Shown piece after piece: positions 1 through 64,000 of a stretch of DNA of 64,000 nucleotides. A program made the translations under genes and the position numbers. The stretch comes from a virus, in the IMG/VR virus record IMGVR_UViG_3300025010_000007, positions 1 through 64,000 of that record, one strand, 5' to 3'. The notes below the pieces were generated by a model. That model was not told the origin of the DNA. It did not search any database and saw nothing but the letters and a program-made list of their open reading frames with translations. Positions within the stretch are counted from its first letter, which is position 1. Each line of letters starts with the position of its first letter.

Positions 1-138
1 GAAGAAGAAGTTAGGAAAATTTCTCTTAGACTAAAAGAAATTGATCAAGAAGTTTTAGCCGATCCGGAAACTTACGCCTTGTTCTTTCAAGAATACCAGG
101 AAATGGCGAAAAAAATAGAGAAATATCAAAATAATTGA
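1..138 (+). CDS. 3' end of a truncated rightward gene
   Basis: The first 46 codons of the window are open on the plus strand and stop at TGA (136-138), directly before a rho-independent terminator. The visible C-terminus is highly charged and helical, ending in KIEKYQNN, and could be a coiled coil. The start and most of the protein lie outside the window, so I cannot name a family. A recombinase or another long helical protein is possible but not shown. Confidence 0.6.
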   Translation, partial: EEEVRKISLRLKEIDQEVLADPETYALFFQEYQEMAKKIEKYQNN

Positions 139-145
139 TAATACT

Positions 146-166
146 AACCGCTTCGGCGGTTTTTAT
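146..166 (+). terminator. Rho-independent terminator
   Basis: The stem AACCGC / GCGGTT closes a TTCG tetraloop and is followed by TTTTATTT. It sits 8 bases after the stop of the truncated rightward gene and overlaps the 3' end of the leftward 78-aa gene. Confidence 0.85.
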
Positions 167-399
167 TTCATCGCCGCCCCCAATACCTGAGTAACCACAT
201 ACAACGCCACCGAAAACAATACACCCTTCCGGGCCAACGAAAACCCAAACATGCTGAAAAACAATGACACCATAGCACCCATTAAACATATTTCAAAGCT
301 GTAGTAGTAAAACGCAGTCCCGGCAGCCGCCAGAGTAGCAGCCCAGCCAGCCAGTTTTTTTAGGCCAGCAGCTACAAGCCAAGCGGCTACGGCAGGCAT
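163..399 (-). CDS. Small membrane protein, 78 aa
   Basis: Hydrophobic protein with an Ala-rich N-terminal amphipathic/transmembrane stretch and two more hydrophobic segments (around residues 30-52 and 60-76). It begins directly after the TAG of the upstream 197-aa membrane gene, so the two are translationally coupled. Size and topology could suit a holin-like or secretion-channel subunit, but no family signature is visible. The promoter must lie upstream of the 197-aa gene. Confidence 0.6.
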   Translation of the reverse strand: MPAVAAWLVAAGLKKLAGWAATLAAAGTAFYYYSFEICLMGAMVSLFFSMFGFSLARKGVLFSVALYVVTQVLGAAMK

Positions 400-993
400 C
401 TACGCCACCCCCAGGGCCATAGCCAACGGCATGACACTAAGCGCCCCTTTGATCTGATAGAAAAAGTACGGGATAACGAAAACTCCGATGTACCCAAGCA
501 TTGCATATTTGATTTTGTCCTTGCCGCCAGGATTGCCTATGATGATCTCGATTAATCCCCAAATAGCCATACCGATGCCAACCGGGAGGGCAAGCTCCTG
601 GAGCATGGAAATAACTGGTTGTAGTGCTGGAGCAATGCCCATAACTGGCTTTACCCCTGCTAATGTTACCTGAGTAGCTACGGGTACGCTGTATTGACCT
701 GCTACGGCGCTTATTGGAGCAGTGGCAAGTAGATTAATGCCTGTGGTCAAGGGAAGTATGTGGCGTTTGGCGGCCTCGCGGATGCTGGTTAAGCGGTCGC
801 GCAAGGTTTCGGTTTTTGGCTGGACGGTAACTGCTACCGCCTTGGACTCTACTGCTACCGGGAGTGATTCCGGTCTTACTTGGATATTAGTTGATTTCTT
901 GACTTTGGTCTGCCAGTAGAAAGCCTCGTTTTTGACTGGCTTTGGTGCCGAATTGCTGTAGTTTATAGGGGTTCCGTTGATTCTCACGATCAT
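400..993 (-). CDS. Membrane protein with C-terminal hydrophobic segments, 197 aa
   Basis: The N-terminal 75 residues are polar and basic. The rest carries about three hydrophobic stretches, the clearest being residues 130-150 and 160-182. An AAAGGCGGG ribosome site precedes the ATG. It forms a two-gene leftward unit with the 78-aa membrane protein, just outside the recognisable phage modules. A TrbC/VirB2-like pilin or a superinfection-exclusion membrane protein are possible readings; neither is supported by a motif. Function unknown. Confidence 0.65.
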   Translation of the reverse strand: MIVRINGTPINYSNSAPKPVKNEAFYWQTKVKKSTNIQVRPESLPVAVESKAVAVTVQPKTETLRDRLTSIREAAKRHILPLTTGINLLATAPISAVAGQYSVPVATQVTLAGVKPVMGIAPALQPVISMLQELALPVGIGMAIWGLIEIIIGNPGGKDKIKYAMLGYIGVFVIPYFFYQIKGALSVMPLAMALGVA

Positions 994-1107
994 GTTTATC
1001 CCGCCTTTCTTATGTATGGTTTTCCGTACCGTTTTAGTATTGTATAAGATATTATTACAGATGGCTTGTCCGTTATGACAATAAAAATAAGCCCGCTATA
1101 AGGTAAT

Positions 1108-1503
1108 TTATTCCTTAATAACGGGCTCCAGGTAAAACAGGTCATTAATTTTTTCAGGGGGATAGTTTAAGGAGTTTAAAAGAAGTAAGACTGTTTTTAT
1201 TGACGGTTCGGCTTTTCCGTTTATTACGTTGTTTAGGTGTGGCCGGTTAATTCCTATTTCCTTGGCTATTTTTGCCTGAGATTTACCACTTAATTCTATG
1301 GCATCCTTAAGGTTATTTTTCATAACAATATTGCTTTTCGATAAGGCAGAAACTTCTCTGCTATACGGTTCAAGCCATTCCTCAAATATTCCTTGGAAGA
1401 ATTTAGATTCGGTAAGATCAGGATTTGATTTCTTGGCTTTTTTAAAAACAGCCTGCATTATTTCAGTTAATCCTTCCGGCAAGCCCATCAACTCCAGTAT
1501 CAT
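1108..1503 (-). CDS. XRE-family helix-turn-helix regulator
   Basis: 131 aa. The C-terminal half contains an XRE/Cro-type HTH (about residues 66-120), with the SGKSQAKIAKEIGINRPHLNN helices followed by NGKAEPSIKTVLLLLN. The N-terminal half is a helical extension. It is transcribed away from the small rightward gene at 1573, and the shared 70-bp intergenic region holds a CATACC...GGTATG inverted repeat that could be its operator. A repressor or control protein of the rightward operon is the natural inference; an antitoxin role (HigA-like) is the alternative. Confidence 0.8.
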   Translation of the reverse strand: MILELMGLPEGLTEIMQAVFKKAKKSNPDLTESKFFQGIFEEWLEPYSREVSALSKSNIVMKNNLKDAIELSGKSQAKIAKEIGINRPHLNNVINGKAEPSIKTVLLLLNSLNYPPEKINDLFYLEPVIKE

Positions 1504-1572
1504 AAAACCACCTCATACCGTTATGTATATGCGGAAATTGGTATGTCAATACTAATTATAGAGGTGATAGAC

Positions 1573-1701
1573 TTGATTCGTTTAGTTAACACATCATTAC
1601 TTAAATCAGAATACGACCGCGACAGCTACGACATCAACAAAGCCGCCAAGGATATAGCCGATAAGACTAAAAAAGCCGCCGAAAACAGCAAAAAGCAGTA
1701 A
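1573..1701 (+). CDS. Small charged protein, 42 aa
   Basis: TTG start 7 bases after a GAGGTGA ribosome site (a GTG three codons earlier is possible). The product is hydrophilic, Lys/Ala/Asp-rich and helical, ending in AAENSKKQ. Its last codons form one arm of a terminator stem. It is divergent from the XRE regulator. No family recognised. Confidence 0.5.
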   Translation: MIRLVNTSLLKSEYDRDSYDINKAAKDIADKTKKAAENSKKQ

Positions 1702-1727
1702 GGCCAGAGATGCCCTACTGCTTTTTT
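1691..1727. terminator. Bidirectional terminator-like hairpin
   Basis: Perfect 10-bp arms AAAAGCAGTA and TACTGCTTTT with a 14-base loop, followed by T-rich sequence on the plus strand. It overlaps the stop codon of the 42-aa gene. Confidence 0.75.
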
Positions 1728-1769
1728 GCGTTACTCTTAACTTCGTTAATGCGTTACTCAAAAGCTATT

Positions 1770-1850
1770 CGGTTACAAGGTGGAATATGCGTGTTTTGTG
1801 GAATATTCGTTAGCGGTAAGTTCTGGGTGGGATTATTCCATGTGGAATAT
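1770..1850. promoter_or_regulatory. Repeat cluster GTGGAATAT with a parS-like palindrome
   Basis: The 339-bp stretch 1702-2040 carries no convincing gene. Within it GTGGAATAT occurs three times (1780, 1799 and 1842). The last copy forms ATTATTCCATGTGGAATAT, one base away from the perfect palindromes seen at 10.9, 27.3 and 28.3 kb. This is probably a protein-binding region upstream of the rightward operon, and a ParB-like protein of the element is the obvious candidate ligand. Confidence 0.5.
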
Positions 1851-1974
1851 TTTGAGCAAAATAGGCCTCGCGAAGGCTTTTAAGATAACTTTAGGTAATT
1901 TATTATATCATAATTGTATGCTTATGCTCTCCTAATTTGGAGGGTATTTTTATTTAAAAACACTCAAAAATGTC

Positions 1975-2003
1975 TTTACATACATGTATGTATGTGGTAT
2001 ATT
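1975..2003 (+). promoter_or_regulatory. Sigma-A type promoter with embedded operator palindrome
   Basis: TTTACA (1975-1980), a 17-bp spacer and TATATT (1998-2003) form a good vegetative promoter. A perfect 16-bp palindrome TACATACATGTATGTA (1977-1992) overlaps the -35 box and spacer, the classic place for a repressor to block polymerase. A strong ribosome site and the gene at 2041 follow. The nearby XRE protein is a candidate binder. Confidence 0.75.
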
Positions 2004-2040
2004 ATATATACAGAAAATGAATTCGAGAGGAGCTAGATAA

Positions 2041-2673
2041 ATGACAACAGCAGAGCTTATTAAAAAATACGATATAACGCTACACACTGAAGGACGAATC
2101 AGAGTTCCTAACGCAAAGAAACTTTCACAGAAAACACGCGACATGCTGATAGCGGCGAAACCGGAAATTATTGCCGAACTGCAACTTCGGGAGCAGGAAA
2201 ATGTTGAGTTGAAAGCCAAGGCCGCCGCAGAGAAGGAAGCTGAAAAACAGGCTATTATTGCCGGAGCAAAAATCATCCAATTGAAATATCATGACGGCGA
2301 GTACCTGAGCGGGCACTTTACGACCGGGCAAGAAGCAAATATCCTGATAGACTTGGGAATAGCCAAATACGTTGAAGGCTGGGGTTGTCACGTAGACAAC
2401 AGAGCTGTTGATGCACTAGGTAAAGAATTCACCTATCAGCAGGCTGTTGAATACATGAGACCGGCAGTAGAGGCAAGAGAAGCTGCACAAAGGGAAAAAG
2501 AAGCCAAGCGTCAAGCCAAGCTTGATGAAGCCAGGGGAACCGGTAAGCCCGTACTATTGAAAAGCTGGAGCACCGGTTGCTGTGACCCAAGAGAAGAATG
2601 TAGTCTTGACAATCACTATGAGTATGCAATGCCGGATGGCAGCGTTGAGCATAAGTGGTGTCACACCTGGTAA
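2041..2673 (+). CDS. Hypothetical early protein with central coiled coil, 210 aa
   Basis: First gene of the rightward operon, with GAGAGGAGC upstream of ATG. The N-terminal 45 residues resemble a small helical docking-type fold (LIKKYDI ... LIAAKPEIIAEL). An Ala/Lys/Glu coiled coil follows (about 50-80), and the C-terminus is Cys/His-containing (GCCDPREEC ... HKWCHTW) and could bind metal. It has an operator-controlled promoter of its own. No function can be assigned; a host-takeover or early regulatory protein is a guess from position. Confidence 0.7.
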   Translation: MTTAELIKKYDITLHTEGRIRVPNAKKLSQKTRDMLIAAKPEIIAELQLREQENVELKAKAAAEKEAEKQAIIAGAKIIQLKYHDGEYLSGHFTTGQEANILIDLGIAKYVEGWGCHVDNRAVDALGKEFTYQQAVEYMRPAVEAREAAQREKEAKRQAKLDEARGTGKPVLLKSWSTGCCDPREECSLDNHYEYAMPDGSVEHKWCHTW

Positions 2674-2685
2674 AAACAAAGCCCC

Positions 2686-2705
2686 GCCGCCGGGCTAAAG
2701 GCGGC
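2686..2705 (+). other. GC-rich leader hairpin
   Basis: GCCGCC / GGCGGC stem with an 8-base loop, between the 210-aa gene and the ribosome site of the next gene. It is one of three similar intergenic stem-loops in this operon and has no T-tract, so it looks more like an mRNA stability or processing element than a terminator. Confidence 0.5.
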
Positions 2706-2723
2706 AGAAAGGGGAGCGACAAA

Positions 2724-2957
2724 ATGAAAAACAAATATATCGTTAATATCAACGCTAAATTAGAAGAAATTCAAAAATTCAAAGAAGAAGAGGACTATGT
2801 TTATTTTAAAGGTTTCTTGGCTGGATTATTTGATGCAGGGAAATTGAATTTACAAGAAGTGCAGAGTTATGAAAATAAAGCTAAAGAACTAATGGGCTAT
2901 CCTATTTATGAAAATTCAGAACAATATGTAAGGGAATGCAAAGATATAATCCGCTAA
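2724..2957 (+). CDS. Hypothetical acidic protein, 77 aa
   Basis: The start was chosen at ATG 2724, behind AAGGGGAG; an upstream in-frame ATG lacks a ribosome site. The product is small, soluble and mostly helical, with many Glu/Lys residues and Tyr/Phe-rich patches (DYVYFKGFLAGLFDAG). It belongs to the early rightward operon. No family recognised. Confidence 0.65.
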   Translation: MKNKYIVNINAKLEEIQKFKEEEDYVYFKGFLAGLFDAGKLNLQEVQSYENKAKELMGYPIYENSEQYVRECKDIIR

Positions 2958-2963
2958 GGGAGT

Positions 2964-2995
2964 GCCGAGAATCCCGGCAGGAGGCGAAAGCCTCC
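2964..2995 (+). other. Double stem-loop in the intergenic leader
   Basis: Two adjacent hairpins: GCCG...CGGC, then GGAGGC with a GAAA loop and GCCTCC. They lie between the 77-aa and 85-aa genes, upstream of the ribosome site AAAGGAGG. There is no T-run, so a terminator role is unlikely. Confidence 0.5.
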
Positions 2996-3031
2996 CCAGT
3001 TCAAGGGTTAAATTAAAGGAGGATATATAAG

Positions 3032-3289
3032 ATGAAATGCCCAGCATGTGGCAAGAGAATAGGCGGTAGAGGAATATTTGATCATGGTTTGGTGTACTGC
3101 TCTAATGATTGTGCAGATAAAGAGTGGAGAGAACACAGGGCTGACGAATGGGCAAGGGCAGAGTCAGAAGGAGCGTATACGTGCTACGAGGATTATATGC
3201 AATACGAGTACAACGCAACAATAGCTGACGACCATATACCTGAACATGGCCCAAACGATGAAAATTGGGGTCCTTATGGATGGATGTAA
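3032..3289 (+). CDS. Small zinc-finger protein, 85 aa
   Basis: The N-terminus has a four-cysteine motif, CPACGK at residues 3-8 and CSNDC at about 29-33, typical of a treble-clef or zinc-ribbon knuckle. The remainder is acidic and aromatic and ends in NWGPYGWM. An AAAGGAGG ribosome site precedes the ATG. It is probably a metal-binding early protein that contacts nucleic acid or a host protein; the exact role is unknown. Confidence 0.7.
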   Translation: MKCPACGKRIGGRGIFDHGLVYCSNDCADKEWREHRADEWARAESEGAYTCYEDYMQYEYNATIADDHIPEHGPNDENWGPYGWM

Positions 3290-3305
3290 GACATACGCAG
3301 AGTGA

Positions 3306-3350
3306 CGGCCTACGGGCCGGTAATGCGGCAGAGTGGGTCACAAGCCCCAC
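3306..3350 (+). other. Two GC-rich leader hairpins
   Basis: CGGCC-TACG-GGCCG (3306-3319) and GTGGG...CCCAC (3333-3350) fill the gap between the 85-aa and 64-aa genes, just before the ribosome site AAGGGAG. They match the placement of the hairpins at 2686 and 2964. Confidence 0.5.
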
Positions 3351-3372
3351 CAGCAAGAAGGGAGATGATTAA

Positions 3373-3567
3373 ATGTACATTGATGAACTTAGAAAACTTT
3401 CCGATGAGCAACTTATTGAGTTGTTTAAAAATGCGGATAAAGAATACGATGATCCAGATAAATTCGACGAGGTAACTTATGATATCTTCGAAATTCTTGC
3501 CGATCGTTACGGCAGCGAGGTTGGTTGGATATTATTTGATGCACTAGAAGAAAACAAAAGTAGGTGA
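3373..3567 (+). CDS. Hypothetical acidic protein, 64 aa
   Basis: A very acidic, mostly helical protein rich in Asp and Glu (DEQLIELFKNADKEYDDPDKFDE). Such small acidic phage proteins sometimes mimic DNA or inhibit host enzymes, but nothing specific is visible here. An AAGGGAGATG ribosome site precedes the ATG. The next gene starts 5 bases after the stop, which indicates a shared transcript. Confidence 0.65.
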   Translation: MYIDELRKLSDEQLIELFKNADKEYDDPDKFDEVTYDIFEILADRYGSEVGWILFDALEENKSR

Positions 3568-3571
3568 AATT

Positions 3572-4699
3572 ATGGCACAATACTCCGTTACCCGCTCATG
3601 CGGTCACGATGAAATAGTAAACCTTATTGGTCCACACAAAAACCGCGAATGGCGCTTGGAAAACGTAGAACCAAACAAACTTTGCCATTCCTGCTACATC
3701 GCAGACCTTGAGCAGAGAAAAGCCAAGGCAACCGCCGAAGCGATAGAGGCGGCAAGTGAAATGGAACTGCCAGCACTTGCGGGTACTGAAAAACAGATCG
3801 CCTGGGCTGAGAAAATACGCCAAGATGTGATCGCCAGGGCAGAAGGCTGTATCTATGGGCGTGTGCCCGAAGCGGAGCGCGAAACACTACTGCCGGGGTT
3901 CGATGAACTGCAACAAATAGAGTCTGCCCGGTGGTGGATCAATCATAGGGACATAACGCTCCGGGAACTTGAGAAATTAATGTTGAAAACGGCTAAGGAA
4001 CAGGAGGAAAAACCCCTTGCCGATGCCGCTAAAATTGAAGCAACTGTCAGGCCGGAAAAACCAGTTACCGAAACAGTTGCAGAAATACGAGCTTTGGAAA
4101 ACTGTATCGAGGTGCATTTCCCAGAGAAACGCGACGACTTCAGGGAAATTGTCAAAGTTCAGTTAGGCATGGAGTGGAGCGTTAACCGGTGGACGAGGAA
4201 ACTTGTTAAAATTAACGGCACCCCCGCAGACCGAGCAGCGGAGGCAGGGCATAGACTACTTGCTGCAGGGTTTCCAGTCAGAATCTTTGATGATGAGACG
4301 CGGCAGAAGGCTATTACTGGCACATATGGGCCGGAACATACGCGGTGGATTATGTGTCGTGTTAGCGGTGATTACCTTGGGTATCTTTCGATCAAGTGGG
4401 GTCGTAAGGAGGATTTTTACCGGGCGGCGAAGGGTATCAAAAGAAGTCGCTACTACAAATCAAACGTAGTTGTGCCGCCTGAATATTTTGACGAAGTGCT
4501 GGATTTCGCACAGTTATATGATTTCCGAATCTCTGAGAGTGCGCAGAAGGCAATAGATGTGGCACGACAGGCGCGCGAAAGTATGCTTGTGGTTAATGTT
4601 GTGCTGCCAATCGAAAAAGAGCATGTTGTTGTCAGTGGAAAGCCTCCCGTTTTAGAGGTGCCGGCGGAGGTAGATGTCGCGGATGAGTTTAGAGACTAA
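3572..4699 (+). CDS. Hypothetical protein with N-terminal Cys/His motif, 375 aa
   Basis: The N-terminus shows CGHDE (residue 10) and CHSCY (about 38), a possible zinc-binding pair. Residues 45-160 are helical and charged, and the C-terminal 200 residues look like a mixed alpha/beta domain. Several segments resemble proteins found in Firmicute phages and plasmids, but I cannot name the family. It sits in the early operon before the helicase and PP-loop genes. Function unknown. Confidence 0.65.
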   Translation: MAQYSVTRSCGHDEIVNLIGPHKNREWRLENVEPNKLCHSCYIADLEQRKAKATAEAIEAASEMELPALAGTEKQIAWAEKIRQDVIARAEGCIYGRVPEAERETLLPGFDELQQIESARWWINHRDITLRELEKLMLKTAKEQEEKPLADAAKIEATVRPEKPVTETVAEIRALENCIEVHFPEKRDDFREIVKVQLGMEWSVNRWTRKLVKINGTPADRAAEAGHRLLAAGFPVRIFDDETRQKAITGTYGPEHTRWIMCRVSGDYLGYLSIKWGRKEDFYRAAKGIKRSRYYKSNVVVPPEYFDEVLDFAQLYDFRISESAQKAIDVARQARESMLVVNVVLPIEKEHVVVSGKPPVLEVPAEVDVADEFRD

Positions 4700-4712
4700 G
4701 GAGGTATATTGA

Positions 4713-4916
4713 ATGCTTATCGAAGAAAAAGGTGGTCTTTATGACGTACATGAGGAATGTGCCGAGGCCGGGGAGTGTGAGCTCCACAAAGCTAAGGACG
4801 AATTCAGCGGGTGCCATAATATTGGTAAAGCATCGTCCTGCTTTTACTGTCTTAATAAACCAGATCATCCACACATAAAATTAGTCGGAGTTTGGGTTCC
4901 GTGTGATGAATCTTAG
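4713..4916 (+). CDS. Cys/His-rich small protein, 67 aa
   Basis: Contains six cysteines and five histidines (EECAEAGECELH, SGCH, SSCFYCLNKPDHPH), consistent with one or two structural zinc sites. It starts after an AGGAGGT ribosome site and its 3' end overlaps the start of the SNF2-like helicase gene, so the two are coupled. It may be a small partner of the helicase; function unknown. Confidence 0.65.
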   Translation: MLIEEKGGLYDVHEECAEAGECELHKAKDEFSGCHNIGKASSCFYCLNKPDHPHIKLVGVWVPCDES

Positions 4917-6315
4917 GACTGAGTTAATGTCACACCAGGCCGATGCGGTAAATAAGGTTATCTCTAGCCGCATCGGGGCTTTATTTATGGAAATGGGTAC
5001 AGGCAAAAGCAGAACGGCCATTGAACTAACCGATCGGCGCAAAACCAAAATTGATAAAGCGATCTGGTTTTGTCCGGTTAGCCTAAAAGAAACCGTCCGA
5101 CAGGAGATTTTAAAACATACAGACTGCACTAATGCCGATATATGTGTATTTGCCGACCGTACCAACGAACGTAATGCCCCGGAGGTGCTCTGGTATGTCG
5201 TAGGCATCGAATCTATGAGCAGCAGTAATCGGGTAGTATTAACCATCAACAAGCTTATCACCGACAAGACAATGATTATCCTGGACGAGTCAAGCTACAT
5301 AAAAGGGCACAGGTCGCTACGCACGATGCGGATAACCGAACTATCTAAACGGGCAAGGTACCGCCTCATTTTGACCGGCACGCCGCTGTCCCAGGGAGTA
5401 GTCGATCTATTTTCTCAAATGCGGTTTTTGTCCCCTAAAATTCTTGGTTATGATTCGTTCTACTCTTTTTCCGCGAATCACTTAGAATATTCGGAGAAGT
5501 TTCCTGGTATGATTATTCGGGCACATAATGTACCGTATTTAGCGGCAAAAATCAAGCCTTATGTCTACCAGGTGACAAAAGGGGAATGCCTTGATCTACC
5601 ATCTAAGCTTTATGATACGCGATATTTTAGGATGACTGAGGAACAGAGATATCTTTATGAACGAGCCAAGGATGAGATTCTTTCCGAGATAGAAAACAAC
5701 GACGATTACTTTACGTCTATAACTATTTTTCGTCTATTTTCGGTGTTACAGGGAATAGTCTGTGGGTTCTGGAATCGGCGGGGATATGGTTCTATTGAGT
5801 TTGAACACCGAAGGACAGAGACACTAATAGACACAGTTTATAGTATTCCAAGGGACCAAAAAATTATTATCTGGTGTAAGTATCGTTACGATATTAAACA
5901 CATCGAAAAAGAGCTAACTGATAATTTTGGTCCTGGTTTAGTCTCTATGTTTTACGGTGACTTGAACGAGTGGCGAAGAACTGAGGAAGTAGAAAAATTC
6001 CGTAATAGTTCCCGGTTCTTTTTGGCCACCCAAAGCTGTGGAGGCCACGGTTTAACGCTTAACGAGGCACACTATGTTATTTTCTACAACAATGCTTTTA
6101 AATATAGTGAACGACTCCAGGCTGAAGATCGTTGTCACCGGATAGGACAGGAACACAAGGTGACCTACATTGATATTCAATGTGCTGGCAGTATTGATGA
6201 TAAGATCGCCGAAGCACTGGCCAAGAAAGGGAGTTTAGTACACGCTTTCAAAAGGGAGGTTGATAAAATTAAGGACCAAAAAGGTAAGTTAAGGGGGCTG
6301 ATAAAGTCACTATGA
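4906..6315 (+). CDS. SNF2-like superfamily 2 helicase/translocase
   Basis: About 469 aa. It has Walker A MEMGTGKSRTAIE (near residue 30), DExx box MIILDESSYIK, motif III LILTGTPLSQG, and a C-terminal half with QSCGGHGLTLNEAHYVIFYN and the motif VI region RCHRIGQEHKVTYIDIQ. The HRIGQ signature is typical of SNF2-family ATPases, which translocate on double-stranded DNA. ATG 4906 is taken as start. The gene ends in ATGA, overlapping the next start, so it is tightly coupled to the PP-loop gene. Phage helicases of this type can serve replication, recombination or anti-defence. Confidence 0.9.
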   Translation: MNLRTELMSHQADAVNKVISSRIGALFMEMGTGKSRTAIELTDRRKTKIDKAIWFCPVSLKETVRQEILKHTDCTNADICVFADRTNERNAPEVLWYVVGIESMSSSNRVVLTINKLITDKTMIILDESSYIKGHRSLRTMRITELSKRARYRLILTGTPLSQGVVDLFSQMRFLSPKILGYDSFYSFSANHLEYSEKFPGMIIRAHNVPYLAAKIKPYVYQVTKGECLDLPSKLYDTRYFRMTEEQRYLYERAKDEILSEIENNDDYFTSITIFRLFSVLQGIVCGFWNRRGYGSIEFEHRRTETLIDTVYSIPRDQKIIIWCKYRYDIKHIEKELTDNFGPGLVSMFYGDLNEWRRTEEVEKFRNSSRFFLATQSCGGHGLTLNEAHYVIFYNNAFKYSERLQAEDRCHRIGQEHKVTYIDIQCAGSIDDKIAEALAKKGSLVHAFKREVDKIKDQKGKLRGLIKSL

Positions 6316-7604
6316 GTAAGAAATATCTCAAAAAGAATGTTTACGACGCGGCCCAGGAACGGATTAGAATTATTTTTAATGAGTTCGAGAAAGTTTATGT
6401 TTCCTTCTCGGGAGGCAAAGATAGCGGTGTTGCCCTAAATCTTATTCTCAACTATATGCGAAGTAATAGTATTACAAATAAGATCGGAGTTTTGGTAGTA
6501 GACCTCGAAGGTCAGTATCAAGAGACAGTCAACTACATACAGACGATGCTCGAAAGCAACGCCGATCTAATAGAACCGTACTGGGTATGCTTACCGCTGA
6601 ACCTACGCAACGCTGTCTCTGTATACCAGCCGTTTTGGTGCTGCTGGGAGTCGGGACTGGAGGATAAATGGATTAGGCGGTGCCCGGATTTTCCGGTCAT
6701 TACGCAGCAGGGATACTTTCCATTCTACCGCTACAGAATGGAGTTTGAAGAATTCGTGCCTGAATTCGGCAAGTGGTTTTCTGAAGGCAAAAAAACTGCC
6801 TGCCTAGTAGGTATTAGATCAGACGAAAGCCTAAACCGTTTTAGAACTATCGCCAGTAGTAACAAAGAAACATATAACGGCATCGCATGGACCACAAAAA
6901 TAGACAGCAACCTTTACAACTGCTACCCTATTTATGACTGGAGAACCGAAGATATATGGACGGCGAACGGGAAAAACGGGTGGGAGTATAATAAGCTCTA
7001 TGACCTGTTTTATAAGGCTGGCGTTAGTATCCACGATATGCGAATATGCCAGCCTTATGGTGACGATCAACGTATTGGGATTAACCTGTTCCGGGTGATT
7101 GAACCAGAAACATGGGCAAGAGTAGTTAATCGAGTATCCGGTGCAAATTTCGGCAATATCTACTGTGGGACCAAAGCCCTTGGATATCGTCAGGTACAAA
7201 TTCCTAAAGGGCATACATGGAAAAGCTACACAAAGCTACTGCTTGCCAGTTTGCCACCGGAAACCCGCGAAAACTATGTTAGTCGGTTTATCCGTTTTAT
7301 GCGTTACTGGAATAAAAATGGCTGTGGACTACCGGATGATTGCCTGAGTAAGTTGCCCGCATCCGCTGTAGTAACCAACAAAATAGCAACCAGGGGGCAT
7401 AAAAATAAAAAGGTTGTTAGATATACAAGGATCGAGGATAGTCTCCCTGGTGATATTGAAAGCAAGCACTATGCCCCCACATGGCGCAGGATGGCCATGT
7501 GTATCCTTAAAAATGATCACCTTTGTAAAGGGTTGTCATTCGCTCAAACCAAAAACCAGGCAGAGCGACAGCGGCAACTAATAGAGAAATACCGGAATCT
7601 TTAG
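6312..7604 (+). CDS. IbrA-like PAPS-reductase-family PP-loop protein (DUF3440 type)
   Basis: 430 aa. A PP-loop SGGKDSGVALNLIL lies near the N-terminus, as in ATP pyrophosphatases and PAPS reductases. Downstream are the conserved VGIRSDESLNRF segment, PIYDWRTEDIW and the MRICQPYGDDQR region seen in the DUF3440/IbrA family. Known family: IbrA and IbrB were named as regulators of prophage eib genes in E. coli. The biochemical reaction is not established; adenylation or sulfur transfer onto a nucleic acid is an inference from the fold. It overlaps the helicase stop by ATGA and is followed by GNAT and IbrB-like genes. Confidence 0.8.
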   Translation: MSKKYLKKNVYDAAQERIRIIFNEFEKVYVSFSGGKDSGVALNLILNYMRSNSITNKIGVLVVDLEGQYQETVNYIQTMLESNADLIEPYWVCLPLNLRNAVSVYQPFWCCWESGLEDKWIRRCPDFPVITQQGYFPFYRYRMEFEEFVPEFGKWFSEGKKTACLVGIRSDESLNRFRTIASSNKETYNGIAWTTKIDSNLYNCYPIYDWRTEDIWTANGKNGWEYNKLYDLFYKAGVSIHDMRICQPYGDDQRIGINLFRVIEPETWARVVNRVSGANFGNIYCGTKALGYRQVQIPKGHTWKSYTKLLLASLPPETRENYVSRFIRFMRYWNKNGCGLPDDCLSKLPASAVVTNKIATRGHKNKKVVRYTRIEDSLPGDIESKHYAPTWRRMAMCILKNDHLCKGLSFAQTKNQAERQRQLIEKYRNL

Positions 7605-7612
7605 GAGGGCAC

Positions 7613-8041
7613 ATGAAAATCAAACGATTAACAAATCAAGATAAGAATTTTTACAACACGCTCGGACCATTCCTGGCCCGTCGAGATATTGAGCGTGAAA
7701 TAGGTTACAAGGTATACGATGATGATGGAAAGGAATGGCTAATTGCTACTGAGATGAATAAAATTATTGGCTTTTGTTATATTCAGGAAAAACCTAAATC
7801 GCATTATCGAATTGGTAGTTGTTATGTTGTTGATAAATACCGGCAAAAGGGGGTTTTCAAAGAGCTATTTAAGAACGCTATTAAAAACATCAAAGGTGTT
7901 GCTACGATGACAACAAAAAATAAGCATCTTATGGGGATGCTTATAAAGCATGGTTTTACAGAAAGTAAGCAGAGAGGTAGCTTTACTGAATACTCAAAGG
8001 AGTTTGGTGTTGATGAAGAAGTTCGAGAGTCCGGTTTATAA
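7613..8041 (+). CDS. GNAT-family N-acetyltransferase
   Basis: 142 aa. The order IGFCYIQEK ... IGSCYVVDKYRQKGVFKELFKNAI ... MLIKHGF matches the GNAT fold: the beta4/beta5 core, then an acetyl-CoA pyrophosphate loop of the R/Q-x-x-G-x-G/A type (here RQKGVF), then the C-terminal GF motif. An AGGAGG ribosome site precedes ATG. It lies between the IbrA-like and IbrB-like genes and overlaps the latter, so its substrate is probably tied to that system. The acceptor is unknown. Confidence 0.75.
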   Translation: MKIKRLTNQDKNFYNTLGPFLARRDIEREIGYKVYDDDGKEWLIATEMNKIIGFCYIQEKPKSHYRIGSCYVVDKYRQKGVFKELFKNAIKNIKGVATMTTKNKHLMGMLIKHGFTESKQRGSFTEYSKEFGVDEEVRESGL

Positions 8042-8522
8042 TGTTATAGGTGTGCCGGTTGAACAGGTGATAGCCAATGATTATAATCCTAACGCCGTTG
8101 CTCCACCTGAAATGAAATTGCTTGAACTGTCCATTTGGGAGGACGGCTTTACTCAGCCGGTAGTAACGTTTTATGACAGCGAAAACGATAAGTATATCGT
8201 TGTTGACGGTTTTCACCGGCATTTAATTCTGAAGAACAGTAAGCGAATCTACGACCGCGAAAACGGACTACTACCAGTTGTGGTCATTGATAAGAAAATC
8301 GGTGAACGTATGGCCTCTACTATCAGGCATAACCGGGCCAGGGGTACGCACAACATCGATCTGATGAGCAATATTGTGGCCGAGCTTGTTGAAATGGGCA
8401 AATCAGACTCCTGGATTGCAAGGCACCTGGGAATGGATGTTGATGAGTTGCTTAGACTGAAACAGATTACCGGTCTGGCCACATTATTTAAGGACCGGGA
8501 ATATTCTAAATCATGGGTTTAA
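8013..8522 (+). CDS. IbrB-like ParB/Srx N-terminal domain protein
   Basis: 169 aa from ATG 8013, which has AAAGGAG upstream; an earlier in-frame ATG lies inside the GNAT gene. The ParB-like N-terminal fold shows ANDYNPN, the LLELSIWEDGFTQPVV strand-helix unit and a VVDGFHRHLI motif in place of the GERRxRA box of true ParB. RHNRARGTHN follows, then a C-terminal HTH-like segment (WIARHLGMDVDELLRLKQ). This layout fits IbrB, the known genetic partner of IbrA. Overlap with GNAT supports one operon. DNA binding or NTP hydrolysis is inferred. Confidence 0.8.
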   Translation: MKKFESPVYNVIGVPVEQVIANDYNPNAVAPPEMKLLELSIWEDGFTQPVVTFYDSENDKYIVVDGFHRHLILKNSKRIYDRENGLLPVVVIDKKIGERMASTIRHNRARGTHNIDLMSNIVAELVEMGKSDSWIARHLGMDVDELLRLKQITGLATLFKDREYSKSWV

Positions 8523-8535
8523 GGAGGGGTTACAA

Positions 8536-8838
8536 TTGAGAAAAAGCCTACAGGACATAGCTCATATGATACAAAAGAGGCCTTATTCGGGGCAACTGCC
8601 GGAGGAATTGAAACCGTACCACTACTATATTTCAGATTCAGGTCATTCTATTATGTGTGTTTTAGAAACGCACCTGGGCGAAGCGCAAAAGTCTAATATG
8701 GATGACTATGAAGTACCAGTGCCGGTTAAATACGTGGTCGAAAAGGGATACAGATTTGTAGATCAATACATCGTCGTTGACGCTGAATACGATAATAATT
8801 TTGGCTTGATGGTGGATGATAGGTATTCTGAATATTAG
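8536..8838 (+). CDS. Hypothetical protein, 100 aa
   Basis: TTG start after an AAGGAGGGG ribosome site, 13 bases behind the IbrB-like gene. Soluble, with mixed secondary structure; rich in Tyr and Val in the C-terminal half (YIVVDAEYDNNFG). No family recognised. It is part of the same rightward operon. Confidence 0.6.
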   Translation: MRKSLQDIAHMIQKRPYSGQLPEELKPYHYYISDSGHSIMCVLETHLGEAQKSNMDDYEVPVPVKYVVEKGYRFVDQYIVVDAEYDNNFGLMVDDRYSEY

Positions 8839-8849
8839 GAGGTTGAGTT

Positions 8850-9002
8850 GTGGCAAAAATAGCTTACAGTACACAAATAGAATATGAAACATTGCAACTG
8901 CTTAACAAATATATCGAGCAGACGGGAGACTCTAAGGCTTCGGTTACTAATGAGGCTATCAAGGAGTATATAGAAAAAAGAATAAATAAGGATAAAAAAT
9001 AA
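8850..9002 (+). CDS. Ribbon-helix-helix (CopG/Arc-like) protein, 50 aa
   Basis: GTG start behind TAGGAGG. The pattern AYSTQIEYETLQLLNKYIEQTGDSKASVTNEAIKEYIE is an N-terminal strand followed by two helices with the small-residue turn, as in RHH DNA-binding dimers. It is the last gene of the rightward operon, directly before a terminator, so it could autoregulate the operon or act as an antitoxin without a visible toxin. Confidence 0.7.
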   Translation: MAKIAYSTQIEYETLQLLNKYIEQTGDSKASVTNEAIKEYIEKRINKDKK

Positions 9003-9026
9003 TCGCCTACGGGCGGTTTTCTTTTT
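9003..9026 (+). terminator. Terminator of the rightward operon
   Basis: CGCC-TACG-GGCG stem followed by GTTTTCTTTTT, immediately after the RHH gene. Confidence 0.8.
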
Positions 9027-9030
9027 GAGT

Positions 9031-9057
9031 AAAAAGCCCCACCACAAGGGCAGGGCA
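9031..9057 (-). terminator. Terminator of the leftward late operon
   Basis: On the minus strand GCCCT pairs with GGGGC across an 11-base loop and is followed by TTTTT. It faces the terminator of the rightward operon, so transcription converges here. Confidence 0.65.
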
Positions 9058-9102
9058 TAGAAAGAAATTCGCGGTATGTTACTTTGTCCAACATGGGTAA
9101 AT

Positions 9103-9558
9103 TTATGATGCTTGGCTTTCTGTTTCGGTAGCCGGCTGCACTTCTCCGACCGGTGCAACTTCCTCCGGGTCTAGGTCCCCAGCATCCACCTGCACATCAA
9201 AGGACCTCATACTCTTATCAGCAAGCCACGCCTGCTCAATCGTATTCCTAATAGCCTCGTAAGACAAATCAGGTAAACCGTACTTATCCATATTCTTGTT
9301 GAAAAACGAAAGAGCTTCATGCAGCTTATCCGCCCCGTTTTTGTCCTTGAAAACGGTCTCAGCGTAAACGAAAGCCTCATGGCCAAGTTCCTTGATAAGC
9401 TTTTTCTGCGCTGCGGTTGTGTTAGCTTCGAACCAGGCAGCAACTACCGGCTGAAACTTTTTGATCTGCATCCCGACGTAAGAAAATAGTGTGAGTGCAG
9501 CTAAATATACAATCATGGATATTAGCTGGCTAAATGACTGAGAAAGGATTTCTTGCAT
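9103..9558 (-). CDS. Holin, LL-H type
   Basis: 151 aa. One N-terminal transmembrane helix (about residues 10-32) is followed by a helical cytoplasmic domain with QKKLIKELGHEAFVYAETVFKDKNGADKLHEAL, the pattern of LL-H-family phage holins. It is the last gene of the late operon, after the amidase and a second holin-like gene. Role: membrane permeabilisation at lysis. AGGAGGT lies upstream of the ATG. Confidence 0.8.
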   Translation of the reverse strand: MQEILSQSFSQLISMIVYLAALTLFSYVGMQIKKFQPVVAAWFEANTTAAQKKLIKELGHEAFVYAETVFKDKNGADKLHEALSFFNKNMDKYGLPDLSYEAIRNTIEQAWLADKSMRSFDVQVDAGDLDPEEVAPVGEVQPATETESQAS

Positions 9559-9582
9559 GGTTTTATACCTCCTAATTAAATT

Positions 9583-9608
9583 TTAGCCCTAGCGCAAATG
9601 GCTAGGGC
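9583..9608 (-). terminator. Intergenic hairpin between amidase and holin
   Basis: Perfect 8-bp arms GCCCTAGC / GCTAGGGC with a 7-base loop, followed on the minus strand by TAAAATTTAATT. It may act as a partial terminator or attenuator upstream of the LL-H-type holin. The rest of 9559-9694 holds only a possible 16-codon reading frame. Confidence 0.6.
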
Positions 9609-9694
9609 ATGGTCACCCATAATGGAATCCATTTGGAGTTACTTGGCCATCTGGCACGGGCATCACCTACCTTTCCTTGTATGCCTAGTCATAA

Positions 9695-10444
9695 CTAAAC
9701 TAAAGCACTTTTCTTTAATGTATTAAGCGACACTTTCAGCACAAACCACTTTGGTGCTGATTCATCAGGATCATGGTCCCCGGCAATCAGACCGGCCTTC
9801 TTCGCGTCCTCGATGATGTCAAGTTTCCATTGCTCCGGGCCTGCTTGTACCGACCGTACCGGAATAGGAATTCCGTAATAATTCAAAACCCCATCGGCAA
9901 TGGCCCGCGCAATTCGCTTTTGAAATTCCGGATTGGTTAGTAATTTTTCCTCTGCTGGGTTACTTATAAATGCCATCTCTATAAGTATGGCTAACATTCC
10001 GGTGCGCGTCAGAACGGCGAAATTTGCCTCTTTGTCGTCATCACCGTCTGACCTATCTTTTCTAAATGCTAGTTCCGGGAGTGCAGGTTCTAAGCTGGCT
10101 ATAACGCTGGTGGCCAACTTATCTGACTTGGTATCTCCACGCGAAGTAAAGACCTCAATGCCATGCGCGGAAGGGCCTGCAGCAGAATTGCAGTGAATAC
10201 TAATGAAGAAATCGGCATTCGATTTGTTAGCTATATCAGCTCTGGCTGTCAAATCGGCATTGAGAGTTGTACCCAGCCTGATGTCAGTTTCCCTGGTATA
10301 ACCAATGTCCAATCCGGCGTCCTTCAAATAACCTCCAACCAATTTCGATATAATCAAATTTACGTCTGCTTCGTGGGTTTTGCCTGGGCCTATTGCGCCA
10401 GGATCCGGGCCGCCATGTCCCGGATCGATTTCACCTTTAAGCAT
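9695..10444 (-). CDS. N-acetylmuramoyl-L-alanine amidase (endolysin, Amidase_3)
   Basis: 249 aa. Cleaves the bond between muramic acid and the stem peptide. The N-terminal catalytic domain shows DPGHGGPDPGAIG (zinc His), SIHCNSA (second zinc His) and a catalytic Glu in MLAILIEMAFISNPAEE. After residue 200 a short C-terminal segment (WKLDIIEDAKKAGLIAGDHDPDE) resembles a small wall-associated module. Its start overlaps the holin stop. No signal peptide, so it should be released by the holin. Confidence 0.92.
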   Translation of the reverse strand: MLKGEIDPGHGGPDPGAIGPGKTHEADVNLIISKLVGGYLKDAGLDIGYTRETDIRLGTTLNADLTARADIANKSNADFFISIHCNSAAGPSAHGIEVFTSRGDTKSDKLATSVIASLEPALPELAFRKDRSDGDDDKEANFAVLTRTGMLAILIEMAFISNPAEEKLLTNPEFQKRIARAIADGVLNYYGIPIPVRSVQAGPEQWKLDIIEDAKKAGLIAGDHDPDESAPKWFVLKVSLNTLKKSALV

Positions 10445-10856
10445 TTTTACTGTCCCCCTGTCCTGACTTTCCCTTTAAAACAGCAACAGCCTGCTTGATC
10501 ACGTCCGGTACCGGCAGACCAATGCGGCCGGAATTTTCAATAATACTTAACAACTCGTTCGCCAGATAGAAAAATATTGTCGCATCCCTAAAAACATGGC
10601 CCTGGGCAATGGCAGTATCGACCAGGTGGGCCACCGCCACCATGAAAAAGATAGATACTTTCTTGGCTATTCCCCGTAATCCAACTGAGCTGCACAACGT
10701 CCCCTCAATGCCGGCCGCAAGCATACCCGACATGTAATCAATCACAACAAATGTCAACAATACCCCTAATATAGTGGACCAACCCCCAAACAGATAGGAG
10801 GTGATTGCGCCACCCACTGCTACTAGGGTTCTAAAAATAATGTCCCAGCGTTCCAT
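10437..10856 (-). CDS. Phage holin (toxin-secretion/holin_4 type)
   Basis: 139 aa from the ATG behind GGAGGTGCAAG; a longer frame would run through a terminator and a parS-like site and is rejected. Three to four hydrophobic segments and the conserved DYMSGMLAAGIEGTLCSSVGLRGIAKK centre match the TcdE/holin_4 family. It lies directly upstream of the endolysin. Two different holin-like genes flank the amidase; they may form a holin/antiholin pair. Confidence 0.88.
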   Translation of the reverse strand: MERWDIIFRTLVAVGGAITSYLFGGWSTILGVLLTFVVIDYMSGMLAAGIEGTLCSSVGLRGIAKKVSIFFMVAVAHLVDTAIAQGHVFRDATIFFYLANELLSIIENSGRIGLPVPDVIKQAVAVLKGKSGQGDSKNA

Positions 10857-10884
10857 CTTGCACCTCCGGTAACCAATTTTGACA

Positions 10885-10907
10885 AATAAAAAACACCCCC
10901 TGGGTGT
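10885..10907 (-). terminator. Terminator upstream of the lysis genes
   Basis: Minus-strand ACACCC-AGG-GGGTGT stem followed by TTTTTTATTTG, between the 50-aa gene and the holin gene. Confidence 0.7.
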
Positions 10908-10917
10908 ATCACCTCCA

Positions 10918-10937
10918 ATTATTCCACGTGGAATAAT
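10918..10937. promoter_or_regulatory. parS-like perfect 20-bp palindrome
   Basis: ATTATTCCACGTGGAATAAT. Its core TTCCACGTGGAA is close to the Spo0J parS core (TTCCACGTGAAA). It is intergenic, at the 3' end of the 50-aa gene. Related sites occur near 1.8, 27.3, 28.3 and 53.2 kb. Confidence 0.7.
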
Positions 10938-11089
10938 CAAAAGCTTTTAGCTTTTAAAATCTCTCGCTTTGGCGTTACATAGTCAGGATTTTGCTTTTGC
11001 GCTTCCTTTTCCAATTGCTCCACCCTGCGCCTAAGATATTCCAATTCGCTCTCCGACTTCTCATGTACCTGTCCTTTTGTGTGCTTCAT
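10937..11089 (-). CDS. Small coiled-coil tail-region protein, 50 aa
   Basis: The ATG begins just after the stop of the preceding 136-aa gene. The product is strongly helical and charged (SELEYLRRRVEQLEKEAQKQ), with a short coiled coil. Its position between tail-fibre genes and the holin is where PBSX-type phages carry XkdX-like small proteins; no clear homology is visible. Confidence 0.65.
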   Translation of the reverse strand: MKHTKGQVHEKSESELEYLRRRVEQLEKEAQKQNPDYVTPKREILKAKSF

Positions 11090-11500
11090 TTATTTACCCC
11101 CCGATACATGTTTTAGTACAGTCAATTCTATTTCCGTCCCAGCAGCAGGAATATACCCCCAAGCAACTTTACCGCTCACAGGGCCTTTATTATCCAGCAT
11201 GGCTACTTCCGTCTGTTGATGTGTCCCATCTTGCAACACCTCATCCAGCAACCACCCATCCGGGTCAGTGGGGTCGATGTAGACATACAAATTTTTAGCA
11301 TAATCGGGGTCTGCCTGAAGTTCCAATGTAACTGCTTGAGTGGTTACCTGCTCGCCGCGATAATAAAACGTAGTAGCCGGTAGCTGCAGTTCTAAACCAT
11401 TTACAATTATTTCACCGTCAAACCATACCTTGGGGGAGCGTTTACCGCCGTTTTCGCCCATTTCCAGTACGCTCTTTTGTTTCACATAGTTAACTGCCAA
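11090..11500 (-). CDS. Hypothetical tail-region protein, 136 aa
   Basis: Beta-rich composition with many Val/Thr/Tyr strands (FDGEIIVNGLELQLPATTFYYRGEQVTTQAV) and a central segment YVYIDPTDPDGWLLDE. It lies between the 328-aa tail protein and the lysis genes and is coupled to both. It may be a tail-fibre accessory or assembly protein. No family recognised. Confidence 0.6.
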   Translation of the reverse strand: MAVNYVKQKSVLEMGENGGKRSPKVWFDGEIIVNGLELQLPATTFYYRGEQVTTQAVTLELQADPDYAKNLYVYIDPTDPDGWLLDEVLQDGTHQQTEVAMLDNKGPVSGKVAWGYIPAAGTEIELTVLKHVSGGK

Positions 11501-11501
11501 A

Positions 11502-12488
11502 TTAGTTCACCCCCATAGCGACCCAATATGCTTTTAGGGACCTCGTAACCGAATCCCCATTGTGGATGTGCAGATTGAATCCTGTTACGGTTACGTCACT
11601 GACAGAAACTTTGTACTTACTGGGGTCAGCATCATCAATGGTAGCCACAACCGAAAGTATATTAGAAAACGCAGAGGGATAAGTAACGGCTATAGTACCC
11701 ACTAATCCAGCCCCAATATTATTGATTGTTGTGTATCCAACCTGCATCCTGGGGAGGCTGTATTGCGAATCATACCCATTGAGCTGGCATTCTACTGCTT
11801 TTATATATTGGTCATTAGGATGGTTTGTAAAAGGCATGGGGACCTCGCCAGCCACAAGCGTTACTTCATCGACGTATACGGTTCCAGTGAGGGCAACACT
11901 ATCAATGACAGCAGCAAACACCTTTATCGTGTAAACGTTAGACGGGACAGCTGCCGAGATAGTGAGTTTCTCATATGCGTTACTACCAGTATGATGAGCT
12001 GATTGATGGGTGGAAATTACTTCACCGGAAGTATCCAAGAATTGTATCGTTGCGTGCACACCGGATGCGATAGTTGTTTTGATATTAGTTGTTAGCGAAA
12101 CCTTATTACCTTTCAACCTGTATATAACAGCGTCAATTACAGTTTGATATAACGACATTTCGCTACCGACAACATTCTTTAATAATTTCATACATGCGGG
12201 TGCGGTTAGCCAGTTCACGACGCTAATGTCATAACTATTTAAAACATCGCTATTAATAACTGCCCACGCATCAGGTATTCCGTTATCTGAGGCCCAGCCC
12301 CAAAAGTCACCGTTTCTAATTATGTTTTCATATTGCTGGTTGTCAAAAATATTTTTAAAATATACATCATTATTAATCAAGCGCTCAAAAAGAGGATTAA
12401 AAGTATTTGCATGAGCTGGGTCTGCAGTTTCCAGTAGTCGTACTATTTCACTATAATCTTTTGGTTCGTGAATCGGTTGATTAGGCAA
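11502..12488 (-). CDS. Putative tail fibre / carbohydrate-binding tail protein, 328 aa
   Basis: The middle part (about residues 80-220) reads like a jelly-roll carbohydrate-binding module: NIIRNGDFWGWASDNGIPDAW, GNKVSLTTNI, YTIKVFAAVIDSVALTGTVYVDEVTLVAGEVP. The C-terminal 90 residues form a small beta domain (NHPNDQYIKAVECQL ... GFNLHIHNGDSV). Modules of this kind sit on phage tail fibres and bind surface glycans. The neighbours are collar/fibre genes. Role inferred from fold and context. Confidence 0.7.
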   Translation of the reverse strand: MPNQPIHEPKDYSEIVRLLETADPAHANTFNPLFERLINNDVYFKNIFDNQQYENIIRNGDFWGWASDNGIPDAWAVINSDVLNSYDISVVNWLTAPACMKLLKNVVGSEMSLYQTVIDAVIYRLKGNKVSLTTNIKTTIASGVHATIQFLDTSGEVISTHQSAHHTGSNAYEKLTISAAVPSNVYTIKVFAAVIDSVALTGTVYVDEVTLVAGEVPMPFTNHPNDQYIKAVECQLNGYDSQYSLPRMQVGYTTINNIGAGLVGTIAVTYPSAFSNILSVVATIDDADPSKYKVSVSDVTVTGFNLHIHNGDSVTRSLKAYWVAMGVN

Positions 12489-12500
12489 AACTTCACCTCC

Positions 12501-12881
12501 TTAAAATTCGTCATCAAGTTCAAAAATCATTTCCATGTCGGCATCCTTAATTTTGTCGGTCATGGTCTTTTTGCAAACCATTTTGCCATCAGCATCTATT
12601 AATGCAATTTCGTTTATGGCTTGCTCGACTAATTCGTTTTTAAGTAGTCTGCAGGAATAACGACAGGTTGTTGATATGGGATAAGTATGACCGTCTATCA
12701 CCTTGCGAAGCAGTTCATTGCTGAGCCCAGTATCTACCCCGGTTGGCGGTATCGGGTTGCCATCAACATCCACTCCACCATTACCAAAGGCCATATGCGT
12801 GATTGTCGTTATGACGGTATCACCAGCTCTGGCTTTAGCCATTTGCTCCCGTGCATACTCTGTCGTTACACTGTTAGCCAT
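12501..12881 (-). CDS. Tail-collar fibre protein N-terminal-like, 126 aa
   Basis: The opening (residues 1-60: EYAREQMAKARAGDTVITTITHMAFGNGGV) matches the N-terminal attachment domain of phage tail-collar fibre proteins (DUF3751 type), which are normally longer. Here only the attachment-like domain is present (126 aa), so it may cap or link other fibres. AGGGAGG lies upstream of ATG. Confidence 0.75.
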   Translation of the reverse strand: MANSVTTEYAREQMAKARAGDTVITTITHMAFGNGGVDVDGNPIPPTGVDTGLSNELLRKVIDGHTYPISTTCRYSCRLLKNELVEQAINEIALIDADGKMVCKKTMTDKIKDADMEMIFELDDEF

Positions 12882-12993
12882 TTACATTCCCTCCCAAAAG
12901 AAAAACCGTCCTATTAGGGCGGCTATCTGAAATATTTATTATACTCCTGGCGACTTACTGGCATTAGGGAACCTCGGAACATAAGGAATAGCC

Positions 12994-14589
12994 TTACTTC
13001 CCAAAGTTCCGTTTCTCTCTAACAAATTTACCAACAGGATTACCAGTCCAGACTCGGAGATCTTTGCTATATAAAATTTTGTTACCTGATTTAATTAGTC
13101 TTTTCTTTGCTTTGTTGTAAACTACACAACTTAAAGGCGGATAATTTTCGGTAGAAAAGATAATTATATATGCATCAGTCTCAGCAATATACCAGTATGG
13201 CGATATTTGGCTAAATTTTGTAGTTAAAATTGATCCGATGTTTAGGTCCGGATCTAGTTGATACGAAAATTTTTCTTCGCTCAAGCTATCTACAAACCAC
13301 CATCCGTCAAATCCAAACGCGATGGCTGTTAAATAACTAAGTTTTGCGTCTTCCATAGCTTCATCCTGAGTGGCAGCATCCCGTTGATCGGAAAGGCAGC
13401 AAATATTAACACCAAGGCTTTCCTTGTAGTTTTTAGCCTTTGTGTATTTTTCAATAGCTGTGTATGCATCGCTGGTATAACCGGAATTTGACATTAAAAA
13501 TGCCTCAAGTAAAGCCCAGTCGCCCAGCGCTAAACTTGTAGGTGTTCCGCTTGGGTTGTAGGTGGGGTTAATTTGACTACCCAACACATCATCAATATTC
13601 CAGGCATTTGCAAAGGCTTTTAAGTTTTTACTGTGACAATAGTCTACAATTTCATTTTGTCTGGCGCGAGTTTCTTTGTAGTCGTATCCGAATCTATCAA
13701 GAAAAACACCGTACCATCCCTCTGCTGCAATTCTGTCTACACCAGTCTTAAGAGCGGTCATATCAGGTAAGGGATCTGTTCCTTCTGCGCCCATAGCAAT
13801 ATAGCCAAATATTTTTACAGTAGTTTTTAGTTCATCGGTAACATATTTTTCTCTTACAGACAGAGTTCCCGGTTCATTACAAACAAGATAAGGAAACTGT
13901 TTCAGCGTTTCGATTGAGTGCGACGGACTTGCTTGTAAGTCAATGTTATCTAGATCGCCATAAAAAAAGGCAACCATGTCTAATTTAAGCTGCCCCTGTG
14001 GTGAAACCGGGCTAATGGGTTCATAGATACACTCAGGTTTTGAGTAAGCTTCGCCAACTTCAGATAATTCGACAGTAGATAAGTCCATAACCTCAAGAAA
14101 TTTAACTTTTGCCTTACCTGTTCGCTGCCTTAGATACACGGACGGATAAACATAGTTAATTGTCTTACCTGCCGCTGATTTAGTTGTAAACGCAAACTGT
14201 GACCATGGGTATTTTCCTGTTGGTATCGGCAGTCGTACCGCATATTCCCATGTATCATCGTGATGTCTGATATCAACATACAGGTACCAACCATCACCCA
14301 TCGCTCCAGGAACATCGTCTGCCTGCACTAATGCCCGGAACAGTATTTCACCGCCAGGTGTTTGTTGGTCTATGTGCACAATATCGCTAACTTTTTGCGA
14401 CAAGGTAGGATTTTGATTATTGATTACCGCTATTTCTTGATCCTCTGTAGTTATTGCTCCCGAAAAATCCCAGTCAAGAGCGTTTTTCGAAGTCAGAGCA
14501 ACGGGAGCTAATACGATATCCGCACCGTCTTTTTTAGTGTTTACATAGATACTATCTTTGTCGTTATAAATAAAAGAGATAATAGACAA
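12994..14589 (-). CDS. Tail-associated glycoside hydrolase (GH114-like TIM barrel)
   Basis: 531 aa, TTG start behind AGGAGGTGATGCG. The N-terminal 200 residues are beta-rich and probably attach to the tail. From about residue 225 the protein follows endo-alpha-1,4-polygalactosaminidase-like barrels: YGDLDNIDLQ, VKIFGYIAMGAE, GWYGVFLDRFGYDY with the putative catalytic Asp, KAFANAWNIDD, and GFDGWWFVDS. It is probably a depolymerase for host surface polysaccharide. The C-terminus may have suffered a frameshift: another frame stays open for about 20 codons past the stop. Confidence 0.75.
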   Translation of the reverse strand: MSIISFIYNDKDSIYVNTKKDGADIVLAPVALTSKNALDWDFSGAITTEDQEIAVINNQNPTLSQKVSDIVHIDQQTPGGEILFRALVQADDVPGAMGDGWYLYVDIRHHDDTWEYAVRLPIPTGKYPWSQFAFTTKSAAGKTINYVYPSVYLRQRTGKAKVKFLEVMDLSTVELSEVGEAYSKPECIYEPISPVSPQGQLKLDMVAFFYGDLDNIDLQASPSHSIETLKQFPYLVCNEPGTLSVREKYVTDELKTTVKIFGYIAMGAEGTDPLPDMTALKTGVDRIAAEGWYGVFLDRFGYDYKETRARQNEIVDYCHSKNLKAFANAWNIDDVLGSQINPTYNPSGTPTSLALGDWALLEAFLMSNSGYTSDAYTAIEKYTKAKNYKESLGVNICCLSDQRDAATQDEAMEDAKLSYLTAIAFGFDGWWFVDSLSEEKFSYQLDPDLNIGSILTTKFSQISPYWYIAETDAYIIIFSTENYPPLSCVVYNKAKKRLIKSGNKILYSKDLRVWTGNPVGKFVREKRNFGK

Positions 14590-14673
14590 CGCATCACCTC
14601 CTATATCAATATAATATTATTCTAACTAAAACTTTACCTAACTAACGCATACCTATTGTTTCACACGAAATAA

Positions 14674-15696
14674 TTAATTATTACGTTCAAACACCAAATC
14701 ATCAAAAAGCTTTTTACGTAATTTATAGCTATTACAGTGCTTCACATGCCCAAGCCAAGAATGAATAGACGCTCTTATCTCGTCAAGCTGCATCTTTCTT
14801 TTAGAATACAGCTTCATAAATAGCCTTAGCTTCCTCTTTATTCTCCTCTTGGACTGGCCTTTTAATAATCGATGCGTAGACCAAACCCTATACCCGAGAA
14901 AGGTTACGCCTCTTTTCGCGGCTATCACCTGAGTTTTACCGTTTGTTTTGAGCCGCAAATCGCTCCAAAGGAATGCCTCTATCTCCTTCCTAAGCTCATG
15001 AAGATAGTTTTTGTCTGGATGAAGAATCACGACATCATCCATATACCTCACGTAATTTTTTATCTGTAATATTTCTTTTGCATAATGATCTAGATGGTTT
15101 AAGTAAATATTTGCAAATAGTTGCGAAGTAAGCGCTCCTATTCCGAGTCCTGGATCCGTAGGACTACTATCAATAATTGTTTTGATTAACCAAAGGACGT
15201 CCATGTCTTTTATTTTACGCCCGACCAAACCAAATAAAATATTGTGGTTTATACTTGGAAAATATTGTGCTACGTCTATTTTAAGGCAGTACACTTTGCC
15301 ATATTTGCCCTGCATGGACCTGAGCAACTTCTGAAAATAGTCTACTGCTGCATGCGTTCCCTTGCCATGTCGGCAAGCGTAGTTGTGATAAATAAACGAC
15401 CTGTCAAAAATAGGCTCTATAATATTATGCAGTGCATGATGTACCACCCTATCATAGAAAGCCGGTGCAGTTATGAGCCTTTTCTTTGGTTCGATAACGT
15501 AAAATTGCCTTGAAGTTCTTGGTGTGTAGCTTTTCCAAATGAGTTCATTTTGGATTGTAATGAGATTTTCCTCAAGGTTAGAAGTAAATTTCAATACTTC
15601 ATTGCGATACCGCTTAGACTTTCTGGCATCTAAATAGGCCTTGTAGATATTTTCGTAGTCATATATTTTGCTGTATAGGTTCCCGATTCTTTTCAA
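14674..15696 (-). CDS. DGR reverse transcriptase
   Basis: 340 aa, TTG start behind GAGGTG. The RT palm motifs are present: KKRLITAPAFYDRVVHHAL, LKIDVAQYFPSI (motif A Asp141), GIGALTSQLFANIYL (the SQ pair typical of DGR and retron-type RTs, 191-192) and YMDD (218-221) followed by a thumb with FLGYRVW. It lies next to a template repeat and an Avd gene, which marks it as the enzyme that copies template RNA with adenine-specific errors. Known family: DGR RTs need Avd for activity. Catalytic residues are intact. Confidence 0.95.
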   Translation of the reverse strand: MKRIGNLYSKIYDYENIYKAYLDARKSKRYRNEVLKFTSNLEENLITIQNELIWKSYTPRTSRQFYVIEPKKRLITAPAFYDRVVHHALHNIIEPIFDRSFIYHNYACRHGKGTHAAVDYFQKLLRSMQGKYGKVYCLKIDVAQYFPSINHNILFGLVGRKIKDMDVLWLIKTIIDSSPTDPGLGIGALTSQLFANIYLNHLDHYAKEILQIKNYVRYMDDVVILHPDKNYLHELRKEIEAFLWSDLRLKTNGKTQVIAAKRGVTFLGYRVWSTHRLLKGQSKRRIKRKLRLFMKLYSKRKMQLDEIRASIHSWLGHVKHCNSYKLRKKLFDDLVFERNN

Positions 15697-15870
15697 CCCG
15701 ACACCTCAATCTGACTGATGTAAATAAAAAGAAAAGCCTTTTGAATAAATCTACTAAACTATTCTTTTGTTGTTTTTGTATTTACCCGCACAGGGAAGGT
15801 AATAGGCCCCTTTATCCCCGGCACTGGACATTAACCCTTGAGTTAACGACTTCCGGCTAATGGGGGTAGA

Positions 15871-15980
15871 GCGGAGCGAAACCCAATGTTGTTGTTGGCG
15901 TTCGACCGACCGTTGTTGAGGTTCAAGTAGAACACACCCGCATTCGAACCGTTGTTCCAGTTGCCACCACGATAGGGCAC
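15871..15980 (-). repeat. DGR template repeat (TR), 110 bp
   Basis: This copy lies in the 316-bp noncoding gap between avd and the RT gene. In the frame of the target it reads as a run of Asn codons (AAC/AAT) where the target has other residues, the design that lets adenine mutagenesis vary amino acids. It differs from the variable repeat at 16 positions, 15 of them at TR adenines (minus strand). The first 19 bases at the lower coordinate end are identical in both and hold the initiation-of-homing region. The rest of the gap is probably transcribed as the TR RNA. Confidence 0.95.
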
Positions 15981-16012
15981 TTACGGCCTATTACCTAAAA
16001 ACAATTTATTGT

Positions 16013-16375
16013 TTAGAGTTTTTTATCCACTGACCAAGTATTTTCCCTATTTCTTAGATGCCTCGACCATATCTCGTATTTTTTTAAAGAAAGAAAGGGA
16101 GGTTCCCCGGGAGAATTCCTTAGCTCACTGGCAAGACGCACCGTTGTTTTAAGAAATTGTAGCTCTACATCTATCTCCTGGAGCGTTGTTTTCTTATAAT
16201 ATTTTTTGCTCGCGGCTATGAGCAATTTTAGCAGCGTGTACATACTGGTTTTTATTTCTGCAGCCATTGTATGCTTCTCAGACTTCGGGAACTGCCGCAT
16301 GCAAATATATGCGTACCGGATCATGTCGTATGTTTTTTGAATTATTACCATGTCTTGATATTGTTCGTTACTCAT
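16013..16375 (-). CDS. avd: Avd, DGR accessory variability determinant
   Basis: About 120 aa from the ATG behind AGGGAGGC; a longer frame starts inside a hairpin and is rejected. The four-helix-bundle pattern of Avd proteins is clear: an N-terminal KTYDMIRYAYICMRQFPKSEK helix, EIKTSMYTLLKLLIAASK, LQEIDVELQFLKTTVRLASEL and a C-terminal LSLKKYEIWSRHLRNREN. Known role: a basic pentamer that binds the RT and template RNA. It lies between the target gene and the TR, in the classical order target-avd-TR-RT. Confidence 0.9.
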   Translation of the reverse strand: MSNEQYQDMVIIQKTYDMIRYAYICMRQFPKSEKHTMAAEIKTSMYTLLKLLIAASKKYYKKTTLQEIDVELQFLKTTVRLASELRNSPGEPPFLSLKKYEIWSRHLRNRENTWSVDKKL

Positions 16376-16392
16376 GCGTTGCCTCCCTAATG

Positions 16393-16410
16393 GTCGCGCG
16401 ATAGCGCGAC
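16393..16410. other. DGR hairpin/cruciform downstream of VR
   Basis: A perfect 7-bp stem GTCGCGC / GCGCGAC with a 4-base loop, 36 bp past the variable repeat and just before the avd ribosome site. In the Bordetella phage BPP-1 DGR, a comparable short GC-rich hairpin after the target repeat promotes retrohoming. Here that role is inferred from position and shape. Confidence 0.75.
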
Positions 16411-16433
16411 AGACAGAACACAAGATGCAGAAA

Positions 16434-17657
16434 TCAGATTACGAAAGCGGAGCGAAACCCAATGTTGGCGTAGGCGTACGACCGACCGTAGCTGAGGATC
16501 AAGGCGAACACACCCGCACTCGAACCGTAGCCCCAGGAGCCACCACGAAAGGGCACCCGCTCTCCGTAGTTTCGTATTTGTAAGTTGTCGCCACCATGGG
16601 ACGCATCAACAGAAGCTAAACCTAAAAGTTTTGCTATATTAGGTACCGTTATACCACCTGCAGCAGTAAGACTTTCAAATAAAACCTGAGAATATCCATA
16701 GTCAAATTGACCTCCTGGGATATACATAGGGTTGCTTATTACTGTATTGATCTTAGGATCGCCGCCTACGTCATGGGATGTAGTAGTCGAATCTCCGGCA
16801 GACGTATTGTCATATTTAAGTGTACCTGCAGTGCCAGGAGCAACTAAACTTCCATCTGTTGCAAGTATCGCTTTCCATTCTGCACTGCCCGCCGCTTGAT
16901 CTTTAGTGTTATCAGCAGCATTATTATCGGCAAGGATCTGGATTTCACCGTTAAGACGAAGGCCACCGACCCACTCGGACACATTTCCGTTTAAGTCATA
17001 GATGCCGAAAGGACTTCCATCATGGCTCCACGCTACTGGACCGCTGCCGGTTGCTACCCTACCTGTCTTGTTGACTCCGGTGTCTTTATGTGACGGTATG
17101 CCTTTTTCTGTTGCAACAGCGGCATCATATCCATAGTTGTTGTTACCGCGTGGCATAAATCCGTTTTTCTTGCACCAAAGTGCAACGGCTGCCCACTCCG
17201 CGTTGGTCACGAGATGCCAACCTACACCTTTTAACTTGCAATTTGTTAGCGCAGAATCAATTGTCAATGAGTTTGCCGGGTCTTGATATTTCAGTGATAG
17301 TGCCCTTGCTGCAGCTCCGCTGCCAACAACGATGTTTTGGTATTTTGACACATAAATAAATGGTTTAATCACACCATTTAAGATGAATGCCGAATGGGGA
17401 TATTGTCCGCCACCGGTAAGGACATCTGCTTCATTGAAGCAAGGAACGACCACCATAACGGAAGGATTGCCCTGGTCATCAAATATTACAGTATTCCGAC
17501 CAAAGCTGGCATCCTGTACCCGCTCACGCCAGGACCGCTGTTCTGCGGCATCGGTAATAACTCCGCTACGCTGGAATCGCTCAGTAAGCGAGATTTCAAT
17601 TTCGTTAATATCCCTAAGAAGTTGCCCCTGGGTATATGGACCACTAATGTATTGCAT
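16434..17657 (-). CDS. DGR target: tail tip protein with C-type-lectin (FGE-sulfatase) fold
   Basis: 407 aa. Residues 1-150 form an attachment region. From about residue 155 the FGE-sulfatase type of C-type-lectin fold is visible: GVGWHLVTNAEWAAVALWCKK, GSGPVAWSHDGSPFGIYDLNGNVSEWVGGL, and the closing RVPFRGGSWGYGSS ... NIGFRSAFVI. The last 36 residues are the DGR variable region. The catalytic cysteines of true formylglycine-generating enzyme are not apparent, which fits a binding scaffold, not an enzyme. It starts one base after the stop of the 72-aa gene. Probable receptor-binding protein. Confidence 0.92.
   Translation of the reverse strand: MQYISGPYTQGQLLRDINEIEISLTERFQRSGVITDAAEQRSWRERVQDASFGRNTVIFDDQGNPSVMVVVPCFNEADVLTGGGQYPHSAFILNGVIKPFIYVSKYQNIVVGSGAAARALSLKYQDPANSLTIDSALTNCKLKGVGWHLVTNAEWAAVALWCKKNGFMPRGNNNYGYDAAVATEKGIPSHKDTGVNKTGRVATGSGPVAWSHDGSPFGIYDLNGNVSEWVGGLRLNGEIQILADNNAADNTKDQAAGSAEWKAILATDGSLVAPGTAGTLKYDNTSAGDSTTTSHDVGGDPKINTVISNPMYIPGGQFDYGYSQVLFESLTAAGGITVPNIAKLLGLASVDASHGGDNLQIRNYGERVPFRGGSWGYGSSAGVFALILSYGRSYAYANIGFRSAFVI
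16447..16556 (-). repeat. DGR variable repeat (VR), 110 bp
   Basis: The 3' end of the target gene matches the TR over 110 bp with 16 substitutions. They change 12 amino acids relative to the TR-encoded sequence: Y-F, N-S, N-G, N-Y, N-S, Y-A, N-I, N-S, N-Y, N-Y, N-Y, N-A. Only one change (T to G in the Y-to-A codon) is not at a template adenine. Similarity ends sharply at both edges. Confidence 0.95.
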
Positions 17658-17876
17658 CTATTGTAACCCTCCCTCTGCTGCCACTGGCATTTCTGATATA
17701 GGGAATAATTCAATATTATTTCTACGTAAATCAGCTTCGTAGGTTGATAGATATGTTGATGCAGAAGTTTTATTGCCTTTGACAGAGGTTTCCCCCACTA
17801 GGTCAACGCCTTCATCCATGAAGTCAACTTTTATCGTGGTTGTACCGTCATCATTTTCGATAAATTCATGCATCAT
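17658..17876 (-). CDS. Small tail-region protein, 72 aa
   Basis: Short soluble protein (EFIENDDGTTTIKVDFMDEGVDLVGETSVKG) that overlaps the upstream 213-aa gene by four bases and ends at the start of the DGR target. Tight coupling suggests it helps assemble or attach the diversified tail protein. No family recognised. Confidence 0.65.
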   Translation of the reverse strand: MMHEFIENDDGTTTIKVDFMDEGVDLVGETSVKGNKTSASTYLSTYEADLRRNNIELFPISEMPVAAEGGLQ

Positions 17877-18514
17877 GCTTCCATCACCGCCACATTAATA
17901 TTTACACCTTCTGATATGACGTAGATCGGCACCATAATTGTAGGGTCGAATTTAAATGTTATCACGGTCCCAGACTCAACAGGGAAACCAGTTTGCTGAG
18001 TAACGCTAGACGGGCCAATCCGGAAGCGAAGCACGGGATCTTCGTTTTTAATAATCATCATACGCCTACCTGTTTTTGCCGACGCCGCAGCAAATATTTC
18101 TGCCGCGGTAGTCGTTACTGTTTTAGTCCCAACGGACGGAGCTGCAACAATTTCATCTCCCGTGCCGGTAATAGTTGCACTTACTGACGCGTCTACTTTC
18201 AACTTTCCGTCAGAAGTCACTCCGACATCGTTTGAGCCATCTGTTATTTTTGCTTTACCAAGTAGTGCAGTCCCTGCTGGTAGACTACCAGTTAGCTTGG
18301 TAGGGATTGCCTCCGCATCCTGGTTAACAACCTTCACATTCCCGGGGCTTGCAGCCGTCAATAACGGGTTACCCTGGGCATCATACAGCAGCACTCTGCC
18401 AGCGCCGCCTTCACCTTTCCACATTTCAAATCCCGTCTCGTCACTATTTACATATTGGGGCACGGGCAAACCTCTGTTGGTTACTAAAATATCCGCATCA
18501 ATAACAGCCGGCAT
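17873..18514 (-). CDS. Putative tail fibre/structural protein, 213 aa
   Basis: The start was chosen at ATG 18514 behind AAGGGGAG; the longer frame overlaps the upstream gene and has no ribosome site. The N-terminal half resembles short-tail-fibre repeats (LPVPQYVNSDETGFEMWKGEGGAGRVLLYDAQGNPLL). The C-terminal half is beta-rich (VTTTAAEIFAAASAKTGRRMMIIKNEDPVLRFRIG). Probably a structural carrier for the tail tip proteins. Confidence 0.65.
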   Translation of the reverse strand: MPAVIDADILVTNRGLPVPQYVNSDETGFEMWKGEGGAGRVLLYDAQGNPLLTAASPGNVKVVNQDAEAIPTKLTGSLPAGTALLGKAKITDGSNDVGVTSDGKLKVDASVSATITGTGDEIVAAPSVGTKTVTTTAAEIFAAASAKTGRRMMIIKNEDPVLRFRIGPSSVTQQTGFPVESGTVITFKFDPTIMVPIYVISEGVNINVAVMEA

Positions 18515-18549
18515 TTTTTTTCTCCCCTTTCTTCTAAAAACCATTTCTC

Positions 18550-19410
18550 CTAGAGTTCGTATAACAAAACCTCTGCATCCAGTAGCTTTATACCGTCTAA
18601 ACCGTAAGTACCGTCGAGAAACCACAAGTCGTGTTCAATTATTACCCTGGAGCTGATATTTTCCGTATTTTGGTTGCTTGCAGTATAGCCTAAATTTAAG
18701 TCATGTTCTTTTTGGATCTCCTTACTACTAAGGTTATACGTACTATCAAGTAAAGCCGCTACAGATTGCTGTGTAGGCATATAAAAACCCATACATGTTA
18801 AAATAGGTTCATTGGCGTAAAGAGACCCACTAAGTAACCAACTACCGTCCAAATACAATATACGCTCATTCCAAAAATTGATTGTTGCCCGATAGGTAAT
18901 AGTAAGTTCTATCTCTTTGGGGTTTGTTGCTAAAAAAGGCATAACCCACACTTTACCAACATGCGCACGGGTAACTCTTTCAACGAAGGCAGTTATTTGG
19001 TCAAAGCCAAAAACATCTGTGTAAGACGGATTAGTTCGGATCCACATCTCACTTAAGTTAAATATGTTTTCGATAGTCACTTCTATCCCATAAGAGCGCA
19101 GTGCATTAATCAGATCCGACTTTGTCATCGGACCGCCGGGTTCTCGCATTATGGCGATAATATTAGCACGACGGACATCCAAGGATACAGCCGGATTTAT
19201 AGGTATACCGTACTCAGTTTCACGAATAGGTATGGTTTCAACGGCTGTAGAGACTCGCATTTCCTGCTTAACTTGATTAACTAAGGCGTCATACTTATCC
19301 AAAACGGTTCCCAGACCTCCAAAAAGCCTTTGGTTCCCCTGACCTTTTAAATCCAGCCACCTGTGCGGGAAAAAACTCAATAAAAACAATTTAAACCCCA
19401 AGGCCATCAC
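18550..19410 (-). CDS. Baseplate/tail protein of the XkdT-YmfQ neighbourhood, 286 aa
   Basis: The order after baseplate J and the YGIPINPAVSLDVRRANIIAIMREPGGPMTKSDLINALRSYGIEVTIEN region fit the DUF2313-type (Mu gp48/YmfQ) baseplate proteins, which contain an 'R.A.I.A......TK..L......G..V.I.E' pattern. The C-terminal 120 residues are unique and contain two similar 'YLDGSWLLSG' / 'FLDGTYGLDG' repeats. It probably connects the baseplate wedge to fibres. Confidence 0.75.
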   Translation of the reverse strand: MMALGFKLFLLSFFPHRWLDLKGQGNQRLFGGLGTVLDKYDALVNQVKQEMRVSTAVETIPIRETEYGIPINPAVSLDVRRANIIAIMREPGGPMTKSDLINALRSYGIEVTIENIFNLSEMWIRTNPSYTDVFGFDQITAFVERVTRAHVGKVWVMPFLATNPKEIELTITYRATINFWNERILYLDGSWLLSGSLYANEPILTCMGFYMPTQQSVAALLDSTYNLSSKEIQKEHDLNLGYTASNQNTENISSRVIIEHDLWFLDGTYGLDGIKLLDAEVLLYEL

Positions 19411-19413
19411 ATC

Positions 19414-20532
19414 CTACGATATTAAAATCGTTCCAGGTAGCGCCATCTCGGTATTATCCAGCACCTGGTTTGCTGCTGGTGTGGTCATATTAAAGTCAAT
19501 CAGTACTGGCTTTTTATCAGTGTCAATCAGGTCATAAGCACCGCTCGCTGCAGTAATAAGGTTAACCACACGGATAATTCGGTCAAGGTTTGCCTGTCCG
19601 TTAATATATTCCTTCAAAGCAGCTTCTACAATTGGCCTTCCCGTGTCAACTGTGTATCCTTCCCGCCACACACAATCGGTTAAAGTAACATCCACTGCAA
19701 CCCCCGTTGGTGAAATAACTAACACTCCTCCATCGGCAATATCGGCAGGTATTTTAGTGTCGATATACGCCTGCACATCATCAACAAGATCCTGGCTTGG
19801 TATCCCGTCAGGACCGGAAATCATAATATCAACTGTTCCATTACCACGATTGCGAGGAAAAACTGTAGCCGATACCACACCATTAACACTTTCAGCCCAG
19901 ATCTTATAGTCTGATGAGGTTCCCCCGCGCTCCGGGTTGCGCTTACGGGCCAGGATCCTGGCCCGGTATGGTTCATCGTCCTCTTTTTCTGTACCAGTCT
20001 GCAAAAGAGCCGAATCAGTTACAAAATCAAACCCGGCCTGAGCCACCAGGTTAATGGCACCATCGGGAACGTTTCCAATTTCCCCTGTCTGGGTGCATTC
20101 AACCTGTACCCCTACTATAAAAGAACTACCGGTAGGGATATATTTACCCTGCCCAACCACTACCCGAAACTGAACAGGTGGGTCATTACCAACCGGTGTG
20201 GTAGTTAATAAGAAATCATCTGGTACGAGTAGATCAGCAACCACAGGGGCACTTTTATGCAGCGTTACTGTATGAATGGACTTGGCAGCTAGTTTTCGGT
20301 CTACCCCATATTCATAACCCATTTCGTCTAATTTATCTTCTTTTGCTCCTATAGCTGTTAGCTGGTCATAAACCATTTTAATTACAACTACCAGTATATA
20401 AATAGCTTCTCTTAGTCCTACGATCAGATGTTTAATAACCCATTGATTAGCTAAATCCTGAATGGTTTTATTCGACCCAACAATGTCATTAACCAGGGTC
20501 TGTGTAATTTCGTCCTTTGTTGGCCATATCAA
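19414..20532 (-). CDS. Baseplate J-like protein (Mu gp47 / XkdT family)
   Basis: 372 aa. The conserved core is visible: YGVDRKLAAKSIHTVTLHKS, GEIGNVPDGAINLV, EKEDDEPYRARILARKRNPERGGTSSDYKIWAESVNGVVSATVFPRNRGNGTVDIMI and VYIDTKIPADI-like segments. These proteins form the wedge of contractile-tail baseplates. Its start overlaps the stop of the DUF2634-like gene. Confidence 0.9.
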   Translation of the reverse strand: MIWPTKDEITQTLVNDIVGSNKTIQDLANQWVIKHLIVGLREAIYILVVVIKMVYDQLTAIGAKEDKLDEMGYEYGVDRKLAAKSIHTVTLHKSAPVVADLLVPDDFLLTTTPVGNDPPVQFRVVVGQGKYIPTGSSFIVGVQVECTQTGEIGNVPDGAINLVAQAGFDFVTDSALLQTGTEKEDDEPYRARILARKRNPERGGTSSDYKIWAESVNGVVSATVFPRNRGNGTVDIMISGPDGIPSQDLVDDVQAYIDTKIPADIADGGVLVISPTGVAVDVTLTDCVWREGYTVDTGRPIVEAALKEYINGQANLDRIIRVVNLITAASGAYDLIDTDKKPVLIDFNMTTPAANQVLDNTEMALPGTILIS

Positions 20533-20945
20533 ATATTTTCACCTCCAAGCGATAATTGAAGTTCCTGTAGCTCAGTCTCGCCTCGGGGAAGGTATTTAAC
20601 GTAAAGCATTTTGACCTGCTTACCTTCGATTGTGATTAACTGCAGCTGACATTCAAATACCTGCTCTATCCACCCTTGCCCTCCACTCTGGGTACCAATA
20701 AGCAGCAGGGCTGCTCTAGCCTCAGCCTCTACCATTCTCGCATTCTCCTCGGTATATGGCTTGGTTAGCAAAGTATACAATGTTGTTCCATAGTTGAGGA
20801 AAAACACACTTTCACCCAGGTCGGTTAATAGTCGTAAATAGGCTTGCTGCTTGATATTATCTTCGCTGCTAACAGTTGATAGGTTGTCCATGTCAAAAAC
20901 AATATCTCCGTTTAAAATTAAAATATCTGTTCCAGTATTTATCAT
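20529..20945 (-). CDS. Baseplate protein, XkdS/DUF2634 (gp25-like)
   Basis: 138 aa. The 'NGDIVFDMDNLSTVSSEDNIKQQAYLRLLTDLGESVFFLNYGTTLY' stretch matches the lysozyme-like gp25/XkdS family of baseplate wedge proteins, with the LLT...GE.....YG pattern. It is coupled by overlap to both neighbours. Confidence 0.85.
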   Translation of the reverse strand: MINTGTDILILNGDIVFDMDNLSTVSSEDNIKQQAYLRLLTDLGESVFFLNYGTTLYTLLTKPYTEENARMVEAEARAALLLIGTQSGGQGWIEQVFECQLQLITIEGKQVKMLYVKYLPRGETELQELQLSLGGENI

Positions 20946-21352
20946 GTTTCAAACTCCGTTAACTTAGGTTCATCTTCAGCAACTAAGGGACCTTTATCAA
21001 TGAGCCCCAAGACCACATATTGTTCACTGCCGAGGCTTCCTTGAACTGCGGCTGCCAGAACTTCTTGGCCTACCTTGTAGGGCCACTGAGGCAGGTGTAT
21101 TGTATGATCCTCATGCGGGTGAGACGGTCCCGGGGGAACATGCTCAGGGTGCGTAGCATGGGTTTTATGCCGGCGAAACGGGTAAAAGGTATCCATAAGG
21201 CACCTACACCAGCCTGTTTCTGTTTCCCATGGCTGTATTAGAATCTTTAACAACCTGTTATCCTCGTCAACGGCAACAATTTCAGCGAAGACAATAGGGG
21301 ATTGAGGAATTAAATCTTCCATTGTTTTTTGCTGCTCAGTAAATAGTCTCAT
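20942..21352 (-). CDS. Baseplate protein of the XkdR/spike position, OB-fold-like, with His-rich loop
   Basis: 136 aa. The N-terminal half reads as OB-fold strands (PIVFAEIVAVDEDNRLLKILIQPWETETGW), the C-terminal half as a second barrel (KVGQEVLAAAVQGSLGSEQYVVLGLID). Between them is a His/Pro-rich loop (HKTHATHPEHVPP then PHEDHTIH) with about eight histidines in 25 residues, unusual and possibly metal-binding, as in iron-loaded spike tips. It lies between the XkdQ-like and XkdS-like genes, the place of DUF2577/XkdR or a gpV-like spike. Confidence 0.65.
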   Translation of the reverse strand: MRLFTEQQKTMEDLIPQSPIVFAEIVAVDEDNRLLKILIQPWETETGWCRCLMDTFYPFRRHKTHATHPEHVPPGPSHPHEDHTIHLPQWPYKVGQEVLAAAVQGSLGSEQYVVLGLIDKGPLVAEDEPKLTEFET

Positions 21353-22479
21353 TAACCGAATTGCCCCCCTTCCTCAAAAGGTAGATTCGTAAAGCTAATT
21401 TCTGCCTTTAAACCTTCTTTTGATCCCAATACCACGATTTTAGGTGTAAAGTATACCTGACTCAACCCAACCCCCACACCATTTAGACTAATGCGCCGGT
21501 CATTTGATAGCTCCGGAAACCAGTCAGTGTCAAATGAACCATATACCTGCTGCCGAGACAAATCCTCCAGGATACTTCTTGCTTTTCTCTGGCATTGATC
21601 CCGGGTAAGATTCGGGTAGTAATACCGTTGGGTGTACTTGTGCCCGGTCGATGAACCTGAAAAGGACGCCTTTTCTACTATACGCTGCCCTTTGCCTTTC
21701 TTTTTACCAGGTATCCAGGATATAACCTCCACTATAAGGTTACGTGCTGCGTTGGGGGCTCTTTCAATACAAAAATGCTCATCAATGTTAAAGCCCCAGG
21801 TAAAAGAAATCGGGTCAAGGGTATAGCCGGGGAGATTTTCTTGCGGACCAAAATACCATTCCTCGCCCTTCACCCTTGTTGTAAATCCTTCATTTTGGGC
21901 CATATATAAAACAAAATCCCAGTGTGATATTTCACGCTTCGTGTCAACATGGTCTTCCTTTTCGTATCCACCTATCAGAGTGGCTGTTTCCACCGGTACC
22001 ACTGGAGTTAAACCATGAATAGCAGCAATTTGCTTAAACGCAGCTGTAGAAGTCTGGTTTTGCCACTTAGCTGTCTCCTTATAGTCAAATGGCTTTGCAG
22101 CATAAGAGCGACCATGGATAGTTACAATTTCCCCATCGCGCTTAGAGAAATCCCAAGTAGGCCTGTCCATCATGCCTTCAATTAACAAAGCAGGATCTCC
22201 CTCGCCCTCGAAACCGGCTTCAATTTTAACTGCTGCTGTGCCAAAAACCAGTTCAGAGGATTTTGATGGACCACTAAAGAGCAGTTCATCCCGAGGCTGG
22301 TTTTCGGTTACCTCCCATGGCAAAGTTACCTGAAAGGCATCAACTGCCCCCAATCCGTTAGCCTCTGCCTGAAAAGAAATCCAATCTACAACCCGCTTAT
22401 CATTTATACTTATTATTACTATTGGTTTACCAATAGTACGAAATGGACCTTTACGGTTCACAAAGGGATCCTTAAGCAC
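21352..22479 (-). CDS. Tail hub protein (XkdQ / late control gpD-like)
   Basis: 375 aa. The N-terminal beta domain (PIVIISINDKRVVDWISFQAEANGLGAVDAFQVTLPW), central ISHWDFVLYMAQNEGFTTRVKGEEWYFGP and C-terminal domain match the hub family gp27/gpD/XkdQ. This protein forms the trimeric ring below the tail tube and carries the spike. It overlaps the XkdP-like gene upstream. Confidence 0.85.
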   Translation of the reverse strand: MLKDPFVNRKGPFRTIGKPIVIISINDKRVVDWISFQAEANGLGAVDAFQVTLPWEVTENQPRDELLFSGPSKSSELVFGTAAVKIEAGFEGEGDPALLIEGMMDRPTWDFSKRDGEIVTIHGRSYAAKPFDYKETAKWQNQTSTAAFKQIAAIHGLTPVVPVETATLIGGYEKEDHVDTKREISHWDFVLYMAQNEGFTTRVKGEEWYFGPQENLPGYTLDPISFTWGFNIDEHFCIERAPNAARNLIVEVISWIPGKKKGKGQRIVEKASFSGSSTGHKYTQRYYYPNLTRDQCQRKARSILEDLSRQQVYGSFDTDWFPELSNDRRISLNGVGVGLSQVYFTPKIVVLGSKEGLKAEISFTNLPFEEGGQFG

Positions 22480-23059
22480 TATTTATCACCAACTTCATGC
22501 CGGGTTGGATTTTATGCGGTCCATTAGCCAGAATGCCCTGATTATCCTGGTATATCTGTTCCCACTTATTTGGGTCACCTAAAAGGTTTGCGGCAATTCG
22601 GCTTAATGTATCTCCCGACTTTACGATATATTCTTTATTACTTATTGTCGTTGACTCCGCTACCAGTGAAGTTGCCTTATCTACCGCATCTACCACCTGA
22701 GTTTGATTTGAACTGTTATCAACAACCCGGCGTACCGTAATGGAAAAAGGAATTCGCCGGGCAGTCTTGTAATCCGGTAAGAATTCCTCTATTACTACAG
22801 GTATCGTAAATTTCTCAGTAGTAAGCAGCACTGCCTTTCCAGCAGTTCTCATTAGGCCTATGGTCATCATGCGTTCATAGGCATCAGTACCAGTAAACGT
22901 GCCACTCCAGCTTATAGGTCGGTAAGTCGGGCCAAAGTCCTGTATGCTCATACTGCCGCCCGGAAATTCCCGGATGGCTAACATCTGCTTGCCGCCTAAC
23001 TGGATTAAATCGGGCTTTTCAAAATCCCTTAGCTCAACCCCTCCGAGAGAAACTTTCAT
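22472..23059 (-). CDS. Baseplate/tail protein with C-terminal LysM (XkdP-like)
   Basis: 195 aa. The N-terminal domain resembles XkdP/gp53 proteins (DLIQLGGKQMLAIREFPGGSMSIQDFGPTYRPISWSGTF). The C-terminus is a LysM module (YIVKSGDTLSRIAANLLGDPNKWEQIYQDNQGIL ... IQPGMKLVI). Known role in this family: part of the baseplate hub, with LysM binding tail components or peptidoglycan. Confidence 0.9.
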   Translation of the reverse strand: MKVSLGGVELRDFEKPDLIQLGGKQMLAIREFPGGSMSIQDFGPTYRPISWSGTFTGTDAYERMMTIGLMRTAGKAVLLTTEKFTIPVVIEEFLPDYKTARRIPFSITVRRVVDNSSNQTQVVDAVDKATSLVAESTTISNKEYIVKSGDTLSRIAANLLGDPNKWEQIYQDNQGILANGPHKIQPGMKLVINSA

Positions 23060-23062
23060 CTA

Positions 23063-26000
23063 CTATACCCCCTGGAAGCTGGTATGCCGCCCTATAGTGA
23101 GTCGGGCTTGCTGGGCTTTAAAGCCACTTCTTCTTTCTAATATATCAGCCACGCGTTCGGCAAGTACCCTAGAATCCTCACCCGGCTGTTGATAAATGTT
23201 TATTGTCACATCTCCATGATTATACACTTCCTTCCTGCCCAACACATCTGACAGTCTATGATTAGGTGTAATTTGACTACCCCGCGGTACATTCATTAAC
23301 TCAGGCCCTTTTTCACCTACCCAGGCTAAGCCACCAGGGGCAGAATCCGTACCTGCAGCAAATCGAGCTATATTGTCATACATACTACCAGCTAATGCCT
23401 GACCACCAAACGAGCCCAAACCTGCACCAACTGCTGCACCAATCAGTGCTGTCAAAGGCGATAAAACACCAGCGCCGACAAGCGATCCGGTTACAGCACC
23501 AGTTAAAGCCCCTACTCCTATGGAACCCAGTGAAGAGCCTAGTTCTTTTGCTAATGCTTGCTTTTTATCATTTGCACTAATTATTTCCGATGCAGAAGCA
23601 AACAGTGCTAATGGTATAGCTAATCTTGAGAGTGTCTTAGTTATATCACTAAATCCCCGTGCAAGGTTTTTTGCTTGGTGGGCTATCCTGCGAACCTTAT
23701 CCGCTTCTTCTATTGTGTTTGTTTTAGCTATTTTCTTCACATAGTCTTTATGAATTTCATGTACGGCTTTTTCATATCCAGTTCTACTAGATTCAAGCCC
23801 TACCGCCGCGTATTCAGCATTGTTAGCGCTATTTTGTATTTTTTCGCTACCGAAAAATCCTTTGACCCCACCCCAGGCATTAGACATGAAATTTCCAATA
23901 CCACCAAAGAAACCTCCTTCAGCGTGCATTGGAATCCCTAGCATCTCTCCAGCCCTTTGCCATAAGGCTAGTGCTCCACCTCTTCTGCTTAGGGACAGAG
24001 GAATAATGACCTCTGGGCCAGCCTCACCTACAAGCCCAAGGTGTGAGCTGGTTATAATGCCACCGGAAGCGTACTTTGCAAGTGTCGAACCAGTTTCGCC
24101 TGACGTAACACTTACACTTCCGCCTATACCTGCACTCCTTTTAATATTTGACCATATCTCTTGCACCGCATGGACAGGGGACGTTGCCATGGACTTAATA
24201 CCATCCACCAACATGCTTATTATATTGGCACCGAGATTATAAAAATCTGTTCCTAAGTTACCAAGAGTAGACTTCATATCAGTCCATGTATCGGAAAACA
24301 TATTTTTGATGTCTGTCCAAGCCTTGCCCCATTTACCCGTTAAGATATCGCAACCAATAACAATAATACCAGACACAATATCCCATGCAATTTTAATTAC
24401 TCCCACAATATAATCCCAAGCTAGTTTGGCTGAACTTTTAATGACACTCCAAGCACCTTTTAGAAATGCAATTGCTGGCTGCACACCGTTTTTGATAAGC
24501 GGTCCTACCACTAACCATACATTTGCCATTGCCTGTTTTATAAGAGGCATATTAGTAATAAACCAGGATTTAACCGTTGTCCATGCGCTTATCGTAGAAC
24601 TTCTTACTGCGTTCCATGCTCCCATAATGGAATTCTTAATCTCATTAAATGCGGGCATAATCGCCGACTTAATAGTGTTCCAGAAACCAACCAATAATGG
24701 TCTTATGGTGTCCCAATTCTTGTACACAAGATAGGCAATACCTGCAACAGCAGCAATGGCAAGGACAGCTCCGCCAGAAAATAAGGCTATTTTACCGAAG
24801 GTGATACCAGCAACCGATAAGGCTAATTGTAGGGCTCTAAAAGATGTAACAACTACGGTAATTGCGCCACCTATTGCCAAAAAAGCACTAACACCACCCG
24901 CAATAGCAAATATATATTTACTCACCTGGGGATGCTTATCAAAATATTTTGTTAGCACCTCCAGTTCATCCCTTATAAGATTAAACATTTTCGATGTTCC
25001 ATCAAGCAAAGGTGTGCCCAGCACGGTCAGAGATGTAACCCATGATTCTTTAGCTGTATCCATTATTTGGTTAAAATTCTGCATTTGCAAAGACACGCGC
25101 TCATTTAAGCTCAACTGATTTATTAAGCCATCTTGAATTTCCTCAAGCGAACCCTCCCCAGTTCGCAGTAGGGTGTATGCTGTCCTTCCGCCCTGTTCGC
25201 CGAACACTTTATGGAACAGTTTAATTAGTTTATCTGTACCCATCCCTTGCTCCGCCAGTTCAAATTGCCGCCCTATCTCTTTTTCATCGGCAATAATTTT
25301 GCCTCCACCGACAGTTTTTCGTAATATTTCCGCAATATCTTTAGCGGCTTTTAGTTGTCCTCGTGGATCTTTAGCGTAATCAAGGAATATAGACTTACCT
25401 GAACTGTCCAGCCAACCGACTTCGGCCATCATCTCTGTTTGTTTTTTTGTTTGCGGTACAAGGCGTTCCAGGAAGTTGCGTACAAATGTACCAGCGGAAG
25501 CACCTTCAGGTGTTTGAGTTCTGGTTAATGCAACCAGCACAGAAGAATCCAACACCTGTTCAGCTTTACTCCTATTAAGCCACATTCGCGTAGCTACACC
25601 AGCCATATTACCCAGGCCCCGGTTAATATCTTCTGCATTTGCTGAAGAAGCTGCAGCTACTTTTGTTACTGTATCAGCAGCTTCAAGCATTTGCTGGCCT
25701 GTCAACTGAAAACCAGCTCTAGTTTGAACCATAAGTTCTGCAGCAGATTCTGGAACCATTTTATTTAACTGAGCAAATTTTATAGTGGCCTCAGCGGCTC
25801 CGTTCATAATATCCTGATACTGAATACCGCCCTTTTGAAGCTCAACAAAAACACGTCCGGCATCAAGATTAGAAAATGTTGTTTCAAGACCTAACCTGGT
25901 GGTAAGGTTTTGAATGTCATGCATTTTTTGAGTAATTTCATTGGCCTTGGACGGGTCAAAAAGATCTTTACCGAAAGTTAAGGACTTAATTTCAGTCATA

Positions 26001-26248
26001 ACTTCCTGCAGGTCTCCAGCCTTACTCACCGCTTCCTTGGCAGCTGCAGCGGTAGCTAACATTCCTGCTGTACCAACTGCAGCAAGGGCTCCCCCGGCAA
26101 AGCTAATATTTCTTAAACGGTTCATTTGATCTTGAACTTGCTGAGTTGCGCCTTCCAGTAAGCGAAATTGTGAAATTATATTCCTGACACCGCTACTGAT
26201 ATGATCTGCTAGCGATATACTTATCGCTAAATCTAATATCGAACTCAT
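23063..26248 (-). CDS. Tail tape measure protein
   Basis: 1061 aa from the ATG behind GGGAGGTGATTTT; a longer frame starts in a terminator and is rejected. The N-terminal TP901-type core is present (LLEGATQQVQDQMNRLRN ... GDLQEVMTEIKSL), then hydrophobic stretches near residues 470-520, and Trp-rich helical repeats (FWNTIKSAIMPAFNEIKNSIMGAWNAV). The C-terminal part carries glycine-rich hydrophobic segments. Length sets tail length, about 160 nm by the usual 0.15 nm per residue. The tail chaperone gene is not adjacent, as is usual, but 5.8 kb away behind a cargo island. Confidence 0.92.
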   Translation of the reverse strand: MSSILDLAISISLADHISSGVRNIISQFRLLEGATQQVQDQMNRLRNISFAGGALAAVGTAGMLATAAAAKEAVSKAGDLQEVMTEIKSLTFGKDLFDPSKANEITQKMHDIQNLTTRLGLETTFSNLDAGRVFVELQKGGIQYQDIMNGAAEATIKFAQLNKMVPESAAELMVQTRAGFQLTGQQMLEAADTVTKVAAASSANAEDINRGLGNMAGVATRMWLNRSKAEQVLDSSVLVALTRTQTPEGASAGTFVRNFLERLVPQTKKQTEMMAEVGWLDSSGKSIFLDYAKDPRGQLKAAKDIAEILRKTVGGGKIIADEKEIGRQFELAEQGMGTDKLIKLFHKVFGEQGGRTAYTLLRTGEGSLEEIQDGLINQLSLNERVSLQMQNFNQIMDTAKESWVTSLTVLGTPLLDGTSKMFNLIRDELEVLTKYFDKHPQVSKYIFAIAGGVSAFLAIGGAITVVVTSFRALQLALSVAGITFGKIALFSGGAVLAIAAVAGIAYLVYKNWDTIRPLLVGFWNTIKSAIMPAFNEIKNSIMGAWNAVRSSTISAWTTVKSWFITNMPLIKQAMANVWLVVGPLIKNGVQPAIAFLKGAWSVIKSSAKLAWDYIVGVIKIAWDIVSGIIVIGCDILTGKWGKAWTDIKNMFSDTWTDMKSTLGNLGTDFYNLGANIISMLVDGIKSMATSPVHAVQEIWSNIKRSAGIGGSVSVTSGETGSTLAKYASGGIITSSHLGLVGEAGPEVIIPLSLSRRGGALALWQRAGEMLGIPMHAEGGFFGGIGNFMSNAWGGVKGFFGSEKIQNSANNAEYAAVGLESSRTGYEKAVHEIHKDYVKKIAKTNTIEEADKVRRIAHQAKNLARGFSDITKTLSRLAIPLALFASASEIISANDKKQALAKELGSSLGSIGVGALTGAVTGSLVGAGVLSPLTALIGAAVGAGLGSFGGQALAGSMYDNIARFAAGTDSAPGGLAWVGEKGPELMNVPRGSQITPNHRLSDVLGRKEVYNHGDVTINIYQQPGEDSRVLAERVADILERRSGFKAQQARLTIGRHTSFQGV

Positions 26249-26264
26249 AAAATCACCTCCCTTA

Positions 26265-26292
26265 CTAAAATAAAAGCATCCTATATAGGATG
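26265..26292 (-). terminator. Terminator between cargo island and tape measure
   Basis: Minus-strand GGCATCC-TATA-GGATGC stem followed by TTTTATTTTAG. It would stop or reduce transcripts from the lipoprotein gene before the tape measure gene, which must then rely on readthrough or antitermination. Confidence 0.75.
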
Positions 26293-26301
26293 CCATAGCT
26301 T

Positions 26302-27171
26302 TCATCTTAACTTTATTGAGTTAAAAACACCTGTTATTTCATCTTTAACTGCTTGAACATTACCGCCAGTACCATCAAGGTCGTTCCACATTTCTTTAAT
26401 TAAATCAACGTGTATTTTTATATACAAATCGTTTATACTAAATACGTTATTGGCATTTTCCGGCAATACTAGTCCAACTGGAAACTCTTCAGTAAATATA
26501 TTTCTGTTTTTATCAATATTAGCCCGGGTTTCATTGGCAAAACTTGCCCATTCAAGTTTATCATAGTTATTTCTTTGTTCGTTATATTTTTGGTTAATGG
26601 AATTATAAATAGATTTTAAAAAGTCTACATGAATTTGCAACTTCTCACTTTCTACTACTGACTGAGGTTTTTGTGAGGAGGCTTTTAATTTTATATCCAC
26701 CTCTCGCGATACCCTCATAATGTTAAAGCCAAACGACTCTTGGACACTATCTCCTTTCAAATACTCCCCATCCTTACCAACCAATTTAAGTACAGAGTCT
26801 GACTGATTACGAGGAGTAAACAAAACTTCAACAACATAAGGACCTATGAATTCAGGGTGATTAGGTGGTAGCAACTCAGTTGAAAACTTTCCATTAATAA
26901 CTTCCACCCCGCTAGTTACTCCTATATATGCTGCCGTTTCTGGACGTCCTGCAACATCAAGGCTAACAGAAAGTTTTGAACCTACAGGTAAATCTGTTGT
27001 ACCGGCAATCAAGACTTTATCATTCTGGTAATCTACATCTAAGATTTCGAGTTTTGAAAATTCATTTGTTCTATCATTGCTTTTATTTCCAACTTCCTCT
27101 TTATCACCTTCACACCCCACCAAAACCACCATCAACAAAGCCATCATCACAAAAAGTAAAATTTTCCTCAC
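26302..27171 (-). CDS. Predicted lipoprotein, 289 aa
   Basis: The N-terminal signal peptide ends in a lipobox: RKILLFVMMALLMVVLVGCEGD, with the lipidated Cys at residue 19. An Ig-like beta domain follows (DVDYQNDKVLIAGTTDLPVGSKLSVSLDVAGRPET), then a helical C-terminus (residues 170-289). It is surface-anchored, first in the cargo island when read from the tape-measure side. Phage lipoproteins often block superinfection by related phages; that role is inferred from location only. Confidence 0.8.
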   Translation of the reverse strand: MRKILLFVMMALLMVVLVGCEGDKEEVGNKSNDRTNEFSKLEILDVDYQNDKVLIAGTTDLPVGSKLSVSLDVAGRPETAAYIGVTSGVEVINGKFSTELLPPNHPEFIGPYVVEVLFTPRNQSDSVLKLVGKDGEYLKGDSVQESFGFNIMRVSREVDIKLKASSQKPQSVVESEKLQIHVDFLKSIYNSINQKYNEQRNNYDKLEWASFANETRANIDKNRNIFTEEFPVGLVLPENANNVFSINDLYIKIHVDLIKEMWNDLDGTGGNVQAVKDEITGVFNSIKLR

Positions 27172-27287
27172 AATACCCCTCCTTTTCAGTAATTAATACC
27201 ACACCGGAGAGGTATTTCCTTCTTTTCCTGCTAGACAATCACCAAGCATCTAAGTTATATTATTTACTCATAGCAATCACTTCCTCT

Positions 27288-27309
27288 AATTATTCCACGT
27301 GGAATAATT
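27288..27309. promoter_or_regulatory. parS-like perfect 22-bp palindrome
   Basis: AATT flanks the core ATTCCACGTGGAAT symmetrically, with no mismatch over 22 bp. It lies in the divergent gap between the lipoprotein gene and the tiny rightward gene, 1.9 kb from a ParB-like gene. Confidence 0.75.
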
Positions 27310-27415
27310 CTGTCACTCTTAATAATATTCGTCGACATTCTTTTACAAAGGAATCACCTCACTGTTGTCGAATATTGCCATGGGGTGTAATTCGAGAGAA
27401 AGAGAGGTGATTAAT

Positions 27416-27559
27416 ATTAGCGATAAACCAAAAGATGCTGAGAAACCCAGACTAGTACCAATACTCGACCATGCCTTAAATGAATCGTACCTAAAAGAAA
27501 CTGCAAGATTAACAGAACAAGTGGATAACGATCCACCGCCACCACCCAAGAAGCCTTAA
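27416..27559 (+). CDS. Tiny Pro-rich protein (copy 1), 47 aa
   Basis: Rightward gene, convergent with the DUF6338-like gene. The most likely start is ATT at 27416 behind AGAGAGGTG, because the paralogous gene at 31145 has an ATG at the equivalent position after GGGAGGTG; ATG 27380 is the alternative. The product is polar and ends in a proline run DPPPPPPKKP-like tail. The leader, including TGTCGAATA, is also shared with the second copy. Function unknown; the pairing with a membrane protein suggests a two-component cargo unit. Confidence 0.55.
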   Translation: MSDKPKDAEKPRLVPILDHALNESYLKETARLTEQVDNDPPPPPKKP

Positions 27560-27560
27560 T

Positions 27561-28223
27561 TTATTGCCTGAATTCTTCGGCCCTCCGTTTAGCATCTTCG
27601 TATGCTGACGGAGGGAAAAATTCATAAACTGTTTTAGTAACTGTATCTACGTATGTTCTTTCAGGCTTCTCAAGCCATCCATTCCAAGCTTGAAACTGCT
27701 CCGTACAAATTAAAAGCATTCCCTTGTCTTGAGCCCCAGGAGTCCAGCTTGCTTCAAATAAACCTACTATCGCACATTCCTTCTTATCAATTTGGTAAAC
27801 TCGAATAATAGCTTCTTTTTCGCTACCAACAAACTTCTCCCAAGCAGATTCTGACGACAGTACTGGACGTAGCCCATCCCGTTTTTTGTATGTCCAATTG
27901 AGAATAAATCTTCTCCCCTGCTTTTCCCACCATAAAGCTATTAGTAAAGCAACGATAAAAACAGTAAGAATATAAAAAATAAAACACGGCATTTTTAAAG
28001 TAATAGCTTCAAAATCTATTATAGAAAGTTTTTTATGAAATCTAATTGATGCTGCTCCCCAAGTAAGTAAGATGCCTGGGATACTGAAAAGCAATCCGAT
28101 TACTGTTTTCTCAAAATCAGTGGAAGTCTTGCTCTCAGATGGACCAATCATCCGTGCCAAATATGAAGCGATTATGCCGGGCAGCACCAATAAAATAGTG
28201 CCAAGTAAATTAAAATTAGTCAT
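27561..28223 (-). CDS. DUF6338-like membrane protein (copy 1)
   Basis: 220 aa. Residues 1-110 hold about three transmembrane helices (LLGTILLVLPGIIASYLARMIG, TVIGLLFSIPGILLTWGAA, CFIFYILTVFIVALLIALWW). The rest is a soluble beta-rich domain ending in EFFPPSAYEDAKRRAEEF. It has the same architecture as the protein at 31320, including the 'LLLPGLIA...EKLVIALLFSIP' helix pair and the C-terminal 'VDTVTK-YVDTKSG' region. It ends two bases from the convergent tiny gene. Possibly an exclusion or defence protein; no experiment known to me defines the family. Confidence 0.75.
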   Translation of the reverse strand: MTNFNLLGTILLVLPGIIASYLARMIGPSESKTSTDFEKTVIGLLFSIPGILLTWGAASIRFHKKLSIIDFEAITLKMPCFIFYILTVFIVALLIALWWEKQGRRFILNWTYKKRDGLRPVLSSESAWEKFVGSEKEAIIRVYQIDKKECAIVGLFEASWTPGAQDKGMLLICTEQFQAWNGWLEKPERTYVDTVTKTVYEFFPPSAYEDAKRRAEEFRQ

Positions 28224-28280
28224 TGTTTCACCTCAATACTAGAGTTCGATATAATTTCCATTTTCCCCTCCAGTATATTC

Positions 28281-28308
28281 TTAAATTATTTCACGTGGAA
28301 TAATTTAA
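28281..28308. promoter_or_regulatory. parS-like 28-bp palindrome with one mismatch
   Basis: Arms TTAAATTATTTCAC and GTGGAATAATTTAA; only one base breaks the symmetry. It is intergenic, upstream of the DUF6338-like gene start, 1 kb from the perfect site at 27288. Confidence 0.75.
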
Positions 28309-28347
28309 ACAACCCCCCTTCCCTTTTCATCGATAAACTCTATCAAT

Positions 28348-28374
28348 AGAAAAACACCCTGGGAATGGGTGTTT
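28348..28374 (-). terminator. Terminator after the nuclease-like gene
   Basis: Minus-strand ACACCC / GGGTGT stem with a 7-base loop, then TTTTTC. It ends the transcript of the 142-aa gene before the parS-like site. Confidence 0.75.
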
Positions 28375-28398
28375 TAATCTAAATTTATGTCACCAGTT

Positions 28399-28827
28399 TC
28401 ATTTTCTCGAACACTCTATCTTATCTGGCAATGTCTCAAAATCATAATCATCGGGAAAAACATCAATTACTTTCCATCCAAGTCTGTTAAGCTCCCCGTC
28501 TCTTACCCTAGCCTTTCTACTAGAAAATATGGTTTTTGAGGTCCATATCTCAATGCCTACGGAACAGGTAGGAATGCCTATATCAAGATAATATAAAGGC
28601 TTTTCTTCAAATCCCAATAGCACTGGAAATTCAATTGCTGCAACATAGCTATTTTGTATTATTTTAATAAATGCAGACATTTTTAAGAAATAGTGTAGAT
28701 ATGTTTCATTTCTATGTTTACCATATCTACTTCTCAATGATTTATACATATCTTTGAGCGGGAACCCTTCAAAAACACCATTCCTTAAATCTTCATTTAA
28801 TTTTTCGATATTAATGGTATCTACCAC
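28399..28827 (-). CDS. PD-(D/E)XK nuclease-like protein, 142 aa
   Basis: The C-terminal half has DIGIPTCSVGIEIWTSK ... RKARVRDGELNRLGWKVIDVFPDDY, which follows the Vsr/DUF559 endonuclease pattern: catalytic Asp, GIEI strand, then R...R...L...GW.V and a final strand. The usual Lys of the E-x-K is replaced (EIWTSK), so activity is uncertain. It stands alone, flanked by terminators. An anti-phage or recombination role is possible. Confidence 0.6.
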   Translation of the reverse strand: MVDTINIEKLNEDLRNGVFEGFPLKDMYKSLRSRYGKHRNETYLHYFLKMSAFIKIIQNSYVAAIEFPVLLGFEEKPLYYLDIGIPTCSVGIEIWTSKTIFSSRKARVRDGELNRLGWKVIDVFPDDYDFETLPDKIECSRK

Positions 28828-28864
28828 TTCTTATTCCTCCATGGGTTAAAAGAGTTTTAAGTTA

Positions 28865-28902
28865 AAATTCCGTTATCGACCAAATCAATAACGGAATTAA
28901 TG
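28865..28902 (-). terminator. Strong hairpin, probable terminator
   Basis: Arms AATTCCGTTAT and ATAACGGAATT separated by 11 bases, followed by TTAACTTAAAAC on the minus strand. It follows the frameshifted small gene and the ParB-like gene. Confidence 0.65.
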
Positions 28903-28923
28903 AGAATAGGTATCTTGACTCCC

Positions 28924-29165
28924 CTACTTAACCCGCCTTAACTGGCCCGGAATATTCCCATTAGACCAGCTAAATACAACCTCGCCCTTTAGGTCTATCT
29001 CTGCCTTTACCCGACCCAGGAGAACCCCTACAATCATAATCTTACCTATTTCTGCACCTGCCAAATCGCCGCTATCAATATCCTTATCCACCTGCTCAGC
29101 GGCTTTGCGTAATACGGCTGTTCAAACTGTTCAATTTGAGCCTGATTAATTTGAGGCAGATTCAT
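28924..29165 (-). pseudogene. Small gene with an apparent single-base frameshift
   Basis: The ATG at 29165 overlaps the ParB-like stop and reads MNLPQINQAQIEQFEQ. From the duplicated GAACAG-TTT-GAACAG stretch a different frame (-1) continues as TAVLRKAAEQVDKDIDSGDLAG ... FSWSNGNIPGQLRRVK to a TAG at 28924. That second part has no start of its own and good protein character. Either an indel has broken the gene, or there is a sequencing error; no slippery heptamer is present. No family recognised. Confidence 0.55.
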
Positions 29166-30225
29166 GATACACCTCCACATAATTATCATTTACGTTAAGC
29201 TCATTTTCGATCTTGTCCAGCCATTGACGGGCTTTTATAATCGCTGACCTACATTCCATTCTTAATTCGGGCCGACTAATTAACCGAAGTGAACTGTTAA
29301 TTACAAGTAAAGGGGCGGTTTTTTCAATAAAACCATATATCTGCATTATTACGTCAGTTGCCGCCTGTTCTTCTTTACGAAGTTCCGCTTCAGGACTTTC
29401 CCTTAATACCCTCTGCTCCTCATTCAACTGCTTAATCTTTGCCTGGTACCACTTTTGCTCCTCTTTTAGTTTGGATAACTGATCCTTAACCTTTTCCGGC
29501 ACTACCTCCACCGTTACGGTTTTTTCTATGATCTCTGGCTCCTTATTTTGTGCTTCAGTCAACTTTCTTTCTAAATCCTGCACCCGGTTCTGCTCTGCCT
29601 TTGCTTTGGCCTCTGCATCCTTGGCTTTTCTTTCGGCAGCATCAAGTTTAGCCTTTGTTTCAAGGTGAGCCTTATTAATGCTGATTTTTTCCTCGTTGAG
29701 CTGCTGAATGATTTCCGGTTCTGCATGTTCCGCTATGAATTTGGCTTTACGGTATTGTTCACCACTACCAAACCCGATCTGCTCTGCAACCTCGTCTCTT
29801 GAATTGCCTGCTGCCTTACTTCCTGCAAAATTTTGCAGAATGTCATTTCTTGCACCTTGCCTTTGCTTAGCTCGTTCTTTCTCAATTAGTTCAATCTTAT
29901 TGGAAAGTTCCATCATTTCTGTAAAGGTAAAATTTTTCCGGTGTGCGTTTTCTGCACGTTCTGCTTTAAATTGTTGTAAATAATCCTCAAATTCTACTAT
30001 TCTAACTTCAATCTGCTTTAGTCCAAGCGACTGACAGGCTCTAATCCTTCTCTCGCCGGCTACCAAAACATATTCTTTAGTGATTACAGGAGGTTGGAGA
30101 AGCCCTATTTCCTTAATAGAATCGGCAAGTTCCTGTAAGTCTCCTAGATCTTTTCTTGCTCGGTCAACTACTTTAATTTGATTTATATCTACAAGCAAAC
30201 TTTCACCCCCACCTTGTCCATCCAT
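29146..30225 (-). CDS. ParB-like protein with long coiled coil
   Basis: 359 aa. The N-terminal ParB domain has LQELADSIKEIGLLQPPVI, the CTP-binding-type GERRIRACQSLG box and the RAENAHRKNFT region. An HTH-like segment (SRDEVAEQIGFGSGEQYRKAKFIAEHA) follows at about 145-170. From 195 to 300 there is an extended coiled coil (KAKDAEAKAKAEQNRVQDLERKL). No ParA is visible. It lies between two parS-like sites and the toxin-antitoxin-like pair in the cargo island. Possible roles are a regulator or a partitioning protein of the prophage state. Confidence 0.85.
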   Translation of the reverse strand: MDGQGGGESLLVDINQIKVVDRARKDLGDLQELADSIKEIGLLQPPVITKEYVLVAGERRIRACQSLGLKQIEVRIVEFEDYLQQFKAERAENAHRKNFTFTEMMELSNKIELIEKERAKQRQGARNDILQNFAGSKAAGNSRDEVAEQIGFGSGEQYRKAKFIAEHAEPEIIQQLNEEKISINKAHLETKAKLDAAERKAKDAEAKAKAEQNRVQDLERKLTEAQNKEPEIIEKTVTVEVVPEKVKDQLSKLKEEQKWYQAKIKQLNEEQRVLRESPEAELRKEEQAATDVIMQIYGFIEKTAPLLVINSSLRLISRPELRMECRSAIIKARQWLDKIENELNVNDNYVEVYHESASN

Positions 30226-30260
30226 CGCCCTAAAGGGTAACCGCCTAAAGGCGGCAATAT

Positions 30261-30292
30261 TAAAAGGAGGGATTATTTACCCTCCTTTTTTT
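30261..30292 (-). terminator. Terminator at the end of the toxin-like gene
   Basis: Minus-strand GGAGGG...CCCTCC stem with an 8-base loop and TTTTAATATT. The stem contains the stop codon. A second GC-rich stem (CCGCC-TTTA-GGCGG) follows. Confidence 0.7.
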
Positions 30293-30629
30293 GTCTCAAC
30301 ATTTTAAGTATGTTCGTTCGTTTCTTGACTTTTCCAAGAACTTTACTTTTCTTAATTAGTGGGTAAGCGTTTTTCCGAGGACCGCAATAAACAACTTTGA
30401 CTTCGTATTCGCTTAGTATTTCATATACCGCCCTATACGATTCGTCGTTATAATCTATAACAAACTTATAACAGCCGATCAAGTCTCCACTCAAAGCAAT
30501 GCCCGCCTCTATATCCTCATAGATGGCGGACAGTTCGGCTTTAAATAGTTCCTTTAATTCCGATGGACACTTCTTTAAAAATTTTTTAGCCTCACTCACA
30601 AATTCTACACTAATCACCGAAAACGTCAT
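30273..30629 (-). CDS. RelE/HigB-like toxin
   Basis: 118 aa. The order helix-helix-strand (EAKKFLKKCPSELKELFKAELSAIYEDIEAG), then GCYKFVIDYNDESYRAVYEI and YEVKVVYCGPRKNAY matches the RelE fold (phage-derived Gp49/HigB type) that cleaves mRNA on the ribosome. It overlaps the upstream antitoxin-like gene by 20 bases. Key basic residues (K, R in SYRAVYEI and PRKNAY) are present. Identification is by pattern only. Confidence 0.7.
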   Translation of the reverse strand: MTFSVISVEFVSEAKKFLKKCPSELKELFKAELSAIYEDIEAGIALSGDLIGCYKFVIDYNDESYRAVYEILSEYEVKVVYCGPRKNAYPLIKKSKVLGKVKKRTNILKMLRQKKEGK

Positions 30630-30840
30630 CCCAAGAATACGTCTTTCCCGTCCTTGCTTCCCTACGTCCTTTTTCTATTTTAGATATTGCTAGCTTGTCC
30701 CTTTTAAGTGATGCTGTAGCTGCTATGTCCGGTTTTTTCTTCCCTCTAAACTTCGTTTCTATTGTAGCAATAGCAGGTGGCATAGTAACACCCCTCTTCC
30801 TTAGTAATCCCTTTACTTTGTATTTTTTTCTGTTACTCAT
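30610..30840 (-). CDS. Antitoxin-like partner of the RelE/HigB-like toxin
   Basis: 76 aa, very basic, with a C-terminal ARTGKTYSWDDVFGD, the short acidic motif typical of antitoxins that neutralise RelE-family toxins. It is upstream of, and overlapping, the toxin-like gene, the usual antitoxin-first order. Its N-terminus (KYKVKGLLRKRGV) could bind DNA. AT-rich sequence and no gene lie upstream (30841-31144). Confidence 0.65.
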   Translation of the reverse strand: MSNRKKYKVKGLLRKRGVTMPPAIATIETKFRGKKKPDIAATASLKRDKLAISKIEKGRREARTGKTYSWDDVFGD

Positions 30841-30931
30841 AGATTACCACCCTTATCCAAAATATAGAAGTAATTTATAGTTATTATTTCCATATTATAG
30901 GCTAAAATCCTGCTAGGTCAGAAAATATTTT

Positions 30932-31144
30932 TTGATTTTATGTATCAACTACTTATATTTTTCATATAATATATATTTACCTATTTGGGACTTAAACATA
31001 TATACCATTGCACTGGAGTTCTACAACCCCCCCCCCGGTTATCTTTTAACCGGAATTAACTTTTTCCCTACCATTAAAGGAAACACCCCCCAGCTGTCGA
31101 ATACTGCAATTAATGGAGCGGTTTCGAGGAAGGGAGGTGTATTT
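30932..31144. other. AT-rich leader with a C10 run and inverted repeat
   Basis: The 304-bp gap 30841-31144 holds no good gene. It has a TATAAT at 30965 without a clear -35 box, a run of ten C, and a perfect 7-bp inverted repeat CCGGTTA / TAACCGG (31035-31053). From about 31090 it carries the TGTCGAATA leader shared with the first tiny gene. Confidence 0.5.
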
Positions 31145-31300
31145 ATGTCAAAAATACCACAAAAGTCAATTAGAGGTAGCGCTAATGACAGTGCGACAAA
31201 AGCTTCTATAGTTCCAGATAATTTCTCAGTTACTAGACAAAGTATTATTCCCGATAAGGCGCAACAACCAGATACAAACCAAACTTCTGATAAAAAATAA
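31145..31300 (+). CDS. Tiny polar protein (copy 2), 51 aa
   Basis: ATG behind GGGAGGTG. Polar and disordered (GSANDSATKASIVPDNFS ... TSDKK). It is the positional and leader-sequence counterpart of the tiny gene at 27416 and converges on the second DUF6338-like gene in the same way. Protein similarity is weak apart from composition and charged C-terminus. Function unknown. Confidence 0.55.
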   Translation: MSKIPQKSIRGSANDSATKASIVPDNFSVTRQSIIPDKAQQPDTNQTSDKK

Positions 31301-31319
31301 GATTCAATTAATCATCCTT

Positions 31320-31973
31320 CTAGCCCTCTATTTCTATTGCCTTATTAAATTCATTGGCATTGTATATAACTACAGCAACTCCCGATTTTGTATCCACATA
31401 AACCCTATCGACCGGGACATTGTATTTAGTTACAATGTCCTCAACTTTTTTAGAATCAGCTAGAAGAAGGCATCTTTCTTCTGAGATACTTTCTGACATA
31501 TTTATTGGACTTCCATAAACTTTTGCATCTTTCAATATGACCTTTACTGCCTGTGATTCTTCACCATGAAAAGCATCTTCCCAAACCAAATTCCCCTCAT
31601 TAAGCTCTGCTTTATTATTACTTTTTCTAAATTTATTAATTAGTTTAATTGCAAATTCCTTTTTGACAAAACCATTCCAACATCCACAAACTACATAAGC
31701 CATTAATAAACTCGAAAACATATATAATACTAAACCGCTTAACGACTTTATTTCTGTCTGCAATTTCGTAATATTTGCCGCCTCTAAACTACCCTCTTTT
31801 AATGCCAATAAAAACAAATTACCAATTAATACTGGTATTGAAAAAAGAACAGCTATTACCAACTTTTCTATATTAGTATATTTGGCAGAGGGGTGTGAGC
31901 CGACTCGTTCATTTATCAGTATTGCAATTAGCCCCGGAGCCAACAATAATATGTATGCGAGCAAAGTATCCAA
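31320..31973 (-). CDS. DUF6338-like membrane protein (copy 2)
   Basis: 217 aa. Two N-terminal helices (LLAYILLLAPGLIAILINERVG and EKLVIAVLFSIPVLIGNLFLL) and a third (GLVLYMFSSLLMAYVVCG), then a soluble domain with VYVDTKSGVAVVIYNANEFNKAIEIE. It is clearly related in layout to the 220-aa protein at 27561, though diverged. It sits next to the tail chaperone's 3' end, at the opposite edge of the cargo island. Confidence 0.75.
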   Translation of the reverse strand: MDTLLAYILLLAPGLIAILINERVGSHPSAKYTNIEKLVIAVLFSIPVLIGNLFLLALKEGSLEAANITKLQTEIKSLSGLVLYMFSSLLMAYVVCGCWNGFVKKEFAIKLINKFRKSNNKAELNEGNLVWEDAFHGEESQAVKVILKDAKVYGSPINMSESISEERCLLLADSKKVEDIVTKYNVPVDRVYVDTKSGVAVVIYNANEFNKAIEIEG

Positions 31974-32042
31974 AACTACACCCCTTATTAAATTATAACA
32001 AAATATGTACTTAAAAGCTTCAATTTAAATCTAATCCCCCGG

Positions 32043-32521
32043 CTAAAATCTGACCGGGGGATTCTTTTCGTTCCAATCATTAACAACCTGCACGCATGCC
32101 AAAAGTTCAACCTCTGTCATGTCCATCGCTTCGGCATATGAAATACCTGCTCCGGAAGCCAAGGAAAGTTCGATCCGCAACTTGAACCATCCTTGATTTG
32201 CTAGTTTTTTGCCAGTTCCTCAAGCTTATCCTTTACAGACCTTGGCATGTTTTCTTTTTCAAATTCAGCCCATTCCTCATAAGTGAATTTATCCATCACC
32301 TCAAATATTTCAGCAAGGTTTTGAGGTACATCCACCTTTTCCCCATTAACGGCATCGACACTAATAATGTTCTGTACGGTCAAGGTTGACATAACGCCAC
32401 CAATATTATGCCCACCTTCATCCATACTTGACGCTAAAAGTTTGCGCTCAATAAAATGGTGCTGGCCCTTCTTTTCCCGTAATTCAATTTTCTTACCGGT
32501 CGATAAAATAATTTCTAACAT
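32043..32521 (-). CDS. Tail assembly chaperone, with -1 frameshift extension
   Basis: The 0-frame product is 106 aa (stop at 32201), with an XkdN-like core (HNIGGVMSTLTVQNIISV, FEVMDKFTYEEWAEFEKENM). Just before its stop lies A AAA AAC. A -1 shift there continues as KLANQGWFKLRIELSLASGAG then ISYAEAMDMTEVELLACVQV to TAG at 32043, a proper second chaperone domain with no start of its own. This is the G/GT-like two-product arrangement of tailed phages. In most phages the gene lies directly upstream of the tape measure; here 5.8 kb of cargo separate them. Confidence 0.88.
32204..32210 (-). promoter_or_regulatory. Slippery heptamer A AAA AAC for -1 frameshifting
   Basis: The minus strand reads GCA AAA AAC TAG in the 0 frame, a canonical X XXY YYZ slippery site immediately before the stop codon, which itself can promote slippage. 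Confidence 0.88.
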
Positions 32522-32548
32522 GAACTATACCTCCAGAATTTTAATTTA

Positions 32549-32571
32549 TTTTAACGTGGTTTTTCCACGCT
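32549..32571 (-). terminator. Hairpin between tail tube and chaperone
   Basis: Minus-strand CGTGG-AAAAA-CCACG stem followed by TTAAAATAAATT. It may be a weak terminator or a mRNA processing element that sets the tube/chaperone ratio. Confidence 0.5.
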
Positions 32572-32576
32572 CTTAC

Positions 32577-33014
32577 CTATGAGATTTTGCTACGCTTAAC
32601 CGCATGCCAGTTTAATGTATTATTGAAAGGTTTATTATTACCGTCAACCGACTTCTTAAAGCCATCAAAGGTAACCCCTTCATATTTGTACTTTCGAACG
32701 GTGCCGTCCTTATAAGTCTCAGTAGTAAAAATCAAAAACTTAAGCGTACCGCCGTTTTGCTCCTGATATTCGTTCTTTTTATCTACAATGTCATCGTAGG
32801 CTGTATTTACGCTTTGCCCTTCAATACTCCCCTTCCAGCCGCTTTGGATGACCTGGCGGTGCTCGGTTTCCTCACCAATGGGATTCTTTTTTTCTTCACT
32901 GGTTATTTCTTCAACCGACCATTTTAGGATTTCCGGTGTTTTCTCCAGAACATTACCTAATTCATCGGTTAGGGCAACTACAAGTTTTTTACCCAGCAAT
33001 CCATCTTTGGCCAT
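32577..33014 (-). CDS. Tail tube protein
   Basis: 145 aa. Size, position directly after the sheath gene and the pattern LVVALTDELGNVL ... WSVEEITSEEKKNPIGEETEHRQVIQSGWKGSIEGQ ... TTETYKDGTVRKYKYEGVTFDGF fit XkdM-type tube proteins (beta-sandwich subunits that form the inner tail tube). Confidence 0.85.
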   Translation of the reverse strand: MAKDGLLGKKLVVALTDELGNVLEKTPEILKWSVEEITSEEKKNPIGEETEHRQVIQSGWKGSIEGQSVNTAYDDIVDKKNEYQEQNGGTLKFLIFTTETYKDGTVRKYKYEGVTFDGFKKSVDGNNKPFNNTLNWHAVKRSKIS

Positions 33015-33015
33015 A

Positions 33016-34545
33016 TTAATTCACCTCCACATTTGTACCGCCTTGGAAATTAAGTAAAATCCACTCAGCGGTATTGTAGTGTTTGACCTTAATGTTCTGA
33101 ACAAACTGATCGATAGCTGCTGCTGCATCATCGAAGGCGATTGAATACGCCTCGATTTTACTTGTTTCTTGTTCATCAACCGGTGCAACAAGGTTATCAA
33201 AAAAAGTTCGGATCCTGCGCTCTGCATTGCCTTTCATAACCTTCGTCATAGCCTTACCCTGCCAGGGAGCTGCCACAGCCTCTAATGCTTTTTCAATCCA
33301 GCTATTTAACCGGCGCTTATTTACTTTGCGGTTTTCATCATCACTGATTAGTTCACCTGCCACATCGGTCTTAGCAAGAGTGTAATCGTTAGCTATGCGC
33401 CAGGCCAAAGAACCATCACCGGCTGCCGAAGGTTTAAGCTGGAAGGCAGCAATCTGATGATTATATAACTGGGAATACTGGTCAAAGTCAAGTTCCTGCT
33501 CTGCCCCGGATACCCAAGTACATTCTACGGCAAGGCCGGAATCTTCGATGTTTCCGATTACATGGGCAATGGCCGACAAGCAAGCACCGGAGGTATATTG
33601 GTCTCCCACTGATTTATAACGACCATAGACCATCTGCATAAAGTCAGTGTCATAAGTATCCCGGTAAGTGACAGCAGCATCCACATTAGCTGCAGAACCG
33701 ATACCACAATATGTCAAACAGTTGTACTTCTCACCGAAAGCATATAATGCAGCATCAGCCGTGGCCTCGGAGAAGTCGGCAAGGGCTACATCAGATACAA
33801 CTGTTCCCACTAACTCCAAAAGTTTAAGACCGGTTCGTTTACCTGTACCAGAGTCGTAGGTACCAATATAATCAGCTGCAGTAAGTGCTGCTCCGTTAGA
33901 ACCACTGGTTAACTGTGTTTGAGCCAGTACAGCTGGACGGGCATCGGTAAAGGATGCAGCATCGGATTGTAAATCCTCCAAAACAAAATGCTCGCTGCGA
34001 GAATTGACATAGGTTACCGCATATCGAGCACTTGCCGGATCCATACTTAAGTTGTCATAGGTTTCAAAGCCACCGATATCAGACCATAACATCAGTTTAA
34101 ATGTATTGGCATCGGTTCCATCGGCAGCTTGTACGGTAAAGATGTTGGCATACTCACCCGGACCGGCTTTTGGTGTCACCTTAAGAGTTGGATCCGGTGT
34201 TACTTGTCGGTCATTCAATGTTTTGCTGGCTATGGCGTATCCGGCACACAGAACCCGCACAAAAACAGCTTTTTTAACCCGTGCCCGGTGTAGATGGTCT
34301 AACAGGGCGTTACCCTTTTTGGATGCAGTTGTCAATCCCAGCACCGACGCTACAATCTCAGAAAGACGTTTGGTCGGCGTTTCGCTGGCGTAAACATACT
34401 GGTTAACTGGTCCCCGGTCGAAATCACCCACAAAACCCAACACAAAGTCCTTCAAGTCTACTGCATCCGACTGCGGCACAGCTAACTCATTAATATATAA
34501 GCCTGGTGGGTACCCGGCTAAAGATGTTACTCCACGTAAAATCAA
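33016..34545 (-). CDS. Tail sheath protein
   Basis: 509 aa, TTG start behind a GGGGGG-type ribosome site. The N-terminus is YPPGLYINELAVPQSDA, with a central DNRSEHF-like domain and a C-terminal segment SWIEKALEAVAAPWQGKAMTKVMKGNAERRIRTFFDNLV, typical of XkdK/contractile sheath proteins. Long central insert with TLTSGSNGAALTAADYIG-type strands. It proves the contractile (myovirus) tail type. Confidence 0.9.
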   Translation of the reverse strand: MILRGVTSLAGYPPGLYINELAVPQSDAVDLKDFVLGFVGDFDRGPVNQYVYASETPTKRLSEIVASVLGLTTASKKGNALLDHLHRARVKKAVFVRVLCAGYAIASKTLNDRQVTPDPTLKVTPKAGPGEYANIFTVQAADGTDANTFKLMLWSDIGGFETYDNLSMDPASARYAVTYVNSRSEHFVLEDLQSDAASFTDARPAVLAQTQLTSGSNGAALTAADYIGTYDSGTGKRTGLKLLELVGTVVSDVALADFSEATADAALYAFGEKYNCLTYCGIGSAANVDAAVTYRDTYDTDFMQMVYGRYKSVGDQYTSGACLSAIAHVIGNIEDSGLAVECTWVSGAEQELDFDQYSQLYNHQIAAFQLKPSAAGDGSLAWRIANDYTLAKTDVAGELISDDENRKVNKRRLNSWIEKALEAVAAPWQGKAMTKVMKGNAERRIRTFFDNLVAPVDEQETSKIEAYSIAFDDAAAAIDQFVQNIKVKHYNTAEWILLNFQGGTNVEVN

Positions 34546-34556
34546 TGTTATCCCCC

Positions 34557-35114
34557 CTAAAATTCTTGAATCTTAGGCTTAAATTTACTTACATCAATGG
34601 CACTTACCAATTCCTCGGTGAATAACTTTCCGCGGCAGGAAAATGTTAAATCGCTTTGATACAGCCCTGTTTCTCCTCTGGGTGGAAGTGGTGAACCTTT
34701 GGTGAAAATTTGTACCGTTTCACCCCATTTATCATCCTGGATGGGGATTTCGTTTTCTGTTTCGATGTAAACCATAAATTCTGTAGCCAGGCGCAGTGCA
34801 GTTCCCTGTCGCTCGGCAAAAAAAGAAACCTGGATAAGGTAGTCAAACCGCAGGATTTCAGTTCCAACCGTGTAAGTACCGTCCCCGTTATCAATTAGTC
34901 CATGTGGCTCATACTCACGCATTAGAGCCTTTTCAGAAGTACCACTGACATATGAGATATTGGCCCCTGGAAGCACCGGTTTGTTATTATCCTTGGGATC
35001 TAGGGTAAATTCCGTTGGGTCGGGTTGCTCATCCCTTACTATAAACTCAGCCCCGTGAACTACTCGGACTGCAGTTTTGATTGCCTTGTACATTTCAACT
35101 AACGGGTCTCTCAT
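34557..35114 (-). CDS. Head-tail or tail completion protein, 185 aa
   Basis: It lies directly upstream of the sheath and overlaps the HK97-gp10-like gene. The order and the segment YLIQVSFFAERQGTALRLATEFMVYIETENE resemble neck/tail terminator proteins that cap the tail tube (phage neck terminator type). A short N-terminal helix is followed by beta strands. The role is inferred from synteny. Confidence 0.7.
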   Translation of the reverse strand: MRDPLVEMYKAIKTAVRVVHGAEFIVRDEQPDPTEFTLDPKDNNKPVLPGANISYVSGTSEKALMREYEPHGLIDNGDGTYTVGTEILRFDYLIQVSFFAERQGTALRLATEFMVYIETENEIPIQDDKWGETVQIFTKGSPLPPRGETGLYQSDLTFSCRGKLFTEELVSAIDVSKFKPKIQEF

Positions 35115-35686
35115 CTTCCAAACCGCCTTAATTCATGCATTAGTTCCTTAGCCACGTCTTCTTTAATCTCTTCTTTGGACTCATGTAGAGCTGGCCTTAA
35201 ATAGGGTCTCGGGGGTATTTTCTTCGGCGCATAACCAAACTCTTGGGCCGCAGCATAATCTCCTGGGCTTCCTTTGCCCTGAGTACCACTACCGGCAGCA
35301 ACTCCCACATACATTACACCCTTGCTATCCAGTTGACTGTCATCTGTGGTTATTGCTTGTTTTAAATGCCCGGCAATACCTACTAACGGAGCATCATCAT
35401 TCCCGCCAGCACCCCACGAACCGTGTTTTACGATGTACTTTTTCCCTGCCCCAGTTAGCTTTCCTTTATTTTTGCCTGATTGAGACATGTGTTTCCGCTT
35501 AACCGTTTCAGGTTTTAGCTTAGGCCAGGCGGGATACCCACCGGATGCCGGTTGATAGGTGCCAAGCTTTTTCTTGGCCTTACCCATCACCCGTGCCGCA
35601 CCTTTTTTGAGCCCTTTCTTTGTAGCTCGGTCAACACCACCGGGGATGCTGCTTAGTGCCTTATATAAATCGCTAAAATCGGCCAA
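35111..35686 (-). CDS. HK97-gp10-like tail completion protein
   Basis: 191 aa. MADFSDLYKALSSIPGGVDRATKKGLKKGAARVMGKAKKKLG and a closing helix (SKEEIKEDVAKELMHELRRFG) surround a beta core with GHLKQAITTDD, EFGYAPKKIPPRPYLRPAL. The PPRPYLRPAL motif is the hallmark of the HK97-gp10/Mu gpG-like morphogenesis family. Role: head-tail joining. Confidence 0.85.
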   Translation of the reverse strand: MADFSDLYKALSSIPGGVDRATKKGLKKGAARVMGKAKKKLGTYQPASGGYPAWPKLKPETVKRKHMSQSGKNKGKLTGAGKKYIVKHGSWGAGGNDDAPLVGIAGHLKQAITTDDSQLDSKGVMYVGVAAGSGTQGKGSPGDYAAAQEFGYAPKKIPPRPYLRPALHESKEEIKEDVAKELMHELRRFGR

Positions 35687-36103
35687 TTAAATCACCCTCT
35701 TTGCCTGACATTCTTTAATTACCAACTGACCGGCCAAAGTAGCCGGGGCAACCAAAGTGATTTTAAATTCCTTCCCGTCATATTCCATAAGTCGACTTTC
35801 CTTTACCTTTCTTTCGTCAGGCTCTCCCGAATCATCCAGTACAATGAATTCTAGGACTTCATCCGGGTTATCACCAAGCTCCATAGGATTTTCCTTGGTG
35901 TCATGGCCGGTTACCACGATCTTTATAGTCTCTTTATGAGGTTCGGGCTGCCCCTCGTCCTCAATACTTAACTCATCCCGGTTCTCCACACCGGTGGCAG
36001 GGGTTTTTAAGATAACATCCACCTCATATCCTTTTTGCCGGATATGTTTTTGAATTATATTTTTTACCTTGTCGGACAGCTTAAGTGCATCCATTAGGTG
36101 CAC
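35687..36103 (-). CDS. Head-tail connector-region protein, 138 aa
   Basis: Between the two connector genes and overlapping the 177-aa gene by ten bases. Predominantly beta (VDVILKTPATGVENRDE, EFKITLVAPATLAGQLVIKECQAKRVI). Position suggests a head-closure or stopper protein, such as gp16-type of SPP1, but no diagnostic motif is visible. Confidence 0.7.
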   Translation of the reverse strand: MHLMDALKLSDKVKNIIQKHIRQKGYEVDVILKTPATGVENRDELSIEDEGQPEPHKETIKIVVTGHDTKENPMELGDNPDEVLEFIVLDDSGEPDERKVKESRLMEYDGKEFKITLVAPATLAGQLVIKECQAKRVI

Positions 36104-36627
36104 CCCCCAACGACTAGCTTGACGTTACGATTGTAGTTATCAAGTCGCCGGGCAGCCAGCTTAGAGATTTCATCGAAGTTATCAAACTTTATTTCCAACC
36201 CCTTACCCAGCTTAAGGCCGCTGATTTCGGCACCTTCGCGGACGATATCAGAGAGAAGCTTCCACATGCAGTAATCAATTAAGATTGCCGCATCTCGGAC
36301 GGGGACTGTTTCAATAGTATGATCGCCTAAATAGGTGTATGAGATAGTTCCGGTACCCACCGGAGCCGCATCAAGGTATAGTGTCTTATCCAATATCTCG
36401 TGATTCTCCAGGCCAGAAAGCCAGGTCTGGTAATCATCGGGAAACTGATATTCCACAGTACCCGGTACCAAGCTAAGAGCACCCTTCTTTTTCCTTGGCC
36501 GGTACCGGGAGTAGTCGCCTATAGTATCACTGATAATATCACTCAGCTGCGGGTCCGGAATCCTGTACGGTTCCTGATTGTCTCCTATTTCCCCGCGAAG
36601 CTTTCTTAATAGTTCCGCTTTCTCCAT
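36094..36627 (-). CDS. Head-tail adaptor-like protein, 177 aa
   Basis: The helical pattern LLRKLRGEIGDNQEPYRIPDPQLSDIISDTIGDYSRYRPRKK, then a beta hairpin and a C-terminal helix pair (AAILIDYCMWKLLSDIV ... EISKLAARRLDNYNRNV), resembles the gp6/gp15-like adaptor proteins that bind the portal. GAGGTG precedes ATG. It overlaps the 79-aa gene by about 90 bases in another frame. Confidence 0.75.
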   Translation of the reverse strand: MEKAELLRKLRGEIGDNQEPYRIPDPQLSDIISDTIGDYSRYRPRKKKGALSLVPGTVEYQFPDDYQTWLSGLENHEILDKTLYLDAAPVGTGTISYTYLGDHTIETVPVRDAAILIDYCMWKLLSDIVREGAEISGLKLGKGLEIKFDNFDEISKLAARRLDNYNRNVKLVVGGCT

Positions 36628-36778
36628 CAGATTTCACCTCTTTTTTTAGGGAAGAAGTAGAGGCTGTCTTATCTTTCGGGGCAGCCTCAAATTCTGCATA
36701 CATTTGTCCGGGACCAATCATTTGACTAGTTACTGGATGGATAAACGCATGTCCTGTGTTCACTTTCAAATAATCCAC
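36539..36778 (-). CDS. Small protein after the capsid gene, 79 aa
   Basis: GTG start behind AAGGCGGG, 6 bases after the capsid stop. The N-terminal 30 residues (YLKVNTGHAFIHPVTSQMIGPGQMYAEFE) resemble the short 'FluMu/HI1506' type proteins found after Mu-like capsid genes; the rest is a polar, disordered tail that overlaps the next gene. Function unknown. Confidence 0.6.
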   Translation of the reverse strand: MDYLKVNTGHAFIHPVTSQMIGPGQMYAEFEAAPKDKTASTSSLKKEVKSDGESGTIKKASRGNRRQSGTVQDSGPAAE

Positions 36779-36783
36779 CCGCC

Positions 36784-39700
36784 TTAAGAGTTGTAAAATT
36801 TAATGGTCCGGTACGGCGGGTTGTAAGTTACCCCATCTTTGTCCGTTACCAGCGGAGTGGCAATACTTATTTGCTGTGTGGCGTGGTACTGCTTGGCTGA
36901 AGTGATTTTGCCATCCGTTGTATAATACGGATCCGGCCCCTCAATCTGCATCGGGGAACCAGTACCGAAGCGAGTTGCATTAATTTTGCCAAGTAGAATC
37001 CTTTTGTCCCCAGCCACCCAGGGAACGTTTACTTCACCTAGTTGTAAGCCATTTCTGGTTGCAAAATACATTCGGCCCTGCAATAGGTTTGTTCCTTCCG
37101 GAGAGGCAGACTTATAGAACAGTTCCGCAATCTTTGCATTTACCATGGCATTTAAACTGCCAATGCCGAAATTAGGTACCGAATATCTAGGGGCACCACC
37201 CATATAAGCTTTCTCGTAATCGAAAAGCTCTAATAGTCTGTTGTAATACTTGGCAGCTTCTACTCCGCTTGGTACTGTTAAATTAAAAAACGATATATTA
37301 GTAGCATAGCTGTAAGAGATGGTTGGCTTATTGGTATCATTGTCCACCCCGGACGCCTCAGTCAAATAGACTTTTGCATTTTCAAAGTCAACTGCATAGT
37401 CAGCACCAGCAGATATTTTGCCGGTAACTGGGTCCCATGTGCCTCGTGTAAGGGTGGCAACCCCTAGCTTAGCAGTAATCGGTTTTGCGGTTGTAGTTTG
37501 CTTTTGGCCTGCCGGGTCAATGTACTGGCGAACCCTCGGTCGTACTACAGGTGGAACAGTTGCACCAATAACTCCAGTAGAATAACCGCAAAGAAGACTC
37601 ACAATCCATGCAGCATTTGAGCCAGTCGGGACATTGGTTCCAGGAACCGCAACAGCTATTTCTGCAGCAGCGACAGCTTCATTAGTCACAGCTACAGACT
37701 GGTATTCATCAGAGATGTGCAACATTTCAAGACTTAGGCGCTGGTCTATATAGCGAGAGAAACGCATGGCTAAATTAGCTAGGTTCCGAGCCAGCACATC
37801 ATAATTAAAGGGGCCGGTCTGCAACTCGCGCATAGCCTCCTTAGTAACTACGGTACCGCGCTTCATCCACTCAGCACCGAATTCCAGGGTTACAGTGGAC
37901 ACGCCTTCAGTGGGAATACCGTCAATTTCACCCACAATTAGGTCATCCTGAGAATATAGATCCATGGATGTTATTTCAGACAGTATTTTATGAGTGGTAC
38001 CACTAAACGGTTCAGCCATTACCAGTTGTAGGAACATGAGGTCCTGCCATACCTGTTCCATAATCGCTTGAGAGATAATAGGTGCCTGGGCAAAGTCTCC
38101 AGTAGTACTGATAGCAGAATCAGTAATAGCTCCATCCGTAATAACTTGGGCAGAATCAGTCAAAGTCTTCATGTATTTGGTATATTCCGGGTTATTTTCT
38201 CTGTCCATACGGGCTAAGATATTATTTAAGATAGATCTATTTGCTTTTCGCAAGTCGGGATCCGGTAACGCACCTGTCCTAATTTTAATTTGGTCATCCA
38301 GTGCAGCTTGAAGATTATCGACAATAGGCCTCCAAGGCTGGGCAGCAGCACCTATCTGAATTTCCGGGTCAATAACTGCAACTCTACCCGCCATGGGAAC
38401 ACCCAGGGCAGCCAACTTGCTGCTTATGGCAATAGAATCAACAAAAGCCTTTTCCTGCTCAATAAACCCAACTACCTGTGCGGCATCGGTGATAGCCTCA
38501 CCCTTTTTAATCAAGGCATCTTTGGTTTTTTGGTCATAAGGTAAGGCGGTTACAGCGTCAGTGAGTGCCTGCTGTGCGGCAGTTTTAGCTTGTGCGGCAA
38601 CTACTTCTGCCTGGCGTGTTTCTTCTGCCTGCCTAAACTTGTTTAACTCATCGGTCAGTGCGGTGTGCTGATCTGCCTGTTCTTTTGCGGCGATCATGCT
38701 GTCGCAAATGCCAACATACTCATTGTCGGCGTTCTGCGCTTTCCATGCCTTAAGTTCTGCAAGGGTCATTAAATGAAATTTGGGCACGTTATCGCCCTCC
38801 TTTTTGTTGAGTTGATCTAATATTTCGGATACTGCGGAATCGGTTAGCTGCTGTGGCGTATCAAAGGCGTCAACTTCTGCTGGATTCAACACGATATCCC
38901 AAGTGTAAAGAGTTAACTGCTTGGCCACACCAACTTGTTTTCCGTTAACCCTCGCGGGCACTAATTTACCGGTCATACGGTTACTAAAACCTATAGGCAG
39001 TCCGGCATCCAGCATGGCCTGCACCTGCTTGCCCATATCGGTTTGTAGTGGTTTAAACTCAGCGATTACGTTCCCTGCTGCGTCAATATCTGCCTTCCTG
39101 AACTTGACCGCCTGGTTAGGTACTTTGGAATCAAAAAGCACCCTGCCGTCAGCGCCTTTGAAGCTGCGGGGGTGTGGATGCTCTCCAGCGTACGGGAAAC
39201 CTGCATCACTTAGTGCTTTTAGCGCTGGACCATAGACAGGACGTGGGTAAAGTCTGACATTGCCGTTTATAGCGTCGACTTTAGACACCGTCTGCCGGTA
39301 CCAACCAGACGGTTTTCCGGCATTATCAGTAATCGCTACTGCTGCACTAATACAAACGTCCTGCATCTCTCCTGCTTCGTCAGTTATTGCGCCGTGTTGT
39401 GCGTCAGAAACTACAGTAACAGTGGCATTTTGCATCTGAAAACCAGCTTGCGCCGCTATTTTTTGTGCTTCTTGCTCTTTTCTGACAGCATAGCCTATAT
39501 CCCAATAACCAAATTCAGCGCTACATTTAGCACCTATAGCTTCGTAATAAATCCTCCGATCAACTTCTGTTAAGGCACTATTAGCGAGTTTCTTTTTAAT
39601 GGCCAGAAGTCCGACCGCTGTTGTTGCGGCCAGTATTTCAGCCATTTGAGGATCATCGGTCAGCGCGTCAGTTACTGGAGCTGTATTGTCATCTGTTGCA

Positions 39701-39813
39701 TTGTCGTTTATAACCTGCTCCTCGCCGGGCCTAAATCCGATTGTATTTCCTTTTTCGCCAGGCTCCAAGCTATCTAAAATAGCTTCTTCCCAGTCGCTAT
39801 TTGGCAGTTTCAT
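36784..39813 (-). CDS. Fusion of prohead protease, scaffold and major capsid protein
   Basis: 1009 aa, far longer than a capsid protein alone. Residues 130-330 look like a prohead protease: EHPHPRSF (His about 212), GLPIGFSNRM (Ser about 277) and WDIVLNPAEVDAF (Asp 306). Residues 350-550 are Ala/Gln/Glu-rich helices (scaffold). From about 560 the coat domain begins (AIMEQVWQDLMFLQLVMAEPFSGTTHKILSEITS ... MKRGTVVTKEAMRELQTGPF). All three late-maturation functions in one chain imply autoproteolysis to release the capsid protein. The nearby portal gene is also a fusion. Confidence 0.85.
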   Translation of the reverse strand: MKLPNSDWEEAILDSLEPGEKGNTIGFRPGEEQVINDNATDDNTAPVTDALTDDPQMAEILAATTAVGLLAIKKKLANSALTEVDRRIYYEAIGAKCSAEFGYWDIGYAVRKEQEAQKIAAQAGFQMQNATVTVVSDAQHGAITDEAGEMQDVCISAAVAITDNAGKPSGWYRQTVSKVDAINGNVRLYPRPVYGPALKALSDAGFPYAGEHPHPRSFKGADGRVLFDSKVPNQAVKFRKADIDAAGNVIAEFKPLQTDMGKQVQAMLDAGLPIGFSNRMTGKLVPARVNGKQVGVAKQLTLYTWDIVLNPAEVDAFDTPQQLTDSAVSEILDQLNKKEGDNVPKFHLMTLAELKAWKAQNADNEYVGICDSMIAAKEQADQHTALTDELNKFRQAEETRQAEVVAAQAKTAAQQALTDAVTALPYDQKTKDALIKKGEAITDAAQVVGFIEQEKAFVDSIAISSKLAALGVPMAGRVAVIDPEIQIGAAAQPWRPIVDNLQAALDDQIKIRTGALPDPDLRKANRSILNNILARMDRENNPEYTKYMKTLTDSAQVITDGAITDSAISTTGDFAQAPIISQAIMEQVWQDLMFLQLVMAEPFSGTTHKILSEITSMDLYSQDDLIVGEIDGIPTEGVSTVTLEFGAEWMKRGTVVTKEAMRELQTGPFNYDVLARNLANLAMRFSRYIDQRLSLEMLHISDEYQSVAVTNEAVAAAEIAVAVPGTNVPTGSNAAWIVSLLCGYSTGVIGATVPPVVRPRVRQYIDPAGQKQTTTAKPITAKLGVATLTRGTWDPVTGKISAGADYAVDFENAKVYLTEASGVDNDTNKPTISYSYATNISFFNLTVPSGVEAAKYYNRLLELFDYEKAYMGGAPRYSVPNFGIGSLNAMVNAKIAELFYKSASPEGTNLLQGRMYFATRNGLQLGEVNVPWVAGDKRILLGKINATRFGTGSPMQIEGPDPYYTTDGKITSAKQYHATQQISIATPLVTDKDGVTYNPPYRTIKFYNS

Positions 39814-39916
39814 AATATCCCCCTTTCATAAGTTAAAGAAAGTTAATAGTAACGTGTCGGTTCTCTCGCCTTTGCCAAATCTATTCACCGTCCTTGCTAT
39901 TTACTTTTTTAGCTTT

Positions 39917-42900
39917 TTAATCTACTGGCAATAAACTGCATCGGCAGTTGCCACACCAGGCAGCTTTTCCATTTCGTCTAACCCAGAGAATGTGGTTTTT
40001 CTCTAGTTCTACACAATAAACCTTATCGTCATAGTATTTATTGAGTATTTTAACGCCGTTCTTTCTACCTCGCTGATAGATTGAACACTTCTTGTTGTTG
40101 ATGTAGATTACCCATATATCGTGGTTTATCGTGTATGTTCCGTTACTGAAAACCTGTTGTTTGCCCTTGGTTTTGCGCAAAGTAAAAGACGGGTAGAATC
40201 CCGCCTTCAAAATAACTTCACCGAGGTCTGATGCCATTAACGTTGAGTAGGTGTCAATTTTTCTACCAATAGACTTAAATTCTTTTTCCTTCCAACTGGT
40301 TACTTTTATATTTCCATCCCCAAGCACATAAGCATCAAGGAATAGGTTTAACTGCTCTCTTGGTAGTTTCTTTATTTCTTCGGGAACATATCTTACATGT
40401 TGCTGTCCCATTTGCTCAAGATATTTACCAAGTGGAACGCTGTTAATATAAAACTTACCCTGTCCCCTATTAACCTTAACTGGCATATCTTTAATGTCAT
40501 TGTAAATCTTTTTATAATTATCCGTTTTTTCTTGGGTAATAGAAATTTGATAAGCATTTTCTCCACGCTTAACAGTAGAACCTTCACTCAGATAATAACC
40601 CATAAACTTAGTAAAAATATCTACAGGTATTTGCAGTCCGTTAATATCAATATGTCTTAAATACTCACCAGACCAATTACAAACTTTATTAACGTAAAAC
40701 TCGGACAAATCCATTAATTTACCTGCATCAACAAGACCCCATCTTAGTTTTCTTTTAGCACCCTTACGCTCTCCAATATACATTTGATGATTAGGAGTAA
40801 CCATCATGTCAAGACTATTAGATTTTAAACTTATCATATCGCCTTCATAGCTGTAGGAGATGTTTTTAACACTTGATGTCCATTCCGGTTGATGCGTCTC
40901 TGGATTTAAGGATAAAAACTTCTCGTCACCAATCAGTTTGGAAAACTTTATCCAACCTCTATCAGTATAGACTTCTGTTTCTTTGTCGTAACAGCGCGGG
41001 TGAGCCGGACAATCTGGATGATTGTCTATCGGATACGTTTCCCCATTCCGCCCCCGGCATATAGGGCACGTCCGTTGGTCTAACACTGCCGACCATTCTA
41101 CACGAGCAAAGCCAGCGTCCCGGTATATTCGCTTAGCACTTCGATTATATGCCCAGCTGAGTTCCGTTCTCGCTATCATCTCTGCCCGAACTTCATTCAC
41201 AATAATAGGCTGCAACTGCTTCATAATGTTTTTCCAGCCTAGATCCTGCTCAAAACCTTCGGTCAAGGCTCCTCGAATTTGTTTAAGGGTTGTATCTTTA
41301 ATCCCCTTAATACGTTTTCCAGATTCATTAAACAAATCATCTCGGATGTCACTTTTTACAATACGAGGTTTGATTTTTACACCACTGGTACCGGGCGGGA
41401 CATCACCACTACCACCTTGTCCGCCAGAACTACTTTTAGCCTCTACCAACTGCAAAGCTCTTACTGCACCAATAACTGCAGCTTCGGTCATTTGATTTGT
41501 GATACCCACCTGGTATTTACTTTCTTTTTCGTCCCATGCATCCTCCAAAACCGTAATAATGGAATCCTCTGAGAATTCGTTGACCTCATCGGTTACTGAG
41601 ACATCTCCACTATATTTAAGCATCCGAGTATAAACGGCACGAAAAAAACGCAGTACGGTTGCCTGCGCTTTCTGCTCTATCGCTTCCATGACCGGACGGT
41701 CTTCCAGGAGAACATCTGTAACCAGGTTATCCTCGCTTTCCTCTTCCTCCGGGTCTTCGCCAGGTTTTAGCTTGTCCCTTGCAATGTTGGGTTTAGCTGC
41801 AGCCATGACCGCCCTGTCCCGGGCCTCTTCCTCTTCAACCAGTCGGGCCATCTCTTCTGGATCCTCAATATCAAAATCGTTAGCAGATGCCTGGATAGCC
41901 TTTAACCGAGTAATAACTTTAACACCCTTGTTTGCACCCAGGGCTTTTTGAACCCTGTCCATGCGCTCATTGGGTGTTTCGTCAGTTTTATCACTCCAAA
42001 CAATGTCGTAACTAATAGCATCAGGGTTAATCCCGGTCAATAATAGCTGCAAATCAATAATTGCTCTTAACCCAGAGAACGGTCCGGGATCACCATACTC
42101 CAACACATCAGTTATATCCTCCAGAGTCTGCAGGTAGTGCGGGTACTGGACTTTTAGCACATCCCGGTTAATGTCTGCACCGGCTGTCAGTACAGCTTTC
42201 GGTACACTTAGATTCAGCCAAAGCAGTTCCTCGAAATATTTAACGTCGTCCATCTCACTCAGGTTAGTAGTATCATTTAGTGCCGTTACTTGTGCAGTAC
42301 CTACGAAGTCAGACAAGAGATGTGCGTTTTTTGTTGGGTTACCATCCTTATCAACAAGCCCAACGTTACGCATGTACTCAACGACCTGAGTTTCCCCTGT
42401 ATTGTCTGGAAGTTTATGACTCCTCTTTTTAACACTTCGGAATTCCCGCCTTATGGCCGTTGCTCGCTCCATCCTCTGTAGGATGCTAAATATAGCTCTG
42501 GCAGATTTATAGTGACTTGTGCCGTAATTTTCTGTTTCCTCACACAGCCACCGGATATGATTCATTTGAAACAGGGCAAAGTGTCCTCTTGCCTCGCTCG
42601 GAGGACCAATTTCCATTAGGGTATGTATTTGGGTTTTAGGGTCTATCTGACTGAACGCCTTTTCTGGGTCTGGGAATTCACCATACTCATCATTGTTTCT
42701 CTTGATTGTCAGTACCGGTCCTTGGCGAACATCCAAAATTAATCCGGCAGCTAAATCAACCAATGGATTTAGAAACAAGTCGCCATCCCGGACTAAACCC
42801 CTGGTATAACCTTTTGCCTTAGCCTGTAATTTAGTTCGCGTCAGTAAGTCGTCTATAACCTGCTGGGCTATATTAGCACCCGGTGTTAGACGTTTTAGCA

Positions 42901-43195
42901 CCGACTTCCCTTTCTTTCGCCTGGCCTGCCTATACGTTTCGCTGCCGTGTACCACAACCTTAAATCCCCCACGCGCTGCATCGGCGGCCAGCCTAAGATT
43001 AGTCATCGTAAAACGGAGATCATGCTTGACTAACTTTTGAACATCACGGACAACAGATATACGATCAGTTGCAAGCTTAAACTGCTCATATATATAAAGC
43101 TGTGGCGACTCAGCATAGCTTACTTTGGCTGATTCGGTTGTTTTTGTTGTACGGTCTGGTTCAGGAGTAACCTTAGAGCGCCCAAAGAAATCCAT
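39917..43195 (-). CDS. Portal protein fused to MuF-like head morphogenesis protein, interrupted by an intein
   Basis: 1092 aa before splicing. Residues 1-470 have portal features (YSTSHYKSARAIFSIL-type core: GTSHYKSARAIFSILQRMERATAIRR; NLSVPKAVLTAGADINRDVLK). From about 590 the MuF domain follows (EVRAEMIARTELSWAYNRSAKRIYRDAGFARVEWSAVLDQRTCPICRGRNGETYPIDNHPDCPAHPR), whose final C-x-C motif is split after Arg734 by a 349-aa intein. The last nine residues, CRCSLLPVD, complete the motif. Spliced length would be 743 aa. Without splicing the Cys motif is disrupted. Confidence 0.9.
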   Translation of the reverse strand: MDFFGRSKVTPEPDRTTKTTESAKVSYAESPQLYIYEQFKLATDRISVVRDVQKLVKHDLRFTMTNLRLAADAARGGFKVVVHGSETYRQARRKKGKSVLKRLTPGANIAQQVIDDLLTRTKLQAKAKGYTRGLVRDGDLFLNPLVDLAAGLILDVRQGPVLTIKRNNDEYGEFPDPEKAFSQIDPKTQIHTLMEIGPPSEARGHFALFQMNHIRWLCEETENYGTSHYKSARAIFSILQRMERATAIRREFRSVKKRSHKLPDNTGETQVVEYMRNVGLVDKDGNPTKNAHLLSDFVGTAQVTALNDTTNLSEMDDVKYFEELLWLNLSVPKAVLTAGADINRDVLKVQYPHYLQTLEDITDVLEYGDPGPFSGLRAIIDLQLLLTGINPDAISYDIVWSDKTDETPNERMDRVQKALGANKGVKVITRLKAIQASANDFDIEDPEEMARLVEEEEARDRAVMAAAKPNIARDKLKPGEDPEEEESEDNLVTDVLLEDRPVMEAIEQKAQATVLRFFRAVYTRMLKYSGDVSVTDEVNEFSEDSIITVLEDAWDEKESKYQVGITNQMTEAAVIGAVRALQLVEAKSSSGGQGGSGDVPPGTSGVKIKPRIVKSDIRDDLFNESGKRIKGIKDTTLKQIRGALTEGFEQDLGWKNIMKQLQPIIVNEVRAEMIARTELSWAYNRSAKRIYRDAGFARVEWSAVLDQRTCPICRGRNGETYPIDNHPDCPAHPRCYDKETEVYTDRGWIKFSKLIGDEKFLSLNPETHQPEWTSSVKNISYSYEGDMISLKSNSLDMMVTPNHQMYIGERKGAKRKLRWGLVDAGKLMDLSEFYVNKVCNWSGEYLRHIDINGLQIPVDIFTKFMGYYLSEGSTVKRGENAYQISITQEKTDNYKKIYNDIKDMPVKVNRGQGKFYINSVPLGKYLEQMGQQHVRYVPEEIKKLPREQLNLFLDAYVLGDGNIKVTSWKEKEFKSIGRKIDTYSTLMASDLGEVILKAGFYPSFTLRKTKGKQQVFSNGTYTINHDIWVIYINNKKCSIYQRGRKNGVKILNKYYDDKVYCVELEKNHILWVRRNGKAAWCGNCRCSLLPVD
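39947..40993 (-). other. Intein with LAGLIDADG homing endonuclease
   Basis: 349 residues (735-1083 of the host protein). It begins with CYDKETEVYT (splice-junction Cys1, block A), then block B MMVTPNHQMYI (TxxH type). The endonuclease motifs are FMGYYLSEGS and FLDAYVLGDGN. Blocks F/G are KVYCVELEKNHILWVRRNGKAAWCGN, followed by the +1 Cys. The terminal Asn is present, but the penultimate residue is Gly, where most inteins have His. It splits the conserved Cys motif of the MuF domain. Confidence 0.92.
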
Positions 43196-43242
43196 AACTT
43201 TCGTGAATATATTAGCTATTTTTTATCACCACCTTTGCAAAA

Positions 43243-43268
43243 GAAAAACACCCGGTTATCCAGGTGTT
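43243..43268 (-). terminator. Terminator before the portal gene
   Basis: Minus-strand AACACC...GGGTGTT stem with TTTTTCTTTT, between the 111-aa gene and the portal start. A partial terminator inside the late operon. Confidence 0.7.
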
Positions 43269-43602
43269 ATCCGTATTTCTTTTTAGCCTTCTCCAGGTTT
43301 CCCCTAGCTTCAGTAGCTCCTTGTTCTATATTCCTATAGTGCTCAATCATTGCCCTGTAAGCTCTAATTGCTTTTTCATCATCAATCCCGACTACTTGCC
43401 CTGGACGTTTTTCCTCCAGCACCACAGACGCCTTTTCAAAACCATCGGCCAAGGATTTAACCGATTCCTCCAGCAGTGTAGCCTGCTCAATTAACTCATG
43501 CCAGTTGATATCCAGGCTTAACCTAAAAGATAAGGGGTTTTCTTGGTTTGCCTCATTTTTGTTCACAATTCCAAGGGAAACGATTTTACCTTTATCAGCC
43601 AT
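43267..43602 (-). CDS. Small protein between terminase and portal, 111 aa
   Basis: Soluble, helical and charged; central segment LDINWHELIEQATLLEESVKSLADGFEKASVVLEE. A GTCGAATATAG sequence lies upstream of its AGAGAGGTG ribosome site, similar to the leader motif of the cargo genes. No family recognised; it could be a scaffold-like or packaging accessory protein. Confidence 0.65.
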   Translation of the reverse strand: MADKGKIVSLGIVNKNEANQENPLSFRLSLDINWHELIEQATLLEESVKSLADGFEKASVVLEEKRPGQVVGIDDEKAIRAYRAMIEHYRNIEQGATEARGNLEKAKKKYG

Positions 43603-43665
43603 CAGAGCACCTCTCTTTATAGTTATTAGGACTATATTCGACGCGCTCTGCCGCTTTCCTTTAAT

Positions 43666-45192
43666 TTACCAATCATCTTCTGTATCTCCGAAAACTGCTG
43701 AAATATCAGCCTTGACAGACATGCCTACAATATGTTTAATGTTTTTCGCTGCTCGCATAAGGTACCCCAAACACTTCATAAAATCATCATGCCCCTCAGT
43801 CTCATTAACAAAAAACTTAAGCTTTTGATGAGCCTTTATTTCATAGCGGCAAAGCCTTACTTGTTCCCAAAATTCCTTATATTCCTCGCTGCTATCATCG
43901 GCAAACATTTTTAATAACCCGGTATTTACCCGAGCCAATATATCAAAACCATCCTCGCTATTCGTTACATCAGTTGACTGATGCTCCTCTAATTGGTGAT
44001 ATTTTTTTGCCAGCCAGGAGGATATATCTGCACCAATACCACGGGCATCAGAAATAACAAACTCGGGCCGCCATAACTGCAGATCAGATAAAAGTTCCAA
44101 CTTTTGCTGGTCGAAGTCATGACCAGTGCGGTAAGTTATCTCCACAACATTTATTCGGGGGTCGGTATTAATCGCATCACAAACTGAGAAATCAAGTTCC
44201 CCAATTATGAGCACCGTACTATCCTTTTGTGGCTTTAAACCCCGCAGGACTGCATCTTGAGCTTCCTCATCCTTACCGGCAATATCTATCGCAGCTACAT
44301 ACCGGCGACCTACTTTAGGTTTATGGTATCGCTTATGTTCCCCCTGTAGCTTTGCCTTCTGCTGCTCGTTAAAAAACTTGCCAGCAGCGGCAATGGCCTT
44401 TAGCAAGTACTGAGTTTGAATAATCGGGTGCTCTAATCCAAGACGCTCAACTTCGCGGTTAAAGTATGTTTTATAATCCGGATTATGCTTGGCTACCTCA
44501 TAGGCATCATATTCAAAATGGTACCTTTCCTCCGGTGGTAAATCCTTAACACGGCAGCCCAGTTCCCGAGCCCGGCCCTCATCCTTCTTAATATTTATCT
44601 GCCGCTGCTTTTCCAACATGTTGTCAGTGTCCCAGGCAGTACCCCAAAACACCGTTGTAACTGCTTTGTTAGCACCCATTGGAGCGAAGTCTTTATCATA
44701 CTTCTGTTGATTTACGTCCTGAGCTTCGTCTATCTCCAGGAGTATATCAGCTGTAGCACCGACTACTTGAGCAGTTGGTTCGGCAGAAAAAAAGGCTATT
44801 CGTGCCTTACCCAGCACCCTCATAAATCCAAAGCTCCCCCGGTGAAGCTTACGAGTGAGCGGGTTATCCAAGACCTCCTGAAGCCGAATCATCGAGTTTA
44901 CAATTTGCGGCTTCCAGGTAGGAGCCGCCTTCACAATGGTTCCACCCCGCTTTTTATTCCGGGTAAGCAAAAAACCCTCCAATTGTGCGGAGGATTCGTT
45001 TTTTCCACTTTGGCGGGACATCATCACAGTAATGATTTTGGATTTTTTATTTTCGATACTATCAATAGTGCAGAGTAATGGGTCTACCTGGTACGGACGA
45101 AGGGCTTTACTTTTTCTTAAGCGACGGGAGAATTGCCTAATATCCCGGATAATTAAACGAATAACCGCCTTTTTGCGTTCTCGTTTATCCAT
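43666..45192 (-). CDS. terL: Terminase large subunit
   Basis: 508 aa from ATG 45192; a TTG seven codons earlier is possible. ATPase: Walker A MMSRQSGKNES, Walker B ILLEIDEAQDV, then FWGTAW coupling motif. Nuclease: AAIDIAGKDEEAQD, VISDARGIGADISSW and EGHDDFMKCLGYLMRAA, giving the three acidic metal sites. It packages DNA into proheads together with TerS, whose 3' end it overlaps. Confidence 0.95.
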   Translation of the reverse strand: MDKRERKKAVIRLIIRDIRQFSRRLRKSKALRPYQVDPLLCTIDSIENKKSKIITVMMSRQSGKNESSAQLEGFLLTRNKKRGGTIVKAAPTWKPQIVNSMIRLQEVLDNPLTRKLHRGSFGFMRVLGKARIAFFSAEPTAQVVGATADILLEIDEAQDVNQQKYDKDFAPMGANKAVTTVFWGTAWDTDNMLEKQRQINIKKDEGRARELGCRVKDLPPEERYHFEYDAYEVAKHNPDYKTYFNREVERLGLEHPIIQTQYLLKAIAAAGKFFNEQQKAKLQGEHKRYHKPKVGRRYVAAIDIAGKDEEAQDAVLRGLKPQKDSTVLIIGELDFSVCDAINTDPRINVVEITYRTGHDFDQQKLELLSDLQLWRPEFVISDARGIGADISSWLAKKYHQLEEHQSTDVTNSEDGFDILARVNTGLLKMFADDSSEEYKEFWEQVRLCRYEIKAHQKLKFFVNETEGHDDFMKCLGYLMRAAKNIKHIVGMSVKADISAVFGDTEDDW

Positions 45193-46156
45193 CGACCAAC
45201 CCTTCTTCTTCAATCACTTCATCTAGAAGAATATCGTCATCCCCGCTACCTTTTGCCTTCTCGATATCAGCCTTCAGTTTTTCAATACGTAATCTGTGCT
45301 CTTCAACTACCAGGCCCTTAAGCTCATATCTTTCCACCATATCTTCATAACGCAAAATAAGACCCTCCAAGGTCTTCATAGCAGTGCTCTGGGCTTTCAA
45401 GAAACCAGCCTGCTTATCCCATGCAAATTGGAGCTCCCATTCTTTCTCCCAGCTATCACTTTGCATACCGCTGGTTTCCTTCTGGCGTTTCAAGACCTTA
45501 GTTAAATCATCCTGATCCTTAACAAACATAATCTTCTGCGCCCTGGCTATAGCTGTATACTGAATCACAATTTGTTCCCAAAGAATATCCAGAGGACTTT
45601 TTTCTATAATCTCATTTACAATGGCCCTGGTCTCCTCATCATCGGGGAATATACGAGCAAAGAACCCGTGTTTCAGGTTGTTTTGTGTTCCCGGTGACGG
45701 ACCCGTACTCTTCCCCCCGTGAAACTTGCACTTATCTTTACCCGGCTCCGCCTTCTTCTTACAGCGCTCCCCAGTCCCTTTACATTTCGCGGTACACTGG
45801 CCCGGTCGGCCATCCAGGTGAATCTGGCAGAAACGCTCCCCATCTAAAGCCTTATTACGGCAGCGTTCACCAGACTTATGGCCCATAGCTTCACATTGGC
45901 CGGGGAAAGGATCTGTCTTGTTTTCTGTTGTAGTACTACACTCAGTATCTGTAGTACTACAGTTATTTTTTGTAGTACTACACTTTTCTTTTTGTGATAC
46001 TACATTCCATTTATCCCGACACTTCCAGGCACTAATTGTTTTTTCTTTTTCTCCGAGCAGTTCAGCAATTTGACGATTAGTTATGTTTCCATCATGTTCG
46101 ATCCATATTTGACATGCCTTTTCTCTATTTGGATTACGAACTACACGGGACATCAC
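45185..46156 (-). CDS. terS: Terminase small subunit with zinc knuckles
   Basis: 323 aa. An N-terminal HTH (ITNRQIAELLGEKEKTISAWKCRDKWN) as in XtmA-like TerS binds DNA. Residues 55-75 hold three CSTT repeats at seven-residue spacing, coded by perfect DNA palindromes. Residues 80-150 carry two Cys/His knuckles (GQCEAMGHKSGERCRNKALDGERFCQIH and a second copy), then a helical C-terminal part. The palindromes inside the gene could be the packaging site. It is preceded by a moron-type insertion. Confidence 0.85.
   Translation of the reverse strand: MMSRVVRNPNREKACQIWIEHDGNITNRQIAELLGEKEKTISAWKCRDKWNVVSQKEKCSTTKNNCSTTDTECSTTTENKTDPFPGQCEAMGHKSGERCRNKALDGERFCQIHLDGRPGQCTAKCKGTGERCKKKAEPGKDKCKFHGGKSTGPSPGTQNNLKHGFFARIFPDDEETRAIVNEIIEKSPLDILWEQIVIQYTAIARAQKIMFVKDQDDLTKVLKRQKETSGMQSDSWEKEWELQFAWDKQAGFLKAQSTAMKTLEGLILRYEDMVERYELKGLVVEEHRLRIEKLKADIEKAKGSGDDDILLDEVIEEEGLVDG
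45929..46004. repeat. Periodic 12-bp palindromes in terS (candidate pac site)
   Basis: TGTAGTACTACA is a perfect palindrome and occurs at 45929, 45950 and 45971, exactly 21 bp apart. A fourth, degenerate copy TGTGATACTACA is at 45993. Repeats spaced two helical turns apart fit binding by an oligomeric DNA-binding protein such as TerS. Confidence 0.75.
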
Positions 46157-46185
46157 CTCACCTTCTTTGCTTCGATGTCAAACAG

Positions 46186-46206
46186 AAAAGAGCCCGAAGG
46201 CTCTCT
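46186..46206 (-). terminator. Terminator of the 203-aa cargo gene
   Basis: Minus-strand AGAGCC-TTCG-GGCTCT stem with a short loop, then TTTTCTG. It overlaps the 3' end of the gene. Confidence 0.75.
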
Positions 46207-46816
46207 AATCTCTTGGTTGTTCTAACATTATATTTTTAATAATTGGCATTAAATCATAGTTAAAATTATAGTGTTTTATTTGTTTTTTCTCATATGACTT
46301 ATATCGCAATACAAAAGTTACATTTGATTCTTTTAGATGTGACTTAATATCAGGTATTTTATCTTGATACTGAAAACCTTCTCCATAACCGTCTATCTCC
46401 AATTTTATTCCAAGTGATTTAACTATTTGTTGATATGGAGATAGTGGACATAAGCCAGTTGGATCTGATATTTCTAATTGTCGATATATTTCACCCCTAA
46501 TAACTCCTTTGTGTTCTAATTTACATTTAATTTCTCCTAAGGCTATAGCATTTGCACCAATATTCCTTATTAGTACAGGTATGCCGATAAGAAAGTGTAC
46601 AGGAGTATTACAGTATCGACCACCAACCGCTTCAGTGTATTCTTTTGGGCTCATATAAAGATGTATTTCAGGTTTACCCTTTTTAAACCTTGTAAAATAC
46701 AGTGCCATGCCAGAAAAAACCAATGATATAAACGATAGAACTACTGATATAGATGCTGGCAAATAATCTATCCAAGTCTTGTGACTCGAATAAAAATTAA
46801 ACACAAAAGGGAACAT
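46205..46816 (-). CDS. Membrane protein, AT-rich cargo gene, 203 aa
   Basis: One N-terminal transmembrane helix (about residues 15-45: SISVVLSFISLVFSGMALYFTRF) and a soluble domain with strand-rich segments (VHFLIGIPVLIRNIGANAIALGEIKCKLEHKG). It is lower in GC than its neighbours, with its own leader containing TGTCGAATA and its own terminator. This is a typical lysogenic-conversion (moron) layout between regulator and terminase. Function unknown. Confidence 0.65.
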   Translation of the reverse strand: MFPFVFNFYSSHKTWIDYLPASISVVLSFISLVFSGMALYFTRFKKGKPEIHLYMSPKEYTEAVGGRYCNTPVHFLIGIPVLIRNIGANAIALGEIKCKLEHKGVIRGEIYRQLEISDPTGLCPLSPYQQIVKSLGIKLEIDGYGEGFQYQDKIPDIKSHLKESNVTFVLRYKSYEKKQIKHYNFNYDLMPIIKNIMLEQPRD

Positions 46817-46894
46817 TAATAAACACTCCTAAAACACAATCTCTCCAACTACTGATATTCGACATAAGGGGATGTTTTCCTCTATAACCAATAT

Positions 46895-46914
46895 AAAAAG
46901 AGCCCGGAGGCTCT
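46895..46914 (-). terminator. Terminator of the 201-aa cargo gene
   Basis: Minus-strand AGAGCC...GGCTCT stem, then TTTTTATATTGG. It is nearly identical in stem to the terminator at 46186. Confidence 0.75.
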
Positions 46915-47518
46915 AATTATGCATTTCAGCTAACTGATGTATTTTTCTAAATAAGTTTTTATAGCTATGTTCCATTCCATCGATAAGTACTTCATAGATC
47001 ATAACTCTATAATCTGTAAGTTTTGCAATATTAAAATATTTCCCCCCAAACAACTCAAGGCCAAGAATATCAGCACTAAATTCGCACTTATCGTATGAAT
47101 CTTTCATATAATCAACCGTACTAATATCATGCTTAATCCTATCCATAAGTCCATATAACTTATTTATTAAGACTAGTTCATCGAAAGTTAAATTCTCACT
47201 TAAGTTTGCTATATGCATTGAAAAACCGCCACATATTGAGATGTTCTCCGGTGCTCTTCCTACATTCGGCTTTTCATTTTGATTTCTTATCCTAATTATT
47301 TCCCTTACTGCAGTAAATGTATCAATAATAATTATCCTTGCGCTAGTTCTCACACTTTTATCTTGCTCTTCTTTTTCTTTTTCTTTTTGCTCATTAATTA
47401 CTTCTTTATGGGCATTAATGCTATCTTTAGCTGCTCTTTTACTACCCCAATAACTCGCCAACCCACTCGCCAACCCACCAATTACTGAGCCTGCAAGACC
47501 TACTAATCCTGCTAACAA
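46913..47518 (-). CDS. Glycine-zipper membrane protein, cargo gene, 201 aa
   Basis: The N-terminus is a glycine-zipper transmembrane helix (GLVGLAGSVIGGLASGLASYWGS) with a coiled coil behind it (INEQKEKEKEEQDKS), then a helical domain. Glycine-zipper helices suit oligomeric pores or membrane-linked effectors, as in some abortive-infection proteins. AT-rich, with own terminator. Function unknown. Confidence 0.65.
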   Translation of the reverse strand: MLAGLVGLAGSVIGGLASGLASYWGSKRAAKDSINAHKEVINEQKEKEKEEQDKSVRTSARIIIIDTFTAVREIIRIRNQNEKPNVGRAPENISICGGFSMHIANLSENLTFDELVLINKLYGLMDRIKHDISTVDYMKDSYDKCEFSADILGLELFGGKYFNIAKLTDYRVMIYEVLIDGMEHSYKNLFRKIHQLAEMHN

Positions 47519-47565
47519 TGTCGTTTCAATGTGAAATCACCTCCCAATTGTTTACTTCGGCAAGG

Positions 47566-47727
47566 TTAAGGATTTTTCCTGTTTTTTAACCATCTGTAGT
47601 TAAACCTTACTTTGGGCCGCATCTGGTTTGTTTCATAAGTGGCAACCATACGCGCCATAAAGTCTTTGGCTGTCAGGCCTGATTGCTCAATGAGCGCTGC
47701 CAGGCCCAACATATAGAATTTGTCCAT
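47566..47727 (-). CDS. Small basic helical protein, 53 aa
   Basis: An ATG after a weak GGGACGG ribosome site. The product is MDKFYMLGLAALIEQSGLTAKDFMA, then VRFNYRWLKNRKNP. The N-terminal helix pair could be an HTH-like unit; the C-terminus is basic. It lies near the late regulator. Function unknown. Confidence 0.55.
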   Translation of the reverse strand: MDKFYMLGLAALIEQSGLTAKDFMARMVATYETNQMRPKVRFNYRWLKNRKNP

Positions 47728-47785
47728 TTATAAACCGTCCCGCGGTCAATATTTAATTCTTGTGCTATATCATACTGACATAAGA

Positions 47786-47808
47786 ACAAAAGAAGCCTCG
47801 CGGCCTCT
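47786..47808 (-). terminator. Probable terminator after the 55-aa gene
   Basis: Minus-strand GCC-GCGA-GGC hairpin followed by TTCTTTTG. Confidence 0.5.
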
Positions 47809-47975
47809 CATTTCTTTTTATATTTATTTCTAAACTCTTCCAACATCTTCTCTTTCTCTGACTTTATATCCTTATACCAGTTCGGAATAAGTTCCCACTT
47901 ACCACCAACACATTTGAAATCATTGGGGTTAACCGGGCTCACTTTCAAGGGGTCTGCGCCAACCACTTTCCGCAT
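47808..47975 (-). CDS. Small basic protein, 55 aa
   Basis: The ATG follows the TAG of the sigma-4-like gene without a gap, so translation is coupled. The product is MRKVVGADPLKVSPVNPNDF and a Trp/Lys-rich helical tail (ELIPNWYKDIKSEKEKMLEEF). Function unknown; possible accessory of the regulator. Confidence 0.6.
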   Translation of the reverse strand: MRKVVGADPLKVSPVNPNDFKCVGGKWELIPNWYKDIKSEKEKMLEEFRNKYKKK

Positions 47976-48437
47976 CTAAATTACCCCCTTATATATATGT
48001 TGCGATCGTATGACAAGCCCGATCTTTTTTTCTGCCCTAATAACAAATCTCTGTACACTGCCTTTTGTGCAGCCCATTAACTTCCCGGCCTGCGCGAATG
48101 AATAGCCTCTACCCCGAACCAAATCAAACGCATACCGTTCCCGCTCGGTCAGGTTTTTCATTAAACTATCCAACAAATCTAGTACATGTTCGGGGGCAGA
48201 TTCTGTAGATGTTCTGTTAGTGATGAACTGCGACAATTCAGTAGGATCAACTGATATTTCGCGCCTGTCTTTAGGCAGTCGCCCAACCTGCCAAGTGGTT
48301 CCTGGTATGCGCCCGGTCTCCATAATCTCAATCGCAAAGCTGGCGTCAGAGATCATGTTGCTGCTCTCCACTGGTACCACTTTAGCTGTACGTAAGTTTT
48401 TTATTGACTGCTTGTATTCCTGGATCAGACTCTGCAT
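47976..48437 (-). CDS. Sigma-70 region-4-like late transcription regulator (ArpU type)
   Basis: About 153 aa; ATG 48437 follows GGGGGTGG, and the upstream TTG is less likely. The C-terminal 60 residues are a region-4 HTH: LTERERYAFDLVRGRGYSFAQAGKLMGCTKGSVQRFVIRAEKKIG. ArpU-like phage proteins of this type control late gene transcription. It stands exactly between early/replication and packaging genes. Confidence 0.8.
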   Translation of the reverse strand: MQSLIQEYKQSIKNLRTAKVVPVESSNMISDASFAIEIMETGRIPGTTWQVGRLPKDRREISVDPTELSQFITNRTSTESAPEHVLDLLDSLMKNLTERERYAFDLVRGRGYSFAQAGKLMGCTKGSVQRFVIRAEKKIGLVIRSQHIYKGVI

Positions 48438-48448
48438 CAAATCCACCC

Positions 48449-48485
48449 CCAAAAAAATATGTATTAGCCAGGCGTTAACCTGGCT
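48449..48485 (-). terminator. Terminator before the late regulator
   Basis: Minus-strand AGCCAGG-TTAACG-CCTGGCT stem, then AATACATATTTTTTT. It ends the early leftward transcript just before the sigma-4-like gene; the ribosome site of that gene follows. Confidence 0.75.
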
Positions 48486-48524
48486 TGTATTGCTTATTTA
48501 ACTAACAATATCTCGCATTGCCTT

Positions 48525-48770
48525 TCAAGAAGGCGACTGACACCAAATTTCACGACGCCTGTCTTCGGGCAATAGCTCCATATTTATAGAAACATATTCA
48601 CTTCCCAGCTCAATAAATCTTTCATAGTCCGATGTGGCTTCTTTGCTTTTCGCATCTTTTCCGTCACACATTTTAGAAAATGCTTTGCAGTGATTACTTT
48701 GCACATATCCGTACTTTTGGAGTATTTTATTTTGCTCCTGCACTATCTGCTCTTTCCTGCTTTGAGACAA
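48525..48770 (-). CDS. Hypothetical protein, 81 aa
   Basis: Soluble, charged and helical (REQIVQEQNKILQKYGYVQ ... DYERFIELGSEYV). It overlaps the 69-aa gene by 28 bases and belongs to the cluster of small middle genes. No family recognised. Confidence 0.6.
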   Translation of the reverse strand: MSQSRKEQIVQEQNKILQKYGYVQSNHCKAFSKMCDGKDAKSKEATSDYERFIELGSEYVSINMELLPEDRRREIWCQSPS

Positions 48771-48952
48771 TGCAATCCACCTCTGCCCAATAAATTCTCA
48801 GCATACCTAAACTGCTGCTTTATAAAATCGTCTTCCGCACTGCCACCGCTGGCCAGCCAGTCCGTGATACGTTTTTCGATATCGCGTACTGCTGCGGTCG
48901 GCAGGTGTTTTAGGTTTTCGTGAAGTTCGGAAATGCTGGTTATTTTGGTCAT
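48743..48952 (-). CDS. Hypothetical protein, 69 aa
   Basis: Helical and charged (TSISELHENLKHLPTAAVRDIEKRITDWLASGGSAEDDFIKQQFRYAENLL). It overlaps both neighbours. No family recognised. Confidence 0.6.
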   Translation of the reverse strand: MTKITSISELHENLKHLPTAAVRDIEKRITDWLASGGSAEDDFIKQQFRYAENLLGRGGLHCLKAGKSR

Positions 48953-49194
48953 TCTTTTTCTTCCTCAATGTAGAAATCATCTAAATGACTTTCCTGCACA
49001 TTTCCTTGTTCTGGTTCATATACCATATGCCATTGTATTTCATTTATTTCGCACACTGGTTTCTCGTCATCATCAGCGAGACTCAAAGGCATATTAGCAT
49101 TGAATAACTTTTCCTCTGCCTCTTCCTTGCTGTTAGCTTCGATGCAGAAGTTAATTCTAGCAACTACGCTTACTGCCCCGTAAAACTCTTTCAT
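48949..49194 (-). CDS. Hypothetical protein, 81 aa
   Basis: Acidic, with beta and helical segments (GAVSVVARINFCIEANSKEEAEEKLFNANMPLSLADDDEKPVCEINEIQWHM). It overlaps the 69-aa gene by four bases and abuts the basic gene. No family recognised. Confidence 0.6.
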   Translation of the reverse strand: MKEFYGAVSVVARINFCIEANSKEEAEEKLFNANMPLSLADDDEKPVCEINEIQWHMVYEPEQGNVQESHLDDFYIEEEKE

Positions 49195-49463
49195 TACCTA
49201 CACCTCCGATTCCTCACCCTGGACGCCTTAGCAAGTTTGCGCCTGCGCCGCTTAAGCCTTACGATAACACGCTTATTGTTGCGCTTGGCCTGTAACTGTG
49301 ACTTAAGCTTGTCCTTACTGCGCTTAATTGGCTTAACTTTCCGCTCTGTCCTGATACCACCCAAAAAGCTCTGCTCTCCTACAACGGGCATTGCTCCAAG
49401 CAGCCTTGCTCCAAGTGAAGTTAGATGCCCAAATCCACCATAACCGAATCTACCTATCATCAA
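49194..49463 (-). CDS. Highly basic protein, 89 aa
   Basis: The last 55 residues are dominated by Lys and Arg (KPIKRSKDKLKSQLQAKRNNKR, LKRRRRKLAKASRVRNRRCR), giving an extremely high isoelectric point; the first 35 residues are Gly/Leu-rich. It could bind DNA or RNA non-specifically. No family recognised. Confidence 0.6.
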   Translation of the reverse strand: MMIGRFGYGGFGHLTSLGARLLGAMPVVGEQSFLGGIRTERKVKPIKRSKDKLKSQLQAKRNNKRVIVRLKRRRRKLAKASRVRNRRCR

Positions 49464-49509
49464 TCACGCCTCCCTTTTCCTCTCGCCTGACCAAAGCCTG
49501 CTCCTTAGC

Positions 49510-49824
49510 CTATGCGTAATTAATCTTACATCCGCATGTCGGGCAATGTGATGCGCGGTGGTTTTCTGCGCTTACCGTAATAAATTTCTTGCCACATGCC
49601 CCGCATTTATATGTTTCTAGCACCTTGTCTGTACTGATTAAAAATGTTTTAGCTATTTCTCCCGAAGACTTATGTTTAGTAAAACGGTCAAAACGTTCGT
49701 TAAATATTTCAGTTCGGTAGTTTTCTAATATTTCTGCCGGAGACTTTGGGTTATGAGTGCATGTCCAGCAAGGATTTCCGTAGTAAGTGCTTAATATCGT
49801 ACACTTGTCGCAAGGATGCTTCAT
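49510..49824 (-). CDS. Double zinc-motif protein, 104 aa
   Basis: Two cysteine clusters: CDKCTILSTYYGNPCWTCTH at the N-terminus and CGACGKKF ... HCPTCGCK at the C-terminus, the latter a zinc ribbon. The linker is basic. It is a probable nucleic-acid-binding or regulatory protein. Its start overlaps the frameshifted gene. Confidence 0.7.
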   Translation of the reverse strand: MKHPCDKCTILSTYYGNPCWTCTHNPKSPAEILENYRTEIFNERFDRFTKHKSSGEIAKTFLISTDKVLETYKCGACGKKFITVSAENHRASHCPTCGCKINYA

Positions 49825-50128
49825 GCCGTTTTCTCAACCTCCCTCTTGCCACCCCGCAAAATTATCGTCCTAACAGACAACACCCCTTGCTCAATCCTCA
49901 AAGCTGCAATATATCCACCACCCAAATGAAGCAGGGCCGTACCATTGCGCGAAAACTTTAGTCCTCCAGCGGATCTAATCGTGTCGTTAACCAGGTTAAC
50001 CACCTTGTTGAGCAGCTTCTTGCGGTTCCTGTACCCCCCCGCTCACGGTAACGATTGTAGGCATGATTTGTAAGTTCTACTTTATACTCACGATATCCGT
50101 ACACCCCGCCCCCTCCTTCGGTATCCAT
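49821..50128 (-). pseudogene. Gene split by a frameshift at a G7 run
   Basis: The 5' part (from ATG 50128) reads MDTEGGGGVYGYREYKVELT then NHAYNRYRERGG, and stops being sensible after seven G (about 50034-50040). The 3' part in another frame reads YRNRKKLLNKVVNLVNDTIR and GTALLHLGGGYIAALRIEQG. One extra G would join them into one protein of about 100 aa. It could be a real frameshift, a phase-variable tract or a base-calling error at the homopolymer. Fold suggests a small RelE/BrnT-like or nuclease-like domain; not proven. Confidence 0.6.
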
Positions 50129-50129
50129 T

Positions 50130-50534
50130 CTAGCCCTTAGTAAGGGCCATTGCGGCAAATGTTCCGGCATATTTTGTACGCATAAATCCTAGTTCCTTAA
50201 GCACCTTCATATAGGCAGTGAGGTGCATTTTTATAGTTTCATGAATTTTATTACCATCTTTTAGTTTTGCGAGTGCCTTTTCAAAATGCGGAAAATAAGT
50301 TTCGTCAAACTCGGAATCGTCGTTCATAAATATCCGAATAATAAGGACATCTTCGTCCGTTCCGTTCTCATAAACAGGCTTTAGTTGCTCATTTATGTCC
50401 TTCATGGAAAACATATTGTATTCTGGATTGTACCGCTTAACTATATCGTCGACGTAAAATCCACAGCAAAGACCGTGTGTTGCTTGGCCGATTTTTTTTC
50501 CGTTTTTATCGAGTATGTTAATGCAATTACCCAT
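50130..50534 (-). CDS. Hypothetical protein, 134 aa
   Basis: ATG 50534 follows GGGAGG; it overlaps the rusA stop as TAATG, and the longer frame runs into rusA. The protein has an N-terminal MGNCINILDKNGKKIGQ beta hairpin and a helical rest. No family recognised; it is coupled to the RusA gene. Confidence 0.65.
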   Translation of the reverse strand: MGNCINILDKNGKKIGQATHGLCCGFYVDDIVKRYNPEYNMFSMKDINEQLKPVYENGTDEDVLIIRIFMNDDSEFDETYFPHFEKALAKLKDGNKIHETIKMHLTAYMKVLKELGFMRTKYAGTFAAMALTKG

Positions 50535-50884
50535 TATCCAACCTCCCAAACCTCAACCTCTGCCCTCTCCTGGTGTTTCTTACAGTTATGCCGCCAGACA
50601 TGGGCCTCAACGATCTGTCGATCATCAACATAAGCAATCCCGTTCAATCCATCACATATGGCTTTACTGATATTGTCCCAGTCTCCCGGATGTCCGGATA
50701 CGTAAAGCTTTATCCTAATACCTACGTTTCCCGTAATCATCTTTACCTTAGCCTCTTTAGCCTTCCATCCAACAGCTAATTTATAGTCAAGATATCTCTG
50801 AGCAGAGGGCTTCCATTTGTCCTTCTGCGTCATTCTAACGGCAGGTACTGGCCTTCCTGTTACGGTAAAACTAATTACTGTCAT
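50534..50884 (-). CDS. rusA: RusA-type Holliday junction resolvase
   Basis: 116 aa from ATG 50884. It shows VISFTVTGRPVPAVRMTQKDKWKPSAQRYLDYK, then HPGDWDNISKAICDGLNGIAYVDDRQIVEA, the conserved D-x-D-N-x-x-K and D-D-x-x-I motifs of RusA with three acidic metal ligands. It resolves four-way DNA junctions in phage recombination and packaging. A longer frame covering the Cys-rich small gene has no ribosome site and is rejected. Confidence 0.9.
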   Translation of the reverse strand: MTVISFTVTGRPVPAVRMTQKDKWKPSAQRYLDYKLAVGWKAKEAKVKMITGNVGIRIKLYVSGHPGDWDNISKAICDGLNGIAYVDDRQIVEAHVWRHNCKKHQERAEVEVWEVG

Positions 50885-50975
50885 AATACGACTCCACCGC
50901 CTCCCGCCAATCCTCCGGCCAATCGCCACAATGCACACAATGTTCACAGTCATCCCGGCAGCCAGTATGATGCAA
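50871..50975 (-). CDS. Cys-rich small protein overlapping rusA, 34 aa
   Basis: TTG start, AGGAG 14 bases upstream. The product is HHTGCRDDCEHCVHCGDWPE then DWREAVESYYDSN, with four cysteines and two histidines that could hold a zinc. The frame differs from rusA and ends 13 bases inside it. Protein character is good, but the length is short and the start non-standard. Confidence 0.4.
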   Translation of the reverse strand: MHHTGCRDDCEHCVHCGDWPEDWREAVESYYDSN

Positions 50976-50997
50976 CCAGCAGCCGGGTTCTCCTGAG

Positions 50998-51183
50998 CTA
51001 AGCACTTTTCAACCAGCGCGCCATGCCCTTCAAAATCAGATCCAGAGCCACATCCACAAACTGGCACTTCAAGTGATCCAGTGCCTTGACCTTGGTCATT
51101 TTATTCATGCTCTCATGGTTCTTCTGGCAAAATTCCCTGACTTCCTCAACCTGCTGTTCTTCCTGCTCAGTCCTCTTAGCCAT
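50998..51183 (-). CDS. Hypothetical helical protein, 61 aa
   Basis: The ATG overlaps the stop of the big ParB-like gene. Charged coiled-coil N-terminus (RTEQEEQQVEEVREFCQK) and a second helix (FVDVALDLILKGMARWL). No family recognised; coupling links it to the ParB-like gene. Confidence 0.6.
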   Translation of the reverse strand: MAKRTEQEEQQVEEVREFCQKNHESMNKMTKVKALDHLKCQFVDVALDLILKGMARWLKSA

Positions 51184-53627
51184 TACATGTACCCCCCCCC
51201 TATGCCAACTATCTGACTATTAACCTGTGCCAACAATCTCCTGTCCTTCTCCTGCTGAATCCTGAACTTTCCGTTTTCCCGGCAATCCCGGAACAGTACC
51301 ATGTCTAACTCCTTTTCGCTCGCTGCGCGAAGTTGAAATCTATACTCATCACTGTCCAAAGGAAATTGCAGTAACTTATCGACAGTGGACATCATTTCAC
51401 ATCCATTGGGTGCTTGTCCTCTAAATCCGGGTAGATATATGCCATTGCCTTGGTTTTCTTGCTGCCCTGGCACTTCCTCCCCAACCCTCTTCCAGCCCCT
51501 CTTTGTCGCATATTCCACAAGGTTCCTCTCAGCCTCTTCCCTGGTCGGGACGTACGGCATCGACGTTGATTTCATGCAGGTAGGCGCATCTTCTCCGTCC
51601 TTTTGGTAGAACGTTCTGTACCCGATTATCCTGCCGCGAGAATTGTAAGTAATAAACAGTATCCGTCCCGTATCGTCTATGTGGTGGCAGGTCTCTCCGA
51701 AAGGATTAAATAGCTCCTGTTTCTGCCCCAAAACTGAAGGTTCCTGTTGCGGTTTTTCCTTCTCCGCCAAAGCTGGGGCTGAAAAACCTCTACAGGCGTG
51801 AAACAGCTTGCTATTTTCCTCGAAACCATGCCAGTTCGTTGCTTTAATACTAAAGTCAGCGTTGATGCACCGGTCCCGTAAAAATCCATTAGTCCCTGCT
51901 GGAGACTTAAATATGCAACCATCCGGGCAGTTGTCGTGAGTGTTATGAGTGCTTTTGTGGTTAAATTCGGGATTTTCTTTTAAAGGCAAAACATTGGATT
52001 CTGATACTGCAGTTTCAAAAACTCCCCGGCAGTTCTTCCACTTTTCTTCCGGATCCTCAGTGTAACTGTCGTTAAATAATTCTGGATTACTGCACCGGTA
52101 ATGTTCTCTCTCCAAGTGCATCACTTTAACTTTATATTTACATTTATCAGGGCAGTCGAAGTGTGTATTCATTGTATTTTGCATGGTATATTCACTGTCC
52201 ACTTCGACTACTACCGGTACCGGCTTATTGTGTTTACACTCGCCGTTTGAACACATCTTAAACGGCTGTCCCTCATTCATCACTGTAACGACGTGTTCAC
52301 AGTTCACCTGGCATTTTGCCGTATACAGGAATGTGTTTTCCATGGTGTAAACTGGTTCCTGCTCCTGCATCTTAAGTTCCCAGCACTCAGGCTCGGTGCA
52401 GCGGAGTGTATGCGTCTCTCCGTCATTCGGGTCAATCAGATATGACTGGCCAATACTGCAGTCGCTGCAGTCAGCATGATCTGGCAGCGGCCTTGATTCT
52501 TCCCAATCCTCTTGTCTACTGGCTTGCAGATCAGCAGCTAATAAATCCCTGCGTTTTTTAGCCTCTGCCAGGAGTATTAGTAGATATTCCTTATCAACTT
52601 CAGTGCTGATGTGGCTGCCAAGCTGCTCTTCTGTCAAACCTTCCGCTACCTGCCTGAGAGTCTCCTTCTGCTCCTCGGATAGTGACTCTTGTTCCATATC
52701 GCCCAGCAACATCACATCATTCCACACGCACCCAATGCCTATCTGTTCCCTATGCATTGCAAGTTTTTTATACTCGCAAACTTCACATTTAAGTGTAATT
52801 TCTTGTTCCTGCACTCCTGCTGCCACTAAAGCCAATCTGCGGGCCTGTTCTGCTGTGACAGTATCTATTGCTGCAGCTATCTCCTGAGAGGATTTTAGTC
52901 CTTCCCTTTCCGCCTCACGCTCTGCTCTCAGCCTCTGCCGTTCTTCCTCTTGTCGTGCCAGTTCTTCCTCCAGTAGCCTTTTTCGCTCGTTTTCAGCAGC
53001 TATCTCCTTGGCCACTTCCTCGCTCTGAACAGCTATTTCTCTGGCTATCTCCCTGACTGGTAGCCCCTTAACAACACTTTCAGCCACACGCTCCATAATT
53101 TCTTGACCAAACATTAACTTTTTGGCGGCCAAAAGTTCTTTGGCGTGACCGGGCCCAATTATTCCACGTGAAATATTTTCCCTCACACTCTCCGGCAGCT
53201 CTAACAATCGCAACCGGTTTGCTATATGACTTTGGCTCTTACCCAGTCGCTCGGCTAACTCCTCCTGCTTCAGTCCGGCATCCAGGAGCAACCGGAACCC
53301 CTGCGCCTCTTCGATGGGGTTTACGTCCTTGCGCTGCAGGTTCTCGACAACCATAATTTCAAGCTCCTGCACTTCATCCAGGCCGTATCGGATAATTGCA
53401 GGTATTGCAGACAGCCCTACTTCCCGTGCGGCTCTCCAACGACGTTCCCCTGCTATCAGGCGGTATGTTCTTGGGGTTATTTCAGCCTCAACTACCACTA
53501 CCGGCTGCAGTATTCCGACACTACGAATACTGGCGGCAAGCTCGGTCAAAGAGTTGTCATCAAAGATTTTTCTCGGATTCTGCGGATTCGGAATTATCAT
53601 GTCAAGCGGTATGTTCATCATGCTCAT
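51183..53627 (-). CDS. Giant ParB-family protein with Cys-rich C-terminal domains
   Basis: 814 aa. Residues 1-110 are the ParB N-domain (NPRKIFDDNSLTELAASIRSVGILQP, GERRWRAAREVG CTP-binding box, ENLQRKDVNPIEEAQGF). A Spo0J/Noc-type HTH follows (LKQEELAERLGKSQSHIANRLRLLELPESV), then a coiled coil (ENERKRLLEEELARQEEERQ). The remaining 500 residues carry at least five Cys clusters (for example CEVCEY, CSDCSIG, CSNGECKHN, CPDKCKYK, CPDGCIF), unusual for a ParB. A parS-like site lies inside its own gene. Probably binds parS-like sites; the zinc or iron-sulfur part has no known partner. Confidence 0.88.
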   Translation of the reverse strand: MSMMNIPLDMIIPNPQNPRKIFDDNSLTELAASIRSVGILQPVVVVEAEITPRTYRLIAGERRWRAAREVGLSAIPAIIRYGLDEVQELEIMVVENLQRKDVNPIEEAQGFRLLLDAGLKQEELAERLGKSQSHIANRLRLLELPESVRENISRGIIGPGHAKELLAAKKLMFGQEIMERVAESVVKGLPVREIAREIAVQSEEVAKEIAAENERKRLLEEELARQEEERQRLRAEREAEREGLKSSQEIAAAIDTVTAEQARRLALVAAGVQEQEITLKCEVCEYKKLAMHREQIGIGCVWNDVMLLGDMEQESLSEEQKETLRQVAEGLTEEQLGSHISTEVDKEYLLILLAEAKKRRDLLAADLQASRQEDWEESRPLPDHADCSDCSIGQSYLIDPNDGETHTLRCTEPECWELKMQEQEPVYTMENTFLYTAKCQVNCEHVVTVMNEGQPFKMCSNGECKHNKPVPVVVEVDSEYTMQNTMNTHFDCPDKCKYKVKVMHLEREHYRCSNPELFNDSYTEDPEEKWKNCRGVFETAVSESNVLPLKENPEFNHKSTHNTHDNCPDGCIFKSPAGTNGFLRDRCINADFSIKATNWHGFEENSKLFHACRGFSAPALAEKEKPQQEPSVLGQKQELFNPFGETCHHIDDTGRILFITYNSRGRIIGYRTFYQKDGEDAPTCMKSTSMPYVPTREEAERNLVEYATKRGWKRVGEEVPGQQENQGNGIYLPGFRGQAPNGCEMMSTVDKLLQFPLDSDEYRFQLRAASEKELDMVLFRDCRENGKFRIQQEKDRRLLAQVNSQIVGIGGGYM
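53157..53176. promoter_or_regulatory. parS-like site inside the ParB-like gene
   Basis: AATTATTCCACGTGAAATAT; core TATTCCACGTGAAATA with one break in symmetry, almost the canonical Spo0J core TTCCACGTGAAA. As in many chromosomal systems, it lies inside the parB gene. Confidence 0.7.
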
Positions 53628-53685
53628 ATTCTCACCCCGTTCTGTTTATGTGGCCGGATCGGCTCCGGTCGGCTATGTATTTTGT

Positions 53686-53937
53686 CTAATAAGCGTATTC
53701 ATAACACCCAAGGGCATCCCGCAAACCAGTTTTCCTTTCTGAAACTTTTTTCTGCTTTGTCTTCCTGGTTTTATAATTCCTTGGGCGGCATTTTCCGTTG
53801 TTTAGCCGCCAAGCCTTTATACTGCCTTCGCTCCGGTCCGTATATCCTGCCTCAATAAACTGTCTGTGCAGCTCCTTGGAAGGCAAATTCTGACTGGCTA
53901 TGCGTTTTTCTTCGTCAGAATAGTGTTTACCCATCAA
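53686..53937 (-). CDS. Small basic protein with HTH-like helices, 83 aa
   Basis: MGKHYSDEEKRIASQNLPSK then a Myb/SANT-like helix set (ELHRQFIEAGYTDRSEGSIKAWRLNNGK) and a Lys-rich tail. The 'RSEGSIKAWR' helix resembles SANT-like phage DNA-binding proteins. It overlaps its upstream neighbour by four bases. Confidence 0.6.
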   Translation of the reverse strand: MMGKHYSDEEKRIASQNLPSKELHRQFIEAGYTDRSEGSIKAWRLNNGKCRPRNYKTRKTKQKKVSERKTGLRDALGCYEYAY

Positions 53938-54170
53938 ACAGCCCTCCTGACTTGGTCGACCAACCTAACAACGTCTCCATATTTCTCAATTCCGTACCTA
54001 GCCAATTCAAGAAATACGTAATATGCGCTTCGATGTTTAGGCGTGGCCCGACCGGACATTTTTTTCTTGACGATATCCTCAATTTTTAGGCTAACCTTGC
54101 CGGGATCCACTGTCCCGGCCTCGTGAATTGCCTGAATAACCAAATCTAAGGCGCTAACCTTAGCCATCAA
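53934..54170 (-). CDS. Hypothetical protein, 78 aa
   Basis: Soluble, mixed helical (VSALDLVIQAIHEAG ... HRSAYYVFLELARYGIEKYGDVVRLVDQ). It could be a small wHTH-like domain. It overlaps the coiled-coil gene upstream by 11 bases and the basic gene downstream by four. No family recognised. Confidence 0.6.
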   Translation of the reverse strand: MMAKVSALDLVIQAIHEAGTVDPGKVSLKIEDIVKKKMSGRATPKHRSAYYVFLELARYGIEKYGDVVRLVDQVRRAV

Positions 54171-54600
54171 TGCTCACCTTCTTTCGTGTGAGATATAGTT
54201 GGAGTTTGGCCAAAAATCCTACGGGTGCAGATTCAAGTTTATCCAGTCTGGCAGTATGGCTATTGATTATGTCCTTTTTGAATCCATTATTTTCCTGCAT
54301 TATTTCGAGGACGCGCTCAATAAGTTCTATGTCCTCGGTTAGTTTACCGACAAGAACAGTAAGATTGGGAAGTTGTTCCAGGTTTACAAGCCGCATACTA
54401 TGCCCTGATATATTTTCCTCATGAAACCTGCTGATTTTCTTGAGTTTTATAATCTCTTGCTTTAAAGAGACATTTTCATCAACCAAAGAACTAATTTTTT
54501 GATACAATTGAGCGGACCATTTAGAGTTTACTAAAGCCAAATCTGTGGCCGCTTTAACTTTCCGCTCTAAACGTTGGATGCGTGTTTTTCGCTGTTTCAT
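54160..54600 (-). CDS. Coiled-coil protein, 146 aa
   Basis: Almost entirely helical with long heptad runs (QRKTRIQRLERKVKAATDLALV, LVDENVSLKQEIIKLKK, RLVNLEQLPNLTVLVGKLTEDIELIERVLEIM). Three segments share an 'SHTARLDKLE / GHSMRLVNLE' motif, a pattern seen in phage structural coiled coils. Function unknown; it follows the methyltransferase gene. Confidence 0.6.
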   Translation of the reverse strand: MKQRKTRIQRLERKVKAATDLALVNSKWSAQLYQKISSLVDENVSLKQEIIKLKKISRFHEENISGHSMRLVNLEQLPNLTVLVGKLTEDIELIERVLEIMQENNGFKKDIINSHTARLDKLESAPVGFLAKLQLYLTRKKVSIDG

Positions 54601-54624
54601 ATCGCTTTAGCCTCCTGCCCATAT

Positions 54625-56406
54625 TTACGAATATACCAGGTCATCCTTAACAGGCATTACCCAAATCTCCTGATTACTCAATTCCCAAGCATCAAGCTTA
54701 CTCAGTAGCAGTGTCCGTAGTATTTGCTCCCCGATGGCTCGTGCTGCCGGTGGCGGTACCGCATTTCCGATCCTCTCACGCCACTTGGCATCTGATTTGC
54801 CTGCCAGTACTACTGGGCTTCCGTCCGGCATGTAAAGCGGGAATCCTTGGAGTGCAAGCAGTTCCCATGTTGTCAAAGGCCTATGCCAACTACCGTCTAG
54901 TGCTATGATTACCCATACTCCGCTTTCGGTGTCTTTCGGGATCCTGGGATCTGCTACTGCCGTATTGCCGGAATGAATATCAGCACCCGTGACCGTCTTT
55001 GCCGGGTCTGACCAATCCTGTACACCGTAACTGCCTGACCTGCATTTACAACTTAGTCTCGGATCCGCTATGGTTATAGCCCCGCTGTTTGGCCTGTGCG
55101 CCCCGGTTACTGTCGGCGCCGACTTATCCCACCTATACACCCGATATATAGCGTGATGGGTACCGTCTTTAAATCCGGTCCTTGGGTCCGCAATGGCTGA
55201 AGCTCCCGAACCAAAACGGGTACCAGTAACGCACGGGCCCGGCTCTGTCCAGTTGACTACTTGGTAAACTGCCGGGTGACGACCATCTCTCTTTGACAGC
55301 CTTGGGTCCGCAACTACAGCAGGGCAGTTGCTGCTTGATGCTGAGGCACTTCCGGTAATTGCCTGTGTCGGTTTATCCCAATCCAGAACACCCATAAGTC
55401 CTGGACTGCCATTAAACGTTTTTCCCATTTTTTCTGAGAGCCTTGGATCCGCTACTGCGGACGCTTGACTTCCTCCTACCCGCGTTTGTCCTATCACTGT
55501 GCCGGAAGGCTTTTCCCAATCCAAAACTCCCAAGGCTGCATTTCTCGGTATATGTTCAAGCCGGTATTCTTCCGGCGCTATTTTTTCAAGGTCTCGCCAG
55601 TCCCCACCAGCCGGGATAAGAGCTAACCTTACCCACGTTTTCCACTGCAACCGCGGTAGTCTGTGCATTATTCCACCTGCTAGACTGTCCGGCATAGGCA
55701 GCGGCCCTAAGATTTCACCAATTGACCGAACCTGCAGTTTTGGTGGTTGGTAGATGAAGTTTTGCACTTTTGCAGGGTTCCTGGCTATGAGCAGGTACCG
55801 CTTTCTGTGCTGTCCCAGTCCACCCAGCTCTCCACAGTCGTGATATCCTTCATGAAAAACATACCCGGCACGGCTCAGCAGGCTTTTAATTTCATGCAGC
55901 AGCTCCTTACCCCGGGTCGTTATTCGCGGGACGTTTTCCAGAAGAATTATGCCGGGCAGATCATCGGCAAATGCCTCCAAGGTTAGCCGTAAGCCTCTCA
56001 CTGTCAAGCGATTAAGCGCCTGATATTTCTCGCTTGCCGCTGATTTACTGGGAAGTAGACCTGAGAAACCTTTGCATGGCGGGGAAGTAAAAACCACATC
56101 CGGAGCTATTCCCCGGGCCACTTCCCGTACATCTTCCGGGGTGACTTCTCGCCAACTTTCAGGCGGCTCTTTGCCGTGAAATGCTCGGTAGTCATTACGG
56201 CTAAACAGGTCCATCTGCACCGCTGGGGCTCCGGTCAACATCTCAAAATCATTGCAGGCATCAGGATCACAATCTATGCCAGCTAAGGTGATAAAGTTTG
56301 CAGATACTCCCCGGTATTCTGTTTCAGCGGCCTGCATCCCCAAAGCGGCCCCGCCTATACCGGCGAAAAGATGCAGGACTGCATATGTGTGCTCTATACT
56401 GTTCAC
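54625..56406 (-). CDS. DNA C5-cytosine methyltransferase with five tandem target-domain repeats
   Basis: 593 aa. Motif I HLFAGIGGAALG, motif IV SPPC with Cys111, motif VI ENVPR, motif VIII QHRKRYLLIA, motif X GNAVPPPAARAIG. Between VIII and X lies an enlarged region with five copies (about residues 292-495, some 40 residues each) of the unit 'G-V-x-D-W-x-x-P-x-x-T-V-T-G ... (S)G-x-x-A-V-A-D-P-R'. In C5 methyltransferases this part holds the target recognition domain, so several DNA targets are possible. Likely role: protect phage DNA from host restriction. Confidence 0.93.
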   Translation of the reverse strand: MNSIEHTYAVLHLFAGIGGAALGMQAAETEYRGVSANFITLAGIDCDPDACNDFEMLTGAPAVQMDLFSRNDYRAFHGKEPPESWREVTPEDVREVARGIAPDVVFTSPPCKGFSGLLPSKSAASEKYQALNRLTVRGLRLTLEAFADDLPGIILLENVPRITTRGKELLHEIKSLLSRAGYVFHEGYHDCGELGGLGQHRKRYLLIARNPAKVQNFIYQPPKLQVRSIGEILGPLPMPDSLAGGIMHRLPRLQWKTWVRLALIPAGGDWRDLEKIAPEEYRLEHIPRNAALGVLDWEKPSGTVIGQTRVGGSQASAVADPRLSEKMGKTFNGSPGLMGVLDWDKPTQAITGSASASSSNCPAVVADPRLSKRDGRHPAVYQVVNWTEPGPCVTGTRFGSGASAIADPRTGFKDGTHHAIYRVYRWDKSAPTVTGAHRPNSGAITIADPRLSCKCRSGSYGVQDWSDPAKTVTGADIHSGNTAVADPRIPKDTESGVWVIIALDGSWHRPLTTWELLALQGFPLYMPDGSPVVLAGKSDAKWRERIGNAVPPPAARAIGEQILRTLLLSKLDAWELSNQEIWVMPVKDDLVYS

Positions 56407-56424
56407 CCCTCTTCATGAAGTTAT

Positions 56425-56658
56425 TTAAGCAGTGCCTCGTCTCGGATAAGCCATATCCTCGCGGGCTTCACGTATCATGCCATCAGTTATAGAAAAGCTC
56501 CGGCCTATCGTAAACCCCTGCATTTCTCCTGTTTCCCCGCAATTGCAGCAGGTGACTATTGCTCTACCAGGTGATTTCCAGGAGTTTACATCCACCATGG
56601 GACTTCCGCAGCCCATACAGAAAAGTATCCCTGCTGTGCAAAGTTTGCTATCCTGCAT
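56425..56658 (-). CDS. Zinc-ribbon protein, restriction-alleviation (Lar) like, 77 aa
   Basis: ATG 56658 lies inside the 3' end of dnaB. CMGCGSPMVDVNSW ... CCNCGETGE gives a C-x2-C ... C-x2-C ribbon, the design of Lar-type proteins. It stands between the methyltransferase and helicase genes. Confidence 0.65.
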   Translation of the reverse strand: MQDSKLCTAGILFCMGCGSPMVDVNSWKSPGRAIVTCCNCGETGEMQGFTIGRSFSITDGMIREAREDMAYPRRGTA

Positions 56659-57952
56659 CAATTTCCACCTCGCTTTTGCCGCCACCAAGATCACTAAACC
56701 TGGTGTATTCTTTTTCCCATTTCAATTCCAATGTTCCAGTTGGGCCCTCACGCTGCTTAGATATCATGATTTCTGCAATGCCTTTTTTTAGAGTCTCAGG
56801 GTTGTAATACTCCTCCCGGTAGATAAAAGCTATCACGTCAGCATTGTTCTCAATCCCGCCACTCTCCCGTAGGTCTGACATTTGCGGGTGCTTGTCTGCC
56901 CGATTCTCCACACTCCGGCTAAGCTGTGCCAAAGCGACAACCGGAACGTCCAACTCCTTCGCTAGTGCCTTCAAGGAGGTAGCTATTTCAGTTATTTCCT
57001 GGTCCCTAGTCCCTACTTTTCTGTGGCACTTAATAAGCTGCAGGTAATCAATAACTACCAAGTCCAGTCCGTCACGTCTTTTAATTGCCCGACATTTTAA
57101 GCGTATCTCTGGAACGGTAACCACCGAAGCATCTTCGATAACCAGATTTGATTTATGCAATTTCTCCCCAAGATTATTAACCTCGTTCCACTCCTGCTGA
57201 TTCAGGTTGCCGATTCTGAACCGGGAACCATTTAACAAGCAGTGCTGGACAAAAATCCTGTTAAGAATCTGCTCTTTGCTCATTTCTAGGCTGAAAAAAG
57301 CTACCCCCTTGCCCCCAAGTGCTGAATATTTCGCTATTTCTGTGAGTAGCGATGTCTTGCCCATACTTGGCCTGGCAGCTATAATTATCAGGTCTTTTCG
57401 TTGTAGGCCGTTGGTCATGTATTCAAATCTTTTAAACGGCATTTTCAGTCCGGTTATACCAGGTTTTCTGTCCTCGATGCTCCGTATATAGCCTAGAACA
57501 TTATCTTTGACCCGGTATAACTCAGCGCTTTTTTCCTGTCCAAGTTCGTGAAAATACTGTTCGGCCTCTGCGATCAGTTCTTCCGCCGTCTCATAGTCTC
57601 CGTCATAAGCCTTGTTTGATATTCTCCCTGCTCCAGCAACCGCTTTGCGTAAAAGGCTATACTCCCTAACCTGTTTGGCGTAATAACCGGCATTTGCTGC
57701 TGTTGGCGAATAGGTTATGAGCTCTGCTATGTAGGTTGCTGATATGTCAGCAGCTTTGGCCGATACAGATACCAGATCCGGGGCTATGTTTTCAGCTTCA
57801 AGCTCCAAGATAGTACGAAATATCGCGCCATTCCGGTTGTCGTAAAAATCATTTTGGGTTAATATGCCGCTGATCTCGTCGATGATTTCTTTGTCGCGAA
57901 AGACAGCACCAAGCAGGGTTTTTTCTGCCTCCAAATTTGCAAGTGTTTTCAT
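56648..57952 (-). CDS. dnaB: Replicative DNA helicase, DnaB family
   Basis: 434 aa. N-domain: NLEAEKTLLGAVFRDKEIIDEISGIL. Walker A IIIAARPSMGKTSLLTEIA, Walker B LDLVVIDYLQLI, QLSRSVENRADKHPQMSDLRESGGIENNADV and arginine-finger region YREEYYNP. The hexamer unwinds DNA ahead of the fork. It overlaps the initiator gene by four bases. The family's usual length. Confidence 0.95.
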   Translation of the reverse strand: MKTLANLEAEKTLLGAVFRDKEIIDEISGILTQNDFYDNRNGAIFRTILELEAENIAPDLVSVSAKAADISATYIAELITYSPTAANAGYYAKQVREYSLLRKAVAGAGRISNKAYDGDYETAEELIAEAEQYFHELGQEKSAELYRVKDNVLGYIRSIEDRKPGITGLKMPFKRFEYMTNGLQRKDLIIIAARPSMGKTSLLTEIAKYSALGGKGVAFFSLEMSKEQILNRIFVQHCLLNGSRFRIGNLNQQEWNEVNNLGEKLHKSNLVIEDASVVTVPEIRLKCRAIKRRDGLDLVVIDYLQLIKCHRKVGTRDQEITEIATSLKALAKELDVPVVALAQLSRSVENRADKHPQMSDLRESGGIENNADVIAFIYREEYYNPETLKKGIAEIMISKQREGPTGTLELKWEKEYTRFSDLGGGKSEVEIDAG

Positions 57953-58803
57953 TTGCGATCACCCAACGTTTTTAGGTAAAACTGGTAGTTTTCGTCGTCT
58001 TCAAAAGACGGTTTTGGGCTGGCTGGCTGTTGTATCACAGTAGGGCTTGCCCTGGTTTTACCATTTTTCTTTTTCTTAAATTCTGCATCCACCCTAACAA
58101 CACCGGCCATTGTGGTTACCTGATTGTCTACCCAGTCATTTAGTATAGTCACGGTATAGCTTAACCTGGTCTTGCCTTGCAATCTTGTTCTCCTAATTGC
58201 CTCGCAGACAACTGACTTCTCCATGCCATCATCGACATAGCTTTGCAGATTCTCCATTTCGTTAGGACTAATAAGCCTACCAAATTCCTGTTCGTAAACT
58301 TTAACGAAACTTTCCTCTTCGCGATCATGATCATTATGATCTTTTAGTTTAGTTTCGTTTAGTTTATTTAATGCGGCATGGTTGTCGGCATGGTTGTCGG
58401 CATGGTTGTCGGCATGGTTGTCGGCATGGTTGTCGGCATTAGATGCCGACAAATCATCTACCGTCTTTTTGTCGGTACATTTGTAGGCATTAGATGCCTG
58501 CTTTTGTACCGACTTTTCTTCTACGTAAAAGGGTATTATTGAATATAAAGCAGCTTGGCTTCCTTTGCGCTGTCGCCACTTAATTCTGCCCTTCTGCGCT
58601 AGTTCGTTCCTGGCAGATGATACAGTCCTGGGTGCAAGTCCAGACTTAACGCATAGCACCGATACGGCCACAGCAAACTCATCCATCCATGCTGTTTTAT
58701 TGTTTATGTGCATAAGCGCATGCCATAAAGCAATGCCAGATAGTGATAGTCCGTTTGTTTCGAGCCAATCATAGAATGCGTTAAGTTCTTTGATATAGTT
58801 CAT
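57949..58803 (-). CDS. DnaD-like replication initiator
   Basis: 284 aa. An N-terminal winged-helix region (LSLSGIALWHALMHINNKT, LAPRTVSSARNELAQKGRIKW), a central linker of ADNH repeats encoded by five 12-bp repeats, and a C-terminal DnaD domain (FVKVYEQEFGRLISPNEMENLQSYVDDGMEKSVVCEAIRRT, LSYTVTILNDWV). Such proteins load DnaB; the origin often lies inside the gene, as the repeats here suggest. Confidence 0.88.
   Translation of the reverse strand: MNYIKELNAFYDWLETNGLSLSGIALWHALMHINNKTAWMDEFAVAVSVLCVKSGLAPRTVSSARNELAQKGRIKWRQRKGSQAALYSIIPFYVEEKSVQKQASNAYKCTDKKTVDDLSASNADNHADNHADNHADNHADNHAALNKLNETKLKDHNDHDREEESFVKVYEQEFGRLISPNEMENLQSYVDDGMEKSVVCEAIRRTRLQGKTRLSYTVTILNDWVDNQVTTMAGVVRVDAEFKKKKNGKTRASPTVIQQPASPKPSFEDDENYQFYLKTLGDRK
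58340..58513. repeat. Candidate phage replication origin inside the initiator gene
   Basis: Five tandem copies of GTTGTCGGCATG (58381-58440, the last ending in T), with a partial sixth at 58373. An AT-rich stretch built of GTTTA/GTTTC steps lies on one side (58340-58371). On the other are inverted repeats TGTCGGCAT-TAG-ATGCCGACA (58432-58452) and a nested pair GTCGGTAC ... GTACCGAC (58471-58513) around GTAGGCAT-TAG-ATGCCTGC. Iterons plus an AT-rich segment plus hairpins, inside an initiator gene, are the usual design of phage origins. Confidence 0.7.
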
Positions 58804-58816
58804 ATTTGCACCCCTG

Positions 58817-59308
58817 TTATCCGTTTGCTATATCTAACTCAATAACCATGTCAATCGCCTTTTCTAAGCATTTGCATGGATTTTTATAAATCTCACTTCC
58901 GGTAAATCTAGCTATCAACCAACCTTGGGATTGTAAATATCGATCTTTTTTCTTATCCCTTCTAGCCTGTTTTTCAGTTCTCTCGTGATAGTCATGACCA
59001 TCACATTCAATAGCCAGTTTGTATGAATTACTTCCAAGTTCTAAAAATAAAGCTATATCAATCCTGTAGACACCTACTTTGTATTGCGGGCAAAAACGAT
59101 CAAATGGCTTTCCATTATTAATCCCATCACGCATACCAATGGCAAATATTTCAGCTATCATTAATTGCTCAATTGGTGATTCGCAAGCATTAGCACAGTG
59201 GTAAAAATAATCATCAGTATGTTTTATGGATTCTTTCTTGCGTTTTTCGTAATAATTAAGTATGTTATTTTGTATGTTTGAAGGATCTATATTGGGTTTA
59301 TATGTCAT
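58817..59308 (-). CDS. Vsr/DUF559-like PD-(D/E)XK endonuclease, 163 aa
   Basis: The core reads RIDIALFLELGSNSYKLAIECDGHDYHERTEKQARRDKKKDRYLQSQGWLIARFTGSEIYKNP, matching DUF559/Vsr-like nucleases: D, E-C-D-G, R...D..R, then GW.I.R. The N-terminal CESPIEQLMIAEIF helix is also usual. Probable repair or restriction-type nuclease. It precedes the initiator gene. Confidence 0.85.
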   Translation of the reverse strand: MTYKPNIDPSNIQNNILNYYEKRKKESIKHTDDYFYHCANACESPIEQLMIAEIFAIGMRDGINNGKPFDRFCPQYKVGVYRIDIALFLELGSNSYKLAIECDGHDYHERTEKQARRDKKKDRYLQSQGWLIARFTGSEIYKNPCKCLEKAIDMVIELDIANG

Positions 59309-59331
59309 AAATATCCCTCTTTAAAAGAAAG

Positions 59332-59368
59332 TTTCCCCGGAACCGGCTGCCACACCGGTCCCGGATAT
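59332..59368 (-). terminator. GC-rich hairpin, probable terminator
   Basis: Arms CCGGGACCGG and CCGGTTCCGG pair with one wobble over an 8-base loop, followed on the minus strand by GGAAACTTTCTTTT. It lies between the Spo0E-like gene and the nuclease gene. Confidence 0.6.
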
Positions 59369-59391
59369 ATAGGAGGTTTAGGCATTATGCC

Positions 59392-59580
59392 TTAAGCTTT
59401 TTCTTCAATCTCCTTGGGTAATATCCCACAAAAACAATGTTTCTGGTATTCAACTATAAGCTTGTCCAACTTTTCCGAAGTCTCTAAAAGCCTCTCCGGT
59501 GGGCAGCTATAGAGCTTATTTCTCAGTCGCTCAATTTTAATCCTAAGCTTGGCTTTTTCTCTTTCGTCTATTATTGCCAC
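59392..59580 (-). CDS. Spo0E-like aspartyl-phosphate phosphatase, 62 aa
   Basis: The two-helix hairpin 'IKIERLRNKLYSC ... LETSEKLDKLIVEYQ' carries the S-x-x-L-D-x-L-I signature of the Spo0E family, which dephosphorylates Spo0A-P and blocks sporulation. Length is typical. A C-terminal KHCFCGILPKE extension is unusual. If functional, the phage could keep the host in vegetative growth. Confidence 0.8.
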   Translation of the reverse strand: MAIIDEREKAKLRIKIERLRNKLYSCPPERLLETSEKLDKLIVEYQKHCFCGILPKEIEEKA

Positions 59581-59584
59581 CTAC

Positions 59585-59761
59585 TTAAAGTTCGTACTTA
59601 TCAAGCAACGTACCGCAAAAACACTGACCTTTACGTATCTTCTTATGCCTTGCACCAGCACTACACGATTTATCCCCGTTGCCTCCGCGAGTACATTCAG
59701 CACAATCAACATACAGTTTTCCTCTTGAATCTTTTCCGCTACTCTTAGGCTTTACCGCCAT
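59585..59761 (-). CDS. Cys-rich small protein, 58 aa
   Basis: ATG 59761; the upstream ATG lies inside the preceding gene. Cysteines in CAECTRGGNGDKSC and QCFCGTLLDKYE. The closing 'GQCFCGTL' echoes 'HCFCGIL' at the end of the Spo0E-like protein next door, so both may share a metal or partner site. Confidence 0.65.
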   Translation of the reverse strand: MAVKPKSSGKDSRGKLYVDCAECTRGGNGDKSCSAGARHKKIRKGQCFCGTLLDKYEL

Positions 59762-59933
59762 TGCGCACACCTCCATGACTCTTCTTAAACTGCCTATCGC
59801 GCCAGTTAACCTTTATCTCAACGGTTATTTTGTGGCAGCACCCTGGGCACTCATAATCCTGCTTGCCGTCTTCCGGTGCCATAACCACTGAGATGTGACA
59901 TTCACACTTCGGGCAGAAATATCTAATTTCCAA
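59745..59933 (-). CDS. Zinc-ribbon protein, 62 aa
   Basis: YFCPKCECHISVVM ... YECPGCCHKITVEI is a classic four-cysteine zinc ribbon with beta strands. Its 3' end overlaps the Cys-rich gene. Nucleic-acid or protein binding is inferred. Confidence 0.7.
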   Translation of the reverse strand: MEIRYFCPKCECHISVVMAPEDGKQDYECPGCCHKITVEIKVNWRDRQFKKSHGGVRNGGKA

Positions 59934-59947
59934 CTACTTCACCACCA

Positions 59948-60694
59948 TCACTCTGGTTCATGTATCGGCATTGCTGTAGCCGTTATCCTATCGCTCTTAA
60001 AAATTATAGGAGTTAAGCCGCCTTTGCAGCATATATCAAATACCTCATCCCCCATGACCATAAGAGCGGTATCAAGATACTCTTTATTAACTGTCATGCG
60101 AGCTTTAGCAGTATTCAACTTTACCGCATAATCTAGCTTCCCAGAAGGATATACTTGTACTAAATCGGTTAATGTACCGGCAGTGCAGTCGCTAACTATT
60201 AACTCAGTGTCCGCCATTACTTCTAGGAGTTTTTTGATATTGATGGCCGATACTTTGCGATCAACATGTTCCTCAAATCCACTCCTGGCGTCCCATTTTA
60301 TGCGAGTATTTTTAAGATTGTCCGGTATGCAGTCAGACTTTATAATTACTGCTATCTGACCACCATTACAGGCTATTAACTCGTTTTCTGTAAGGTTGAT
60401 ATAATAGAACGATGCAGGTAAATCATCTTCTTTAGCCGCAAAATACGACGCTCTAATAAAGTCATTAGTAAACGGATCGTCTGTGAATACGTTAATATCT
60501 TTAACCCTGGACTGCAAAAGCTGCTTTTTAATGTCATAAATCCTTAAGTCCAAGGTATCCATTCTTCTTTCGACGTTATCCCTTTCTTCTGTCACATCAA
60601 ATATTTGCTCATCCAACTCATCATAGCGACTAGACAATACTGCACGTTCCTTAGTTAACTTAATGAGTTTTTGGTCTAGCTCTAAATTGTTCAT
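59948..60694 (-). CDS. Sliding-clamp-like protein with N-terminal coiled coil
   Basis: 248 aa from ATG 60694 behind GAGGTG. Residues 1-65 form a coiled coil. The remainder reads like two clamp-type domains: FYYINLTENELIACNGGQIAVIIKSD and a closing LDTALMVMGDEVFDICCKGGLTPIIFKSDRITATAMPI, whose ending resembles the beta clamp's 'PIxIxSDxxxAxxMP' strand. Such proteins replace or bind DnaN in phages. The resemblance is weak and by eye only. Confidence 0.6.
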   Translation of the reverse strand: MNNLELDQKLIKLTKERAVLSSRYDELDEQIFDVTEERDNVERRMDTLDLRIYDIKKQLLQSRVKDINVFTDDPFTNDFIRASYFAAKEDDLPASFYYINLTENELIACNGGQIAVIIKSDCIPDNLKNTRIKWDARSGFEEHVDRKVSAINIKKLLEVMADTELIVSDCTAGTLTDLVQVYPSGKLDYAVKLNTAKARMTVNKEYLDTALMVMGDEVFDICCKGGLTPIIFKSDRITATAMPIHEPE

Positions 60695-60903
60695 ATTAAA
60701 CACCTCACGACCTGTCCTACTACAAACAAAAACGCTACCACAATAACACCGTACCCGATAACCAGATCCCCCGACCTGTCCTTACCCTCCAACCACTCCT
60801 GGGTTCGTGTTACTACCCGCTCAAGATATTTAACTAACTGCTTAATTAGGGAGGCTTTCCGATAACTTCTCCTGATCTGTAAACGGCAGTGCATTGCTGT
60901 CAT
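60691..60903 (-). CDS. Single-span membrane protein, 70 aa
   Basis: C-terminal transmembrane helix (LVIGYGVIVVAFLFVVGQVV) and a charged N-terminal helix. The start is uncertain: ATG 60903 follows GGAGGAGG, but the frame overlaps the metallopeptidase-like gene by 62 bases. Function unknown. Confidence 0.5.
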   Translation of the reverse strand: MTAMHCRLQIRRSYRKASLIKQLVKYLERVVTRTQEWLEGKDRSGDLVIGYGVIVVAFLFVVGQVVRCLI

Positions 60904-61390
60904 CCTCCTCCCGCTCCAATTCAACATCCTCTAAACCAAATTCCAGGAGAGAAGGCTCGCTATGCTGTTCAATGGCCCTAGCAATCTTCCGCACGTCTTC
61001 CGACCACAAGCCATGCCGACGTACTGCCGCAGCAAAATCCTCTATGTCATGGCTTACCTCGTACCATATCGGATTTCCGTCTTTGTCATCGTCGGCCTTT
61101 CTCCCGCAGTGGCTGAGTTCGTGGTCTATTAGTGCTGTCTTCTGGTGCTGCTCCAATAAACGCCACACTTTACTGTTAATCACGACACAGAAGTCATAGT
61201 CGGTGAGGTGCCTTTCCCGTGCGGTCACCTTTAGAGCTCTGCCCCAGGTAGTGCGGTCTTTGCTTGACCACGGCCCTTCCCGAAAAAGGTACTTAATTCT
61301 AGCCTCTACCAAGTGCCCATGATGTTTACCTATGCACTTTCGCGCAATCATTTCAACCTCATAAGCATCATCAAACTCAATTAATGCCAT
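60842..61390 (-). CDS. Putative phage metallopeptidase (HExxH-like)
   Basis: 182 aa. ALIDHELSHCGRK contains H-E-L-S-H, the zinc-binding HExxH of minigluzincins, with a later acidic candidate ligand (EVSHDIEDFAAAVRRHG). The family is known as a putative phage metallopeptidase; the substrate is unknown. ATG 61390 is taken as start (TTG two codons upstream possible). Confidence 0.85.
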   Translation of the reverse strand: MALIEFDDAYEVEMIARKCIGKHHGHLVEARIKYLFREGPWSSKDRTTWGRALKVTARERHLTDYDFCVVINSKVWRLLEQHQKTALIDHELSHCGRKADDDKDGNPIWYEVSHDIEDFAAAVRRHGLWSEDVRKIARAIEQHSEPSLLEFGLEDVELEREEDDSNALPFTDQEKLSESLPN

Positions 61391-61392
61391 TC

Positions 61393-61509
61393 TCAACTCA
61401 CCTTCTTGCGATTGTTTTTCGTGGGCGCCGCGTTCATCTTCTGAAGCGCCTTATCTACCGAATATCCAGTAATAATGCTCAAATATAGCGCAAGATAATT
61501 AGCTTTCAC
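61393..61509 (-). CDS. Small basic protein, 38 aa
   Basis: GTG start overlapping the preceding TGA; GAAGGTGG upstream. The product MKANYLALYLSIITGYSVDK then KNNRKKVS is a short amphipathic helix with a basic tail. It fills the gap between the SAP-like gene and the metallopeptidase gene. Function unknown. Confidence 0.45.
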   Translation of the reverse strand: MKANYLALYLSIITGYSVDKALQKMNAAPTKNNRKKVS

Positions 61510-61880
61510 CGAGCCACCTTCTTTAGCCCATCAGTTATCCGTGCCATCATGTTGGTGTCATGGTCAATAAGTAGTTGTTTTATCTCTCCGCTCCTCAACT
61601 CAACACCAATAGAGCAGTTATTTTCAAGCATCAGTCTATTTACCGCATTTGAAACTCTAGTTAGCTTTTCCTTAGCTGCGTCAGTCTTCCTGTGCTCATC
61701 TTGAGTGTCTATATTGAATTGCTTGATAACATCCTTGACGGCTTTAATTAGCTGCTCACGACTAAGCTTCGCATAACCTTTGACCTTATTCTTCCGACAG
61801 CACTTCCGCAAATCGGTTAATGTCCAATCATCAACGGAAGGTATATTTAAAACGATTTCCTTCGTTGCAATTTCTGTCAT
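61506..61880 (-). CDS. SAP/Rho-N-like domain protein, 124 aa
   Basis: ATG 61880 follows GAGGTG. WTLTDLRKCCRKNKVKGYAKLSREQLIKAV is a SAP/Rho-N helix-extended-helix unit that binds nucleic acid; a helical second half follows (RVSNAVNRLMLENNCSIG). It probably acts in early replication or transcription. Confidence 0.7.
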   Translation of the reverse strand: MTEIATKEIVLNIPSVDDWTLTDLRKCCRKNKVKGYAKLSREQLIKAVKDVIKQFNIDTQDEHRKTDAAKEKLTRVSNAVNRLMLENNCSIGVELRSGEIKQLLIDHDTNMMARITDGLKKVAR

Positions 61881-61903
61881 AAATATTTTCACCTCGCAAT
61901 TAA

Positions 61904-62863
61904 CTAACTGACTATATCCTCCCAGCCAACACCGATGTAATCAAGTACGGCACCCCAACCCATTTTGTACATCCAAAAATTCCACTCTGCCGGACTGTCC
62001 TCTCTAAGCCTATCGAACCTATGGGGTCTCTTTTCCATATGAATACCAAACCCGCACATGGTGCATCCGGTACGCTTCGCCCTGGTAGTGTCCAAAGTCC
62101 CGTCAGGCAACCTAACTATTTCTCCGTATATCTCAGGTACCTGAACCCGCAGGTCAAGCGATAACTGCAGTAAATCGGTTTTTGAGAATATCGCAAACGG
62201 GCAACTTCGACTAACTGTTTTTCCGTAGTAGTTGCATCCATGAGCAACAAGCGCTTTAGCCCGTCGCCCCCCCTCAGAGGCCATGAGTCCCATATAGACG
62301 TATGATTTATTTTCCCTCGCAAACCTGTCGCAAGGCTTTTCCTTCATGTGGTAGCAGCAGTCGGCACTTACTTTAAAAGGCGCCTCCTGCTCTGCAAACA
62401 GCTTTAGCCACTTCTGAGGTAGTTTCATGTATGAGGAATACTTAAATCCTCCCTGCGCCCCTGTCTGGCCTGTCAGAATCGCATGTCTGACGGTAGCGTT
62501 CTTTTCTGTCGGGTTTTGTAGTAGCTTTATTTTGTCGGCAACAGCCTTACTTATGACCGGGTACCCGTGTTCCTTTAGAACCTGAGTTTTAGTCTTGCAC
62601 GGCTTCAGCAGGACCATGTTATCCATGTTTTTGTGTATCCGCTGAATGCTCCGGTCCTCCAGAGCGGATACGGAAACGCCGACAATATCTTTATTAACGA
62701 ATTCTCTAAGAAAGGCAAGCAGCGTGATGCTGTCCAATCCCCCGACACTACAGAAAACTTTTCCGTCCATCTTCTCGTAAAACTCACGACCTATAAGCTT
62801 TGCGTGATCTACTTTTAGTTCGTAAGGCAATGTCTGTCTGAACATAAATTCTTGTGGAGTCAT
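61904..62863 (-). CDS. Second PP-loop (PAPS-reductase-like) protein with Cys cluster
   Basis: 319 aa. A PP-loop variant FCSVGGLDSITLLAFL (Ser-x-Gly-Gly-x-Asp-Ser) lies near residue 37. Later come SADCCYHMKEKPCDRF and GCTMCGFGIHMEKRPHRF, cysteines suited to an iron-sulfur cluster, as in phage PAPS-reductase-like and related thiolation enzymes. It is separate in sequence from the IbrA-like protein at 6.3 kb. Reaction unknown; sulfur transfer to a nucleic acid is the working guess. Confidence 0.75.
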   Translation of the reverse strand: MTPQEFMFRQTLPYELKVDHAKLIGREFYEKMDGKVFCSVGGLDSITLLAFLREFVNKDIVGVSVSALEDRSIQRIHKNMDNMVLLKPCKTKTQVLKEHGYPVISKAVADKIKLLQNPTEKNATVRHAILTGQTGAQGGFKYSSYMKLPQKWLKLFAEQEAPFKVSADCCYHMKEKPCDRFARENKSYVYMGLMASEGGRRAKALVAHGCNYYGKTVSRSCPFAIFSKTDLLQLSLDLRVQVPEIYGEIVRLPDGTLDTTRAKRTGCTMCGFGIHMEKRPHRFDRLREDSPAEWNFWMYKMGWGAVLDYIGVGWEDIVS

Positions 62864-62930
62864 AACATGTACTCCTTTCGCATATGAATAATTAGAGGAA
62901 GATTGTTCCAGTGCAGGAGATTAAAAAAAA

Positions 62931-63122
62931 TTAATCATCTCTACATTTACACCTAGGACATTGCTTAACCGTAAATGATCCGAAACTAGGTTCTCGGTCA
63001 TGGTCAAAATAGATGTGTTTTATGCGATAATAAGTAGCTCTTTTCGGTATTACCTCTCCACAAAAGTCACATAAATGATCTTTTCTGCTCCTTGGAATAC
63101 GTTTAACTGACTTACGATCCAC
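62931..63122 (-). CDS. Zinc-finger protein, 63 aa
   Basis: CDFCGEVIPKRATYYRIKH ... QCPRCKCRDD gives a C-x2-C ... C-x2-C treble-clef or ribbon motif in a basic context. It overlaps the next gene by one base. Role unknown. Confidence 0.7.
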   Translation of the reverse strand: MDRKSVKRIPRSRKDHLCDFCGEVIPKRATYYRIKHIYFDHDREPSFGSFTVKQCPRCKCRDD

Positions 63123-63304
63123 TAAACCACCTTATTTCTTACCGCACCGAATACCCACCGGGCAACCACGGCATTTTTTCTTGCCGATATACGCCCTTCA
63201 CGGTATCCAGTGCAGTATATTTCTTTCTCATGCTTTCCGATGGGAGGCAGTTTTGGCCTACCCAGGAATCCAGCGTTAAAACCGCTCTGATATGGATTTT
63301 CCAA
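63122..63304 (-). CDS. Small basic protein, 60 aa
   Basis: Short basic protein (ENPYQSGFNAGFLGRPKLPPIGK ... EGRISARKNAVVARW). It overlaps the zinc-finger gene. No family recognised. Confidence 0.55.
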   Translation of the reverse strand: MENPYQSGFNAGFLGRPKLPPIGKHEKEIYCTGYREGRISARKNAVVARWVFGAVRNKVV

Positions 63305-63395
63305 TGTTCTGCCTCCCCTTGTGTATTTTTTAAAACGACTGTATAATTATCCAGAGTGTTTATTTTTGCGGCGGGAGTTCTGGCTCCCGTCTTTC

Positions 63396-64000
63396 TTATG
63401 TAATCATCACCTTGCTTCCACCCTCTCCGGTATCAATAACCTCAATCACCTGTGGGAACCTGGCTTTCAGAGAAGGATCGTGACTTATTGCAATCACCTT
63501 CATATTACTATTTACAGCAGAGATAACTTCTAGGGCATCACAGTAAGCGTCAATTGCATCTGCACTTAAAAATGGTGGTTCGTCCAAAAAGAGCATTCCT
63601 AACTGAATACCTGCCCGCTGCGCCTTTAGTGCTGCTATTGCAAATGCCATACTAAGCGCTGAACTAACCTTCTGCCCACCTGAACGTGACAAATACGGCA
63701 GACTACCGCGAATATAGTCGATGATCTTTATATCCAGAGTATTAACTTCACGTTTATTAGACTTCTGGATTCTCTCGGTTTCAATAACAAGCGACATCTT
63801 ACCGCCCGTCATCTGCCCTAGAATATCGTTAGCCTTCGCGCTTAACTCCGCAACAACCGACCGGATAACGGCAAACGGTACTCCATCCTGTCCAAACGCC
63901 TTCGCAAGCACCTGATACTGCACAAGTAGCTTAGCTTTGGGTTCCATATCCTTGGCTAACTCCGCACGTTCAAACTCTAACTTTTCGAGTACTTCGAGTT
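63396..64000 (-). CDS. SbcC/Rad50-like ATPase, C-terminal part (truncated at window edge)
   Basis: At least 201 codons; the frame is open to the edge, so the N-terminus is outside. The C-terminal ABC-ATPase half is clear: signature YLSRSGGQKVSSALSMAFAIAAL, Walker B LGMLFLDEPPFL and H-loop VIAISHD. The edge-proximal segment LEVLEKLEFERAELAKD is coiled coil. The Walker A half and the long coiled coil should follow outside the window. It probably partners with an SbcD-like nuclease in recombination. Confidence 0.85.
   Translation of the reverse strand, partial: LEVLEKLEFERAELAKDMEPKAKLLVQYQVLAKAFGQDGVPFAVIRSVVAELSAKANDILGQMTGGKMSLVIETERIQKSNKREVNTLDIKIIDYIRGSLPYLSRSGGQKVSSALSMAFAIAALKAQRAGIQLGMLFLDEPPFLSADAIDAYCDALEVISAVNSNMKVIAISHDPSLKARFPQVIEVIDTGEGGSKVMIT

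Follow-up and report, generated by a model that had tools for sequence, protein, structure and literature searches.

A canonical diversity-generating retroelement (DGR), ordinary for its kind, lies on the minus strand of the window, the 64,000-base stretch analysed here (bases 1–64000 of an IMG/VR virus record of 80,469 bases in full). It very probably belongs to the TaqVP/VHML type of phage DGR and diversifies a likely receptor binder. The parts are transcribed in the order target gene with its variable repeat (VR), hairpin, avd, template repeat (TR), spacer and reverse transcriptase (RT):

16434..17657, minus strand: target gene for a TaqVP-like variable protein of 407 aa, FGE-type C-type lectin (PF03781, PHROG 2889, fold)
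16446..16556, minus strand: VR, coding for residues 368-404 (86% identity to TR)
16446..16467, minus strand: IMH-like 3′ end of VR, the same in TR (putative role, by analogy with BPP-1)
16393..16410, minus strand: GC-rich inverted repeat beyond VR (stem 7 bp, loop 4 nt, TATC on the sense strand)
16013..16375, minus strand: avd, accessory variability determinant, 120 aa, ATG at 16375 (NF033474, PF22296)
15985..15996, minus strand: TR-closing RNA helix, 5′ arm AGGTAATAGGCC (pairs without mismatch over 12 bp with 15797-15808; covariation)
15870..15980, minus strand: TR (repeat comparison with VR)
15726..15871, minus strand: RNA of the TR-RT spacer, Rfam RF02921 RT-14 (68.8 bits, full-length)
15797..15808, minus strand: TR-closing RNA helix, 3′ arm GGCCTATTACCT (unpaired in the RT-14 model)
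14674..15696, minus strand: DGR RT, 340 aa, TTG start (IGALTSQ and YMDD motifs, RVT_1)

The coordinates confirm the first-pass annotation in its list of parts (RT, TR, avd, hairpin, VR and target) and in their order, target-avd-TR-RT. Its description of the element as apparently intact suits RT, avd, TR, spacer RNA and VR and needs qualifying for the hairpin, the loop of which is reversed. No second TR or VR was found across the 80,469-base record, which has a single copy of each.

Repeats, reverse transcriptase and Avd

We aligned TR with VR over 111 nt, one more by extension than the 110 originally given, and found 16 mismatched sites, 15 of them at TR adenines. TR holds 25 adenines, and the chance of at least 15 of 16 mismatches falling on them is P = 3.5e-11 (hypergeometric). 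The earlier count of 16 differences, 15 at adenines, with 12 amino acids changed was therefore accurate, but these had been assigned to the last 36 residues and the altered codons (residues 370, 374, 376, 377, 380, 385, 387, 389, 390, 394, 396 and 397) cover the last 38. TR adenines occur exclusively at codon positions 1 and 2, chiefly in AAC codons, and the TR/VR changes create no stop codons. The two repeats share a mismatch-free 3′ end of 22 nt, which in VR may serve as an IMH-like element by analogy with BPP-1. As read from the repeats, these differences imply past mutagenic homing of the window DGR.

The sole non-adenine mismatch is a T→G change at TR 15929. It adjoins an adenine change in the same codon, which reads TAC in TR (15928-15929) and GCC in VR (16504-16505). 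Many relatives have GCN at this codon in TR, so TR may have changed since the last homing.

The RT matches RVT_1 (E 6e-20) and has the DGR motifs IGxxxSQ and YxDD in the forms IGALTSQ and YMDD; the YMDD and G-L-SQ columns are unchanged across the RTs of 23 relatives. A profile of these 23 scored 289 bits with BPP-1 bRT in 8ub7, which we take to be the BPP-1 complex, compared with 140 bits for the top group II RT. Judged by profile score, the closest solved enzyme is the BPP-1 DGR bRT. The accessory protein Avd exceeds the cut-offs of both NF033474 (89.9 bits, DGR-specific cut-off 80) and PF22296 bAvd (92.7 bits), and the TR-RT spacer is a full-length match to the structured RNA RF02921 RT-14 (68.8 bits, gathering threshold 48.1). 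DGR spacers match Rfam RF02921 (RT-14) and RF03077 (RT-2) above the cut-off and RF03080 (RT-9) below it; the names of the RT-14, RT-9 and RT-2 RNA families give no hint of DGR spacers.

A different reading, in which TR and VR are a mere diverged duplication beside the RT of a group II intron, a retron or a defence system, is almost certainly wrong. The top NCBIfam RT match is indeed group_II_RT_mat, at 141 bits, but its cut-off is 300, and no NCBIfam RT family, whether group II, retron or defence, reached its curated cut-off in that search. The RT profile gives the BPP-1 DGR enzyme twice the score of any group II RT, and the adenine bias, avd and the spacer RNA refute a duplication with a non-DGR RT.

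A covarying helix encloses the template repeat

The sequence AGGTAATAGGCC, 4 nt before TR, is perfectly complementary over 12 bp to GGCCTATTACCT, 61 nt past TR. Helices of 11-15 bp and of quite different sequence occupy equivalent places in nearly all of 41 non-redundant relatives. Across these relatives the helix score was 26.9 when each locus was paired with itself and 15.7 when 5′ regions were paired with the 3′ regions of other loci, and 0 of 100,000 permutations reached the observed sum. An alignment made from sequence only contained two-sided changes at 12 of 12 helix pairs (99 such cells), with a covariation score of 0.554; shuffles scored 0.275, and slid pairings did not exceed 0.228. 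In 139 non-redundant loci the scores were 26.3 for own and 15.6 for swapped regions (z = 40). The stem search used a GC-weighted score and a position window, under which an AU-rich stem that a position-unrestricted search had returned for the window, a chance match, was replaced. When the window RNA was folded thermodynamically by itself, the result was no better than shuffles (z = −1.28) and could not establish the structure, which was established by covariation.

BPP-1-like elements also have a helix at the equivalent place, for example AGGGCAACATGG/CCATGTTGTCCT (z = 6.2, 36 elements). The helix of BPP-1 itself, scored without gaps, did not reach significance (73 of 500 shuffles); a TR-closing helix there would require a bulge or mismatch, in contrast to the perfect 12 bp of the window. 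Such a helix may already have been described in BPP-1 structures. The 3′ arm falls in a single-stranded stretch of the Rfam RT-14, RT-9 and Phage_DGR models, which leave it unpaired because they begin after TR and omit the 5′ arm. With the pairing formed, the TR ends lie next to each other, and the helix could plausibly present the template and halt cDNA synthesis at the 5′ end of TR. A covarying, template-enclosing helix in nearly all related DGRs offers a testable rule of template presentation to RT, and could sharpen both DGR detection and RNA models.

The biochemical steps can be proposed by analogy with BPP-1. The avd-TR-RT transcript would fold with TR enclosed by the 12-bp helix, formed between the spacer and the bases shortly before TR. 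The spacer, an RT-14 RNA, would recruit RT-Avd and prime cDNA synthesis at the 3′ end of TR, and RT would misincorporate opposite template adenines. The IMH-like 3′ end and the hairpin beyond it would then guide the cDNA to take the place of VR in the last part of the target gene. The outcome would be new side chains across the exposed face of a C-type-lectin protein, the gene of which adjoins baseplate genes. The points against this explanation are one VR shared by three contigs, the reversed loop, the T→G change and the folding score of the window RNA.

The reversed hairpin loop and activity of the element

In the study of Guo et al. (PMC3240598), phage DGR targets are described as followed by hairpins with GC-rich stems of 7-10 bp and a 4-nt loop, 5′GRNA, on the sense strand, and a change of the BPP-1 loop from GAAA to CTTT brings homing down to near background. 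The window hairpin (16393-16410) has an intact 7-bp stem. Its sense loop, TATC, departs from GRNA and is the reverse complement of the usual GATA, which stands on the opposite strand; this reversal was absent from the first-pass annotation. Among 120 distinct hairpins from 317 TR/VR loci, 111 have a GNNA sense loop, and TNNC occurs in the window's lineage only. A GRNA-type hairpin within 110 nt was missing from 67 of 195 loci, and the feature does not define DGRs.

A second reversal was found between two relatives, L254 (the same as L186) and L259, which are 96.6% identical over 7.7 kb and have the same hairpin flanks and different VRs. The hairpin of 34 nt at L254 4175-4208 is exactly inverted with respect to that of L259 (TCCG versus CGGA); in L286-L288, relatives of both, the loop is TACG. 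Comparison of 36 close-context pairs gave the same loop in 25, a substituted loop in 10 and a flipped loop in 1. On the simplest reading, palindromes flip occasionally through template switching during replication and selection usually retains GNNA on the sense strand, in which case the window phage would have a weakened or disabled target site. Natural flips of target-site hairpins would allow a direct test of why the loop sequence is strand-specific.

We next consider VR divergence. The TR/VR pairs of 263 related loci contain 3278 mismatches, 3117 of which fall on TR adenines, a proportion that leans upward because the loci were chosen at an A-fraction of at least 0.6-0.7. In pairs of relatives with flanks at least 93% identical, VR typically shows 10-16 differences at TR-A sites, compared with 0-3 at the other sites, of which there are about 80. 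One pair, L029/L031, has 100% identical flanks and TR, and its VRs differ at 12 of 24 A sites and 0 of 81 others. A search for natural diversification among relatives had been suggested as a check on the first-pass annotation, and this near-adenine-only divergence in close pairs supports the expectation. Because close relatives show adenine-only VR divergence, we conclude on comparative grounds that DGRs of this kind are active, and the window copy may still be active as well. The VR, avd and target of L003/L019 and L020, which belong to the same phage, are identical to those of the window, in three contigs that possibly come from one site. When other viral contigs were searched for this site of the window, whatever its loop, all matches belonged to the same phage.

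The reversed loop may instead mark a recently disabled DGR, with intact machinery that made the present VR and a hairpin inversion that now blocks or weakens homing, leaving the binder frozen. We regard this as possible but somewhat doubtful, and it would refine the best explanation and not exclude it. Of the 120 distinct hairpins, 111 are GNNA and that of the window is the only one with TNNC on the sense strand; the GAAA to CTTT change in BPP-1 dropped homing to near background (PMC3240598); and VR is the same in three contigs of the window phage, whereas many relatives with flanks at least 93% identical differ at 10-16 A sites. However, VR is also common to other near-identical relatives (L199/L337 and L366/L373), and the BPP-1 loop changes in the accessible text of PMC3240598 do not include a reverse-complement loop. 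GATA is still displayed by the other strand of a cruciform, and BPP-1 retains residual activity after hairpin deletion (PMC12875486). Moreover, a single non-adenine TR/VR difference has accumulated, which indicates homing not long ago.

The orientation of the palindrome might also act as an invertible switch that turns target-site recognition on and off, with the window phage caught in the reversed, off state. Flipped hairpins in two lineages, including the exact 34-nt inversion between L186/L254 and L259 with identical flanks, would fit such a switch, but only 1 flip occurred among 36 close-context pairs, the opposite orientation was not found in any contig of the window phage, and template switching at palindromes can flip loops without any function. 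A regulated hairpin switch is possible but unsupported, and we consider it very unlikely. We favour a diversifying phage DGR, the target and setting of which are described below.

Target protein, phage setting and known systems

The target exceeds the PF03781 cut-off (30.6 bits, cut-off 23.3) and matches PHROG 2889 (E 5e-122). Its AF2 model (pLDDT 92.4, pTM 0.93) has TaqVP, 5vf4, as the top PDB fold match (TM 0.84, 40% identity), and the target profile matches 5vf4 with E 1.9e-118. Homology extends over the full CLec domain in sequence and fold, as in the TaqVP-like family, and both profile and model show a C-type-lectin fold, with VR at the protein's C-terminus. TaqVP is a crystallised DGR variable protein from a Thermus prophage, with a variable C-terminus (PMC6328139). 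The window also encodes contractile-phage proteins, namely a tail sheath (33016-34545), baseplate proteins (18550-22479) and a tape measure, and the target closely follows the baseplate genes. The proposal of an FGE-type C-type-lectin target among the tail genes of a contractile phage is upheld; its designation as a tail tip protein is suggested by gene order and homology. The homologue at the equivalent place in ACA1 is annotated antireceptor, and those at the target's place in VHML, VP58.5 and ACA1 are annotated antireceptor or FGE-like protein. From gene order and homology, the target is most likely a phage receptor-binding protein. Its nearest homologues in genomes are in Bacillota (L086, 71%; Caloramator, Desulforamulus and Geobacillus).

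Elsewhere in the record, the gene at 6312-7604 is phosphoadenosine phosphosulfate reductase-like (PHROG 2302, E 5e-105) and is a possible auxiliary metabolic gene. The 531-aa protein at 12994-14589, between RT and the fibre genes, had no Pfam, NCBIfam or PHROG match. Contig 3300001242_000060 (L020) is the window phage, about 100% identical over 24 kb and more, but close to its end, at 15475, the RT gives way to a 91% allele. The same allele opens contig 3300025000_001768 (L004), from another phage, in which RT is followed by genes for a major tail protein and a chaperone and bases 15476-15763 have a nearly identical counterpart. The switch is either a recent cassette exchange or an assembly chimera. 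The near-identical contig L003/L019 differs from the window at 19579-19593 solely by a 15-base cluster, in a baseplate J-like gene, which may reflect replacement of a short local segment or an error at the contig end.

The order baseplate genes, FGE target, avd, TR and RT is also found in VHML, VP58.5, ACA1 and BalMu-1. The DGRs of these phages have RTs 45-50% and Avd proteins about 35-63% identical to those of the window, which differs from them in its phage backbone and its reversed hairpin loop. The window RT begins at a TTG 173 nt after TR, whereas the annotated RT ORF of VP58.5 and ACA1 starts at the end of avd. TaqVP of Thermus aquaticus (PDB 5VF4) has the same fold as the target and, like it, a variable C-terminus; compared with most relatives, the target has added N-terminal residues, predicted to form two helices. 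The Rfam RT-14 model covers the window spacer in full, beginning at the end of TR and without the 5′ helix arm. BPP-1 shares the target-avd-TR-RT layout, the RT family, Avd, TR/VR and the hairpin with the window, and differs in its spacer, which is RF03022 Phage_DGR in BPP-1 and RT-14 in the window, and in its sense-strand loop, which is GAAA in BPP-1 and TATC in the window.
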